From Candidatus Gemmiger stercoripullorum (GTDB lineage: Bacteria > Bacillota > Clostridia > Oscillospirales > Ruminococcaceae): a DNA stretch of 48,606 bases. Both the position numbers and the translations under genes were made by a program. Every line of letters begins with the position of its first letter. Positions within the stretch are counted from its first letter, which is position 1. The notes beneath the pieces were generated by a model. That model did not search any database, was not told the DNA's origin, and saw nothing but the letters and a program-made list of their open reading frames with translations. Positions 1-48,606 of the stretch are shown here, in pieces. The stretch covers positions 1 to 48,606 of the forward strand of contig DWXD01000003.1 of the NCBI GenBank assembly GCA_019119365.1. Reading direction: 5' to 3'.

Positions 1-34
1 TCGAGTCAATTTTCGTTAAAGGATGGCGTTCTTC

Positions 35-454
35 ATGAAAGCTTGGTTCCAGCGTTTTATGTCCGGGCGGTACGGGGTGGACCCGTTCAGCCAGTTCCTG
101 TCCACGGCGGCCCTGATCCTGGTGATCCTCGGGCTGTTTCTGCCCGGGCCGCTGCGTCTGCTGGGCTGGCTGGGCTGGGCGGCGCTGATCTACAGCTATT
201 ACCGCATTTTCAGCCGCAACATCCCCAGGCGTGCGGCGGAGAACCGCTGGTTCCTGGCGCAGCGCTACGCGGTGCAGCAGCGTTTTGCCAGCGCGCGGAC
301 CCGGTTTGCACAGCGCAAGGTCTACCGCTATTTCCGCTGCCCGCGCTGCCGCCAGCAGCTGCGGGTGCCGCGCGGGCGCGGGCGCATTTCGATCACCTGC
401 CCCAAATGCGGGACCAGTTTTATTAAAAGAGCTGAACCAGGCCGGAAAGGTTGA
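35..454 (+). CDS. Membrane-anchored zinc-ribbon protein, unknown function
   Basis: The product is 139 residues from the ATG at 35. AAAGGA at 18-23 sits about 11 bases before this ATG and directly abuts the ATG at 23, so the later start is preferred. The N-terminal third holds two hydrophobic segments around a Pro-Gly turn, then a basic Arg-rich stretch. The C-terminus has a CPRC...CPKC zinc ribbon, so a small membrane protein with a cytosolic zinc knuckle is likely. The stop lies 6 bases before the GTG start of the DUF5685 gene, which implies co-transcription with it and the J-domain gene. No function is recognised. Confidence 0.75.
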   Translation: MKAWFQRFMSGRYGVDPFSQFLSTAALILVILGLFLPGPLRLLGWLGWAALIYSYYRIFSRNIPRRAAENRWFLAQRYAVQQRFASARTRFAQRKVYRYFRCPRCRQQLRVPRGRGRISITCPKCGTSFIKRAEPGRKG

Positions 455-460
455 CGCCGC

Positions 461-1342
461 GTGTTTGGATATGTTACGATTTACCGCAAGGGACTGGACG
501 ACGCGGCCATGGACCGCTACCAGGCCTATTACTGCGGGCTGTGCCGCCGCCTGGGGGCCTATGGGCTGGCCGCGCGGATGGCGCTTTCGTATGATATGAC
601 CTTTGCGGCGCTGCTGCTGAGCGCGTTGTATGACCCGCCGACGCAGTTTTCCGCCGGGCGGTGCGCGCCGCACCCGCTGAAACCCCGCCCGCGCGCGGAC
701 AACCGCTGCCTTGACTATGCGGCGGACATGACGGTGCTGCTGGCGTATTATAATTACCTTGACGACTGGCAGGACGACGGGCGCAGCCTCAGCCGCCGCG
801 CCGCCGGGCAGCTGGCCCCGCACCTGCCCGCACTGCAGCGGCGCTGGCCGCGCCAGTGCGCGGCCGTGCGCGCGCGGCTGGACGAGCTGAACGCGCTGGA
901 AGCGGGCGGCCAGGCCAGCCTGGACGAACTTTGCAGCTGCTTTGGCGCGCTGCTGGGCGCGGTGCTGCAGGCAAACGCAGACGATATCTGGGCCGCGCCG
1001 CTTGACCGCATGGGCCGCGGGCTCGGCGGGTTCATCTACCTGATGGACGCCTATGACGACCTGGAAAAAGACCGGCGGCGCGGGCGGTTCAACGCCCTGG
1101 CCGCAACGGCGCAGGCGTTCAAAGACGACCAAGCGGGCTATGAGGCGCGCTGCCATGAGCTGCTGACCCAGCAGATGGCGCTGTGCGCCGAAAACTTTGA
1201 ACTGCTGCCGATTTTGAAAGACACGCCCGAAGGGCAGCTTTTGCACAACACGATCTACGCCGGCGTGTGGTGCAGGTACGCACTGCTGAAAGCCGCGCGC
1301 GGCAGACACGCCAAACCAAGGAAGGGGACGCAAGACGAATGA
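461..1342 (+). CDS. DUF5685 family protein (all-alpha, Asp-rich motifs)
   Basis: The product is 293 residues with a GTG start; GGAAAGG lies 10 bases upstream. The N-terminal YYCGLCRRLG stretch (residues 23-32) is the part I recognise as DUF5685. Two aspartate-rich motifs stand out: LDDWQDD around residues 100-106 and DAYDDLEKDRRRGR around 196-209. The second closely resembles the second Asp-rich motif of squalene/phytoene synthases (RDxxED..RGR), so an isoprenoid-synthase-like helical fold is possible. That is inference, not a known activity. The stop overlaps the J-domain start by four bases (ATGA), so the two proteins are translationally coupled. Confidence 0.8.
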   Translation: MFGYVTIYRKGLDDAAMDRYQAYYCGLCRRLGAYGLAARMALSYDMTFAALLLSALYDPPTQFSAGRCAPHPLKPRPRADNRCLDYAADMTVLLAYYNYLDDWQDDGRSLSRRAAGQLAPHLPALQRRWPRQCAAVRARLDELNALEAGGQASLDELCSCFGALLGAVLQANADDIWAAPLDRMGRGLGGFIYLMDAYDDLEKDRRRGRFNALAATAQAFKDDQAGYEARCHELLTQQMALCAENFELLPILKDTPEGQLLHNTIYAGVWCRYALLKAARGRHAKPRKGTQDE

Positions 1343-2079
1343 CCGACCCGTACAGCGTATTGGGCATCCAGCCCGGGGCGGACGAGGAGACCATCAAGAA
1401 GGCCTACCGGCAGAAATGCAAGCAGTACCACCCCGACCTGCACCCCAACGACCCCACCTGTGAGGACAAGTTCAAGGAAGTGCAGGCCGCCTACAGCGAG
1501 GTCATGCGCCAGCGCGCGGGCGGCGGCCGCCCGGGCTACGGCGCACAGGGCGGGGCTTCGTCCGGCGCGGGCGGGTATGGCGGCTACAGCAGCCAGGGCC
1601 GCGGTTACCAGGACCCGTTTGGGTTCGGTTTCGGGTTTGACCCGTTCGGCTTCGGCGGCTTTGAGACGCGCAGCAACGCAGGCCCCGAAAGCCCCGAGAT
1701 GCAGGCCGCCAACAACTATATCCGCAACGGCTATTACCACGAAGCGATGAATGTGCTTGGCGGCATTCCCACCGCGCAGCGCACGGCGCGCTGGCACTAT
1801 TACGCGGCGCTGGCCAATTCCGGTTTGGGCAACAACATCCGCGCCCAGGCCGAGGCGCGCGCCGCGGTAGAGATGGAGCCGAACAACTTTGAGTACCAGC
1901 GCCTGCTGGACCGGCTGCAGAATTCCAGCCGCACCTATACCAGTTACCAGCAGGCGTACACCCAGCCGGGTTCGCGCATGCAGCAGGGCAACTTCTGCCT
2001 GCAGGCGTGGATGTACCTGATGCTGTGCAACCTGTGCAGCATCTGCTGCTGCGGGCGCGGCGGGTTCTTTATCTGCTGA
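1339..2079 (+). CDS. J-domain protein with TPR-like region and Cys-rich tail
   Basis: The product is 246 residues. The start is the ATG overlapping the stop of the upstream gene; an in-frame upstream GTG would place it inside that gene. Residues 1-55 form a J domain with the HPD motif at 31-33, needed to stimulate an Hsp70 (DnaK) ATPase. A Gly/Tyr/Phe-rich linker follows (about 60-115), then a TPR-like helical stretch (about 120-195). The C-terminus is hydrophobic with seven cysteines in about 30 residues, including CNLCSICCCG. There is no DnaJ zinc-finger domain, so this is a specialised class III J protein. Its client is unknown; the neighbouring zinc-ribbon and DUF5685 proteins are candidates. 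Confidence 0.85.
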   Translation: MTDPYSVLGIQPGADEETIKKAYRQKCKQYHPDLHPNDPTCEDKFKEVQAAYSEVMRQRAGGGRPGYGAQGGASSGAGGYGGYSSQGRGYQDPFGFGFGFDPFGFGGFETRSNAGPESPEMQAANNYIRNGYYHEAMNVLGGIPTAQRTARWHYYAALANSGLGNNIRAQAEARAAVEMEPNNFEYQRLLDRLQNSSRTYTSYQQAYTQPGSRMQQGNFCLQAWMYLMLCNLCSICCCGRGGFFIC

Positions 2080-2100
2080 TGCCTGCGCCGCAAATAGAAC

Positions 2101-2135
2101 AGCGGGCCGCCTTTTTCGGGCGGCCCGCTTATTTT
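2101..2135. terminator. Intrinsic terminator between convergent genes
   Basis: An 11-bp G+C-rich stem (AGCGGGCCGCC with GGCGGCCCGCT) has a 7-base loop and is followed by TTATTTTT. It lies between the converging J-domain and D-lactate dehydrogenase genes and probably serves the rightward one at least. Confidence 0.85.
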
Positions 2136-2143
2136 TCTGCGGT

Positions 2144-3130
2144 TTACAGTTTTACTTCGTTCGGTTCGGGTTCGCCGTTTGCAAAGTGGGCGACGGCCTC
2201 AAAGACGCTTTGGACCATGCTGGCGACGTTGACATCGGTGTAGAAGGCGGTGTGCGGGCTGACGATCACGTTGGGGTAGCTGCGCAGCAGCGCCAGTTCG
2301 CGGTTGGGCAGCGGCTCGCCGCAGCGGTTGTAGTAGCAGATACCCGCCTCATCCTCCACCACGTCGACCGCGGCGCCGCCGACCTTGCCGGATTCCAGCC
2401 CCGCGACGAGGGCGTCCGGCTCGATGAGGGTCCCGCGGGCGGTGTTGACGAGGATAACGCCGTCCTTCATTCGGGCGATGGCCGCCGCGTCGATGAGGTG
2501 GTAGTTGTCCGGCGTGGCGTTGAGATGCAGTGTGATGACGTCGCTTTCGGCGTACAGCGTATCCAGGCTGACGTATTCGGCCGGGACGCCCGCTTCCGGC
2601 TGCGGGTAGAGGTCGTAGGCGAGCAGGCGGCAGCCGAACCCGGCCAGATGGCGCAGCACGGTACGGCCGATCTTGCCCGCGCCGACGACGCCGACCGTGC
2701 AGTTGGAAAGGTCGCGCCCCATTTTGCCCTGCAGCGAATAGTCCTGCGCGGCGGCGCGCAGCATGATCTGGTTCATTTTGCGCGTGGCCATCAGCATGAG
2801 CATGATGGTATAGTTGGCGACGCCCTCGGGCGGGTAATGGCTGTGTGACACGCGCAGGCCCAGCCGCTTGGCGGCGTCGAGCGGGATGTGGTCGTAGCCG
2901 ATGCTGCGGCAGGGCAGGTATTTGACCCCCATTTGGGCGAAGGCTTCGAGGTATTCCGGCGTCATCGCGCAGGGGTTGGTGCTGACGGCGTCGCACCCCT
3001 GCGCCAGGCACAGGTTGCCCGGGTTGGGGGCGTCGACGGTCCAGGCGTAGTCGATGCCGGTTTTCCGGCGCAGCTGCTCGCAGTAGTCGAGCTCGTCATA
3101 CGGGCGCAGCGTGTAGAAAAAGATCTTCAT
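2144..3130 (-). CDS. D-lactate dehydrogenase / D-2-hydroxyacid dehydrogenase
   Basis: The product is 328 residues and NAD-dependent, probably reducing pyruvate to D-lactate (or a related 2-oxoacid) in the cytoplasm. It shows the Rossmann GxGxxG motif (GVVGAGKIGR), the substrate Arg in NTARGTLI, Glu in VVEDE and the catalytic His in SPHTAFYTD. The CYYNRCGEPLPN segment near the C-terminus is typical of the D-LDH/VanH branch rather than of phosphoglycerate dehydrogenases. The start codon shares one base with the upstream esterase stop (TGATG), so it is the last gene of a three-gene operon. It could also be VanH-like, but no Van ligase is nearby, so fermentation is the simpler role. Confidence 0.88.
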   Translation of the reverse strand: MKIFFYTLRPYDELDYCEQLRRKTGIDYAWTVDAPNPGNLCLAQGCDAVSTNPCAMTPEYLEAFAQMGVKYLPCRSIGYDHIPLDAAKRLGLRVSHSHYPPEGVANYTIMLMLMATRKMNQIMLRAAAQDYSLQGKMGRDLSNCTVGVVGAGKIGRTVLRHLAGFGCRLLAYDLYPQPEAGVPAEYVSLDTLYAESDVITLHLNATPDNYHLIDAAAIARMKDGVILVNTARGTLIEPDALVAGLESGKVGGAAVDVVEDEAGICYYNRCGEPLPNRELALLRSYPNVIVSPHTAFYTDVNVASMVQSVFEAVAHFANGEPEPNEVKL

Positions 3131-3957
3131 CAGAAAGCCTCCCGGCAGCGGTAGCCGAACGTCTCGTCAAGCCAGTCGATGCACAGTGGCATCCAAGCGA
3201 TGTTGCGGCGGATCGGGTAGTTGACCTCGTGTGTGCAGAGGCTACTGCCGTGCGCGCCGTGCGGGAACAGGTGCAGCTCATACGGCACCCCGGCCGCCTG
3301 CAGGCTGGAGGCGAGCAGCAGCGAGTTCTGCGTTGGCACCAGCTCGTCTTCAACCGTGTGCCAGATGAAGAAGGGCGGCAGGCCGGGGCGGACCTGGTTT
3401 TCCAGGCTGAAATGCGCGTGCAGGGCCGCGTCGTCCCCCGCCAGGGTATCGATGGAGCCCGCGTGCGCATAGGGCCCCGCCGTGATAACCGGGTAACTGA
3501 GGATGACGGCGTTGGGTTGGGCGTCGGCAATCGTTTCGCCCGGCTGCAGGCCGAGGTCAGCTTCGACATCGGCGGCGAGCATCGCCGTCGATGCGGCCAG
3601 GTGCCCGCCCGCCGAAAAGCCGCAGATGGCGACGCGGGCCGGGTCGACCCGCAGTTCGGCGGCGTGGCGGCGCAGGTGCAGCAGCGCCCCGGCGGCGTCG
3701 CGTAGCGGGATAAAGTGCAGCGGCGCTTTGTCCGGCGTGTCGGCAACGTTGTAGGTCAGCAGAAAAACGTTATACCCGGCCGCAAAAAACTGCGCGGCGA
3801 CTGGGTCGCCCTCGCGGTCGGCCACATGGCAGTAGCCGCCGCCGGGCACGACCAGCACCGCGGGGCGGGTGTTGTAGCCGGGCATGGATTCGGTCTCATC
3901 GCGCAGCCAGCCGCGCAGCGTCGCGCCGCCAGGCAGGGTCGTTTCATACAGTTTCAT
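3130..3957 (-). CDS. Alpha/beta hydrolase (BD-FAE-like esterase)
   Basis: The product is 275 residues from the ATG at 3957; a longer open frame upstream lies inside the preceding gene. The oxyanion segment VVPGGGYCHVADREGD, the nucleophile elbow GFSAGG (Ser115), Asp204 (TVEDELVP) and His236 (HGAHG) make a complete catalytic triad. The pattern matches the BD-FAE / acetyl-xylan-esterase-like branch, which removes acyl groups from sugars. No signal peptide is seen, so it acts on imported substrates. It overlaps the upstream C_GCAxxG gene by 14 bases and the downstream dehydrogenase by one. The natural substrate is not evident. Confidence 0.85.
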   Translation of the reverse strand: MKLYETTLPGGATLRGWLRDETESMPGYNTRPAVLVVPGGGYCHVADREGDPVAAQFFAAGYNVFLLTYNVADTPDKAPLHFIPLRDAAGALLHLRRHAAELRVDPARVAICGFSAGGHLAASTAMLAADVEADLGLQPGETIADAQPNAVILSYPVITAGPYAHAGSIDTLAGDDAALHAHFSLENQVRPGLPPFFIWHTVEDELVPTQNSLLLASSLQAAGVPYELHLFPHGAHGSSLCTHEVNYPIRRNIAWMPLCIDWLDETFGYRCREAF

Positions 3958-4447
3958 CGTCTTCTCCTTTGCCGTGGGCCGGGCCGCACGGCCCGGCCGG
4001 TTGATTTTCGCGGATGTATTCTTCCAGAATATCGGCGGCGAGGCGCACGAGCTGCGGGCAGGGCCGCTTTTTGTAATATTCGGCCGTGCGCGCGCTGGCC
4101 ACGGGGCTACCTTCCGCCTGCTTGAGGCCGAGCAGCTCGCGGCAGACGATGCTGCCGCCGCCGTTGCGGGCTTTGTAGCGCGCGGCCAGCTCCTGCACGC
4201 GGGCGTAGGTAGCGGTTTTGCCCGCCGGGTCGGTGTTGCCGTAGAGCGCGCCGAGCACGAGCACAACGCCGCCGAACGCGCCGCAGACTTCCCGCAGGCG
4301 GCCCACCCCGGCCCCGAAACCGGAAGCCAGGCGCAGCACCTGTTCTTCGCTCAGGCCGAGCTCCGGGGCAAAGGCCACCGCCACCGACTGCGCGCAGTTG
4401 AACCCCTGCATAAAGGCCGCATAGGCCCTGTCGCCATGGATGGACAT
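3944..4447 (-). CDS. C_GCAxxG_C_C family protein (putative redox protein)
   Basis: The product is 167 residues from the ATG at 4447, chosen because AAGGAGGA lies 4-5 bases upstream; an earlier in-frame ATG at 4474 has no such site. It carries the family's spaced cysteines: FNCAQSV, GFGAGVGR..EVCGAFGG, VCRELLG and CPQLV. The family is small and poorly characterised, and the conserved Cys suggest redox or metal chemistry. It is the first gene of the operon with the esterase and D-lactate dehydrogenase. Confidence 0.85.
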   Translation of the reverse strand: MSIHGDRAYAAFMQGFNCAQSVAVAFAPELGLSEEQVLRLASGFGAGVGRLREVCGAFGGVVLVLGALYGNTDPAGKTATYARVQELAARYKARNGGGSIVCRELLGLKQAEGSPVASARTAEYYKKRPCPQLVRLAADILEEYIRENQPAGPCGPAHGKGEDDETV

Positions 4448-4482
4448 GGAAATCCTCCTTTTGGGCTGTTGCATTTTTCTTT

Positions 4483-4510
4483 AGCATACCGCAAACGGCG
4501 GCGTTTGAAA
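4483..4510 (-). promoter_or_regulatory. Promoter of the C_GCAxxG-esterase-dehydrogenase operon
   Basis: On the minus strand TTTCAA (4505-4510) and TATGCT (4483-4488) are separated by 16 bases, about 36 bases before the start codon. Confidence 0.6.
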
Positions 4511-4572
4511 AGGGGCGCAGCCCGCTTTTTGCCGCCGCTTTTTGAATTTTTTGTAAAAAGGCCGCCATCCCC

Positions 4573-4601
4573 TTGCACTTTGGGGCGGATGGTGCTAAAC
4601 T
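4573..4601 (+). promoter_or_regulatory. htpG promoter (sigma-A-like)
   Basis: TTGCAC (4573-4578), a 17-base spacer, then TAAACT (4596-4601). The expected start of transcription (about 4608) falls inside the CIRCE element, the classic arrangement for repression. Confidence 0.75.
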
Positions 4602-4605
4602 AACT

Positions 4606-4632
4606 TTAGCACTTTAAGCATGAGAGTGCTAA
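4606..4632. promoter_or_regulatory. CIRCE operator (HrcA binding site)
   Basis: The element is TTAGCACTT, nine bases, then GAGTGCTAA. It matches the CIRCE consensus (TTAGCACTC-N9-GAGTGCTAA) at every arm position except the last base of the left arm. A further half-site GTGCTAA (4592-4598) pairs with TTAGCAC (4606-4612) across 7 bases and overlaps the -10 box. HrcA would therefore control htpG. Confidence 0.92.
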
Positions 4633-4669
4633 AATATAGAATTTCAGATGAAAACGAGGTCATGACCCT

Positions 4670-6574
4670 ATGGCAATGCGTCAATTCAAGGCCGAGAGCA
4701 AAAAGCTGCTGGACCTGATGATCAACTCTATTTATACGAACAAGGAGATCTTTCTGCGCGAGCTGATCTCCAACGCTTCGGACGCCTGCGACAAGCTGTA
4801 TTTCAAATCCCTGACCGACACTTCGATCGGCGTCAGCAAAGAGGACCTGCACATCCACATCGCCGCGGACAAGGACACCCGCACGCTGACCGTTTCGGAC
4901 AACGGCATCGGCATGACCAAAGAGGAGCTGGAGAAAAACCTGGGCACCATCGCCAAGTCCGGCAGCCTCGACTTCAAGCAGGAGAACCAGAGCGACAACA
5001 TCGACATCATCGGCCAGTTCGGCGTCGGTTTCTACTCGGCGTTCATGGTCGCGGCCAAGGTGACGGTCATCTCCCGCGCGCTGGGCAGCGGCGAAGCCTG
5101 GCAGTGGGAGTCCAAGGGCGTTGAGGGCTACACCCTGACCCCGGCTGAAAAAGAGGATGTCGGCACCGAGGTCATCATGGTGCTGAAGGAAGACGCCGAC
5201 AACGAGGATTACAGCCAGTATCTGGAAGAGTACACGCTGGCCGGGCTCGTGAAGAAATACAGCGACTATGTGCGGTATCCCATCACGATGTACCGCGAAA
5301 AGAGCCGCCAGAAGCCGAAGCCCGAGGACGCAGGCGACGATTACAAGCCCGAGTACGAGACCTACACCGAACTGGAGACGCTCAACAGCATGGTGCCGAT
5401 CTGGAAGCGGGACAAAAAGGACGTCAAGGAAGAGGACTACAACGAGTTCTATAAGAACCGCTTTACCGATTTCACCGACCCGCTGCGCGTCATCACCTCC
5501 CGCACCGAGGGTACCGCGACCTATACGGCGCTTTTGTTCGTGCCCGGGCGCACGCCGTATGACTACTACACCAAGGAATACGAGAAGGGCCTGGCGCTGT
5601 ACGCCTCCGGCGTGCTCATCATGGAAAAATGCGCCGACCTGCTGCCCGACTATTTCAGCTTTATCAAGGGCGTTGTGGACAGCGAAGACCTGAGTTTGAA
5701 CATCAGCCGCGAAACGCTGCAGAAGGACAGCCAGCTGCGCCTGATCCGCAACAGCCTGGAAAAGAAGATCAAGAACGAGCTGCACGCGATGCTCGTCAAC
5801 GACCGCGAGAAGTACGAGACGTTCTGGAAGGCGTTCGGCCGCCAGATCAAGTTCGGCATCTACGGCGACTACGGCATGCACAAGGACCTGCTGGCCGACC
5901 TGCTGATGTTCTGGTCCGCCAAAGAGCAGAAGTATATCACGCTGGATGAGTACATCGAAAAGATGCCCGAGGACCAGAAGTGCATCTACTATGCCGCGGG
6001 CGACGAAGCCGCGCGCCTGGGCAAACTGCCCAACGCCCAGCTGGTGCTGAGCAAGGGGTACGACCTGCTGCTGTGCACCGAGGACGTGGATGAGTTCTGC
6101 CTGCAGATCATGCGCGACTATAAGGAGAAGGAGTTCAAGAACGTGAACTCCGGCGATTTGGGCCTTGCCACCGAGGAGGAAAAGAAAGCCGCCGAGGAAG
6201 CCGCCGAGGAAAACAAGGACCTGTTCGAGGCGATCAAGGCCGCGCTTTCCGGCAAGATCAAGGAAGTCAAGGCCAACCCGACGCTGCAGGACCACCCGGT
6301 CAGCCTTTCGAGCGAAGGCGGGCTTTCGATGGAGATGGAAAAGGTGCTGCGCAAAATGCCCGGCAACGAGGCCGGTATGGAGAGCACCAAGGTGCTGGAG
6401 CTCAACCCCAACCACCCGGTGTTTGCCGCGCTGCAGCAGGCCCAGAAGGACGGCGACGCCGACAAGGTGAGCAAGTACAGCGAGCTGCTGTATGACCAGG
6501 CGCTGCTGATCGAAGGGCTGCCGCTGGAAGACCCCGTGGCCTATGCGCAGCTGGTGTGCGAACTGATGAAATAA
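4670..6574 (+). CDS. htpG: Molecular chaperone HtpG (Hsp90)
   Basis: The full-length product (634 residues) is a cytosolic ATP-dependent dimeric chaperone. The N-terminal GHKL ATPase shows FLRELISNASDA (about 28-39), DNGIGM (77-82), GTIAKSGS and IGQFGVGFYSAF (114-125). The middle domain carries the conserved SEDLSLNISRETLQ segment. GAGGT lies 9 bases before the ATG; a second ATG two codons later is possible. It is monocistronic, with its own promoter, CIRCE operator and terminator. HrcA control of htpG is not the Bacillus subtilis arrangement. Confidence 0.97.
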   Translation: MAMRQFKAESKKLLDLMINSIYTNKEIFLRELISNASDACDKLYFKSLTDTSIGVSKEDLHIHIAADKDTRTLTVSDNGIGMTKEELEKNLGTIAKSGSLDFKQENQSDNIDIIGQFGVGFYSAFMVAAKVTVISRALGSGEAWQWESKGVEGYTLTPAEKEDVGTEVIMVLKEDADNEDYSQYLEEYTLAGLVKKYSDYVRYPITMYREKSRQKPKPEDAGDDYKPEYETYTELETLNSMVPIWKRDKKDVKEEDYNEFYKNRFTDFTDPLRVITSRTEGTATYTALLFVPGRTPYDYYTKEYEKGLALYASGVLIMEKCADLLPDYFSFIKGVVDSEDLSLNISRETLQKDSQLRLIRNSLEKKIKNELHAMLVNDREKYETFWKAFGRQIKFGIYGDYGMHKDLLADLLMFWSAKEQKYITLDEYIEKMPEDQKCIYYAAGDEAARLGKLPNAQLVLSKGYDLLLCTEDVDEFCLQIMRDYKEKEFKNVNSGDLGLATEEEKKAAEEAAEENKDLFEAIKAALSGKIKEVKANPTLQDHPVSLSSEGGLSMEMEKVLRKMPGNEAGMESTKVLELNPNHPVFAALQQAQKDGDADKVSKYSELLYDQALLIEGLPLEDPVAYAQLVCELMK

Positions 6575-6596
6575 ACGGCCGTTTCAACAAAGCAAG

Positions 6597-6645
6597 CAGG
6601 ACCGTTCCCTGCCCGTTTCAGCGGGCGGGGAGCGGTCCTGTTTTT
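6597..6645 (+). terminator. Terminator of htpG
   Basis: A long stem pairs CAGGACCG (6597-6604) with CGGTCCTG (6633-6640), extended inward by CCCTGCCCG with CGGGCGGGG, and is followed by five T residues. Confidence 0.9.
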
Positions 6646-6716
6646 GTGGGGGCATTTGTGAAACATTAGTCAAGCCCCGGCGAAGAACAAAGTTTTGCCA
6701 AAAGTAAAACTGGGGT

Positions 6717-6745
6717 TTGCATTTTGCCGCATTTTTTGTTAAAAT
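6717..6745 (+). promoter_or_regulatory. Candidate promoter of the AraC-family gene
   Basis: TTGCAT (6717-6722), a 17-base spacer, TAAAAT (6740-6745). It would give a leader of roughly 215 bases before the AraC start. I see no recognisable riboswitch in that leader; the rest of 6646-6968 is A+T-richer and non-coding. Confidence 0.55.
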
Positions 6746-6968
6746 AGGTACAAAACTTCGATGCTCTGCGGTTTTGTGCGGGCCGCCGGGCGGGCGCAGT
6801 TTCAAAATTTTCAAAATAAGCCACTTGTCTTCTATCTTTATCAGAGCGAAAGGGGTGGGATTTTCCGTCTTGAAACCCTATAGCTTTTGTATTTTTTCCA
6901 CTGCGAAACCAGCCGGGCGCACCCCCGTTTGCGCCCCCGCCCCGCAGGGATGAAAGGAGTGATTTTGG

Positions 6969-7832
6969 ATGATGTCAACTTACAACATGGACGTTGAACC
7001 CGGCAGCCGCTGGCTGCATGTAACGCCCGGCGCTTCCACCGGCCAGCCCTACTACTGCACCGAAGTCGGCTCCTTGGCGGCCCGCGCACAGTTTGAGGCG
7101 ATCCGCTGCGCCAAAGACGGGTATCTGCTCATCCGCACGCGGCAGGGGGCCGGCTTTGTGGAACAAAACGAGTTCCAGGTTTTGCTGGAGCCGGGCATGG
7201 CGCTGCTGCTGGACTGCGGTCTGCCGCAGGTTTTCCGCGCGGCGGACGGCCGCACGCCGTGGCATTTTGACTTTGCCCACATTGAAGGCCCGGGGGTAGA
7301 CACGCTGGACGCGGTGATCCGCCCCAACCGCCGCCCCGGCGCGCAGGCGCTGCCCGGCGCGGAGTACGACGAACTGTTTGAGGAACTGCTGGCCTGCGCG
7401 CAGCAGGAATCGGCCGAGAGCGCGGTGCGCACGGGGCTGGCCATCCACAGCCTGCTGGCCGCCATGGCCCGGCAGCAGCTTTCGCTGGAGGCGGACAAAC
7501 CCACCCGCCGCCTGATCGAGCGCAGCGCCGCGTATCTGCGCGAGCACTGCTGCGAGGCGCTGAACCTGGACGATATCCTGGCCGGGGCCAACATGAGCCG
7601 CAGCTATTTCATGAAACTGTTCCGCCAGTATATGGGTACGACGCCGTACAACTATATGCTGTGCTTCCGCATCACACGGGCCAAGGAGCTGCTTTCCCAG
7701 ACCGATCTGCCGGTCAGCACCATCGCGCGGCAGACCGGCTTTGCGGACGACAGCAATTTTTCCACCCGCTTTGCCGCCATGGTCGGGGAAAGCCCGATCC
7801 GCTTCCGCAAAAATGCCCTGAGGTCAAAATGA
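6969..7832 (+). CDS. AraC family transcriptional regulator
   Basis: The product is 287 residues. GAAAGGAG lies about 10 bases before tandem ATGs at 6969 and 6972, and either could be used. The N-terminal half (about 15-110) looks like an AraC-type cupin ligand-binding domain. Residues about 183-282 contain the two helix-turn-helix units of AraC/XylS, with NLDDILAGANMSRSYFMKLF and the signature end PVSTIARQTGFADDSNFSTR. Such proteins usually activate sugar or stress genes. The ligand is unknown, and the convergent asparaginase is not an obvious target. Confidence 0.9.
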   Translation: MMSTYNMDVEPGSRWLHVTPGASTGQPYYCTEVGSLAARAQFEAIRCAKDGYLLIRTRQGAGFVEQNEFQVLLEPGMALLLDCGLPQVFRAADGRTPWHFDFAHIEGPGVDTLDAVIRPNRRPGAQALPGAEYDELFEELLACAQQESAESAVRTGLAIHSLLAAMARQQLSLEADKPTRRLIERSAAYLREHCCEALNLDDILAGANMSRSYFMKLFRQYMGTTPYNYMLCFRITRAKELLSQTDLPVSTIARQTGFADDSNFSTRFAAMVGESPIRFRKNALRSK

Positions 7833-7846
7833 AAACATGCAATGGC

Positions 7847-7880
7847 AGCGCCGCACGCTAAACCGCGTGCGGCGCTTTTA
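7847..7880. terminator. Terminator between AraC gene and asparaginase
   Basis: AGCGCCGCACGC pairs with GCGTGCGGCGCT across a 6-base loop, followed on the plus strand by TTTTAT. It sits between converging genes. Confidence 0.85.
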
Positions 7881-7906
7881 TTCTGCTATTTATTATGGTA
7901 TGGAAG

Positions 7907-8902
7907 TCATGCCAGGTCGAACTGGACCGGGGTCAGGAACAGGCGGGCGGCTTCGTCGCGGCCGCGGGCCTGGCCCAGCGCCCACATCAGCTTGACGGCG
8001 GCGGCTTCGGGCGTCATATCCCGCGCTTCCACCACGCCGGGCAGGGCTTTGGCGGCGCGGCCGACCTCGTACACGCCGAGGTCGCTGCCCTCGTGCGGGA
8101 CCTGGGTCGTGAACACGGCCAGCCGCCCGGCCGCGCACCAGTCGCGCACGGCCGCAAACAGCGCGCCTTCGTCGCCGCCGGGCAGCCCGCCGACGCCGAA
8201 GCTTTCCAGAATCAGCGCGTCGCAGTGCCCGGCCAGCAGCGGGATGATGTCCGCCCGCATGCCGGGGACCAGCCGCAGCACAAAAACGGCGGGGTCGAGC
8301 TTTTCATAAAACTGCGCGGCGCCGTACCCGGGCGGGCAGGGCAGGAACGGCACAAGGCGCAGATCGCGGAATTCGGCCGTGCAGGGGTAGTCGATGCTGG
8401 AGAAGGCGTTGAAGCTCTTGGTGCGGGTCTTGCGCGCGCGGGTGCCGAGGATGACCTTGCCGTCGAACACGAGCTGCACGCCCCAGGCCGCCGGGTGGCA
8501 GGCGTAAAGCACGGCGCGGTGCAGGTTGTTGCGCGCGTCGGTGTCACGGCTGTAGATGGACTTCTGGCTGCCGGTGAGCACGACCGGCTTGGCGCTGCGC
8601 TGGATCATATAGGACAGCGCCGCCGCGGTGTAGGCCATCGTGTCGGTGCCATGGGTGACGACAAAACCGTCGTATTCGTCATAATGGCGGCGCACGGCGG
8701 CCGCGATGCCCGCCCACTGCGCAGGGCCGATGCTGGTGGAGTCAAGGTTATAGAGCTGCACGGCGTCGATGCGGCAGACATCGGCCAGCTCCGGCACGCA
8801 GGCCAGCAATTCGGCCGAGGTCAGCGCCGGGGCCAGCGCGCCGGCGGCTGTCGGGCGGCTGGCGATGGTGCCGCCGGTGGCGATGAGAAGGATACGTTTC
8901 AT
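7907..8902 (-). CDS. ansA: Type I L-asparaginase
   Basis: The product is 331 residues without a signal peptide, so a cytoplasmic enzyme hydrolysing asparagine to aspartate and ammonia. It has both signature motifs: ATGGTIAS at the N-terminus (nucleophile Thr12) and THGTDTMAYT (Thr86, Asp87). VLTGSQ follows, as in the AnsA branch. The gene stands alone, with its own promoter, divergent from the BlaI-type regulator. An archaeal-type glutamyl-tRNA amidotransferase subunit D is less likely because the extra N-terminal domain is absent. Confidence 0.92.
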   Translation of the reverse strand: MKRILLIATGGTIASRPTAAGALAPALTSAELLACVPELADVCRIDAVQLYNLDSTSIGPAQWAGIAAAVRRHYDEYDGFVVTHGTDTMAYTAAALSYMIQRSAKPVVLTGSQKSIYSRDTDARNNLHRAVLYACHPAAWGVQLVFDGKVILGTRARKTRTKSFNAFSSIDYPCTAEFRDLRLVPFLPCPPGYGAAQFYEKLDPAVFVLRLVPGMRADIIPLLAGHCDALILESFGVGGLPGGDEGALFAAVRDWCAAGRLAVFTTQVPHEGSDLGVYEVGRAAKALPGVVEARDMTPEAAAVKLMWALGQARGRDEAARLFLTPVQFDLA

Positions 8903-8945
8903 ACGGGGTCTCGCTTTCTTTACGGGCTGGGGCGTTCCTGCCCTT

Positions 8946-8974
8946 ATGATACCACAAAACGCGCGGCAGGAAAA
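8946..8974 (-). promoter_or_regulatory. Candidate asparaginase promoter
   Basis: On the minus strand TATCAT (-10, 8946-8951) lies 17 bases from TTTTCC (8969-8974). The -35 is weak. It lies back to back with the blaI-type promoter. Confidence 0.45.
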
Positions 8975-8981
8975 CTGTGTA

Positions 8982-9011
8982 TTGACAGGCGCAGGTCTAC
9001 CGTGATAGACT
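8982..9011 (+). promoter_or_regulatory. Promoter of the BlaI-M56/M23 operon
   Basis: Consensus TTGACA (8982-8987), 18-base spacer, TAGACT (9006-9011). The -10 is contained in the first operator palindrome, as expected for an autoregulated repressor gene. Confidence 0.75.
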
Positions 9012-9038
9012 TTAGATGATAAGTCTATTGCGATAGAC
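8995..9038. promoter_or_regulatory. Double palindromic operator for the BlaI-type repressor
   Basis: Two copies of GTCTA-N6-TAGAC occur at 8995-9010 and 9023-9038, separated by 12 bases, and the outer flanks AGG and CCT extend the symmetry. The first covers the -10 box; the second covers the likely transcription start and early leader. Paired dyads at the promoter are typical of BlaI/MecI repressors; the half-site here is the local version. Binding itself is inferred. Confidence 0.75.
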
Positions 9039-9082
9039 CTTTTATTTTGATATTTTGAAACAAGACAACGACAAGGGAGCCA

Positions 9083-9463
9083 ATGATGAAAAAACCTTTG
9101 AGCCTGGCCGAGGGCGAATACCGCTTTGCGGCGCTGGTGTGGGCCAACGAACCGCTGTCAAGCGGGCAGCTTGTGCGGCTGGCCGCCGAGGCGCTCGGCT
9201 GGAAAAAGAGCACGACGTATACGGTGCTGAAAAAGCTGTGTGAACGCGGCATCCTGCTTAACGAGGGCGGCGCCGTGACCGCGCTCATCAAGCAGGACGA
9301 AGTGCAGCGGCAGACCAGCGCCGCCGTGGTGGAGCGCACGTTCGGCGGCAGCCTGCCGCGGTTCGTGGCCGCGTTTTTGAACGAGAAACCGATCAGCGAG
9401 AGCGAGGCGGCGCAGATCCGCGCGCTGCTGGATGCCGCACAGCGGCGGGAGGAAGACCCATGA
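9083..9463 (+). CDS. BlaI/MecI/CopY family transcriptional repressor
   Basis: The product is 126 residues, a usual BlaI length. The winged helix is in the first ~75 residues, with the recognition region SSGQLVRLAAEALGWKKSTT and the wing CERGILLNEGG. The C-terminal helices serve dimerisation. AAGGGAG lies before tandem ATGs at 9083 and 9086. The stop overlaps the start of the M56/M23 gene by four bases, matching the blaI-blaR1 arrangement. It probably represses its own operon through the two upstream palindromes and is removed when the neighbouring protease is activated. Confidence 0.92.
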   Translation: MMKKPLSLAEGEYRFAALVWANEPLSSGQLVRLAAEALGWKKSTTYTVLKKLCERGILLNEGGAVTALIKQDEVQRQTSAAVVERTFGGSLPRFVAAFLNEKPISESEAAQIRALLDAAQRREEDP

Positions 9464-11379
9464 CCGCATTTTTGCTCTACCTGCTGAAAGCCGGGGCGGC
9501 AGGCGGCGCGGCGGCGCTGGCCGCCTGGGCGCTGTGCGCGCTGCTGCGCAAAGCGCGCACCCCGGGCTGGCTGCTGTGCGCCGTGTGGCTGGCCGTGGGG
9601 CTGCGGTTTGCCGCGCCGGGCGGGTTGATCCCCGTGGCGCTGCCGCGCCCGCAGAACCCCGCGCTGGCCGGGGCCGCCGCAGCCGTGACCGAAGCGGCAA
9701 AGACGCTGGCCGCCGCCCCGGCGCAAACCGGCCGGGCGCTGACGCTGGTGCGCCTGGAAGCGGCGGAAGCCGCCCCCGCCGCGGCCCTGCCGGGCCCGGC
9801 TTTCTGGGCCGCGCTGCTCTGGATGGTTGGCACGGCCGTGCTGCTGGCGCGGGCGGTGTACAGCCACGCGCGGCTACGGCGGCAGGTGGCGCTGGCCTGC
9901 AAAACGGCGGACGGCTGCTACACCTGCGAAGCGGTGCGCACGCCGTTCACGCTCGGCATGCTGCGCCCGCGCGTCTACCTGCCGCCCGGCCTGCAGGGGC
10001 ACGACCGCGCCGCCGTGCTGCGGCACGAGCGCACCCACATCCGCCGCGGCGATACGCTGACCAAACCGCTGTTTTATGCGCTGGCGTGCCTGCACTGGTG
10101 GAACCCGCTGGCCTGGCTGGCGCTCCGCCAGTTTGAGCGCGCGGCGGAGCAGGCCTGCGACGAGGCCGCCGTGCGCGGGGCCACCCCCGCCGAGCGGACC
10201 GCCTACTGTGAAAGCCTGCTGCGCTTTGCGGTGCGCGGCGGCACGCCCGGGGCGCTGGCGTTCGGCCAGGGCGGCGTGCGCGGGCGCATTTTGCACGCGC
10301 TGCGCTACCGTGCGCCGGGGCGCACGGCGCTGGCGCTGTGCGCGGCGGCCGCCGTGCTGGCCGGGGCCATGCTGCTGGCGCAGCCGACGCTGGCCGAAGC
10401 GCCGCGGGCCCCGGCGGCCACCCCCTCCCCCGCCCCGACGGCAGCCCCGGCCGCAACGCCCGCCCCGGCGGCGCAAGCCGCGCAGGCCGCGGCGTTCGAG
10501 CCCGGGACAGGGTTCGCGCTGCCGGTCGAGTATAACTATATTATCTGCTTTTACAACGTCCTTTATCACAAGGGCGACGACCTGGCCGCCGCCAAGGGCG
10601 CGCCGGTGACGGCGGCCGCAGGCGGCACGGTGACGGAGGCCGGGTTCCATTACGCCTACGGCAACTATGTCATCATCGACCACGGGGCCGACGCCGAAGG
10701 CCACACCTGGCAGACGCTGTACGCGCACCTGGACACCATCGACACCGAAACCGGGCAACAAACCGCCCAGGGGGACAGGATCGGCACGGTGGGCAGCACC
10801 GGGAACTCGACCGGCAACCACCTGCATTTTGAGATCCGGCGCGACGGCGCGCTGATGCCGCCGCAGTTCTTCCTGCCGTATTCCGGCACGCTGCTGGGGC
10901 AAAAGGACCAGAACAGCGGCCTGCTGGACCTGCTGCGCGACCCGGCGATGCTGCAGATCGCCATAGAAAAGGCGGGCGCACAGAACCTGGCGTTTGACGG
11001 GCGGCTGACCGCCCCATCGGAAATGTACCTGTCTGTCAGCAGCGCGTTCAGCGATGCGCACACGGGCCTGGACCTGGCCGCCGATGAAGGCGCGCCGGTG
11101 CGCGCCGCAGCCGGCGGCGTGGTGCTGGCCGCCGGCTACGACTGGGACATGGGCAACTATGTGCTGCTGTACCACGGCACGGGGGCGGACGGGCGCGCCT
11201 GCGCCACGCTGTACGGCGCCATGCAGGCACAGGGCCTGCCCGCGCCGAGCCAGACCGTGGCGGCGGGCGAAGAGATCGGCCGCTGCGGAAACAGCGGCCG
11301 CAGCACGGGACCGCACCTGCATGTGGAGGTGTGGCTGGACGGCGCGCCCGCCGACCCGGCAAAACAGATGGAGCTTTGA
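9460..11379 (+). CDS. BlaR1-like M56 protease fused to two M23 (LytM) domains
   Basis: The product is 639 residues. The N-terminal ~305 are a BlaR1/MecR1-type membrane protease: hydrophobic segments at about 3-30, 36-52, 115-132 and 288-306, and the M56 zinc motif HERTH (189-193) with downstream QACDEAA. A Pro/Ala linker (about 312-345) leads to two M23 modules instead of the usual penicillin-binding sensor. Module 1 has all ligands: HKGDD (370-374), YAHL (His423) and HLH (454-456). Module 2 keeps HTGLD (534-538) and HLH (619-621) but has YGAM where YAHL is expected, so it has lost a catalytic His. An upstream GGGAGGAA site supports the start. It likely senses cell-wall fragments or damage and cleaves or signals to the BlaI-type repressor; that role is inference. 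Confidence 0.88.
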   Translation: MTAFLLYLLKAGAAGGAAALAAWALCALLRKARTPGWLLCAVWLAVGLRFAAPGGLIPVALPRPQNPALAGAAAAVTEAAKTLAAAPAQTGRALTLVRLEAAEAAPAAALPGPAFWAALLWMVGTAVLLARAVYSHARLRRQVALACKTADGCYTCEAVRTPFTLGMLRPRVYLPPGLQGHDRAAVLRHERTHIRRGDTLTKPLFYALACLHWWNPLAWLALRQFERAAEQACDEAAVRGATPAERTAYCESLLRFAVRGGTPGALAFGQGGVRGRILHALRYRAPGRTALALCAAAAVLAGAMLLAQPTLAEAPRAPAATPSPAPTAAPAATPAPAAQAAQAAAFEPGTGFALPVEYNYIICFYNVLYHKGDDLAAAKGAPVTAAAGGTVTEAGFHYAYGNYVIIDHGADAEGHTWQTLYAHLDTIDTETGQQTAQGDRIGTVGSTGNSTGNHLHFEIRRDGALMPPQFFLPYSGTLLGQKDQNSGLLDLLRDPAMLQIAIEKAGAQNLAFDGRLTAPSEMYLSVSSAFSDAHTGLDLAADEGAPVRAAAGGVVLAAGYDWDMGNYVLLYHGTGADGRACATLYGAMQAQGLPAPSQTVAAGEEIGRCGNSGRSTGPHLHVEVWLDGAPADPAKQMEL

Positions 11380-11385
11380 TCTTGT

Positions 11386-12612
11386 ATGAAAACGCGTTCC
11401 CTTTTGCGCCGCAGCACGGCGGCGCTGGCCGCTGCCCTGCTGCTGGCCGCCTGCCCGCCGCGGGCGCTGGCTACGACCCAGCAGGAGCTGCAGCAGCAGA
11501 TGGAAACCGCCAAAGAAGAATATGAGCAGGCCGCCGAGCACCAGGAGCAGGCGGAGGAGCAGGTCGAAAGCGCAAAGCAGAATATCGCCAGCCTGGAGGC
11601 CCAGGCGGCCGACATACAGGCCCAGCTTTCCGCCATATACGACGAACTGCAGCAGGCCAAAGCGGAGCGCGACGCCGCCGAGGGCGAGGCCGAAGCCGCC
11701 GCCCGCGCGCTGGAAGAAAAACAGGCCGAGTTTGACGCGCAGTTTGCCAGCGCCCAGAGCCAGCTGCGCGCGATCCAAAAGCTGCAGCACGGCGGCAGCG
11801 TAACGCTGCTGAGCCAGGCCGGGAACTGGTTCCAGGCGCTGACCTGCGGCCGGGTGCTGGACGCGCTGATGGGCTACAGCAGCCGCCTGCTGGCCGATTT
11901 GGACGCGCAGGCCCGGGAACTTGACGCGCAGCGCCTGGAAGCCGAAGCCGCGGCCGAGCGCGCCCGCGCCGCGCAGGAGCGGCTGGAGGCCAGCGAGGCC
12001 AGCCTGAACGCAACCAGCGCCAAGCTGGCCGCCGCCCTGCAAGCCTCCAACGCCGACCTGAGCGACTACCAGGCCGAGGCCGAAGCGGCGGCCCAGCTGA
12101 CCGAGGTGGCCAAACGCGCCTACCAGGAGGCCACGGCGGCGCTGGACAACTTTGCCCGGCAGCAGAACGAGAAATATTCGACGCCCGACCTTTATTGCAG
12201 CCTCAATTTCGGCCCGCCGCTGGCCTCCGGGTTCCGCATCAGCTGCTATTACGGCGCGCCGGACGGCATCGACGGCTCGCACCACAACGGCACCGACTTT
12301 GCCGCGCCGGGCGGCACGCCGATCTATGCGGTGGCGGACGGCGTCGTGAGCGCCGCGCGCAGCATGCGCAGCTACGGCAACTGCGTGCAGATCAGCCACG
12401 GCACGGCCGACGACGGCAACAACTACGCCACGCTGTACGCGCATATGTCCTCGATCTCGGTGGCCGAGGGCCAGAGCGTGAGCAAGGGGCAGACCATCGG
12501 CTATGTCGGCAACACGGGCGACGTTGTCGGGCGTAACGGCGGCTACCACCTGCACCTGGAGCTGCGCATCAACGGCAGCCGCACCGACGCGCTGAGCTAC
12601 ATCCCCTATTGA
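11386..12612 (+). CDS. EnvC-like coiled-coil M23 peptidase, probable lipoprotein
   Basis: The product is 408 residues. The basic N-terminus and hydrophobic stretch end in LLLAAC, a good lipobox, so the protein is probably lipid-anchored outside the membrane after cleavage before that Cys. A long Gln/Glu/Ala-rich coiled coil covers about residues 30-250. A C-terminal M23 domain follows with HHNGTD, YAHM and HLHLEL intact, so it should be an active peptidoglycan endopeptidase, or an EnvC-type amidase activator if activity is low. It starts 6 bases after the M56/M23 stop and belongs to the BlaI operon, so induction by wall stress is likely. Confidence 0.88.
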   Translation: MKTRSLLRRSTAALAAALLLAACPPRALATTQQELQQQMETAKEEYEQAAEHQEQAEEQVESAKQNIASLEAQAADIQAQLSAIYDELQQAKAERDAAEGEAEAAARALEEKQAEFDAQFASAQSQLRAIQKLQHGGSVTLLSQAGNWFQALTCGRVLDALMGYSSRLLADLDAQARELDAQRLEAEAAAERARAAQERLEASEASLNATSAKLAAALQASNADLSDYQAEAEAAAQLTEVAKRAYQEATAALDNFARQQNEKYSTPDLYCSLNFGPPLASGFRISCYYGAPDGIDGSHHNGTDFAAPGGTPIYAVADGVVSAARSMRSYGNCVQISHGTADDGNNYATLYAHMSSISVAEGQSVSKGQTIGYVGNTGDVVGRNGGYHLHLELRINGSRTDALSYIPY

Positions 12613-12624
12613 GATTTTGACAGC

Positions 12625-12653
12625 TTTACGTTTGCCGCAAACCATGGTACAAT
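12625..12653 (+). promoter_or_regulatory. Promoter of the Lrp/AsnC gene
   Basis: TTTACG (12625-12630), 17-base spacer, TACAAT (12648-12653). An overlapping TTGACA at 12617-12622 would need a 25-base spacer and is not preferred. Confidence 0.65.
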
Positions 12654-12663
12654 ACGAAGGATA

Positions 12664-12699
12664 TATCTGAACCCCCAAGCATTTTGGGGTTGTCAGATA
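12664..12699 (+). repeat. Inverted repeat in the Lrp/AsnC leader
   Basis: TATCTGA pairs with TCAGATA, and inside them ACCCCCAA with TTTGGGGTT, giving a near-continuous 36-base hairpin that ends about 5 bases before the ribosome site GGGGAGGTG. It may be an operator for autoregulation or a translational control hairpin; it lacks a T-run, so it is not a terminator. Confidence 0.6.
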
Positions 12700-12719
12700 C
12701 GCCCGGGGAGGTGTTTGCC

Positions 12720-13169
12720 ATGGACCGCATAGACCGGAAGATCATTGACATCCTGCAAAAGGACGCCCGCGCGCCGCTGAAGGAGATTGCCGACCGCGTA
12801 TTTCTTTCCAGCCCGGCTGTGTCGGCGCGCATTGCGCGGCTGGAAAAGGACGGCCTGCTGACCGGTTACAGCGCCCGGGTGGACGCCGCCCGGCTCGGGT
12901 ACCTTGTCAAGGCGTTCATCAACCTGGACATGGACCCGCAGCGCAAGCCGGAGTTTTACCCCTACATTGAAAGCTGCCCCAACGTGGTGGAATGCTGCTG
13001 CGTGACCGGCGACTACAGCATGCTGATCGAGGTACTGTTCGCAACGACACAGGAGCTGGACGCCTTCATCAACCGCCTGCAGCAGTTCGGGCGCACCCGC
13101 ACGCAGATCGTGTTTTCGACCAGCGTCGAGCACCGCGGCGTGCCGGTGGACAGCGAGCCGGATGTGTAA
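12720..13169 (+). CDS. Lrp/AsnC family transcriptional regulator
   Basis: The product is 149 residues from the ATG at 12720, with a strong GGGGAGGTG 8-16 bases upstream. It has an N-terminal winged helix-turn-helix (about 3-60, DRIDRKIIDILQKDARAPLK, SPAVSARIARLEKDGLLTGY) and a C-terminal RAM domain (about 65-140). The RAM domain binds small effectors, usually amino acids, and drives oligomerisation. The length is normal. It is monocistronic. The regulated pathway cannot be told from the context. Confidence 0.92.
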   Translation: MDRIDRKIIDILQKDARAPLKEIADRVFLSSPAVSARIARLEKDGLLTGYSARVDAARLGYLVKAFINLDMDPQRKPEFYPYIESCPNVVECCCVTGDYSMLIEVLFATTQELDAFINRLQQFGRTRTQIVFSTSVEHRGVPVDSEPDV

Positions 13170-13219
13170 ACCCCCGTTTTTTAAGTAAGCGCGCCCCCCT
13201 TTGGGGACCGACAGATGCA

Positions 13220-13258
13220 AAAAGACCGGAGCCTCTTTTTCGGAGGCTCCGGTCTTTT
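13220..13258. terminator. Strong bidirectional terminator
   Basis: A perfect 16-bp stem (AAAAGACCGGAGCCTC with its complement) has a 7-base loop, so A- and T-runs flank it on both strands. It serves the Lrp gene on the plus strand and rpsR on the minus strand. Confidence 0.92.
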
Positions 13259-13279
13259 GGTTGCTTTTTTGCCGGGCGA

Positions 13280-13522
13280 TCAATCGCTGACATACGGCAT
13301 GAGGGCCATATGACGGGCGCGCTTGATGGCGACGGTCAGCTCGCGCTGATGGAAAGCGCAGGTGCCGGTAACGCGGCGGGGAATGATCTTGGCGCGCTCG
13401 GTGACATACTTGCGCAGGCGCGGCAGATCCTTGTAGTCGATATGCTCCACACGATCCACGCAGAAGCTGCAAACCTTGCGGCGGCCGCGGTGCATCGGGC
13501 GGGAAGAACGATCCATAGCCAT
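13280..13522 (-). CDS. rpsR: 30S ribosomal protein S18
   Basis: The product is 80 residues, the usual size. It keeps the zinc-site residues Cys18, Cys21 (CSFC) and Cys55, His58 (CAFH), so it is the zinc-binding form. No second, zinc-free S18 copy is in this window. It is the last gene of rpsF-ssb-rpsR. A GGAGG precedes the ATG at 13522. Confidence 0.97.
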
Positions 13523-13564
13523 GGTTCAAACCTCCTTACAGTTTGATGATACGATCTGATTGGA

Positions 13565-14044
13565 TCAGAACGGCAGGTCGCCCTCGTCCTCGATCAGCGC
13601 AAAGTCGTCGTTGGAGCCGGCCGAGTAGGCAGGCGCGGCGGGCTGTGCGGCGGGGCGGGCGTATTCTGCCGGGGCGGGCGCGGGCATTGCGGGCGCGCCC
13701 ATGCCGGAAGCGGCGGGGTTCTGGGATTTGGGGCCCGTGAAGTTGACGTTCTGGGCCACGATCTCGACCGCCTGACGGTTGTTGCCATTCTTGTCCTGGT
13801 AGCTGCGGCTCTGCAGGCGGCCGTCAATGGCGATCAGCGAGCCTTTCTGGAAATAGCGGCAGACAAACTCCGCCGTGCGGTCCCAAGCGACGACGTCCAG
13901 GAAATCCGCCTGGCTCTGGCCGTTGGGGTCGCGGCGGCCGCGGTCGCACGCGATGCGGAAAGACGCCACGTTCTTGCCGGTGGTCGTCTGGCGCAGCTGG
14001 GGGTCCGCCACAAGGCGGCCCATGATGGCTACAACATTCAGCAT
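13565..14044 (-). CDS. ssb: Single-stranded DNA-binding protein
   Basis: The product is 159 residues. The OB-fold domain (about 1-105, starting MLNVVAIMGRLVADP) is followed by a Pro/Ala-rich linker and the acidic C-terminal tip ending DEGDLPF, which binds replication and repair partners. It lies between rpsF and rpsR, as is standard in Firmicutes. Confidence 0.97.
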   Translation of the reverse strand: MLNVVAIMGRLVADPQLRQTTTGKNVASFRIACDRGRRDPNGQSQADFLDVVAWDRTAEFVCRYFQKGSLIAIDGRLQSRSYQDKNGNNRQAVEIVAQNVNFTGPKSQNPAASGMGAPAMPAPAPAEYARPAAQPAAPAYSAGSNDDFALIEDEGDLPF

Positions 14045-14076
14045 TGGTCTTACTCCTTAACAACCTCTCAAACCGC

Positions 14077-14361
14077 TCAGGCTTCCTCCGCGACGATGAT
14101 GGTGCGGAGCACGCCTTCGGTGATCTTGTACACACGATCCAGCTCGGCGGGGAAGGCGGGGTCCGCGGTGAACTTGATCACCGTGTAGACGCCTTCGGTC
14201 TCGTCGTTGATCGGGTACGCCAGACGGCGCTTGCCCCAATCGTCGACAGAATCGATCGTACCATTCGCTTCGATCAAAGATTTGAACTTGCCGATGAGAG
14301 CGGCGCTCGCCTCTTCGTCCAGAGCAGCACTGGTAACCAGCATGGTTTCGTACTTAGCCAT
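14077..14361 (-). CDS. rpsF: 30S ribosomal protein S6
   Basis: The product is 94 residues from the ATG at 14361, preceded by AAAGGAGGTGT; a longer in-frame extension to 14466 would cover the promoter. MAKYETMLVTSAALDEE and the VDDWGKRRLAYPI core are typical of S6. It is first in rpsF-ssb-rpsR and binds the 16S platform with S18. Confidence 0.97.
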   Translation of the reverse strand: MAKYETMLVTSAALDEEASAALIGKFKSLIEANGTIDSVDDWGKRRLAYPINDETEGVYTVIKFTADPAFPAELDRVYKITEGVLRTIIVAEEA

Positions 14362-14437
14362 TGTTCTGTACACCTCCTTTTGGACATTAGGCCCTTGCAG
14401 GCAAGGGCAAGGATCTGTGCCTTTGACACAGCAATTT

Positions 14438-14466
14438 ATTTTACCAAACTCCCGGGCGGTTGTCAA
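14438..14466 (-). promoter_or_regulatory. Promoter of rpsF-ssb-rpsR
   Basis: On the minus strand TTGACA (14461-14466), 17 bases, TAAAAT (14438-14443): an almost perfect sigma-A promoter. It overlaps the last bases of galT. The roughly 70-base leader contains two small hairpins (CTGTG/CACAG and CCCTTG/CAAGGG). Confidence 0.88.
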
Positions 14467-16052
14467 GCCTTTTGGAAGCCGGCTTTTTCGGCAAAGCGCA
14501 GGAAAGCGGCCTGCCCGGCCTCGTCCTGTTTAAAGACGCCCGCATCCTCCAGCACATGGCAGAACACTTCGCCAATGCCGGCGCGCACGGCGGCCACGGC
14601 GGCCACCGGCGTCATCGACGTGCCATAGCGCGCGATGAGCGTGTCGATCCAGCCGGCGTGGACGGCCAGCGGGCTGTCGGGTTCGCGGCTCGTGTTGGGC
14701 GCGCCGCACAGGATATCGGCAATCTGCGCGCCCTGGTCCTTCAGGCGGGCGGGCAGGATCGCAAGGCCCATGACCTCGATCAGGCCGATGTTCTCCTTTT
14801 TGATGTTGTGGTACTGCCTGTGCGGGTGGAAGATGCCGTCGGGGTACTGTTCGCTCGTGCGGTTGTTGCGCAGCGCCAGGTCGAGGATATAGCCGTCCTG
14901 CTCGTCGTAGTGCAGGATCGGCGTGACGGTGTTGTGCGGAGTGTCCCCGGTATGGGACAGGATGTCCACGCTTTCGTCGCTGTAGGCGCGCCAGGCGTCC
15001 AGAATATCGTTGGCGGCATTCTGCACCTGCTGCGAGCTGCGGCCGGTCAGGCGGATGGTGGACACCGGCCAGTGCAGCACCCCGGCGCGCAGGCCGGGAT
15101 AGCGCGGGTTGCGCAGTTCCACCGCAACGGGGGCTTTCTGCATGGGGAAGACATAGCGCCCGCCCTGGAAATGCGCGTGGCTGAGGATGCTGCCGCCGAC
15201 GATGGGCAGGTCGGCGTTGGAGCCGCAGGTATAGTGCGGATACTGGCTGACAAAGTCAAAGATCTGCGCGAGCGTGGGGCGGTCCATCGCCATCGGCTTG
15301 TGCTCGTCGTGCAGGATGATGCAGTGCTCGTGGAAATAGGCGTAGGGGCTGTACTGCAGGTAGAACGTCTCCCCTGCCAGGTTGAGCGGCACGATGCGGT
15401 GGGTCTGGCGCGCGGGGAAGTTGATGCGCCCGGCATAGCCGATGTTTTCCTTGCACAGCATGCACTTGGGGTAGCTGGCCGCGGGCTGCAGGCGTTCCAT
15501 CGCGATGACCTTGGGGTCTTTTTCCGGCTTGGTCAGGTTGATGGTGATCTCCATCTCGCCGTAGGGCGTCGGGGCGGACCACTGGATGTTGCGGGCGATC
15601 TGCGCAGTGCGGATGTAGTTGGACGCAACGCACAGGTCATAGAACCAGTCCGTCGCGGCCTGGGGGCCGCGCTTGGCCAGCAGCTTGCGGAAGCGGCGGC
15701 AGACCTCGCTTTCGCGCGGCATCATCGCGCCCATGAGCCGGGTCTCGAAGTTGATGCGGTACTGCGGCACCGCATCGTCGAACAGGCCCTTGGCGGCGGC
15801 CAGGTCGAGCAGCGGTTCGAGGATGGCGGTCGGGGTATCCAGGTCTTCTTTGGGCACTTCACCCTCATACGGCGCGGCAAGGCCCAGCAGGTCGAGCAGC
15901 GTGTTGCGGGCGACGAGCACATCGAGGTCCTTGATGAGCTTGCGGCGGCGGCCGAAGCGCAGCAGGCGCTCGGCCTGGAACGCGAGCGCGGCGTCCCGTT
16001 CTTCGGCGGAAAGTTCGGCCGCGGGGCGCGGCGCCTGGGTCTGGTCATTCAT
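14463..16052 (-). CDS. galT: UTP-hexose-1-phosphate / galactose-1-phosphate uridylyltransferase, class II
   Basis: The product is 529 residues from the ATG at 16052, which has GGAGGG 8 bases upstream; more distal in-frame ATGs lack such a site. Its length and SHAHFQGG catalytic motif identify the Firmicute class II GalT rather than the short Escherichia coli type. It exchanges UMP between UDP-glucose and galactose-1-phosphate in the Leloir pathway. No galK or galE is adjacent. The neighbouring nucleotidyltransferase could supply or recycle UDP-sugar. Its stop lies inside the rpsF promoter. Confidence 0.94.
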   Translation of the reverse strand: MNDQTQAPRPAAELSAEERDAALAFQAERLLRFGRRRKLIKDLDVLVARNTLLDLLGLAAPYEGEVPKEDLDTPTAILEPLLDLAAAKGLFDDAVPQYRINFETRLMGAMMPRESEVCRRFRKLLAKRGPQAATDWFYDLCVASNYIRTAQIARNIQWSAPTPYGEMEITINLTKPEKDPKVIAMERLQPAASYPKCMLCKENIGYAGRINFPARQTHRIVPLNLAGETFYLQYSPYAYFHEHCIILHDEHKPMAMDRPTLAQIFDFVSQYPHYTCGSNADLPIVGGSILSHAHFQGGRYVFPMQKAPVAVELRNPRYPGLRAGVLHWPVSTIRLTGRSSQQVQNAANDILDAWRAYSDESVDILSHTGDTPHNTVTPILHYDEQDGYILDLALRNNRTSEQYPDGIFHPHRQYHNIKKENIGLIEVMGLAILPARLKDQGAQIADILCGAPNTSREPDSPLAVHAGWIDTLIARYGTSMTPVAAVAAVRAGIGEVFCHVLEDAGVFKQDEAGQAAFLRFAEKAGFQKA

Positions 16053-16146
16053 ACGGGCATCCCTCCTGTATTTACGATACCGCATTTTGCCCTCCCCTTC
16101 CATGCCCTGGGATTTCATCGTTTTGCAATTTTCGTGCCTGCAAAGC

Positions 16147-16189
16147 AAAACCCGCCGCCGGACGGCCGCATGACCGGCCCGGCAGCGGG
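16147..16189 (-). terminator. Terminator downstream of the nucleotidyltransferase
   Basis: On the minus strand CCCGCTGCCGG pairs with CCGGCGGCGGG through an inner GGCCG-type stem, followed by TTTTGCTTTG. It separates the nucleotidyltransferase from galT. Confidence 0.75.
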
Positions 16190-16201
16190 ACGCCCTGTTT
16201 T

Positions 16202-17131
16202 TTACTTTTTAAGGTCGCTGAAAAGATCCTTGCGGTAGACGCCGGCTTCGATCAGCTTGGCAAAGGATTCGATGACGACCGGCTTGTCCTCCTGATAGGT
16301 GACGCCGAACCAGCGGTCATGCGTAGGCAGGACCTTGACCGTGACCTTGCCCGCTTTGAGCAGCTCGTCGATAAAGATGGGCAGCAGATACTCGGCCTTG
16401 AGCTCGTTGCCCGCAATGTTGCCGAAGAACTCGACAAAGCCGTCCTGCAGCATCCCAACAAAACCGGGGGTCAGGCCCCACATGTTCATCGAGACAAGGC
16501 TCTCGGCGTCGATGGCCCGGCCGCCCGCGGCCGCGCCGCCGTCCGCCGTTTTCTCGATGCCGGAAGTCTCGTCGACGCCGGTGAGGAAGGCGTTTTCGTC
16601 CATGCGGCAGATGCCGCGGGTGACGGCGCCGTTATCGCTCAGGGTGTTTTTCAGCACAAAACCGGCCATGCACAGCTCGCCCGGCTTGGCGGCGTCGTAG
16701 CCCTGCAGGAAATTGTACAGCTGCACGAAGGCTTCCTTGCCGTAGTAGTCGTCGGCGTTGATGACCGCGAACGGACCGTCGAGCTGGCCCTTGCAGGCCA
16801 GCACGGCCTGGCCGGTGCCCCAGGGCTTGGTGCGGCCTTCCGGCACGGACACGCCCGCAGGCAGGGCGTCCAGCTCCTGGAACGCATAGCCGAGCTCGAC
16901 GCCGAGACCGGCGCAGATGCGCTCGATGCGGTCGCCGATGGCTTCGCGGAACGCCTGCTCGATGTCGTGGCGGATGATGAAGACGATCTTGTTAAAGCCC
17001 GCTTCAATGGCGTCATGGATCGAATAATCCATGATGATCTCGCCGTTCGGGCCGACGGCGGCCAGCTGCTTGATGCCGCCGCCGAAGCGGGAGCCGATGC
17101 CGGCAGCCATGATGACCAGTGTGGTTTTCAT
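16202..17131 (-). CDS. Sugar-phosphate nucleotidyltransferase
   Basis: The product is 309 residues with an N-terminal nucleotidyltransferase motif, MAAGIGSRFGGGIKQ, and the metal-binding INADDYYGKEAF segment. It belongs to the NTP-transferase superfamily and would join a nucleotide (probably UTP) to a sugar-1-phosphate. Sequence alone does not fix the substrate: glucose-1-P, galactose-1-P and a GalNAc/GlcNAc phosphate are all possible. Location beside galT favours UDP-glucose or UDP-galactose synthesis. It has its own terminator, so it is not simply co-transcribed with galT. Confidence 0.85.
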   Translation of the reverse strand: MKTTLVIMAAGIGSRFGGGIKQLAAVGPNGEIIMDYSIHDAIEAGFNKIVFIIRHDIEQAFREAIGDRIERICAGLGVELGYAFQELDALPAGVSVPEGRTKPWGTGQAVLACKGQLDGPFAVINADDYYGKEAFVQLYNFLQGYDAAKPGELCMAGFVLKNTLSDNGAVTRGICRMDENAFLTGVDETSGIEKTADGGAAAGGRAIDAESLVSMNMWGLTPGFVGMLQDGFVEFFGNIAGNELKAEYLLPIFIDELLKAGKVTVKVLPTHDRWFGVTYQEDKPVVIESFAKLIEAGVYRKDLFSDLKK

Positions 17132-17158
17132 AAAGGTTCCCTCCTGTTATTTTATAAA

Positions 17159-17181
17159 GCCCGCAGGGTCGCCCCTGCGGG
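17159..17181 (-). terminator. Hairpin after the RING/DUF2628 gene
   Basis: CCCGCAGGG pairs with CCCTGCGGG; on the minus strand it is followed by CTTTATAAAAT. The T-run is short, so termination may be partial and allow some readthrough into the nucleotidyltransferase. Confidence 0.55.
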
Positions 17182-17187
17182 GCGGAG

Positions 17188-18183
17188 TTACATGGCGAAC
17201 AGCGCCGAGACGGCTGTCGGGTCCAGCCCGAGCAGCAGCAGCGCGCCGCTGAGCAGCAGGCAGGCGACAAAGTACCCGAGCATGGCCGGGATGCTGGTGC
17301 CGCCGCGCAGCGCCAGCAGGTCCTGGCGGGCCTGGCCTTCGGGCTGCTGGGCGTAAATGGCCTGGATGCGGCGCACGCAGGTGTTTTTGTACCAGTAGAC
17401 CGCAAAGAAGCCGCGCACGATCATCAGGCCCCAGTTGACGACCGCGCCGATGTTCATGGCCGCGGCCAGCCAGCCCGTGGGCATGCCGCTGACGAGCGGC
17501 GCTTCCGAGACGATGAGCATGGCGACGAAGGTGGGCACCGCGCACAGGAAGTCCAGCGCGGCGAAGATCAGCCCTTCCTTCCACATCTTGCGGTAGAACA
17601 GGTAAACCGGGCCAAACAGGAACGCCGAAAGCGAAAGCGCGATTTTGTGGCGAGTCTCCTGCATGCGGAAGAACTGCATGAGATAGAACATGCAGGAAGG
17701 CCCGAGATAGGTGGCCCAGTCCCGGGCCGTGATGCCTTCGATCGGGTCGTCGGGGCCGATCTCCTTGCGGTAGATGCCGCCGTCCGGCCCGGCGGCGAAG
17801 CCCTCGAGATGGGGGCCGGGCTGCTGCGCGCGGGAAGCGGCGGGGTCATAGTTGGGGTTTTCGTACACCGGGCGGGGCTGTTCCGGCTGCGGCGGGCGGT
17901 TGGAATTGTCCGGGTGGTCGGGCAGGGGCACGCCGCAATGGTTGCAGAAATGCGCGCCCGGCGGGTTGTGCGCGCCGCAGTTGGGGCAGACGGGTTCCTC
18001 GGGCGCGGGGGTGTCGTCCGGCAGCCATTCAAAGCTGCCGTGCTGCGCCGCGTGCACGCAGCCCTCCTTGGGCCAGCAGGCGCGGTGGTACGGCGTGCCG
18101 CAGTCCGGGCAGACGACGATATCGTCGTCCGCGGTAAATTTTTTATGGCACACAGGGCATGTGTTGCCTGTATATTTGTTCAT
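17188..18183 (-). CDS. RING-like/zinc-ribbon DUF2628 membrane protein
   Basis: The product is 331 residues from the ATG at 18183. Residues 9-44 hold C-x2-C-x12-C-x2-C-x4-H-x2-C-x5-C-x-H, a treble-clef/RING-type zinc site resembling the prokaryotic RING families. A second zinc ribbon (Cys66, 69, 80, 83) follows, then a Pro/Asn/Gln-rich linker. The C-terminal half is a DUF2628-like membrane domain with about four to five hydrophobic segments. The zinc part should face the cytoplasm. GGAGG lies 12 bases upstream, a little far. No role is known. Confidence 0.82.
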   Translation of the reverse strand: MNKYTGNTCPVCHKKFTADDDIVVCPDCGTPYHRACWPKEGCVHAAQHGSFEWLPDDTPAPEEPVCPNCGAHNPPGAHFCNHCGVPLPDHPDNSNRPPQPEQPRPVYENPNYDPAASRAQQPGPHLEGFAAGPDGGIYRKEIGPDDPIEGITARDWATYLGPSCMFYLMQFFRMQETRHKIALSLSAFLFGPVYLFYRKMWKEGLIFAALDFLCAVPTFVAMLIVSEAPLVSGMPTGWLAAAMNIGAVVNWGLMIVRGFFAVYWYKNTCVRRIQAIYAQQPEGQARQDLLALRGGTSIPAMLGYFVACLLLSGALLLLGLDPTAVSALFAM

Positions 18184-18246
18184 GCGTGTTCCGATCCTCC
18201 ATAGGGGCGGGGCAGACGCCCTGCAGCGCCGCCCCAAACTGTGCCT

Positions 18247-18275
18247 ATTATACACCATACGCCTGCGGAAAGCAA
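18247..18275 (-). promoter_or_regulatory. Promoter of the RING/DUF2628 gene
   Basis: On the minus strand TTGCTT (18270-18275), 17 bases, TATAAT (18247-18252). Confidence 0.82.
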
Positions 18276-18299
18276 AGAATTTTCCGTGAACAATGCGCG

Positions 18300-20144
18300 T
18301 TAAGCCGCCAGCCCCGGCGCAGCGAGCCGGTAGGCGGCGGTATCTTTGGCGCGGTAGGCGTCGGTGACTGCACGGGCGAAGTCGGGGTAATCGGTGATCA
18401 GGCCGGTGACGCCCATCTGCAGGTACTGCAGCATCTTGTCCGAATCGTAGACACTCCACACATAGAGCGGCAGGCTCTGGCTGCGGGCCAGGCGCGTCAG
18501 GCGGTTGGAGAGCATCGACTCCTCGACCGCAAGGAAATCGACATCATAGCGCCAGATGCCCTCGTACAGTTCCCCGGCCGAACTGTAGGCGCAGTAGCCG
18601 ATCCACCATTCCGGGTGGGCGCTTTTCAGCGTGTTGACGCTGTAAAGGTCCTGCGACATGAACATCAGGCGGCTGCCGAGATCATACTGTTCCACAAGCG
18701 CCAGCACGGCGGCGGCCAGCGGGGCCGCGCCGTCCCCGGCCGGTTTGAGCTCCACAAGCAGCCCCGGGCGCGCAGGGTCGGCCGCGACCCAGGCCAAAAG
18801 CGCCTCCAGTGTCGGGATCGCGCCGTCCTGCGTGGCATAGCCGCTGGCAGGCAGCGGGATGGCGGCCAGCTGTGCGGCCGTACTGTCGCCGACGCTGACG
18901 TTCTGCCCGGCCAGCCGCCAGAGGTTGCCATCGTGCACGACGACCGGCACGCCGTCGGCCGAAAGCTGTACGTCGATCTCGGCATAATCCGCGCCCAGGG
19001 CGGCCGCCGTCTCGATGGCGGGCAGCGTGTTTTCGACCTCGTAGATACAGCCGCGGTGGCCGATCACAACCGGCGGATGTACGAGCGGCGGCGGGGCGCT
19101 GCCACCCAGCAGCCAGACCGCCAGCCCCAGGCAGAGCGCAACGGCCGCCGCGCGAACACCGCGGCGCTGCCAACGCGCCGCCCAGCGGCTGCGCCAGGCG
19201 CCCAACCGGCGGCGCAGCACCCCGGCGATCACCGCGGCGTCGCCCTGCCAGGCCGGGTCCGCCACGGCGCGCAGCGTGCGGCCGGGGTCGGCGCAGGCCA
19301 GCAGCAGGCGGATGAACAGCGCCATGGCGGCGGCATCCAGCACCGCGCGCAGCAGCCAGTAGACAAAGTCGATGCGGAACGCCTGCGAATAAAGGAGATT
19401 GCGCAGCAGCGCGGCGTCAAAATCCGTCAGTTCCAGGCGGTTGCGCCGCCAGTACTGCGCAATGCGGGTAGCAACCCCCACCCACGCAAGGCACGCCCCG
19501 GCGACCGCCAGCACGCGCCAGCCCAGCCGCCGCCAGGCGCGCAGGCTGCAGCGCGCGGCGTCAAAGAAGCCCCGGCGCTCCAGCGCCATGTACAGCGGCG
19601 CAAACAGGCACAGCGCCGCGGGCAGGTAGTAGAGCGCAGGAATGGCGAGCATCGCCGCCACGCCCGGCGCGCCGTAACGCCGCAGCTCGCTGTAGATGAA
19701 TCCCGGCAGCGCCAGCGTGGGGAGCAGCGTGTTGACATAGCCGACAGCCGCCAGCGGAAAAATGCCGAGATAAAACACGGCCGAAGCCGGGAAAGAGACG
19801 CCGCGCAGCGCGCCCAGCCCCCACAGCGAACCCCACCAGAGTTCCCGCCAGCGAAACGGTGTCCCCTGGCGCGTGAGGGCCGCGATGCGGATGACGGTGG
19901 AGAGCTCCCAATACACAAACGCCGCAGCCCCCGCCAGCACAAACAGCAGCACGGCCGCCCCGGCCGGGCTCAAAAAAGCCGAGACGATATCGCCGTTGAA
20001 GTGCAGGCCTTCGGATGTGGCGTAGATACGGAACACCCCGTTGAGCAGCGGGCAGACGAGCAGGATGGCAAACAGCTTACAGACAGCCTCGAACTTGAGC
20101 ACCTCCCACACGGTGCGGGCAAGGCTTTTTACCTGGTTTTTCAC
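18300..20144 (-). CDS. Membrane-anchored glycerophosphodiester phosphodiesterase
   Basis: The product is 614 residues. The N-terminal ~330 contain several long hydrophobic segments (GPDPase membrane domain) and end in a hydrophobic helix. The C-terminal GDPD domain begins VVIGHRGCIYEVENT, followed by YAEIDVQLSADGVPVVVHD (metal-binding Glu, Asp, His) and LLVELK. It would hydrolyse glycerophosphodiesters, from lipid headgroups or lipoteichoic acid, at the outer face of the membrane, giving glycerol-3-phosphate and an alcohol. Both domains appear intact. It is monocistronic with its own promoter. Confidence 0.92.
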   Translation of the reverse strand: MKNQVKSLARTVWEVLKFEAVCKLFAILLVCPLLNGVFRIYATSEGLHFNGDIVSAFLSPAGAAVLLFVLAGAAAFVYWELSTVIRIAALTRQGTPFRWRELWWGSLWGLGALRGVSFPASAVFYLGIFPLAAVGYVNTLLPTLALPGFIYSELRRYGAPGVAAMLAIPALYYLPAALCLFAPLYMALERRGFFDAARCSLRAWRRLGWRVLAVAGACLAWVGVATRIAQYWRRNRLELTDFDAALLRNLLYSQAFRIDFVYWLLRAVLDAAAMALFIRLLLACADPGRTLRAVADPAWQGDAAVIAGVLRRRLGAWRSRWAARWQRRGVRAAAVALCLGLAVWLLGGSAPPPLVHPPVVIGHRGCIYEVENTLPAIETAAALGADYAEIDVQLSADGVPVVVHDGNLWRLAGQNVSVGDSTAAQLAAIPLPASGYATQDGAIPTLEALLAWVAADPARPGLLVELKPAGDGAAPLAAAVLALVEQYDLGSRLMFMSQDLYSVNTLKSAHPEWWIGYCAYSSAGELYEGIWRYDVDFLAVEESMLSNRLTRLARSQSLPLYVWSVYDSDKMLQYLQMGVTGLITDYPDFARAVTDAYRAKDTAAYRLAAPGLAA

Positions 20145-20180
20145 GGCAATCCCCTTTTCCCTGTTTTCTTTCCGGTGCCG

Positions 20181-20209
20181 ATTATACCACCCGCGCCGGG
20201 CGGCGGCAA
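20181..20209 (-). promoter_or_regulatory. Promoter of the glycerophosphodiesterase gene
   Basis: On the minus strand TTGCCG (20204-20209), 17 bases, TATAAT (20181-20186). Confidence 0.8.
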
Positions 20210-20238
20210 GGGCGGCGCACTTTTTGAAAAAAAAGGGC

Positions 20239-20267
20239 TTGCTTTTTGGGGGCGGGCGTGCTATAAT
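20239..20267 (+). promoter_or_regulatory. Promoter of tRNA-Leu
   Basis: TTGCTT (20239-20244), 17 bases, TATAAT (20262-20267), about 30 bases before the tRNA 5' end. Confidence 0.82.
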
Positions 20268-20297
20268 AACACTCGCCGTTCAAAAGGCGGCCGATAT

Positions 20298-20384
20298 GCG
20301 GATGTGGCGGAACTGGCAGACGCGCTAGATTCAGGTTCTAGTTCCCTTAAAAGAGTGTGGGTTCAAATCCCTTCATCCGCACCA
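20298..20384 (+). tRNA. tRNA-Leu (anticodon CAG)
   Basis: The acceptor GCGGATG pairs with CATCCGC, followed by A and an encoded CCA. The anticodon stem CTAGA/TCTAG encloses TTCAGGT, giving anticodon CAG at 20332-20334 (codon CUG, the expected major Leu codon here). A long variable arm and GGTTCAAATCC T-loop confirm a class II leucine tRNA. Confidence 0.97.
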
Positions 20385-20422
20385 AAATCCCCCGTAAGCT
20401 GATGCTTACGGGGGATTTTTTC
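20385..20422. terminator. Bidirectional terminator after tRNA-Leu
   Basis: A 15-bp stem, AAATCCCCCGTAAGC with GCTTACGGGGGATTT, has a 4-base loop and T-runs on both strands. It ends the tRNA and, on the minus strand, the toxin gene. Confidence 0.92.
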
Positions 20423-20431
20423 TGTTTGTTT

Positions 20432-20767
20432 CTATTTTCCCTGCCGCGGCAAAGGGGGCAGCAGCTGTTTGAAGGTCACGGGATAGTTGCTGGCGCCGTG
20501 GGCGATGTGGTAAACAAGGACGGTCTGCGCAACCTGCCTGTAAACGCAGATGTACTTCCCGGCAATGACCAGCCGGTAGCCCGCATTACGCAGTTCTTTA
20601 TCCTGCGGGATATGGCCGGACAGCGGGAACGTCTCCAGCCGGGAAAGCGTGTCCAAAATAAGGTCAGTGATCTTGCGGGCGGAATTTGGCCCCACCAGGT
20701 TCAAGTGAGGCTGCGCGATCTCCTCCAGCTCCCGCTGCGCAGGTTCCAAAATGACAAGTTCAGCCAC
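20432..20767 (-). CDS. RelE/ParE family toxin
   Basis: The product is 111 residues from a GTG at 20767 that overlaps the antitoxin stop by 8 bases; the longer frame runs through the antitoxin gene. The sequence pattern (LEPAQRELEEIAQPHL, ITDLILDTLSRLETFPLSGHIP, AGYRLVIAGKYICVYR) fits ParE/RelE toxins. The family poisons gyrase (ParE) or cleaves mRNA at the ribosome (RelE); this member's target is not determined. Base composition is visibly less G+C-rich than its neighbours, suggesting recent acquisition. Confidence 0.85.
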   Translation of the reverse strand: MAELVILEPAQRELEEIAQPHLNLVGPNSARKITDLILDTLSRLETFPLSGHIPQDKELRNAGYRLVIAGKYICVYRQVAQTVLVYHIAHGASNYPVTFKQLLPPLPRQGK

Positions 20768-21026
20768 GTTGATAGATCGCCTCCAGCCGTTTTCTGGATT
20801 CCTCCAGCGTATAGGCAGGAGCGCCACAGAGGCGCGCCTGCTCGGCTGCTTCCAGTTTGGCCCGCAGCTTCAAGGTTTCCTCCCGCTGTTCAAACGCCTC
20901 GATGCTCATCACGACCAAATCACCTTCACCGTTCTTGGTGATGTAGATCGGCTCTGCTTCCTCATGCGCCAGATCCGAGATCATACCGTAGTCATTTCGG
21001 AGCGCAGTGGACGGCTTGATAATCAC
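20760..21026 (-). CDS. Phd/YefM family antitoxin
   Basis: The product is 88 residues. The GTG at 21026 is chosen because AGGAGG ends 8 bases upstream; an earlier GTG at 21035 overlaps that ribosome site. IIKPSTALRNDYGMISDLAHEEAEPIYITKNG is the classic Phd/YefM DNA-binding half (written here only as recognised segments: KPSTALRNDY and EPIYITKNGEGDLVVMS). The C-terminal part would wrap the toxin. It is translationally coupled to the toxin and probably represses the shared promoter. Confidence 0.9.
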   Translation of the reverse strand: MIIKPSTALRNDYGMISDLAHEEAEPIYITKNGEGDLVVMSIEAFEQREETLKLRAKLEAAEQARLCGAPAYTLEESRKRLEAIYQRG

Positions 21027-21053
21027 GGTCAACACCTCCTGTATTATTCTACG

Positions 21054-21085
21054 ATAATTCTATCAGAATTATGCATTGTTTGCAA
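21054..21085 (-). promoter_or_regulatory. Promoter and operator of the toxin-antitoxin pair
   Basis: On the minus strand TTGCAA (21080-21085), 17 bases, TAGAAT (21057-21062). The inverted repeat ATAATTC-N5-GAATTAT (21054-21072) covers the -10, fitting autorepression by the antitoxin or its complex. Confidence 0.78.
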
Positions 21086-21114
21086 GAGGCCAATTGGGGC
21101 GCAGGGGGCTTGGG

Positions 21115-22488
21115 TCAGGGTTCGGTGCGGCGGGTCTGCAGGCGTTTTTTGAGCACGCGGTTCATCACAAGCAGGTAGACCACAATGGACACCGCCGGGC
21201 CCAGCAGGTCGGAGATGGGCTCGGCAAAGAAGGCGGCCTCCGCCCCAAACAGGGCCGGGCAGACGAACAGCGCCACAAAGTAGACGAGCTTGCGCCAGAA
21301 CGACAGCGGCAGCGAGTAGCGCACCTGCCCGATGGCCGTGAACCCGTCCACGATCTCATACTGCAGCCCCAGCGGCAGCAGCGACAGCGTACAGACGCGG
21401 ATGGCCCACTGCGCCTGGGCGGCGACCTGCGCATCCGCGGTGAACAGCCGCACAAACAGCGGCCCGCCCAGCCAGGCCACGGCGGTCATGAGCGCGGTAA
21501 AGCCGAGGCACAGCCCGAAGATACGGCGCTGGCCCGCGCGCACGCGGCCGACATGGCAGGCACCGTAGTTGTAGCTGAGGATGGATTGCGTGCCGCCGGT
21601 GATGCCGCCCAGCGGCATGGTGACGACCAGCATAAAGCTCTGCGCAATGGTGGCGCAGGTGACGAGCATATCGCCGCGCTGCGCCCCGCCGTAGCGCTGC
21701 AGCACCATGTTCATGGCGATGATCATGACGTTATCGACCGCAATGATCGCAAACGGCGTGAAGCCGATAGCCAGGATGCGCCCCATGATGCGCGCCGCGT
21801 AGCCCTTAAAGCCGATGGAGACCTGCGGCCACGGCCCGAACAGGAAGCGCAGCACAAAGCAGCAGCTGGCCAGCTGGGAGAGCACCGTCGCAATGGCCGC
21901 CCCGGCCACGCCGAGGCGCAGCACAAAGATAAAGACCGGGTCGAGCGCGATGTTGAGCACCGCGCCCAGCACGACCGAAAACATCGCGATTTTGGGGAAG
22001 CCCTGGCAGATGATAAACTGGCTCATGCCGGTGGAGAGCAGCGCAAAGATCGTGCCCGCCACATAGAACGAAAAGTAGGTCTCGGCATAAGGGATGGTCG
22101 CTTCGCTGGCGCCGAAGAACAGCAGCATCGGCCGCCGGATGCAGAACAGCACCGCCGTGAGCGCCAGCGACAGCGTACAGAGCATGAGGAAGGCGTTGGC
22201 CAGGATGGCGCGGGCCTCCTCCTTTTTTCCTTCGCCCAGGCGGATGCTCATGAGCGGCGCGCCGCCCACACCGATGAGCGAGGCGACCGAGCTGACCATC
22301 GTGATGACCGGCCCGCAGATGCCGACGCCGGCCAGGGCCAGTTCGCCCACGCCGGCAATGTTGCCGATGTACATGCGGTCAACGATGCTGTACAGCACGT
22401 TGACGAACTGCGCAAGCATGCTGGGCAGCGCGACGCGCAGCACCAGCGGGCCGATCGGCTCCCGGCCCAGGTCGTTTGCCTGTTTCAT
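21115..22488 (-). CDS. MATE family efflux transporter
   Basis: The product is 457 residues with about twelve hydrophobic segments and the internal two-fold repeat of MATE proteins (two related six-helix halves). The N-terminal PIGPLVLRVALPSMLAQFVN and SIVDRMYIG segments are family-typical. It would export cationic drugs or metabolites using a sodium or proton gradient. It is monocistronic with its own promoter. The substrate cannot be predicted. Confidence 0.93.
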   Translation of the reverse strand: MKQANDLGREPIGPLVLRVALPSMLAQFVNVLYSIVDRMYIGNIAGVGELALAGVGICGPVITMVSSVASLIGVGGAPLMSIRLGEGKKEEARAILANAFLMLCTLSLALTAVLFCIRRPMLLFFGASEATIPYAETYFSFYVAGTIFALLSTGMSQFIICQGFPKIAMFSVVLGAVLNIALDPVFIFVLRLGVAGAAIATVLSQLASCCFVLRFLFGPWPQVSIGFKGYAARIMGRILAIGFTPFAIIAVDNVMIIAMNMVLQRYGGAQRGDMLVTCATIAQSFMLVVTMPLGGITGGTQSILSYNYGACHVGRVRAGQRRIFGLCLGFTALMTAVAWLGGPLFVRLFTADAQVAAQAQWAIRVCTLSLLPLGLQYEIVDGFTAIGQVRYSLPLSFWRKLVYFVALFVCPALFGAEAAFFAEPISDLLGPAVSIVVYLLVMNRVLKKRLQTRRTEP

Positions 22489-22538
22489 GTTTCCCTACCC
22501 CTTTGTTTTTCCAACTTGGCGTGCGGCACGCAGCCCCT

Positions 22539-22566
22539 ATTATAGCGCGCGGCGGCAAAAAGGCAA
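22539..22566 (-). promoter_or_regulatory. Promoter of the MATE gene
   Basis: On the minus strand TTGCCT (22561-22566), 16 bases, TATAAT (22539-22544). Confidence 0.75.
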
Positions 22567-22596
22567 GTCCTCCCCGCGCAGCCGTGCCACAGGCAG

Positions 22597-22623
22597 CAAA
22601 AATGCCCCGCGGCGGCGGGGCAT
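22597..22623 (-). terminator. Terminator of the gpsA transcript
   Basis: ATGCCCCGC pairs with GCGGGGCAT (4-base loop); on the minus strand TTTTTGC follows. Confidence 0.85.
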
Positions 22624-22645
22624 GTGAGGCTGCCGGGCGCGGGGG

Positions 22646-23653
22646 TTATTCCCGCTTGAGGCCGCGGCCCATGAGCGCGGCGACGGCATTGCGCGCGGAC
22701 AGCGTGCCCGAGACGATGCCGTGCACGGCTTCGACGATGGGCATTTCCACCTGGTACTGGCGGGCGAGCTTGCGGGCGGCGGGCAGCGCGTTGATGCCTT
22801 CGACAACCTGGCCGACCTCTTTTTTGGCCTCGTCGGCGCTAAGGCCGCGGCCCATGAGCATGCCCGCATGCAGGTTGCGGCTGTGCATGCTGGTGCAGGT
22901 GACGATGAGGTCGCCCATGCCGGACAGCCCCGCAAAGGTCGAAGCCTGGCAGCCCATGGCCACGCCCAGGCGGGCCAGTTCGGCGTTGCCGCGGGTGATG
23001 AGGGCGGCTTTGGCGTTGTCGCCGTAATCAAGGCCCAGCGCCATGCCGACGGCCAGGGCGATCACGTTTTTGACCGCGCCGCCCAGCTCGACGCCGCGGC
23101 GGTCGGTGTTGGTGTAGACGCGGAAGTTCGGGTTGGTAAAGATCTTCTGCACGGTCTGGGCGTCGGCTTCGTCGCGGGCGGCGGCCACAATCAGCGTGGG
23201 CATGTCGCGCGCGACCTCCTCGGCATGGGTGGGGCCGGACAGCGCCGCCACGCGGCAGTGCTCGTGGCCGGGCACGGCCTGCAGCTCGGATTCGATGACC
23301 TCGGACATGGTCAGCAGCGTCTTTTCCTCAATGCCCTTGGCGACATCGACGATCAGCTGGCCGTCCGGCAGGCAGGCGGCCGCCTTTTTGGCGGTCGAGC
23401 GCACAAAGACCGAGGGCACCGCAAACACGAGCAGGTCGCGCCCGGTGCAGACGTCGGCGATATCGGCGGTGTAGTGCATGGTCTTGGGCAGCTCCATCCC
23501 CGGCAGGTTGGGGTGGCGGCGGGTGATGGACATGCTCTTGACTTCCTGCGGCAGCGCGCTCCACATCGTCACGTCATGGCCGTTGACCGCCAGCATGCGG
23601 GCCAGGGCCGTGCCCCAGGTCCCGGCGCCCAAAACACCGATCTTTTGCTTCAT
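22646..23653 (-). CDS. gpsA: Glycerol-3-phosphate dehydrogenase [NAD(P)+]
   Basis: The product is 335 residues, normal length. It makes sn-glycerol-3-phosphate from dihydroxyacetone phosphate for phospholipid synthesis. It shows the N-terminal GVLGAGTWGTALA nucleotide motif, VDVAKGIEE, LSGPTHAEEVA and the catalytic Lys region ALAVGMALGLDYGDNAKAALITRG (seen as VGMALGLDYG and NAKAALITRG). The usual Firmicute partner plsY is not adjacent; a metallophosphoesterase gene lies 39 bases upstream. Confidence 0.96.
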   Translation of the reverse strand: MKQKIGVLGAGTWGTALARMLAVNGHDVTMWSALPQEVKSMSITRRHPNLPGMELPKTMHYTADIADVCTGRDLLVFAVPSVFVRSTAKKAAACLPDGQLIVDVAKGIEEKTLLTMSEVIESELQAVPGHEHCRVAALSGPTHAEEVARDMPTLIVAAARDEADAQTVQKIFTNPNFRVYTNTDRRGVELGGAVKNVIALAVGMALGLDYGDNAKAALITRGNAELARLGVAMGCQASTFAGLSGMGDLIVTCTSMHSRNLHAGMLMGRGLSADEAKKEVGQVVEGINALPAARKLARQYQVEMPIVEAVHGIVSGTLSARNAVAALMGRGLKRE

Positions 23654-23692
23654 ACTTTCTTTCCCACTCTTTCCCGCCGGCGTCCGGCGTAT

Positions 23693-24343
23693 TCAATGCC
23701 CGCCGTGCAGGCGGGACAAAAGCCCCTGCCGCACCGAACGGACGGCGCGGTCGGGCAGTTCAAGCGTGAACCGCTCGTAGGCGTTGATGATGCGGGTCTG
23801 CCCGTACTGGTGTTCCCGCTGGATGTTGGCGCCGTAGTTCATGTGCACATGGCCGTGCAGCATGACCGACGGCTTATAGGTGTTGAGCACCTCCTGAAAG
23901 ACTGTGAAACCGCGGTGCGGCAGGTCGTTCAGGTCGCCGTAGCCGTGCACCGGCGCATGGGTGACAAAGACATCCACCCCGCCCGCCCGCAGCGCCTTGC
24001 CGCGGATATGGCGTATGCGGCGGCGCATTTCGGCTTCGGTGAACTGCCAGGGGCCGGTGCGGTAGCGGCAGCTGCCGCCAAGACCCAAGAACCGGTAGCC
24101 CTTGTAGGTAAACACGTCGTCGTCGATGCAGATTGCGCCTGTGGGCGGGTACATATCATAGGAGGCGTCGTGGTTGCCGTGCACATAGATGACCGGCACG
24201 GGCGCCATCGTCGCCAAAAAGGTCAGGTAATGGATGTTCAGGTCCCCACAGCCGACGATCAGGTCGTAGCCCCGCAGTTTTTCCGGTTCGTAATAATCCC
24301 AAAGGTACTTGGATTCCTCGTCGGCAATCGCCAGTATCCTCAT
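23693..24343 (-). CDS. Calcineurin-like metallophosphoesterase
   Basis: The product is 216 residues. Metal-site motifs are visible: GDL (33-35), GNHD (56-59), VTHAPVHG and the final GHVH. The usual first motif DxH is instead ADEES (Asp8 without the His), as in some YfcE-like members. It would cleave a phosphodiester or phosphomonoester; the substrate is unknown. The start overlaps the BMP-like gene stop by four bases, so the two are tightly coupled and may share a ligand pathway. Confidence 0.85.
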   Translation of the reverse strand: MRILAIADEESKYLWDYYEPEKLRGYDLIVGCGDLNIHYLTFLATMAPVPVIYVHGNHDASYDMYPPTGAICIDDDVFTYKGYRFLGLGGSCRYRTGPWQFTEAEMRRRIRHIRGKALRAGGVDVFVTHAPVHGYGDLNDLPHRGFTVFQEVLNTYKPSVMLHGHVHMNYGANIQREHQYGQTRIINAYERFTLELPDRAVRSVRQGLLSRLHGGH

Positions 24344-26313
24344 AGGTCGGCCTCCTTCTCCACGGGCAGGCGGTCTTTGTGGATGCCCTGCATGCGGTAC
24401 ATCGGTCTGGCGGCTTCGCTGAGCTCGTCAAATTCGGGGATGTGGCCGTCGATGGCGTCGCACAGCCAGTCCATGTGCAGGATCTGTTCGGGGGCAAAGC
24501 CTTCGTGGCCTTCGTTCATCAGCGTGCCGTCCTGGGCGATGATGTGGCAGGCGAACGGGTCGATCGCGCCCGAGATGATGCCCTGGCGCAGGATGTTGGC
24601 CAGATGGCGCACATCATGGGGCAGCTCGCGGCTGAACAGAACGTCCATGACGCCGCTGTTCATGCCCCACCAGTAGTTGACGGCGCGGCGCGCGCCGCCC
24701 TCGGCGTCCTTGCTCCAGGCGCCGTTGAGCACGCTGCGCACCACGTTTTCATAGAACTGGCCCCAATGCCAGAACGGCGAGGCGAGGTCCTCGAGCATGC
24801 CGCCGCGGCGGATGCGGAAGATACCGAACTCCCGCTGCGGGTGGCCGGGTGCCGGGGTATCGCGCCCGGACACGACCGTGATGCCCTGGTCCATAAAGGT
24901 CTTGAGCGGGTTGGCGTCCGGCAGGCAGGTCCACTGCAGGTCGACGCGCACGCGCGGGTTGACCATGCGCGCGCCCAGCGCAAAGGCGTTGATGTTGGCC
25001 GGCGCGCCGAAGTTGGGGTAGTCGGCCACATAGCCGATGCGGTCGCCGCTGCTCATGGCCCCGGCGATGGCGCCGCTGATGAACTTGGCCTCGTACACGC
25101 GGGTGTAGTAGGTGCGGATGCCGGTATAGGGCATGTCGACCGAGCAGTTGAGGATGCGGATGTCGGGGTGCTTGAGCGCCGCGCGCAGCGAAGCGCCCAC
25201 CAGCTTGGGGCTGGTGGTAAAGACGATGTCGGCGCCTTCCGCAATGGCCTGCTCGACCAGTTCGTCGGCGTTTTCGCCCGAAACGGCGTTATAGTAGGCC
25301 TTTGTCTTGACCTGGCCGGGGAAGACCTGGTCAAGCTGGCTGCGGCCGAATTCGTGCTGGCTGGTCCAGGTGCTGGTTTCGGGCGTGCGCTCGTGCACAA
25401 AGGCGACCTGGAGGTTTTTGGGGGCTGCGCCGGGGCGGATGGCCGCGGGCAGGATGCGGTCGATGAGCTTGACCTGGTCCGGCTCGGCCGGTTTGGTGCT
25501 GAGCTTGACCGGCACCGGCTGCTCGATGGCGAGCACGTCGTCCCAGATGGCGTCGAGCGCCTTGGTCAGCTCGGCCGGGCTGCGCTTTTTGAGGTCTGCC
25601 AGCGTGTAGACGCGGATGAGCAGCAGCAGCACATCGCCGACCGTCGTGCGCATGTTTTCGCCGCCGCGGGCATGGTAAGACTTCTTGATCCAGTTGTACA
25701 GCGAGACGATGTCGGCGCGGTCGTCGTCGCTCCATTTTTCGCCGGGGGCCTTGCCCAGCGCTTTCTGCAGGCGGGCAAAGCTGCCCTCCTGGGTGAAGGT
25801 CAGCGTATACAGGCCGCACAGCGGGTAATATTCCACAAATTCATAGTACAGGCGAATCTCCTTGTTGTCGCTGTACTGCGGCATCACGCGGGTGACGGTG
25901 GCCGAAATGGAGTCCGCCTCGAAATATTTCAGCACGCTGACGCGCTTGTTGCCCTCCTGCACATAGAAGCGGCCGAGGTATTCAAAGCAGCGGATGGGGT
26001 CGCGGATGCCTTCCTCCACATGGGCCTGGCACAAAGAGATCCACTTGGTGGCGAATTCGGTATCCGGCTCCAGCAGGGGCATGAAGTTGGAGGCAAACGC
26101 CGCCGTGCGCCCGGCCGTCTTGGTGCCCACAAGCAGCTCAAGCGGGACTTCCACCGTGCCGATGGGCAGCTGGCTTTCGACATTGGCGCTCTGCAGGATA
26201 TCGTCCAGCACCGGCAGGTAAGGGTACTGGCCGGCCGCCATCTTTTCGCGGTAATCTTTCTGTGCTCGTTTCCAGGCGCGCAGATACTCTTCTCTGGCTT
26301 CCACACGATTCAT
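24340..26313 (-). CDS. Cytosolic BMP/PnrA-like protein with ParB-like N-terminal domain
   Basis: The product is 657 residues with no signal peptide, lipobox or membrane segment. Residues about 48-130 (PIGTVEVPLELLVGTKTAGR ... FYVQEGNKRVSVLKYF) resemble a ParB/sulfiredoxin-type domain with its GNKR loop. The middle is helical. Residues about 300-600 resemble BMP (PnrA/Med) nucleoside-binding proteins: LQVAFVHERTPETSTWT, FTTSPKLVGASLRAAL, GAIAGAMSSGDRIGYVADYP and INAFALGARMVNP. BMP proteins are normally secreted lipoproteins feeding ABC importers, but no permease genes are here. A cytosolic nucleoside or small-molecule sensor is the best reading; function is inferred. Confidence 0.8.
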   Translation of the reverse strand: MNRVEAREEYLRAWKRAQKDYREKMAAGQYPYLPVLDDILQSANVESQLPIGTVEVPLELLVGTKTAGRTAAFASNFMPLLEPDTEFATKWISLCQAHVEEGIRDPIRCFEYLGRFYVQEGNKRVSVLKYFEADSISATVTRVMPQYSDNKEIRLYYEFVEYYPLCGLYTLTFTQEGSFARLQKALGKAPGEKWSDDDRADIVSLYNWIKKSYHARGGENMRTTVGDVLLLLIRVYTLADLKKRSPAELTKALDAIWDDVLAIEQPVPVKLSTKPAEPDQVKLIDRILPAAIRPGAAPKNLQVAFVHERTPETSTWTSQHEFGRSQLDQVFPGQVKTKAYYNAVSGENADELVEQAIAEGADIVFTTSPKLVGASLRAALKHPDIRILNCSVDMPYTGIRTYYTRVYEAKFISGAIAGAMSSGDRIGYVADYPNFGAPANINAFALGARMVNPRVRVDLQWTCLPDANPLKTFMDQGITVVSGRDTPAPGHPQREFGIFRIRRGGMLEDLASPFWHWGQFYENVVRSVLNGAWSKDAEGGARRAVNYWWGMNSGVMDVLFSRELPHDVRHLANILRQGIISGAIDPFACHIIAQDGTLMNEGHEGFAPEQILHMDWLCDAIDGHIPEFDELSEAARPMYRMQGIHKDRLPVEKEADL

Positions 26314-26382
26314 CGCAGTTCCCTCCTGCTTGCGCTTGCGGACATTTCCGTTTTCCCTGCAGCATGCGCCGCATATAGTTTT

Positions 26383-26411
26383 ATTGTACCATATTCTTGC
26401 GCTTTGTGGAA
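26383..26411 (-). promoter_or_regulatory. Candidate promoter of the BMP-like/phosphoesterase/gpsA run
   Basis: On the minus strand TACAAT (26383-26388) lies 17 bases from TTCCAC (26406-26411). The -10 is good and the -35 weak. Confidence 0.5.
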
Positions 26412-26504
26412 GAGGCGGCGCGCTTTTTGCCGGCGTGCACCGCCGTTCTGCCGCCCCAAAGCGTCACGATTATACCACGCGGCGCGGGTTTGTCAAGCGG
26501 GCGG

Positions 26505-26533
26505 TTGCAATGCGGCGGCAAACGTGGCATAAT
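26505..26533 (+). promoter_or_regulatory. cysE promoter
   Basis: TTGCAA (26505-26510), 17 bases, CATAAT (26528-26533), giving a leader of only about 40 bases. That leaves no room for a T-box. Confidence 0.78.
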
Positions 26534-26576
26534 GGAAACGGATGCAGAAAAGCCGAAGGAAAAGGAGAGAAACGCC

Positions 26577-27284
26577 ATGGGGCTGTGGGCTGACGCCAAA
26601 AACATACGCGACAAGGACCCCGCCGCGCGCAACACGCTGGAGGTCGTTCTTTTGTACCCGGGGTTCCATGTGCTGGTCACCCACCGCATTGCGCATTTCC
26701 TGTACCGGCACAGGCTGCTGTTCCTGGCGCGGCTGGTCAGCCAGCTTTCGCGCCACCTGACCGGCATCGAGATCCACCCGGGGGCCAAGATCGGCCAGCG
26801 GCTGTTCATTGACCACGGCATGGGCATCGTGTTTGGCGAGACGACCGAGATCGGCGACAACTGCACGATCTACCACGGCGTGACGCTGGGCGGCACCGGC
26901 AAGGACGTGGGCAAGCGCCACCCGACTTTGGGCGACAACGTACTGATCGGCGCCGGGGCCAAGGTGCTCGGGCCGGTGTATATCGGCGACAACGTGCGCA
27001 TCGGCGCGGGCAGCGTGGTGCTGAAAAACATCCCGGCCAACGCGACGGCCGTGGGCGTTCCGGCCGAGGTCGTGCGCGTGAACAGCGCCTGCTGCCGCCC
27101 GGCCGACGACCTGGACCAGCAGGACCTGCCCGATTTACAGGAACAGCGCATTGCCCAGCTGGAGGCCCGCCTGAGCCGCCTGGAAGCCCGGCTGCAGGGC
27201 GAATACCCGCCCGACCGCCCGCAGGAGGACGAGCGCTTCCAATACCAGGGTATATCGGACAAAACAAAAGCGCCGCAGGCATAA
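26577..27284 (+). CDS. cysE: Serine O-acetyltransferase
   Basis: The product is 235 residues from the ATG at 26577 (AAAGGAGA upstream). It acetylates serine from acetyl-CoA, the first step of cysteine synthesis. A helical N-terminus ([17 protein letters not shown]) is followed by left-handed beta-helix hexapeptides, including the catalytic [15 protein letters not shown] segment, [11 protein letters not shown] and [18 protein letters not shown]. The last ~60 residues are an unusual charged coiled-coil tail ([20 protein letters not shown]), longer than in short-type CysE. Cysteine synthase is not adjacent. Confidence 0.95.
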
Positions 27285-27290
27285 AACGCA

Positions 27291-27335
27291 AAAGGATTCC
27301 CGCCTCTTCACGCTTGGAAGGGGCGGGAATCCTTT
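27291..27335. terminator. Bidirectional terminator between cysE and the PASTA gene
   Basis: AAAGGATTCCCGCC pairs with GGCGGGAATCCTTT, with CTTC/GGAAG pairing inside, and T-runs outside on both strands. Confidence 0.88.
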
Positions 27336-27361
27336 TTGATTTTTTTACTTCTTTTTCCGCT

Positions 27362-29023
27362 TTATTCCTGCGCGTCCTGCGCGAGGGCTTCGGGCGGGAC
27401 GGGGGTGGTAGCGTCGCGGGCGCCCGCGATGTAGACGGTGATCACATCGGTACCGGCGTCCAGTTCCTCGCCCTTTTTCAGCGTTTTTCCGTCCAGCTCG
27501 CAGTAGGCGACACAGCCCGCGGCATAGCTGCCGTCGTTTTCCATCGGCATCATGCGGTACTGGATGCCCTCGGCGTCCAGCAGGCGGCTGGCGTTGTCCT
27601 GCGTAAAGCCGATGATGTCCGGCATCTTGACCAGCATCGGGCCGCTGCTGACCTTGATCTGGATGATGGGGCTCTGCTGGGTCTGCAGCGTACCGGCCAT
27701 CGGCTCCTGGCTGATGACCCGCCCTTTCTCCACGGTGGAGGAGGGTTCCTCGGTCATGACGATGCGGTAGAGCTGGTAAAGGTCGCTGCCCTTGATCTCG
27801 CTGTCATAGTCCTGCCCGACAAGGTCGGGGATGATCGAGACGTCACCGGCAGGCGACGGGGCCGGGCTTTCTCCCCCGGCGGCCGCAGGCGTGGGGGCGG
27901 CTGTGGGGGCCGGCGCTTTTTCCCCGCCCCCGACACGCCCGGCCAGGCTCCAGAACAGCAGCAGTACCAGCACAAAGATGACCACGAGCGACGCGCCGAG
28001 GATCTTTTTGGTGGAGATCTGGTTGTCCCCGCGCTCAAACATCGCATTGGCAACGTTGGGGTCGGTCAGGGCGCTCATCAGCTCGGGCACGGTCTGCATG
28101 CGCCTGGCGGGGTCCAGGCGCAGCGCGCAGGACAAGACCTGCGAAAAATAGGTCGGCACGCCGCTTTCCAGGCTGTGGGCGCTTTCCAGGCTGTCGCGCA
28201 CCTTGCGCTGCGGCGCGGCCACCGGCACCTGGCCGGTGACCAGGCGGTAGGTGACGGCGGCAAGCGCATAGACGTCGGTGTAGCGGCCGGAGAATTCCGC
28301 CGCCGAATACTGCTCCGGCGCGGCGTAGCCGGGGTAGAGCTGGCTTTTCAGCTCGCTGCCGCCGGTGCGCAGCGCCAGCGTGCCGTAACCGGTCAGGCGG
28401 GCGCTGCCGTCGATGGGCAGCAGGATATTGTCCGGGCAGATGCCGCGGTGGATCAGCCCGGCTTTGTGCAGCAGGGTCACGCCTTCCATGACCGGCTGCA
28501 GCAGCGTGCGCGCTTCGGCCGGGGTCAGGTTGCGCGAGCGCAGCGAAAGATAGTGCGTCAGGGTCATGCCCTTTTCGCTCTCCTCCACGGCGTAGACGGT
28601 GTTGTTCTCCTCCAGCACGTCCAGGATCTGGGACAGCCCGGTGGCCGGGGTCAGGCCGCGCAGGTCGTCGTAAAGGTCCTTGAAGTCCATGCGGCTGGTT
28701 TTGAACAGCACTTCCCTGCCCTCTTTGGGCATCAGCGCGCCTTCCGGGCTGCGGCCGTTGCACAGCGTGACCGGGAAATATTCCTTGATGAGCACAAAGC
28801 GCCGCGCGGCGTTCTCCACCCCGCGGTAGGAAAGGCCGTCGCCGTCTGCGCTGAGGTAGTCCCCCACCGTGTAGCGCCCGCCGAGCTGCGCGCCCAGCGG
28901 CAGCGCACCCTCCGGGTTGCGGTTGCGCAGGTTCTTGCCGCAGTGCGGGCACACCGGCGGCGCGCCGCCCTCCAGCGGTTCCAGGCAGTATGGACAAAGA
29001 TCAAATTGCGGCATCAGCGGCAA
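27362..29023 (-). CDS. PASTA-domain Ser/Thr pseudokinase with N-terminal zinc ribbon
   Basis: The product is 553 residues. A zinc ribbon (Cys10, 13, 25, 28) precedes a protein-kinase-like domain (about 50-320). The VAIK-type Lys80, the catalytic-loop Asn199 and APE (235-237) are kept. The HRD Asp is Gly194 (HRG) and the DFG Asp is Gly212 (TGYG), so ATP transfer is unlikely. A membrane helix (341-361) and Pro/Ala linker lead to two PASTA-like repeats outside (about 398-459 and 465-533). PASTA domains bind peptidoglycan or muropeptides. It lies 42 bases downstream of the yebC stop and may be co-transcribed. An active kinase elsewhere in the genome is not excluded. Confidence 0.86.
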   Translation of the reverse strand: MPLMPQFDLCPYCLEPLEGGAPPVCPHCGKNLRNRNPEGALPLGAQLGGRYTVGDYLSADGDGLSYRGVENAARRFVLIKEYFPVTLCNGRSPEGALMPKEGREVLFKTSRMDFKDLYDDLRGLTPATGLSQILDVLEENNTVYAVEESEKGMTLTHYLSLRSRNLTPAEARTLLQPVMEGVTLLHKAGLIHRGICPDNILLPIDGSARLTGYGTLALRTGGSELKSQLYPGYAAPEQYSAAEFSGRYTDVYALAAVTYRLVTGQVPVAAPQRKVRDSLESAHSLESGVPTYFSQVLSCALRLDPARRMQTVPELMSALTDPNVANAMFERGDNQISTKKILGASLVVIFVLVLLLFWSLAGRVGGGEKAPAPTAAPTPAAAGGESPAPSPAGDVSIIPDLVGQDYDSEIKGSDLYQLYRIVMTEEPSSTVEKGRVISQEPMAGTLQTQQSPIIQIKVSSGPMLVKMPDIIGFTQDNASRLLDAEGIQYRMMPMENDGSYAAGCVAYCELDGKTLKKGEELDAGTDVITVYIAGARDATTPVPPEALAQDAQE

Positions 29024-29065
29024 AACGCCCTCCCTTCTGTGCCGGTGTTAGAAACGGGCACGCGC

Positions 29066-29803
29066 TCAGCGGTCGAGCTCGTCCTCGTTTTCAAGGTTGT
29101 GCCAGACGTTCTGGACATCGTCGTCGTCCTCGAGGGCGTCGAGCAGCTTGGCCATGTTGGCCATCTGGTCGGCATCGCCCAGGACGGTGCTGGTGGCGGG
29201 CACCTGGGCCACATCGGCGGAGATGAACTCATAGCCCTTGGCCTGCAGCGCGTCGCAGACGGCGGTGAAGTTATCGGGCGAGGTCGTGACCTCGGCGGCT
29301 TCCTCGCCCGCGTCGAAGTCCTCGGCCCCGGCGTCGAGCGCGTCCATCATCAGCGCGTCGGGGTCCTTGTCCTCAAGGTCGACGACAATGACGCCTTTCT
29401 GGGTGAACAGGAAGCCGACGCAGCCCATCTGGCCGAGATTGCCGCCGAACTTGTCAAAGTAATGGCGCATGTTGGCCGCGGTGCGGTTGCGGTTGTCGGT
29501 CAGGGTATCGACCATGACCGCGATGCCGCCGGGGCCGTAGCCTTCGTAGGTCATGGCTTCGTACTCGGTCTTGTCGCCGCCCTCGGCGCGCTTGATGATG
29601 CGCTGGATGTTGTCGTTGGGCACGTTGTTGGCCTTGGCCTTGGAGATGAGCGCGGCCAGCTTGCTGTTGGAGTTGGGATCGCCGCCGCCTTCGCGCACGG
29701 CGACGCTGATCTCGCGGCCGATCTTGGTGAACACCTTGGCGCGCGCGCCGTCGGTTTTTTCCTTTTTGCGTTTGATGTTGTTCCACTTGCTATGTCCGGA
29801 CAT
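29066..29803 (-). CDS. YebC/PmpR family transcriptional regulator or translation factor
   Basis: The product is 245 residues, full length. MSGHSKWNNIKRKKEK at the start and GPGGIAVMVDTLTDNRNRT in the middle are hallmark segments. YebC proteins act in DNA-binding regulation, and some members aid translation of difficult proline stretches. A consensus promoter precedes it and the PASTA pseudokinase gene follows. Confidence 0.95.
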   Translation of the reverse strand: MSGHSKWNNIKRKKEKTDGARAKVFTKIGREISVAVREGGGDPNSNSKLAALISKAKANNVPNDNIQRIIKRAEGGDKTEYEAMTYEGYGPGGIAVMVDTLTDNRNRTAANMRHYFDKFGGNLGQMGCVGFLFTQKGVIVVDLEDKDPDALMMDALDAGAEDFDAGEEAAEVTTSPDNFTAVCDALQAKGYEFISADVAQVPATSTVLGDADQMANMAKLLDALEDDDDVQNVWHNLENEDELDR

Positions 29804-29892
29804 GGAATTCAGTTCCCCCTCGAATATGAATAGTGTGGGCAGCCGCGGCGCGCCCGAGACGCCCGCAGCTCCCTGTCAAACATGAACACTTT

Positions 29893-29921
29893 ATTATAGC
29901 ACGGTTGGCCGCTGTTTTCAA
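29893..29921 (-). promoter_or_regulatory. yebC promoter
   Basis: On the minus strand TTGAAA (29916-29921), 17 bases, TATAAT (29893-29898). Confidence 0.85.
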
Positions 29922-29925
29922 GGCA

Positions 29926-29964
29926 CCCCCCCCCGCCGGGCACGCCGCGGCGTGCCCGGCGGGG
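29926..29964. repeat. Perfect 34-bp palindrome adjoining a run of nine C
   Basis: 29931-29964 is an uninterrupted palindrome centred on CGCCG|CGGCG; the nine-C run spans 29926-29934. It lies between the rRNA methyltransferase stop and the yebC promoter on the same transcribed strand. It could be a Rho-independent terminator without a T-run on the minus strand, or a protein site. Confidence 0.75.
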
Positions 29965-30020
29965 CTTTTGCGCGTTTTTCATCGATCAGCGTCAGAAATT
30001 TGGAGTTTGCCCGTATTCCT

Positions 30021-31403
30021 TCACCCCAGGTTGCGCAGGGCTTTGGGGTAGTGGTTTTTTACGCGGCCGCCGCTGACTTTGCCGCCGCCGAGCGGCAGGC
30101 CGTCGACAAGGACGGCGCACCAGCCGGGCGCGGCGGTCTGCGCGGGGATCTCCTCGCCGCGCAGCCAGGCGGCGGTGCGCGGGTCGGCCAGGGTCAGCTC
30201 CTCGCGGTTCCGGCAGCGCGCGCCGTGCGCCATGAACAGCGCATGCGCGGGTTCAAAGCGCCCTTTGACGGCGCGCCCGGCCGGGACGCCCGCGCGCAGG
30301 ATGTGCAGCTTTGTTTCGGGCAGGGCGGCCGCGGGCAGCAGCATCCAAAAATCCCCGGCGCTGCACCCCGGCGCCGCGGCCAGAAACGGGAACAGGTCTT
30401 TGGCAAAATCCAGCCATTCCTTCGGCGGCTTGCCGGTGCGCCAGGGTTTGCCGGGGCGGGGCGGCGCGGGCGCGTCTTCGCGCTTTTGCAAAAGCGCCAT
30501 AAAGTGCCCCTCTCCCCCGTCGGCGGGCCAGATGCGGCGGCAGCCTGCGGCGGAAAAGGCGGCCGCTGCGGCCGGGGCGCGGTTTTCCTCGCCCGGGCGG
30601 CCGAAGCCGCAGGCGGACAAATCGCACTGCACAAACGCCGGGTGGCGGGCAAGGAAGGCCGCGGCCTGGGCTTCGTCCTCCTGCGGGGCGAAGGTGCAGG
30701 TGGACAGCAGCAGATAGCCGCCCGGCTTGACAAGGGCGGCGGCCTCGTCCAGGATGGACGCGCCGAGCGCGGCGCAGTGGCCGACAAGGGCCGGGCTGTA
30801 CTGCGCGGCGGCGGCCGCCTCCTTGCGGAACATGCCCTCGCCCGAGCAGGGGGCGTCCACCAGCACGCGGTCAAACACCCCGGGCAGCGCAGCGGCCAGG
30901 CGGGCGGTGTCCTCGTTGGTGACGACGGCGTTGGTCACGCCCATGCGCTCGAGGTTCTGGCGCAGCACGCTGGCGCGGGCGGGGTCGTATTCGTTGGCCA
31001 GCAGCAGCCCCTGCCCGGCCAGCGCCGCCGCCAGCTGGGCCGATTTGCCGCCCGGCGCGGCGCACAGGTCGGCCACAAACATACCGGGGCGCACGCCGAG
31101 CAGCGCAGCCGGGGCGGCGGCGCTGGGCTCCTGCACATAAAAAGCCCCGGCGTGGTGCCAGGGGTGGCGGCCGGGGCGCAGGTCGGCGTCGGTCAGGGCG
31201 AAGGCTTCGCGGCAAAACGGCGACGGGGCCAGCGGCAGGCCGGACAGTTCGGCCAGCCGCTGCGGCGTGCAGCGCAGCGTGTTGACGGTGACGCCGCGGG
31301 CCGGGGCGGCCGTGCGCGGCGTGAACAGTTCTTCAAAACGGGGGCCGAGCAGCGCGCGCTCGCGCTGTTCAAAAGCGGCGGGGAACGGGAACAAGCGGAT
31401 CAC
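30021..31403 (-). CDS. RsmF/RsmB-type rRNA m5C methyltransferase
   Basis: The product is 460 residues with a GTG start at 31403; no in-frame ATG lies near, and the ribosome site is weak. A SAM-binding core carries DLCAAPGGKS (about 112-121), PCSGEGMF (Cys186) and the nucleophile STCTFAPQEDE (Cys236). The ~200-residue C-terminal extension (RsmF_methylt/PUA-like, ending RVKNHYPKALRNLG) fits the RsmF-like group modifying 16S rRNA rather than RsmB, which has an N-terminal NusB-like domain. The exact target nucleotide is not known. Confidence 0.9.
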   Translation of the reverse strand: MIRLFPFPAAFEQRERALLGPRFEELFTPRTAAPARGVTVNTLRCTPQRLAELSGLPLAPSPFCREAFALTDADLRPGRHPWHHAGAFYVQEPSAAAPAALLGVRPGMFVADLCAAPGGKSAQLAAALAGQGLLLANEYDPARASVLRQNLERMGVTNAVVTNEDTARLAAALPGVFDRVLVDAPCSGEGMFRKEAAAAAQYSPALVGHCAALGASILDEAAALVKPGGYLLLSTCTFAPQEDEAQAAAFLARHPAFVQCDLSACGFGRPGEENRAPAAAAAFSAAGCRRIWPADGGEGHFMALLQKREDAPAPPRPGKPWRTGKPPKEWLDFAKDLFPFLAAAPGCSAGDFWMLLPAAALPETKLHILRAGVPAGRAVKGRFEPAHALFMAHGARCRNREELTLADPRTAAWLRGEEIPAQTAAPGWCAVLVDGLPLGGGKVSGGRVKNHYPKALRNLG

Positions 31404-31504
31404 CTTTTCCGAAAAAGTCGTATAAACGGCCCGCAGGCGGGCAGACTACAGGCGAAGGGACCGGCGGACGGCCCCCATGAATGGATACTGAAAGGAGCAA
31501 AACC

Positions 31505-31645
31505 ATGGCACGCAACGCGAAAAACACGACCAACCAGACCACGAACAACCAGAACTGCACGAACAACACCAACAACACCAACAAAAAGGCGACGGGCGCG
31601 CAGAACCGGACCGGCGAGAACAAGGCCAGCCAGAACAAGCAGTGA
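31505..31645 (+). CDS. Asn-rich 46-residue protein, unknown function
   Basis: The ATG at 31505 has AAAGGAGC 7 bases upstream. The 46 residues are dominated by Asn, Thr, Lys and Gln (starting MARNAKNTTNQTTNNQNC, ending ENKASQNKQ), with a single Cys and no hydrophobic segment. AAC/ACC/AAG codons prevail, so this is a composition outlier in a G+C-rich genome and unlikely to be open by chance. It is transcribed away from the rRNA methyltransferase and followed by a hairpin. Small Asn-rich proteins of this type occur in clostridia, some perhaps spore-related; I cannot assign one. Confidence 0.75.
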   Translation: MARNAKNTTNQTTNNQNCTNNTNNTNKKATGAQNRTGENKASQNKQ

Positions 31646-31659
31646 GACCCTTTTCCCGC

Positions 31660-31680
31660 GGGCGGGGGCAGGCCCCGCCC
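31660..31680 (+). terminator. Hairpin after the Asn-rich gene
   Basis: GGGCGGGG pairs with CCCCGCCC across 5 bases, 15 bases after the stop. No T-run follows, so termination efficiency is uncertain. Confidence 0.45.
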
Positions 31681-31717
31681 TGTACATGGCCGCCTGGCAC
31701 AAAGCGGCAAAGCGGTT

Positions 31718-32152
31718 TTATTCCGCTTGGCCGCCGGCCTGCCAGAGCGCTTCAAACAGTTCCGCGATGCGGTCAAGCTCCCCCTGCAGGTAGAGCCAGC
31801 CGAGCAGGCATTCCAGGCCGGTGGAGGCGCGGTATTCCTGCGCGGTGGCATGCTTGGCGACGGTGGCCTTGCTGGCGTTTTTGCCGCGGCGCAGCACGGC
31901 GGTCTCGGCCTCGGTCAGCATGGGTTCCAGGGCGGTCAGTTCGCGGAACTGCGCTTTGGCCGAGACATAGCGCGTGGCCGCGCTGTGCAGGCGGCCGGGC
32001 TGCAGGCGGGTGGTAGCGACCAGCCGCCCGCGCACAAGCAGCTCCAGCACGGCGTCGCCGACAAACGCCAGCGCCAGCGGCGACATTTCGTGCAGGTCGA
32101 CGCCCGGCGCGGTGGCGGGCAGCGCGGCGCCCTGCAAAGGATCAGTAGACAT
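31718..32152 (-). CDS. mrnC: Mini-ribonuclease III
   Basis: The product is 144 residues from the ATG at 32152, overlapping the obgE stop by 11 bases. It is an RNase III catalytic domain without the double-stranded-RNA-binding domain: SPLALAFVGDAVLELLVR at the front and TGLECLLGWLYLQGELDR at the end keep the acidic active-site residues. In Firmicutes MrnC trims 23S rRNA precursor ends. The usual cysS neighbour is absent. Confidence 0.92.
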   Translation of the reverse strand: MSTDPLQGAALPATAPGVDLHEMSPLALAFVGDAVLELLVRGRLVATTRLQPGRLHSAATRYVSAKAQFRELTALEPMLTEAETAVLRRGKNASKATVAKHATAQEYRASTGLECLLGWLYLQGELDRIAELFEALWQAGGQAE

Positions 32153-33425
32153 AGTCAAACTCGTACTCCCCGATCTTGATGGTATCGTTTTCCTCCACGC
32201 CAAGGCGGACGAGCTCGTCCAGAATGCCCGAATCGCCGAGCTGGGTCTGGAAATACTGCAGGCTTTCGTAATCCTCGACATTGGTGCCCGCCAGGATGCG
32301 TTCGAGCCAGGGGGCGTCCACCGTGAACTCGTGGTCGCCGGTGCGCGCGGCCGTGAACGGGCGCTTGGGCGCGGCGGCGAGGTCGGGGCGGACATATTCG
32401 GGCGCAAAGGTCTTGACCGGCGGCAGCGCCTGCAGGCGCTGCCACACAAGCGCGGGCAGGGCGTCGATGCCCTGGCGCGTGGCGGCCGAGATGGGCAGGA
32501 AGGTCAGGCCCTTGGCTTCGATGAAGGCGCGGAACTCTTCGACCTGCTCGGGCGCGGCGATGTCGCACTTGTTGCCGAGCACGATCTGCGGGCGCTCAGC
32601 CAGTTCGGCGCTGAAGCCCGCCAGTTCGCGGTTGATCTGCTCAAAGTCCTCTTTGGGGTCGCGCCCTTCGCAGCCGGAAACGTCGACGACATGGAGAAGC
32701 AGGCGGCAGCGCTCGACATGGCGCAGAAAGTCGTGCCCGAGGCCGACGCCTTCGGCCGCGCCTTCGATCAGGCCCGGGATATCGGCGCAGACAAAGCTTT
32801 TCTCCTCGCCCACGCGCACGACGCCGAGCACGGGGGTCAGCGTTGTGAAATGGTAGTTGGCGATCTTGGGGCGGGCGGCGCTGATCGTGCTGATCAGCGT
32901 CGATTTGCCGACATTGGGGAAACCGATGAGGCCGACGTCGGCAATGACCTTGAGCTCCAGCGTGACGTGCAGATCCTCGCCCGGCAGGCCGGGCTTGGCA
33001 AAGCGCGGGATCTGGCGGGTGGGGGTCGCAAAGCGCGCGTTGCCCCAGCCGCCGCGGCCGCCTTTGGCGATGACGACCGGCTCATCGCCCGAGATATCGG
33101 CAATGACAAGGCCGCTTTCGGCTTCCTTGAGCACGGTGCCGCGCGGCACGCGGATGACGAGGTCCTCGGCGTCGCGGCCTTTCTGGCGCGCGCCGCGGCC
33201 GTTTTCGCCGGGCTCGGCCGTATACTTGCGCTTGTAGCGGAAGTCCATCAGGGTGGACAGGTTGTCGTCGGCCACAAACAGGATATCCCCGCCGCGGCCG
33301 CCGTCGCCGCCGTCCGGGCCGCCCGCCGCGACAAACTTTTCGCGGTGGAAGCTGACGGCGCCGTCGCCGCCCTTGCCCGCGTGCAGCCAGATGGTGGCGG
33401 TATCAATAAAATTGGTGGTAGACAT
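32142..33425 (-). CDS. obgE: GTPase ObgE
   Basis: The product is 427 residues with three domains: the Gly-rich Obg fold (1-158, with GGDGAVSF and GGDGGRGGDI), the G domain (P-loop GFPNVGKS 168-175, DIPGLIEGA, NKCD) and the C-terminal OCT domain (about 345-427). It assists 50S assembly and links ribosome maturation to nucleotide levels. It follows rplU-rpmA as in many bacteria, but a terminator-like hairpin lies between rpmA and obgE. Confidence 0.97.
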   Translation of the reverse strand: MSTTNFIDTATIWLHAGKGGDGAVSFHREKFVAAGGPDGGDGGRGGDILFVADDNLSTLMDFRYKRKYTAEPGENGRGARQKGRDAEDLVIRVPRGTVLKEAESGLVIADISGDEPVVIAKGGRGGWGNARFATPTRQIPRFAKPGLPGEDLHVTLELKVIADVGLIGFPNVGKSTLISTISAARPKIANYHFTTLTPVLGVVRVGEEKSFVCADIPGLIEGAAEGVGLGHDFLRHVERCRLLLHVVDVSGCEGRDPKEDFEQINRELAGFSAELAERPQIVLGNKCDIAAPEQVEEFRAFIEAKGLTFLPISAATRQGIDALPALVWQRLQALPPVKTFAPEYVRPDLAAAPKRPFTAARTGDHEFTVDAPWLERILAGTNVEDYESLQYFQTQLGDSGILDELVRLGVEENDTIKIGEYEFDYVY

Positions 33426-33452
33426 AGTGGCTCCTTGTGTGCGCGAAAGCGC

Positions 33453-33482
33453 AAAAAAGGAGCGGGCCGTGTGGCCCGCCCC
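33453..33482 (-). terminator. Terminator/attenuator between rpmA and obgE
   Basis: On the minus strand GGGGCGGGCC pairs with GGCCCGCTCC (4-base loop), followed by TTTTTT. It lies only about 28 bases before the obgE start, so obgE expression would depend on readthrough. Confidence 0.75.
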
Positions 33483-33490
33483 TTGTGTGG

Positions 33491-33742
33491 TTACTGCTTG
33501 ACGGTGCAGCGCTTGCGGTCGCGGCCCATGCGCTCGAAATGAACGCGGCCGTCCACCAGGGCAAACAGCGTGTCGTCGCTGCCGATGCCGACGCCCTCAC
33601 CCGGGTGGATGTGGGTGCCGCGCTGACGGACCAGAATGTTGCCGGCCAGAACGTACTGGCCATCGCCGCGCTTCACGCCCAGACGCTTGGACTCGGAATC
33701 ACGGCCGTTCTTGGTAGAACCTACGCCTTTCTTGTGTGCCAT
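33491..33742 (-). CDS. rpmA: 50S ribosomal protein L27
   Basis: The product is 83 residues, beginning [18 protein letters not shown]. The N-terminal extension that most Firmicute L27 proteins carry and the Prp protease removes is absent; the mature-type N-terminus is encoded directly. It follows rplU after only 14 bases. Confidence 0.97.
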
Positions 33743-33756
33743 TGTGTTGTACCTCC

Positions 33757-34068
33757 TTAGCCGTTGATCGCGGTGATCTCCACCTTGGTGTAGGGCTGAC
33801 GGTGGCCCTTGCGGACCATGCTGCCCTTCTTGGGACGATAGGTCAGGATGTTGAGCTTCTTGCCCTTGCCGTTCTTGACGACCTTGGCAACGACGGAAGC
33901 GCCGTCCACGAGCGGAGCGCCGACCTTGACAGCGCCCTCCTCGCCCACGGCCAGAACCTGATCGAAGGTGACTTCGGTATCAGCCTCAGCGTTCAGCTTC
34001 TCGACGTAGACGACGTCGCCGACCTTGACGCTGTACTGCTTGCCACCGGTTTTGATAACTGCGTACAT
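33757..34068 (-). CDS. rplU: 50S ribosomal protein L21
   Basis: The product is 103 residues, starting [19 protein letters not shown]; full length. First gene of rplU-rpmA. No prp (ysxB) gene separates the two. Confidence 0.97.
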
Positions 34069-34159
34069 AGTGTTTTCCCTCTCTTAAAAAGTCTCGCTGG
34101 ATGCGGGGCGGCGCCCCCAAAAAGGCGCACTTCTAAAGCCCATACCATGCGGCTTAGTC

Positions 34160-34188
34160 AGCATACCACATCCGCGCGGCAAAGTCAA
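34160..34188 (-). promoter_or_regulatory. rplU promoter with G+C-rich leader
   Basis: On the minus strand TTGACT (34183-34188), 17 bases, TATGCT (34160-34165). The leader (34069-34153) holds a GGGGGCGCCGCCCC-type hairpin and may be an L21 leader, though I cannot match it to the known motif. Confidence 0.78.
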
Positions 34189-34236
34189 GGGGTGAGGCGC
34201 TTTTTTTGTGTGATGCTGTGTAAAGTTATCCGCGTG

Positions 34237-35130
34237 TCAAAACCGCACCGGGTTTTTGACGGAAAAGCCGAGATCCCCGGCCGTTTTGGGCGCGGCGGCC
34301 TGCACGGTGTTGAGCATGAGCATCGCGCGGGTCATGAGGCCCACGCCGCCGGGCACCGGCGTGATGTAGGAAGCGATTTCGGACACGGGGGCAAAGTCGA
34401 CGTCGCCGTGCAGCTTGCCGTCCGCGCCGCGGTTGATGCCGACGTCGATGACGACCGCGCCGGGCTTGACCATATCGGCCGTGATGAACCTGGCTTTGCC
34501 GACAGCCGCAATGAGGATATCGGCCGTGCGGCAGACGGCGGCAAGGTCCCGCGTGTGCGAATGGCAGACCGTGACCGTCGCGTTTTTCTGCATCAGCAGC
34601 AGCGCCGCCGGTTTGCCGACGATGTTCGAGCGGCCGACGACAACGGCGTGTTTGCCGTCCAGGTCGACCCCGGCCGCCTCGATCATGCGCAGGCAGCCCG
34701 CCGGGGTGCAGGGGGCGAAGCAGGGCTCGCCGTTGAGCAGCCGCCCGGCGTTGACCGGCGTGAAGCCGTCGACGTCCTTTTCCGGCGGGATGGCCTCGAT
34801 GACGGCGGCCGGGTCGATATGGCGCGGCAGCGGCAGCTGCACCAGAATGCCGTGCACGGCGCTGTCCGCCGCCAGCGTCCCCAGGCGGGCGAGCAGCTCA
34901 GCCTGGGTCGTCCCGGCGGGCAGGCGGATGACGCGGCTTTCGATGCCGCAGGCTTCGCAGTCGTTCGCCTTGCCGCGCACATAGACCTGGCTGGCCGGGT
35001 CGTCGCCGACCAGCAGCACCGCCAGGCAGGGCGTGATGCCGTACCGCTCCTGCAGAAAGCGCACTGCCTGCGCGGCGCACGACTTGACTTCGGCGGCAAG
35101 AATTTTACCGTCAATGATCTTCGCGCTCAT
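34237..35130 (-). CDS. folD: Methylenetetrahydrofolate dehydrogenase/cyclohydrolase
   Basis: The product is 297 residues from the ATG at 35130 (AGGAGG 7 bases upstream), overlapping the lgt stop by 20 bases. It interconverts methylene- and formyl-tetrahydrofolate. The catalytic [16 protein letters not shown] stretch contains the Tyr and Lys, [12 protein letters not shown] and the nucleotide segment [12 protein letters not shown] follow, and [14 protein letters not shown] ends the domain. Usual length. Confidence 0.96.
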
Positions 35131-36232
35131 CGTCATCCTCCTTTTCTTCCGGGGCTGTCTGGGGGTCCGCTTCCGGCCCGGCGGGCTGGGCCGGGGCGCT
35201 TTCCTCCGACGTTGGGGCCGGGGCGTCCAGGTCGAGCGCCGCCAGGCGGCGGTCCATATCCGCCGTGGCGGCGGCGAATTCCCTGTGCGGGGCCGAGGCA
35301 GGCAGGCTTTCCGGCGCAAAACGCGCCCCGGCCTGTTTGAGCTTTTTGAGGTCGCTGACCGCCAGCGTGACCTGCAGCGCGCGGCCTTTGGATCTTTGCA
35401 GCCCATAGACGAGCAGCACGGCGGCCGCCGCAACCGACACGAGCGCCACAAGCTGGCTGAAGCGCAGGTCGGTGCCGCCGATGAGCAGCGAATCAGTGCG
35501 CAGGCCCTCGATCCAGTAGCGGCCCAGGCCGTACCAGATCACATAGAGCAAAAACAGCTGGCCGTTAAAGCGGCGGCGCTTCATATAGAAAAACAGCGCC
35601 AGGAACCCGGCCAAACACCACAGGCTTTCATAGAGAAAGGTCGGGTGCACGGGCAGGCTGGGGTCGACCGTGACGCCCTGCACGGCCAGCGTGGCCTGCA
35701 CGCTGGCAAGGTAGTTCTGCGTGCCTTCGCTGAACATGCCCCAGGGCAGCGTGGTGTTGGTGCCGAAGGCTTCCTGGTTGACAAAGTTGCCCCAGCGGCC
35801 GATGCCCTGGCCGATCAAGAAACCCATGCCGACGGCGTCGAACAGCGGCAGCAGCGGGACCTGCCGCCAGCGCGCGGCCAGCCCGCCGAACAGAAACGCG
35901 CCGATGATCGCGCCATAGATGGCGATGCCGCCCTGGCGGATGTCGAGCATCTGCCACAGGGAATCATATTCAAAGGGGGCCATGGCGACATAGGCGATGC
36001 GCGCGCAGACGATGCCCATGACCGTACCGATGGCGACGACGTCGACGAGGCGGTCGGCGTTCAAGCCGAAATCCGGCGCAAAGTGGAAGGCGAACGCCAT
36101 GCCGAGCACGAGCCCGAGCGCAATGAGAACGCCGTACCAGTAGATGTTGAACCCGCCGAGCGAAAGCGCGACGCGGTCGACGGTGAATTCCAGCCCAAGG
36201 CCGGGGAACTGAACATGAAAGATCGTATCCAT
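35111..36232 (-). CDS. lgt: Prolipoprotein diacylglyceryl transferase
   Basis: The product is 373 residues from the ATG at 36232. About seven membrane segments; the signature [17 protein letters not shown] and the [16 protein letters not shown] region are intact. It adds diacylglycerol from phosphatidylglycerol to the lipobox Cys of prolipoproteins, and would serve the EnvC-like lipoprotein. The last ~85 residues are a charged, Pro/Ala/Glu-rich cytosolic tail not found in short Lgt proteins. It is followed by folD with overlap. Confidence 0.95.
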
Positions 36233-36239
36233 ACGGGTT

Positions 36240-37535
36240 TTACCTCTCTTGCGCCGCGGGCGCATCTTGCTGCGGGCGGATCTCGACATAGGCGGCGTTT
36301 TCCTCTCGCAGCATCGTCTGCAGCGCCTGGTCGGCGTCCGCAACGGTCAGAGCGGCCAGCGCGTCCAGAGACTGCGCCAGCGTGTGGCCGCGCAGGTGGG
36401 CCATGGCCATGCTTTCGGCCGTGCCGTCCACGTCCTCGAGGTTGGAGAGCATCTCGCCGTACAGCTGGTTTTTGACCAGCGTGAACAGCTCCGGGTCTAC
36501 GCCTTGTGCGCGCAGGCGGGCGATCTCGGCGCGGACCATATCGGCCACGGCGCGCGGGGTCTCGCTTTCGCCGGTAAATGCGATGACGCAGGCGCCGTCC
36601 ACCAGGCAGGCGGCGTCGCCGCTGAACTCCGGGTTGACGAGCGCTTCGTCGTACAGTTTGCGGTAGAGGTCGGTCAGGCCGCCGCAGACAAGGTCGGGCA
36701 GCAGTTCGGCCAGCAGCTCGCGGCGCAGATCGCCGCGGGCGACGGGCTGCTCGCGGTAGCCGAGCGCAAAGCAGGGCTTGTTGACCGGCATCGTGAAGGT
36801 CAGCTCCCGCTGCGGGGGCTGCGTTTCGGCCGCCTGCGGCGCGCGCGCCACAGCGTGCGTGGCGGCGGGCGTGTCGAGCCCGGCGCGGCGGCAGGCGGCG
36901 ACGGCCTCCTCCAGCGTGATGCTGCCCGCCACGGCCAGCACCATGTTGGCCGGGCGGTAGAAGGCGTCGGTACAGGCGTAGAGCAGCTCGGGCGTGAGCT
37001 GCGCAATGCTCTGGACCGTACCGGCAATGTCGTCCCGGATCGGGTGGCTGCGGTACAGGCAGCGGAACAGCCCGGTCAGCAGCCGCCAGTCGGGGTTGTC
37101 ATCGTACATTTTGATCTCCTGGCCGATGATGCCCTGTTCCTTGGCGATGGTCTCTTTGGTGAACCAGGGGCGGCCGACCATGCCGAGCAGGATATCGAGG
37201 TTTTTGTCGGTCTGGTCGGTGGCCGTGAAGATATAGCAGGTGGAGTCAAAGCTCGTGAACGCGTTGGCCGAAGCGCCGGTTTGGGCGTAGAGGTCAAAGG
37301 CGTCGCCCTGCTCCGATTCAAACATCTTGTGCTCGAGGAAGTGGGCGGTCCCGGCCGGGACCGTGACGGCGCGGGCGTCCAGCGTAAAGGCACGGTCGAT
37401 GGAACCGAAGGCTGTGACGTAGGCGGCGTGGACGGTGCTGTAGTCCGGCATGGTGCGGCAGAGCACGGTCAGGCCGCTGGGCAGCGTGACCTGCTCGCAG
37501 CGGGCGGCGGCCGCCGCGGGGCGTTGTTCGCTCAT
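36240..37535 (-). CDS. M16 metallopeptidase (YmfH-like, active)
   Basis: The product is 431 residues. The inverted zinc motif HFLEH (65-69) with a downstream Glu near residue 140 (QGIIGQEIKMY) marks the catalytic subunit. Paired with the next gene, which lacks the motif, it resembles the YmfF/YmfH couple of Bacillus. Its start overlaps the partner's stop by four bases. The pair probably forms a heterodimeric peptidase; substrates are unknown. Confidence 0.93.
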   Translation of the reverse strand: MSEQRPAAAAARCEQVTLPSGLTVLCRTMPDYSTVHAAYVTAFGSIDRAFTLDARAVTVPAGTAHFLEHKMFESEQGDAFDLYAQTGASANAFTSFDSTCYIFTATDQTDKNLDILLGMVGRPWFTKETIAKEQGIIGQEIKMYDDNPDWRLLTGLFRCLYRSHPIRDDIAGTVQSIAQLTPELLYACTDAFYRPANMVLAVAGSITLEEAVAACRRAGLDTPAATHAVARAPQAAETQPPQRELTFTMPVNKPCFALGYREQPVARGDLRRELLAELLPDLVCGGLTDLYRKLYDEALVNPEFSGDAACLVDGACVIAFTGESETPRAVADMVRAEIARLRAQGVDPELFTLVKNQLYGEMLSNLEDVDGTAESMAMAHLRGHTLAQSLDALAALTVADADQALQTMLREENAAYVEIRPQQDAPAAQER

Positions 37536-38812
37536 GCTTGTCCCCCTTTCTGCTGGCCGGTCACGGCGTAGCAGACCGAATAGTGGTACCCGGCCAGCAG
37601 CTCGCGCACCTCGTCCGCCTTGACGGCGCTGACCAGCACGCGGCCGTAGGCGGGCGGGGCCAGCGGTTCGTCGCGCACGATCTGGCCATAGTACCAGCTC
37701 TCAATGCCCGAAAGGCTGTCGCCGAGCGCGTCGAGACCCGACAGCAGGCTGCGGCGGCTGTTCTCCATCTCCTCCCCGGTGATGGGGCCGCGGCGCAGGT
37801 CGTCGAGCTCTTTCAAAATGGCGGCCTCGGCCTCGGCTTCACGGCCGGGTTCGACGCCGGAATCCACCATCATCACGCCGGTGGCGCGCAGCGCGGTCGC
37901 GCCGCAGTAGTAGCACAGGCTCTGCTTTTCGCGCACGTTGCGGAACAGGCGGCTGGTGGTGGAACCGCCGAACACCGACATCGCCATGCGCAGCAGGTTG
38001 ATGGAGGGCAGGTCCTCCGGCGTGCCGGTCGTAAACAGCATGCACAGCTTGGCCTGGGTCAGCCCGGGGATCTCCTCGCGGTAATGGCGCGGTTCCGCGG
38101 CCGGCATGGCCATGGCCCCGGCAAAGAGCTGCGGCGCGCGCGGCACTTTTTCCAGCGCGCACAGCAGGCGTTCGGCCACGTTGGCGGCGTCGGCCCCCTG
38201 CACCATCACGTCGATGGCCGCCGTGCGCAGGATGCGGTCATACTCGGCCTTGAGGGTCTGCGGCGTTACGGCGGGCAGGTCGGCGCGGTAGCCGCCGAGC
38301 TCGATGCCCGCGGGCGAATCGCCGTAAAAGCGGCGGCGGGCCTGGCGCACACAGTACAGGCGCTTGTTGTTGAACTCGGCCTGCAGGCGGCGGTCGAGCG
38401 TCTCTTTTTCAATGCGCACGGCCTCGGGGTCAAAGGCGCCGTCCACCAGATAGGGGTCAAAGACGACGCCGAAGGCAATGTCCGCATATTCGCGGGTGAG
38501 GTCCTCGCCCGCAAGGGCGAAGCGGTCCTTGATGCCGCAGATGTCGACGGTCAGCACGCGGTCGATGCCCGCGGTGCCGAGGTCCACCCCAAGGTCGGCC
38601 CCATAGAGGCGGGCCAGCTTGCGGGAGAGCGCGGTCATATCCGGGCATTGGGCGTAGCCGCGCTCCAGCACGAGCGGCAGCACGGCGGCGTCGGTGGCCG
38701 AACGGCGCAACGCCGCATAGCGCAGGTGGATGGTGATGCGGCAGCGGTTGAATTTATCGGCGTCCAGCGTGGTCAAAAACACGCCGGGGGCCAGTTGCTT
38801 GCGTTCAAACAA
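37532..38812 (-). CDS. M16 family inactive partner (YmfF-like)
   Basis: The product is 426 residues from a TTG at 38812, chosen because GGAGGG lies 9 bases upstream and the only earlier in-frame starts fall inside ribF. The M16 fold is recognisable (RITIHLRYAALRRSATDAAV, YGADLGVDLG, FGGSTTSRLFRNVREKQSLCYY), but the HxxEH position reads LPLVLERGY, so zinc ligands are missing. This is the usual state of the regulatory partner in bacterial M16 pairs. Confidence 0.88.
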   Translation of the reverse strand: MFERKQLAPGVFLTTLDADKFNRCRITIHLRYAALRRSATDAAVLPLVLERGYAQCPDMTALSRKLARLYGADLGVDLGTAGIDRVLTVDICGIKDRFALAGEDLTREYADIAFGVVFDPYLVDGAFDPEAVRIEKETLDRRLQAEFNNKRLYCVRQARRRFYGDSPAGIELGGYRADLPAVTPQTLKAEYDRILRTAAIDVMVQGADAANVAERLLCALEKVPRAPQLFAGAMAMPAAEPRHYREEIPGLTQAKLCMLFTTGTPEDLPSINLLRMAMSVFGGSTTSRLFRNVREKQSLCYYCGATALRATGVMMVDSGVEPGREAEAEAAILKELDDLRRGPITGEEMENSRRSLLSGLDALGDSLSGIESWYYGQIVRDEPLAPPAYGRVLVSAVKADEVRELLAGYHYSVCYAVTGQQKGGQA

Positions 38813-38878
38813 AGGGCGTTTCCCTCCCGATGCATTTCGTTGTGTCAAGAGCGCGGCCGCACAGCGGCTGCAAACCAC

Positions 38879-38907
38879 ATTATACGCCGTCCGGCGCGGG
38901 TTGTAAA
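38879..38907 (-). promoter_or_regulatory. Promoter of the M16 pair
   Basis: On the minus strand TTTACA (38902-38907), 17 bases, TATAAT (38879-38884). It sits in the last codons of ribF, whose TAA stop is part of the -10 box. Confidence 0.78.
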
Positions 38908-39857
38908 TCGGCCGTTTCGGGCTGCACGGCGCGGAAATAGGCGCAGCTTTGGGCGGCGGCCGTCGTGATGAGATCCGCCAGCGCCTGCAGCGAGCTGAAC
39001 TTGCGCACCGGGCACAGGTATTTGTGGAATTCGAGCGTGGGGTTCTGCCCGTAAACGTCGCCGGAAAAACCCGGGACATAGGTCTCACAGCTGACCGGCG
39101 CGCCCGCCGCTTCGACGGTGGGGCGGCGGCTGATGCCGGTGGCGGCGGGCCACCAGCGGCCCTGCAGGCGGATGCGGGTCAGGTAGACGCCGCAGCAGGG
39201 CTGCAGTGTGCCCGCGGGATAGTTCTGGTTGATGGTGGGCGTGCCGAGGCGGCTGGTGCCGATGCCCCTGCCGTGGCGCACGGTCCAGTCGATGGCATAG
39301 GGCGCGCCGAGCATCGCGTTGGCGTCGTCCAGGCGGCCTTCCTCCAGCGCGGCGCGGATGCGGGTCGACGAGACGGTACGGCCGCCGTACTGCGCCATCT
39401 CGACGACGGTGACGGCGATGCCGTGCGGCGCGCACAGCGCCCGCAGGCGCTCGACATCGCCTGCGGCGCGCGCGCCGAAGGTGAAGTTGTCGCCGCAGAA
39501 GACCGCTTTGGCCGCAAAGCAGCCGACGAGCACCTGTTCGACAAAATCTTCCGGCGTCAGCGCGCAGAACGCCGCAAACGGCGGGGCCAGAATTTCCCGG
39601 GCGCCCAGCTCCGCCATGCGGCGGTATTTTTCGCTGCGGGAGAGCAGCCGCCCGCCCTTGAGCGTGTTGCCTTCGGCCAATTCAAACGTGAACACGGCCG
39701 GGGTCAGGCCGGCGCAGCGGGCGGCGGCCACGGCCGCGCCGATGACCGCACGGTGGCCGAGATGGACGCCGTCAAAGTAGCCGAGCGCCACGGCGCTGCC
39801 GCGCGGCGCCGCAATGGGGCGCAGGGTATCGGTGATATGCGGGGATGCAGAGCGCAT
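38880..39857 (-). CDS. ribF: Bifunctional riboflavin kinase/FAD synthetase
   Basis: The product is 325 residues from the ATG at 39857. The N-terminal nucleotidyltransferase has the YFDGVHLGHRAVI motif and GDNFTFG and SSTRIR segments. The C-terminal kinase domain has HGRGIGTSRLGTPTINQNYP. It makes FMN and FAD from riboflavin. Last gene of the rimP-nusA-infB-truB-ribF run, only 7 bases after truB. Confidence 0.95.
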   Translation of the reverse strand: MRSASPHITDTLRPIAAPRGSAVALGYFDGVHLGHRAVIGAAVAAARCAGLTPAVFTFELAEGNTLKGGRLLSRSEKYRRMAELGAREILAPPFAAFCALTPEDFVEQVLVGCFAAKAVFCGDNFTFGARAAGDVERLRALCAPHGIAVTVVEMAQYGGRTVSSTRIRAALEEGRLDDANAMLGAPYAIDWTVRHGRGIGTSRLGTPTINQNYPAGTLQPCCGVYLTRIRLQGRWWPAATGISRRPTVEAAGAPVSCETYVPGFSGDVYGQNPTLEFHKYLCPVRKFSSLQALADLITTAAAQSCAYFRAVQPETADLQPAPDGV

Positions 39858-39864
39858 GGCGTTT

Positions 39865-40761
39865 TCAGGTCCTTTCACAGAACAGTTTTTCCACCCGCAG
39901 CACGCCCGCCTCCACAACGGCAAGGCCGAGGAAGGCCCCGGTGCCGTCATAGACGCGGTAGCGGCCGTCCGCCGCGGGGTAGCGGCTGGTGGGGCAGCCG
40001 TTGAACAGATGGGTGCGGGCGGTTTCCCCCACCGTGAGCGCAGGCAGGGCGGCAAACGCCGTGTCGACGCCGAGCACCCAGCCGTTTTCCGCAAGCGTTC
40101 CGTTTTCGGCGGCGGCGAGGATATCGGGCAGCGGGTGGCACTGGTCCAGCGTGTACGGCCCGGCCTGGGTGCGGCGCAGTGTGACCATGGCCGCGGGCAG
40201 GCCCAGCGCCGCGCCGATGTCCTCAAACAGCGTGCGGATGTAAGTGCCTTTGGAGCAGCGCACGCGCAGCGTGTAATCGCCGGGGGCGGGGCTGCCGAGA
40301 TAGTCGATGGCGTGGACCGTGACGGTGCGCGGCGTGCGCTCGACCGTGCGGCCCTGGCGCGCCGCTTTGTACAGCGGCTGGCCGTTCACCTTGACGGCCG
40401 AGTACATCGGCGGCAGCTGGCTGACCGGCCCGGTAAAGCGGGGCAGCACGGCGCGCAGCTCGGCTTCGCCCGCCGTGACGGGGGCGGTGCGCAAAACCGT
40501 GCCGGTCAGATCGCCGGTGTCGGTCGCCACCCCCAGGCGCAGCGTGCCTTCGTAGGTTTTATCATGGTCCGGCTGGCGGTCGGCCGCCGCGGTGGCGGCG
40601 CCGATAAGCACAACGAGCACACCGGTGACCATAGGGTCCAGTGTGCCCGTGTGCCCCAGCCGGCGAACGCCCAGTGCCCCGCGCAGCTTGGCCAGCACAT
40701 CGAAGCTGGTCCAGCCCGCGGGCTTATCCACCGGTAAAATGCCGTTTCGCAGGTTGGTCAT
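39865..40761 (-). CDS. truB: tRNA pseudouridine(55) synthase
   Basis: The product is 298 residues. The catalytic Asp42 lies in GHTGTLDPMVTGVL; VDKPAGWTSFDVL and CSKGTYIRTLFEDIG are other TruB motifs. It makes the T-loop pseudouridine in tRNAs. Standard position between nrnA and ribF. Confidence 0.96.
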   Translation of the reverse strand: MTNLRNGILPVDKPAGWTSFDVLAKLRGALGVRRLGHTGTLDPMVTGVLVVLIGAATAAADRQPDHDKTYEGTLRLGVATDTGDLTGTVLRTAPVTAGEAELRAVLPRFTGPVSQLPPMYSAVKVNGQPLYKAARQGRTVERTPRTVTVHAIDYLGSPAPGDYTLRVRCSKGTYIRTLFEDIGAALGLPAAMVTLRRTQAGPYTLDQCHPLPDILAAAENGTLAENGWVLGVDTAFAALPALTVGETARTHLFNGCPTSRYPAADGRYRVYDGTGAFLGLAVVEAGVLRVEKLFCERT

Positions 40762-40788
40762 ATCTGTTTGCCTTTCGTTGCCGTTTAT

Positions 40789-41772
40789 TCAGTTCCGCTC
40801 CAGCAGGCCCCAGCGCTCCAGCTCCTTGCGCACCTCTTCCAGGATGGCAAAGCGCGCAATGTCCAGGTTGCCGCTGATCTCGCAGCCCGCGGCGCGGGAA
40901 TGGCCGCCGCCGCCCAGATGCCGCGCGATGGCGCAGGCATCCACGGTGCCGGAGGTGCGGATGCTGATCTTGTAGCTGCCGTCCTTCTGCTGGCGCAGCG
41001 TGAGGCCGACCTCCACGCCCTCGATCGAGCGGGGCAGGCTGGTCAGATCCTCGAGCTCGGCCCCCGGCACGCCGGAGGTCACGATCTGGTCCCAGGTCAG
41101 GTAGATCATGGCGCAGCGGCCGTCGAAGAAGTATTCGAGGCTTTCCAGCGCGATGCGCTCGATCTCCAGCCGCGCGCGGGAGCGGGATTCGAACAGGCGC
41201 GCGTTGAGCCTTTCGACGTCGGCCCCGGCTTCGATCAGGTGCGCGGCCACCTGGTGGGTGCGCGCGGTGGTGCTGGCGAAGCGGAAGCAGCCGGTGTCGG
41301 TGGCGATGCCGGTATACAGGCAATCGGCGATGGACGCGTCGATCGGCACGCCCATGTCGGAGATGACCCCGGCCATGACCTCGCAGGCGGCCGCCGCGCC
41401 GGGGTCAAGCAGCGTTTCGTAGGCATAGCCGCTGTTGGAGGCATGGTGGTCGATGCACAGCTGCACATGTTCGGCGTACTTCTGCACATTGTTGCGGTCG
41501 CCGAACAGCTGGATGCTGGCCACGTCCACCGCCACCACAAAGGCGGGGGTGAAGCTCTGGTCAAACTGGCGCAGCTCCATGTAATCATACAGGCTGGGGA
41601 TGGGGTCGCTGCAAAGGATGGCGGCGTTTTTGCCCAGCGCCTTGAGCGCCAGATACAGCGCCCCCGCACAGCCGATGGTGTCCCCGTCCGGGTTCTTGTG
41701 GCAGAGGATGAGGATATCATCTGCCGAACGCAGGCGCAGGACGGCGGTCTTGCGGTCCACTGACTCTGTCAT
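40789..41772 (-). CDS. nrnA: DHH/DHHA1 family phosphoesterase (NrnA-like)
   Basis: The product is 327 residues from the ATG at 41772. HKNPDGDTIG and DHHASNSGYA are the metal-binding DHH motifs; GGGGHSRAAGC marks the DHHA1 domain. Such enzymes degrade short oligoribonucleotides or pAp/linear dinucleotides. It sits between rbfA and truB, as common in clostridia. Confidence 0.92.
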   Translation of the reverse strand: MTESVDRKTAVLRLRSADDILILCHKNPDGDTIGCAGALYLALKALGKNAAILCSDPIPSLYDYMELRQFDQSFTPAFVVAVDVASIQLFGDRNNVQKYAEHVQLCIDHHASNSGYAYETLLDPGAAAACEVMAGVISDMGVPIDASIADCLYTGIATDTGCFRFASTTARTHQVAAHLIEAGADVERLNARLFESRSRARLEIERIALESLEYFFDGRCAMIYLTWDQIVTSGVPGAELEDLTSLPRSIEGVEVGLTLRQQKDGSYKISIRTSGTVDACAIARHLGGGGHSRAAGCEISGNLDIARFAILEEVRKELERWGLLERN

Positions 41773-41827
41773 AACATACCTCTTTTCCCGCGGCGGTTGC
41801 CGGTCAACGATCTTGTAGGCGCAGGTC

Positions 41828-42187
41828 TTACGCCTCGGGCTCGCCTTTGTCCAGGCCGCGCAGCAGTTCGTTGATGTGCGCGGCGTAGGCGGCCCCGTCG
41901 TCCTCCACAAAGACATAGCGCGGCGCTTTGCGGATGTGCATGCGGCGGCTGACCTCGGTGCGGATGTGGCCGCTGGCCTGGTTCAGCGCCTTGACCACCG
42001 GCGCGCTGCCGCCTTCGCGCCCCATGACGCTGATGTACACCTTGGCGACATCGAGGTCGGGGGTGACGTCCAGGCGGGTTACGGTCAGCAGGCCGCCGGT
42101 GATGCGCGGGTCCTTCATCGCGCCGATGATGGCGATGAGTTCCCGCTTCATGTCCTGGGCCATGCGGCCCTGGTTTTTGGTTGGCAT
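41828..42187 (-). CDS. rbfA: Ribosome-binding factor A
   Basis: The product is 119 residues with a KH-like fold; VAKVYISVMG and RKAPRYVFVEDDG segments are typical. It aids 30S maturation. It follows infB after an 85-base gap that contains a long inverted repeat (GCCTGGCG 42210-42217 with CGCCAGGC 42249-42256). Confidence 0.94.
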   Translation of the reverse strand: MPTKNQGRMAQDMKRELIAIIGAMKDPRITGGLLTVTRLDVTPDLDVAKVYISVMGREGGSAPVVKALNQASGHIRTEVSRRMHIRKAPRYVFVEDDGAAYAAHINELLRGLDKGEPEA

Positions 42188-42272
42188 GATTTTCCCCTTT
42201 GTATCAGTGCCTGGCGGGCGGCGTCAGGCGTTTCGGCCGGGCGCTGAACGCCAGGCCCCGGGTTGCGCGGCG

Positions 42273-44702
<2,430 letters not shown>

Positions 44703-44755
44703 GAACTTTCCTCCTTATCGGGTCCTGGCGCTGCTGAACGGGCAAAAGCCGGGGT

Positions 44756-45067
44756 TCAGGCGCTCCCCAGGTAGTTGGCGCACAACCGCGCAAGGTTCGC
44801 TTCGGTCACTGCAAAAACAGCGGCGGGCCTGGGGGTCAGCGTGGCCAGCTCCTCGCCGGTCAGCGGCATGACCTCGCAGGCGACAGCGCCCTGGCAGGTA
44901 TCCATCATATGCTGGGCGGTGCGGGGGCTGGCGTCTGCGGCCAGCAGCACCAGGCTGACCTTGCCGCGCAGCACGGCTTCCGCCACACGGTCGTACCCGT
45001 ACAGCAGCTTGCCCGCTTTGCGGCACAGCCCCAGCGCGCCCAACAAGCCGGAAGACTCATTGTGCAT
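44756..45067 (-). CDS. ylxQ: YlxQ-like L7Ae/L30e ribosomal protein
   Basis: The product is 103 residues from the ATG at 45067, overlapping the ylxR stop by 11 bases. SGLLGALGLCRKAGKLLYGYD is the L7Ae-family RNA-binding start. It is a kink-turn-binding-type protein in the nusA operon; exact role is unclear. Confidence 0.9.
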   Translation of the reverse strand: MHNESSGLLGALGLCRKAGKLLYGYDRVAEAVLRGKVSLVLLAADASPRTAQHMMDTCQGAVACEVMPLTGEELATLTPRPAAVFAVTEANLARLCANYLGSA

Positions 45068-45368
45068 CGTCCACCGCCTCCTTTGCCTGTTGTTCTGCGC
45101 AGGCGATCTGCTGCGCCAGACGGGCGTAGACCTCCTCGGGCACGGGCTGGTCCAGCGCGCGCTCCAGGCGTTTGGCCTTGCGGGCCTTGGCAAGACATTC
45201 TGCCGCCGGGCACAAATACGCCCCGCGGCCGGACTTTTTGCCGGTCAGGTCCACGCCGATCTGCCCATCCGGGCTGCGGACGATGCGCACAAGTTCGCGC
45301 TTGGGGCGCTGGGCGTTACAGCCCACACAGCGGCGCACCGGGATTTTTTTCTGTCGTTGCTGCTGCAA
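45057..45368 (-). CDS. ylxR: YlxR (RnpM) RNA-binding protein
   Basis: The product is 103 residues. PVRRCVGCNAQRPKRELVRI and GRGAYLCPAAECLAKA are the family signature with conserved Cys. In Bacillus, the orthologue (RnpM) binds and tunes RNase P. It lies between nusA and ylxQ as usual. The C-terminal ~20 residues are a charged tail. Confidence 0.93.
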   Translation of the reverse strand: MQQQRQKKIPVRRCVGCNAQRPKRELVRIVRSPDGQIGVDLTGKKSGRGAYLCPAAECLAKARKAKRLERALDQPVPEEVYARLAQQIACAEQQAKEAVDDAQ

Positions 45369-45412
45369 AGCGAAACCTCTTTTCCGGGAAAATAAACGGG
45401 CGGAGGCGGTTG

Positions 45413-46486
45413 TTATTCTTCCTCGCCGTAATAGCCCGATTCGGGGCGGATGTCGATGTTATAGCCGGTCAGGTGGGCGCACAGGCGCACGTTCTGGCCC
45501 TTGTTGCCGATGGCCAGGCTGAGCTGGTGGTCGGGCACGGTGACGCGGCAGCTCCGGGTCTCGCCGGGCAGCAGCTCGACCTTGACGACCTTGGCCGGGC
45601 TGAGCGCCGCCGAGATAAAGGCGGTGATGTCCTCGCTCCAGCGGATGATGTCGATCTTTTCGCCGCCGAGCTCGGAGACGATCTTCTCCACACGGGAGCC
45701 GTGCGCGCCGATGCACGCGCCGACCGGGTCGACGTTGGGGTCCTTGCTGTAGACGGCCATCTTGGTGCGGGCGCCGGCCTCGCGGGCGATGGCCTTGACT
45801 TCGACGGTGCCGTCGTAAATTTCGGGCACTTCCAGCTCGAACATGCGCTTGACAAGCCCCGGGTGGGTGCGGCTGATCGTGATGCGGGGGCCGCGCTCGG
45901 TGGCGAGGACGTCGACGACATAGACCTGCACGACCTGGCCTTCGGTGAAGGTCTCGCCGGGGACCTGCTCGTTGCGGGGCAGCACGGCGCTGCCGCCCTT
46001 GCCCAGGTCGAGCACGATGTTGCCGCGCTCGGGGTCGAGAGAAACGACGGTGGCCGAGATGATCTCATGCGCGCGGGACTGCATCTCGTTGTACTGCAGG
46101 CTGCGCTCGCCTTCGCGCAGGCCCTGGCGGATCACATGCTTGGCGGTCTGGGCGGCGATGCGGCCGAATTCCTTGGTTTTGAGCGGGGTGATCAGACGCT
46201 GGCCGACCTTGTAGGTCTTGCGCACGCGGCGGGCGTCCTCCAGGCTGACCTGGGTGTGGGGGTTCTCGACCTCCTCCACGATATCCTGGGCCAGGCTGGC
46301 GCGGAAAGCCCCGGCGGCGGGGTCGATGTCGACGATGACATTGTCGTCCTCGACCTCATAGTCCTTCTTGACGGCAATGACGATGGCGGCCTTGATCTTT
46401 TCGATCAGGTAGTCCTCCGGCAGGCCGCGCTCCTTTTCCAGCGCAGCGAGTGCCTCAAAGAATTCGTTGTTGGTTGCAGTAGCCAT
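45413..46486 (-). CDS. nusA: Transcription termination/antitermination factor NusA
   Basis: The product is 357 residues: N-terminal RNA-polymerase-binding domain, S1 domain (about 135-200), two KH domains (from about 205; CIGAHGSRV and SLAIGNKGQNVRLC). It lacks the acidic C-terminal repeats of proteobacterial NusA, as in other Firmicutes. It probably acts on the terminator in its own operon leader. Confidence 0.97.
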   Translation of the reverse strand: MATATNNEFFEALAALEKERGLPEDYLIEKIKAAIVIAVKKDYEVEDDNVIVDIDPAAGAFRASLAQDIVEEVENPHTQVSLEDARRVRKTYKVGQRLITPLKTKEFGRIAAQTAKHVIRQGLREGERSLQYNEMQSRAHEIISATVVSLDPERGNIVLDLGKGGSAVLPRNEQVPGETFTEGQVVQVYVVDVLATERGPRITISRTHPGLVKRMFELEVPEIYDGTVEVKAIAREAGARTKMAVYSKDPNVDPVGACIGAHGSRVEKIVSELGGEKIDIIRWSEDITAFISAALSPAKVVKVELLPGETRSCRVTVPDHQLSLAIGNKGQNVRLCAHLTGYNIDIRPESGYYGEEE

Positions 46487-46558
46487 TTGTCCGGTTTCCT
46501 CCCAAATGTAGTTTCAGATATCGCGGTCGATGCCGCCGGGGTCATAAACTTTTTTGTC

Positions 46559-47053
46559 TCAGCCAAAAAGATCTTCGTCGTCGCAGAGCTTGACATAGCC
46601 CGCCGCCTTGAGCGGGAACGTGACGGGGCCTTCGGCCGTGTTCAGCGTGACGACGCCTTCGGCAAGGCCCTGGAGCGTGCCTTCCAGCTCGCGGCGGCCC
46701 TGCTCGTCGGGGCGGATCAGGCGCGCGGCGCATTTCTGGCCGGTCAGGGCCGCGAAATGCTCCGGGCGGGTCAGGCGGCGGCCAAGGCCGGGGCTGCCCA
46801 CCTCAAGGTAATAGCTCTGGTCGATCGGGTCCGCCGCGTCGAGCAGCGGGTCGATCGCGCGGGAGACCGCCTCGCAGGTGTCGGTGTCCAGCGGTTCGTC
46901 GCGGTCGATGAGAACGCGCAGGAACCAGTCCGGACCTTCTTTTTCAAAGCGCACGTCCCACAGGCGCAGGCCCATGCCCTCCACGACCGGGCGCACCAGC
47001 GCTTCCACCGCGGCGGCCGCGCCGCCCGGGGCCTGATGTTTGGCTTTTGCCAT
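46559..47053 (-). CDS. rimP: Ribosome maturation factor RimP
   Basis: The product is 164 residues. WDVRFEKEGPDWFLRVLIDR and SPGLGRRLTRPEHF are family hallmarks. It acts in 30S assembly. First gene of the nusA operon, behind a promoter and a leader terminator. Confidence 0.95.
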   Translation of the reverse strand: MAKAKHQAPGGAAAAVEALVRPVVEGMGLRLWDVRFEKEGPDWFLRVLIDRDEPLDTDTCEAVSRAIDPLLDAADPIDQSYYLEVGSPGLGRRLTRPEHFAALTGQKCAARLIRPDEQGRRELEGTLQGLAEGVVTLNTAEGPVTFPLKAAGYVKLCDDEDLFG

Positions 47054-47078
47054 GGCAGCCTCCCTTTTCGCTTATTAC

Positions 47079-47109
47079 AAAAAGAAAGCGGACCTGGCGG
47101 CCCACTTTC
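47079..47109 (-). terminator. Intrinsic terminator in the rimP-nusA leader (attenuator)
   Basis: On the minus strand GAAAGTGGGCC pairs with GGTCCGCTTTC (11 pairs, two G-T wobbles, 4-base loop), followed by TTTTTG. It lies between the promoter and the rimP start, so every rimP-nusA-infB transcript must read through it. Confidence 0.85.
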
Positions 47110-47134
47110 CATACAAACATCATCGAACAGTAAG

Positions 47135-47163
47135 AATATAGCACAACGCAGCGGAAAATGCAA
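47135..47163 (-). promoter_or_regulatory. Promoter of the rimP-nusA-infB operon
   Basis: On the minus strand TTGCAT (47158-47163), 17 bases, TATATT (47135-47140). The start would be near 47128, giving a leader of about 75 bases. Confidence 0.82.
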
Positions 47164-47210
47164 GCTTTTTTCGCGATTTTCGGCCCCGGGCGGGCGAAAA
47201 AGGCGTCCAA

Positions 47211-47259
47211 TGCCGCAGCGCGCGGCCCGCCGGGAAGAGCGGGACCGCACGCCGCGGCA
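47211..47259 (-). terminator. Long hairpin after the secreted Cys-rich gene
   Basis: TGCCGC...GCGGCCCGC pairs imperfectly with GCGGG.CCGC...GCGGCA around an 8-base loop. On the minus strand a CTTTTTC run follows about 9 bases later. Plausible terminator for the gene at 47308-48261. Confidence 0.55.
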
Positions 47260-47307
47260 CTGAGAAAGGAAAGAATAGGGTGTCTTTTTAAAAGGCGGCG
47301 CGGGGGC

Positions 47308-48261
47308 TCACACAGCGGCAAGCAGGTCCGCGGCCTGGGCTTCCAGGTGGGAGATCAGCGCGTCGAGCTCGGCTTCGGCGATCCAGGCGCCGCAGGGCTC
47401 CATCTCCAGCTCGCTGCCGGTGACGGGGTCGCGCCAGAGGCAGCGCAGCAGGTCGCCGTCCTCGTCATAGAAATCCTGATAGACGAGTTCGGGCGCGGCG
47501 GCGGGGTCCGGTGTGCCTGCGCGCAGCGTGACAAGGATGTACTGGTCGCTGTTGCGGCGGTACACGGCGGACTGGCTCACGGCAGGCAGGGCCCAGTCCA
47601 GCACGCCCGTGCCGTAGTCTTCGTCCTCCGCCAGCGGGCGGGCCGCCACCCAGTCCTGCGCAAAGGGCAGGGTGCGGATGTCGGTCTCATACCCGGCGCA
47701 CTGCCAGGTATAGCTGCCGACCGCGCGGGGCAGCGGGCCCTGCGGGCGGGCGTCCCAGTCGGCATAGGCGGTGTGATAGCGCACGAGGTAACGGTCGCGC
47801 CCGGCCACGGCCACCATGTACTGGCCGTCCTGCAGCCCGGCGGCCTGCGCCTGTTCGAGCAGCTCTTTCTGCAAGGCCAGCGCCGACAGCGCGGGGGCGG
47901 CTGCGGTCCCTTCCGCTGCGGCGGGCGCGGTGTCCAGCGGGCAGACTTCGGCCGTGGTGTCGTAGGGTTCGTCAAAGTCCTGCCAGGCGCAGTTGGTACA
48001 GGCGCGCACATGCTGCCACTTGATGCGCACGGTGGCGTCCTGCCCGTCCGCGCCGTGGGCGCAAGGGGTCGCGGCTAGCGTTTCGCGGCTGACGCAGTGT
48101 TCATAGGTCAGCACCCAGCCCGCGCCGCAGGACGGGCAGAGCTCGGACGTGACGGCGGCCCGGGCCGGGACGGCGGCGGCCAGAAACAGCGCCGCGGCGG
48201 CCAGCAGCAGGACCGGCAGACGGCGCAGGGCATGGGCTGTGCGCGGCAGGGTACGGTTCAT
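47308..48261 (-). CDS. Secreted Cys-rich protein of unknown function
   Basis: The product is 317 residues from the ATG at 48261 (AAGGAGG upstream). A basic N-terminus and a long Leu/Ala-rich stretch end at ARA-AVTS, a good signal-peptidase I site. The mature N-terminal part has CPSCGAGW, CVSRET, PCAHGAD and CTNCAW, two zinc-ribbon-like or disulfide pairs. The rest (about 130-317) is Asp/Tyr/Trp-rich without known motifs. It is monocistronic. I do not recognise the family. Confidence 0.8.
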   Translation of the reverse strand: MNRTLPRTAHALRRLPVLLLAAAALFLAAAVPARAAVTSELCPSCGAGWVLTYEHCVSRETLAATPCAHGADGQDATVRIKWQHVRACTNCAWQDFDEPYDTTAEVCPLDTAPAAAEGTAAAPALSALALQKELLEQAQAAGLQDGQYMVAVAGRDRYLVRYHTAYADWDARPQGPLPRAVGSYTWQCAGYETDIRTLPFAQDWVAARPLAEDEDYGTGVLDWALPAVSQSAVYRRNSDQYILVTLRAGTPDPAAAPELVYQDFYDEDGDLLRCLWRDPVTGSELEMEPCGAWIAEAELDALISHLEAQAADLLAAV

Positions 48262-48606
48262 AAAGCTGGCCTCCTTCCGGCGGGCGTGCACCGCCTGACG
48301 ATACTTGATACCATCTGAGGCCAGTATACCATATTTCGACGCTGAATGGCCAGTTTTTTCCGGGTTTGCCGCGCATTTTCAGCGCATCGCACAAGGCGGG
48401 GGCCGGTGGCGTTGGGCAAAACGCCGGAAGGAGCCGGGTTGCCCCGGGGACGCCGCGGCGGGGGCAAACGCCCACCCTGCAAGGCGGGGGGAAACACGGC
48501 GGCCGACCGGGGCGCCTGCGGCGGGGCGAAGGCCCGCGGGCGGATATGGAATCCGCCCCTGCAATTCAGGGGGTGGACGGGCGGGCAAAAGGGGCGGCGG
48601 CCGGGC
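48262..48606. other. Non-coding right end
   Basis: No convincing gene. A possible minus-strand -10 box (TATACT, 48323-48328) for the secreted-protein gene has no good -35. Beyond about 48360 the sequence is extremely G+C-rich and contains the paired hairpins listed separately. Confidence 0.5.
48538..48572. repeat. REP-like double hairpin
   Basis: GGGCGGAT pairs with ATCCGCCC (5-base loop, 48538-48558), and CCCCTG with CAGGGG (5-base loop, 48556-48572). The two hairpins overlap by a few bases and could alternate. The design resembles dispersed palindromic elements of Faecalibacterium-like genomes. Confidence 0.5.

Follow-up and report, generated by a model that had tools for sequence, protein, structure and literature searches.

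A BlaI/BlaR1-type locus with M23 domains in the sensor position, and its candidate M23 hydrolase targets, in Candidatus Gemmiger stercoripullorum and its relatives

The known role of BlaR1 is that of a drug sensor. Regulatory roles are likewise known for M23 folds, namely in Csd1-Csd2, which associates a hydrolase with a degenerate protein, and in EnvC, NlpD and DipM, with the degenerate activators of the EnvC/NlpD type having lost their zinc site. A review on M23 describes incomplete catalytic residues and/or the absence of zinc for this type. The nearest functional parallel to the locus presented here is WalRK from Bacillus subtilis, a two-component kinase system sensing the products of D,L-endopeptidases and controlling CwlO and LytE (PMC7299342). 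A wall signal to a BlaI repressor also has a precedent, since BlaI from B. licheniformis was reported to respond to a peptidoglycan dipeptide (PMC3305447). With regard to domain architecture, section 10 of a review on M23 (PMC9662197) counts M56 among the other catalytic domains that occur alongside M23 and account, all taken together, for under 1% of its matches, and points to BlaR1 and MecR1 for M56. The M56-M23 fusion itself is therefore not new; that section covers the same two domains and does not describe an operon, a regulon, a residue pattern or a function, and our survey of the open-licence literature found no published function, operon, targets or residue pattern for M56-M23 proteins.

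The analysed DNA, referred to as the window, is a stretch of 48,606 nucleotides from Candidatus Gemmiger stercoripullorum (contig DWXD01000003.1), whose genome comprises 2,196,883 bases in 70 contigs. A single uninterrupted gene at 9460-11379 encodes a protein of 639 residues, in which a BlaR1-type M56 protease is followed by two M23 (LytM) domains, and this is the sole Peptidase_M56 match in that genome (Table 1). The five named relatives whose proteins come closest (L011-L015) are labelled Gemmiger, and the RefSeq name for such proteins is presumably 'M23/M56 family metallopeptidase'. The sensor gene overlaps the upstream blaI gene by 4 bases, and a coiled-coil M23 gene starts 6 nt past its stop codon. 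Two 16-base inverted repeats lie upstream of blaI, where they form a putative operator pair. An earlier note on this DNA, made from the sequence alone, had described the blaI-blaR1 layout as intact; the overlap, the HERTH motif and the two operator-like repeats were all recovered, while the third operon gene and the regulon discussed below are additions to it. The arrangement resembles that of BlaR1-BlaI in Staphylococcus aureus and B. licheniformis, with blaI adjoining the M56 gene and a paired operator before blaI. Profiles of defence systems matched neither the sensor nor BlaI, and weak matches of such profiles on the downstream coiled-coil gene were set aside. The surrounding genes code for an AraC-type regulator (6969-7832, + strand), a type I asparaginase (7907-8902, - strand) and an Lrp/AsnC-type regulator (12684-13169, + strand), none of which gives an indication of belonging to the operon.

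Table 1. Position of the features of the locus in the window (+, forward strand)
Feature	Position	Strand	Remarks
Promoter-like TTGACA-18-TAGACT, overlapping operator 1	8982..9011	+	Consensus scan, 10/12 matches; weak alone
Operator 1, GTCTACCGTGATAGAC (putative)	8995..9010	.	Motif also upstream of blaI in relatives
Operator 2, GTCTATTGCGATAGAC (putative)	9023..9038	.	Motif also upstream of blaI in relatives
BlaI-family repressor	9083..9463	+	126 aa; Pfam Penicillinase_R
M56-M23-M23 membrane signal protease	9460..11379	+	639 aa
M56 (BlaR1-type gluzincin) region, residues 9-261	9484..10242	+	Profile match and BlaR1 fold match
HERTH zinc-protease motif, residues 189-193	10024..10038	+	E230, D234, D198 and Y249 also kept
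Last membrane segment, residues 289-307, leading outside	10324..10380	+	Predicted; hydropathy 2.25, flanking charges
First M23 domain, residues 350-474	10507..10881	+	Complete: H370, D374, H423, H454, H456
Second M23 domain, residues 514-637	10999..11370	+	Zinc triad kept; A587 replaces the YxH His
Coiled-coil M23 hydrolase, third operon gene	11386..12612	+	408 aa; complete motif

The repressor scores 67.9 bits against the Penicillinase_R profile (cut-off 22.6) and can be aligned with the MecI and BlaI structures. As in known BlaI proteins, a conserved Phe occupies the putative cleavage position; the VAAF motif is kept in all 23 aligned BlaI proteins of the genus, and cleavage between A97 and F98 is possible by analogy. 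The M56 region reaches 120.3 bits with Pfam PF05569, for a curated cut-off of 31, and superposes on the BlaR1 fold across residues 4-274. Seven residues (H189, E190, H193, E230, D234, D198 and Y249), invariant across 13 aligned proteins, pair in the profile alignment with H201, E202, H205, E242, D246, D210 and Y261 of BlaR1 (PMC9834060). The M56 HERTH motif pointed out in the earlier note thus belongs to an active site in which every residue compared with BlaR1 is kept, including the gluzincin HEXXH and ExxxD motifs and the equivalents of Asp210 and Tyr261. Hydropathy, charges and the BlaR1 superposition predict four membrane helices, as in BlaR1, with the protease inside and the sensor outside the cell. 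Unlike BlaR1, however, the sensor consists of M23 domains (one or two in the family), and the genes marked by the operator are M23 wall hydrolases. The replacement of the penicillin-binding sensor by tandem M23 domains, as proposed earlier, was borne out by a profile search at E up to 0.1, in which M56 and M23 alone were matched and no penicillin-binding (SXXK) sensor was found. In line with this, the NCBIfam model blaR1_generic gave 52.8 bits, compared with a cut-off of 400, and matched residues 155-308 only.

The fusion is present in at least 24 of the 35 genomes of the genus, 11 of which carry the tandem form, one of them (G018) cut by a contig end, and blaI lies beside it in all 24 fusion genomes. 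A frameshift or an assembly join of two genes was rejected, because the same fusion recurs across these genomes with blaI always adjacent. Outside the genus, BlaI adjoins the fusion in 24 of the 24 loci examined, from 13 genera (23 loci from the listed matches of the family sample, plus L093), so that the question raised earlier, whether such fusions always sit beside BlaI, is answered positively for both sets. In the family sample (396 genomes), fusions occur in further genera among the matches listed. Among 394 sampled genomes of the order (E up to 1e-55), one match was obtained outside the family (G723, model positions 69-486), and among 391 sampled genomes of the class (E up to 1e-60) nothing but the window's own genome was matched, at cut-offs that miss diverged fusions. 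Several single-M23 members carry, as judged by eye, a Q/E-rich, coil-like tail after the M23 domain. Some variants were also noticed. In G012 (locus L222, contig C225, 2232-3475), BlaI is followed by a membrane M23 protein of 275 residues, which weakly matches the first part of M56 and lacks its catalytic core; the operator is kept. In L129 (G221:C4), an in-frame TAG splits the M56-M23 gene into two ORFs, the gene being unbroken in L125 and L128 of the same genus. A second M56 gene is present directly 3' of the fusion in L099 (G022:C3) and L100 (G002:C127), one of the two with a broken M23 domain (LLH), the other with no detectable M23.

The operator pattern GTCTAYNNNRNTAGAC (GTCTA-N6-TAGAC) was found in 26 of the 35 genomes of the genus. 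Its matches, collapsed by hand, correspond to 39 promoter regions, among which 23 precede blaI (22 by the start rule, plus G025), 14 precede an M23 gene without blaI (13 by the rule, plus G004) and two precede neither. As a control, the reversed pattern gave 35 matches, and no M23, BlaI or M56 ORF was present in any of the 29 checked as loci. The distance from site to start ranges from 3 to 78 bases under a simple start rule. In nine of the 14 regions that precede an M23 gene without blaI, this gene is of the coiled-coil type and a second M23 gene comes after it; in the one case inspected (L228), a G5 domain is present. The other five regions precede M23 genes of another type, and the three inspected (L224, L226 and L232) carry G5. 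Of these, L232 (G000:C26, 219-1805) belongs to the window's own genome: a lone operator-like site GTCTAGTGGAATAGAC is found at 1864-1879, just upstream of a gene coding for G5 and M23 domains and 58 bases from its first ATG, making it, from its sequence, a likely second target in this genome. In 12 genomes (G004 and G018 being left out of this count) the coiled-coil M23 gene follows the fusion gene within the operon, and in nine others it is located elsewhere and has an operator of its own; no genome belongs to both sets, the next gene of G004 not being included. No match to the window BlaI was obtained in 10 of the 11 genus genomes without the fusion, 11 genomes that are mostly incomplete (three reach 90% completeness or more at low contamination), and nine of those 10 are also without a GTCTAYNNNRNTAGAC site; two fusion-less genomes (G010 and G021) possess other BlaI-family members. 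Two genomes depart from this layout: G031 has the fusion and no site of this type at blaI, and G001 (83% complete) has sites at its M23 operon, yet no BlaI match. Position and co-occurrence of the sites lead us to infer that BlaI binds these operators.

Outside the genus, TCTA-N6-TAGA is present in 8 of 24 fusion loci versus 1 of 8 M56-only loci, and the operator evidence is therefore strong only within this genus. A further six M56 loci of the genus were inspected: three contain TCTACA-N2-TGTAGA and three no such site. Among the genus loci, L104, L105 and L106 are BlaI/M56 pairs without M23 that have TCTACA-N2-TGTAGA in the locus. A wider regulon in the window's own genome, sought with a loose motif, was rejected, as control patterns match nearly as often or more: with up to two mismatches the motif occurs 7 and 6 times on the two strands compared with 5 and 6 for the control, and TCTA-N6-TAGA occurs 4 times per strand, more rarely than its reversed control (7). 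The analysis was consequently restricted to sites carrying both GTCTA arms. No M23 ORF was seen in the loci of C32:2834 (by eye) and C33:39439 of the same genome.

BlaI/M56 pairs are known in drug defence (PMC9834060), and the system could in principle be an ordinary responder to beta-lactams or other wall antibiotics, with M23 merely standing in the place of the penicillin domain and drug defence as its output. We consider this highly improbable, given that no penicillin-binding domain was matched and that blaI or an M23 gene follows 37 of the 39 promoter regions that contain the operator. The lack of this domain, the kept BlaR1 active site and the operator at M23 hydrolase genes instead support, at the level of sequence, the suggestion of the earlier note that the protein is a transducer for peptidoglycan rather than for beta-lactams.

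As this note had stated, the first M23 domain harbours all the zinc and catalytic residues (motif string HDHHH), and the second is devoid of the YxH histidine (HDAHH). The zinc triad is retained in both, and they do not show the zinc-site loss of EnvC/NlpD-type proteins. The same holds for the family: among rows with all five positions, the triad is kept by 57 of the 63 M23 domains that are fused and by 45 of the 46 that are free-standing. Rows with missing positions (2 of 65 fused, 2 of 48 free-standing) had been dropped, and so were those without the full triad, namely L108 for the free-standing set and six fused ones, of which L084, L098 and one match each of L130 and L152 have no motif, and L138 and L151 one changed ligand; the zinc ligands are therefore kept in 57 of the 59 motif-bearing fused domains. 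By contrast, a catalytic His is missing in 23 of the 57 zinc-intact fused domains (34 are catalytically complete) versus none of the 45 free-standing ones, with a Fisher value of 1.3e-7 that ignores relatedness, near-identical relatives having been retained except where one contained another. Instead of the first His of HxH, the broken domains have A, G, S, Q, C, L, V or F, and instead of the YxH His, A or Q; in the M56 tree, these losses fall on separate branches.

In all 10 complete tandem proteins (a count that excludes the truncated G018), exactly one domain is complete, but which one varies by lineage: it is the first in the window protein and in G032, whose second domain is broken, and the second in the eight others, whose first domain is broken. 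Reciprocal inactivation as a statistical claim was nevertheless rejected, as the tandems fall in about three lineages only and chance may account for the pattern. The idea that the second domain may only bind agrees with the family pattern as far as a broken domain is concerned; it does not hold for the second position as such, the first domain being broken in 8 of 10 tandems. Five pairs were compared in the other tandem lineages: dN/dS is 0.15-0.21 for the broken first domain, and 0.20-0.30 for the second domain in three of these pairs; in the remaining two, where it is nearly identical (dS below 0.1), values of 0 and 0.37 were obtained. In the lineage of the window (G000-G032), dN/dS amounts to 0.45 for the broken second domain, beside 0.32 for the first domain and 0.42 for M56. 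The broken domain of the window is thus constrained, but loosely, and less so than its complete neighbour.

These data also bear on two other explanations. The M23 part could be a working endopeptidase anchored in the membrane, with M56 only controlling BlaI or shedding the enzyme, and sensing ensured by something else. The complete first domain of the window and its stronger constraint in this lineage, the 34 complete fused domains and the maintenance of one complete domain in every complete tandem would fit such a protein, and the same 34 of 57 domains, that of the window included, indicate that the fused protein may also be an enzyme. As a full account it seems unlikely to us, however, because some fused members have no complete M23 domain (G002, G003, G031 and others outside the genus), because the broken first domains of the five pairs are under clear constraint, and because free-standing M23 domains in the loci examined never lack a catalytic His. 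Alternatively, M23 could serve as a docking platform for a partner protein (an amidase, FtsEX or another M23 protein), as in EnvC, NlpD and Csd2, the switch then reading the state of that partner. Here, M23 is fused to a signalling protease with its zinc ligands kept, in contrast with Csd1-Csd2 and EnvC/NlpD/DipM, and since these ligands would be superfluous for pure docking, we regard such a role as quite unlikely.

A comparison with Pgp3 from Campylobacter jejuni is informative for the possible function of the broken domains. The two variable His align with its catalytic pair H216 and H247 (numbering offset of 19, set by hand). Crystals of the H247A variant, altered at the HxH His, were obtained with either a pentapeptide or a cross-linked tetra-tri peptide occupying the active site, and the H216A variant was not pursued for substrates in that study (PMC6978369). 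Binding of peptidoglycan by broken M23 domains is plausible by analogy, since H247A, the counterpart of HxH loss, held substrate analogues. The change in the second domain of the window corresponds to H216A, not to the H247A of these complexes; furthermore, Pgp3 is an enzyme and its variants are laboratory mutants (PMC6978369), while the His changes reported here are natural.

Taken at the sequence level, this family combines an intact M56 core, an M23 sensor, an adjacent BlaI, a shared operator family and a recurrent loss of catalytic His with retention of the zinc triad. We think it probable that these elements form an autoregulated switch of the BlaI/BlaR1 type, with an outside M23 sensor keeping its zinc site and the cell's own M23 hydrolases as targets; the overall interpretation of the earlier note is in this sense partly supported. 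The M23 part would dock cross-linked peptidoglycan stems, or the cleavage products of these, outside the cell, and occupation of the M23 groove by substrate or product would be relayed to the M56 site by the last membrane helix. The latter would then cleave BlaI near A97 and F98, and the loss of BlaI would derepress the sensor operon together with the coiled-coil M23 and G5-M23 hydrolases, resulting in a feedback control of wall cutting. The signal route and the cleavage of BlaI are modelled on BlaR1, and the ligand and the polarity of the signal are our suggestions; with respect to wall cutting, the whole may act as a self-regulating thermostat. Tandem proteins have one complete M23 domain and a broken twin. 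It is conceivable, although we give it little credence, that such proteins act as live/dead comparators, the complete domain cutting a cross-link while the broken twin holds one, so that the receptor reads the balance between cuttable and bound material and sets the M23 hydrolases via BlaI. It appears equally doubtful that, under this comparator reading, natural equivalents of a substrate-holding mutant have evolved several times, with a swap of the broken twin.

Like WalRK, the autoregulated switch proposed here from sequence would adjust wall endopeptidase levels through a membrane sensor, but with BlaI and an M56 protease instead of a kinase (PMC7299342). Matches to the WalK model were obtained in all 35 genomes of the genus and, among the matches listed, exceeded the cut-off in none, so that the genus may possess a diverged WalK. 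If our proposal is true, a BlaR1 chassis carrying a wall sensor derived from an endopeptidase would regulate endopeptidases, in gut bacteria where the listed matches to the canonical WalK model stay below cut-off. Its predictions are directly testable: they specify the operators, the targets and those residues at which natural losses resemble known laboratory mutants, and the way in which bacteria gauge the cross-linking of their own wall would become testable with single M23 domains.
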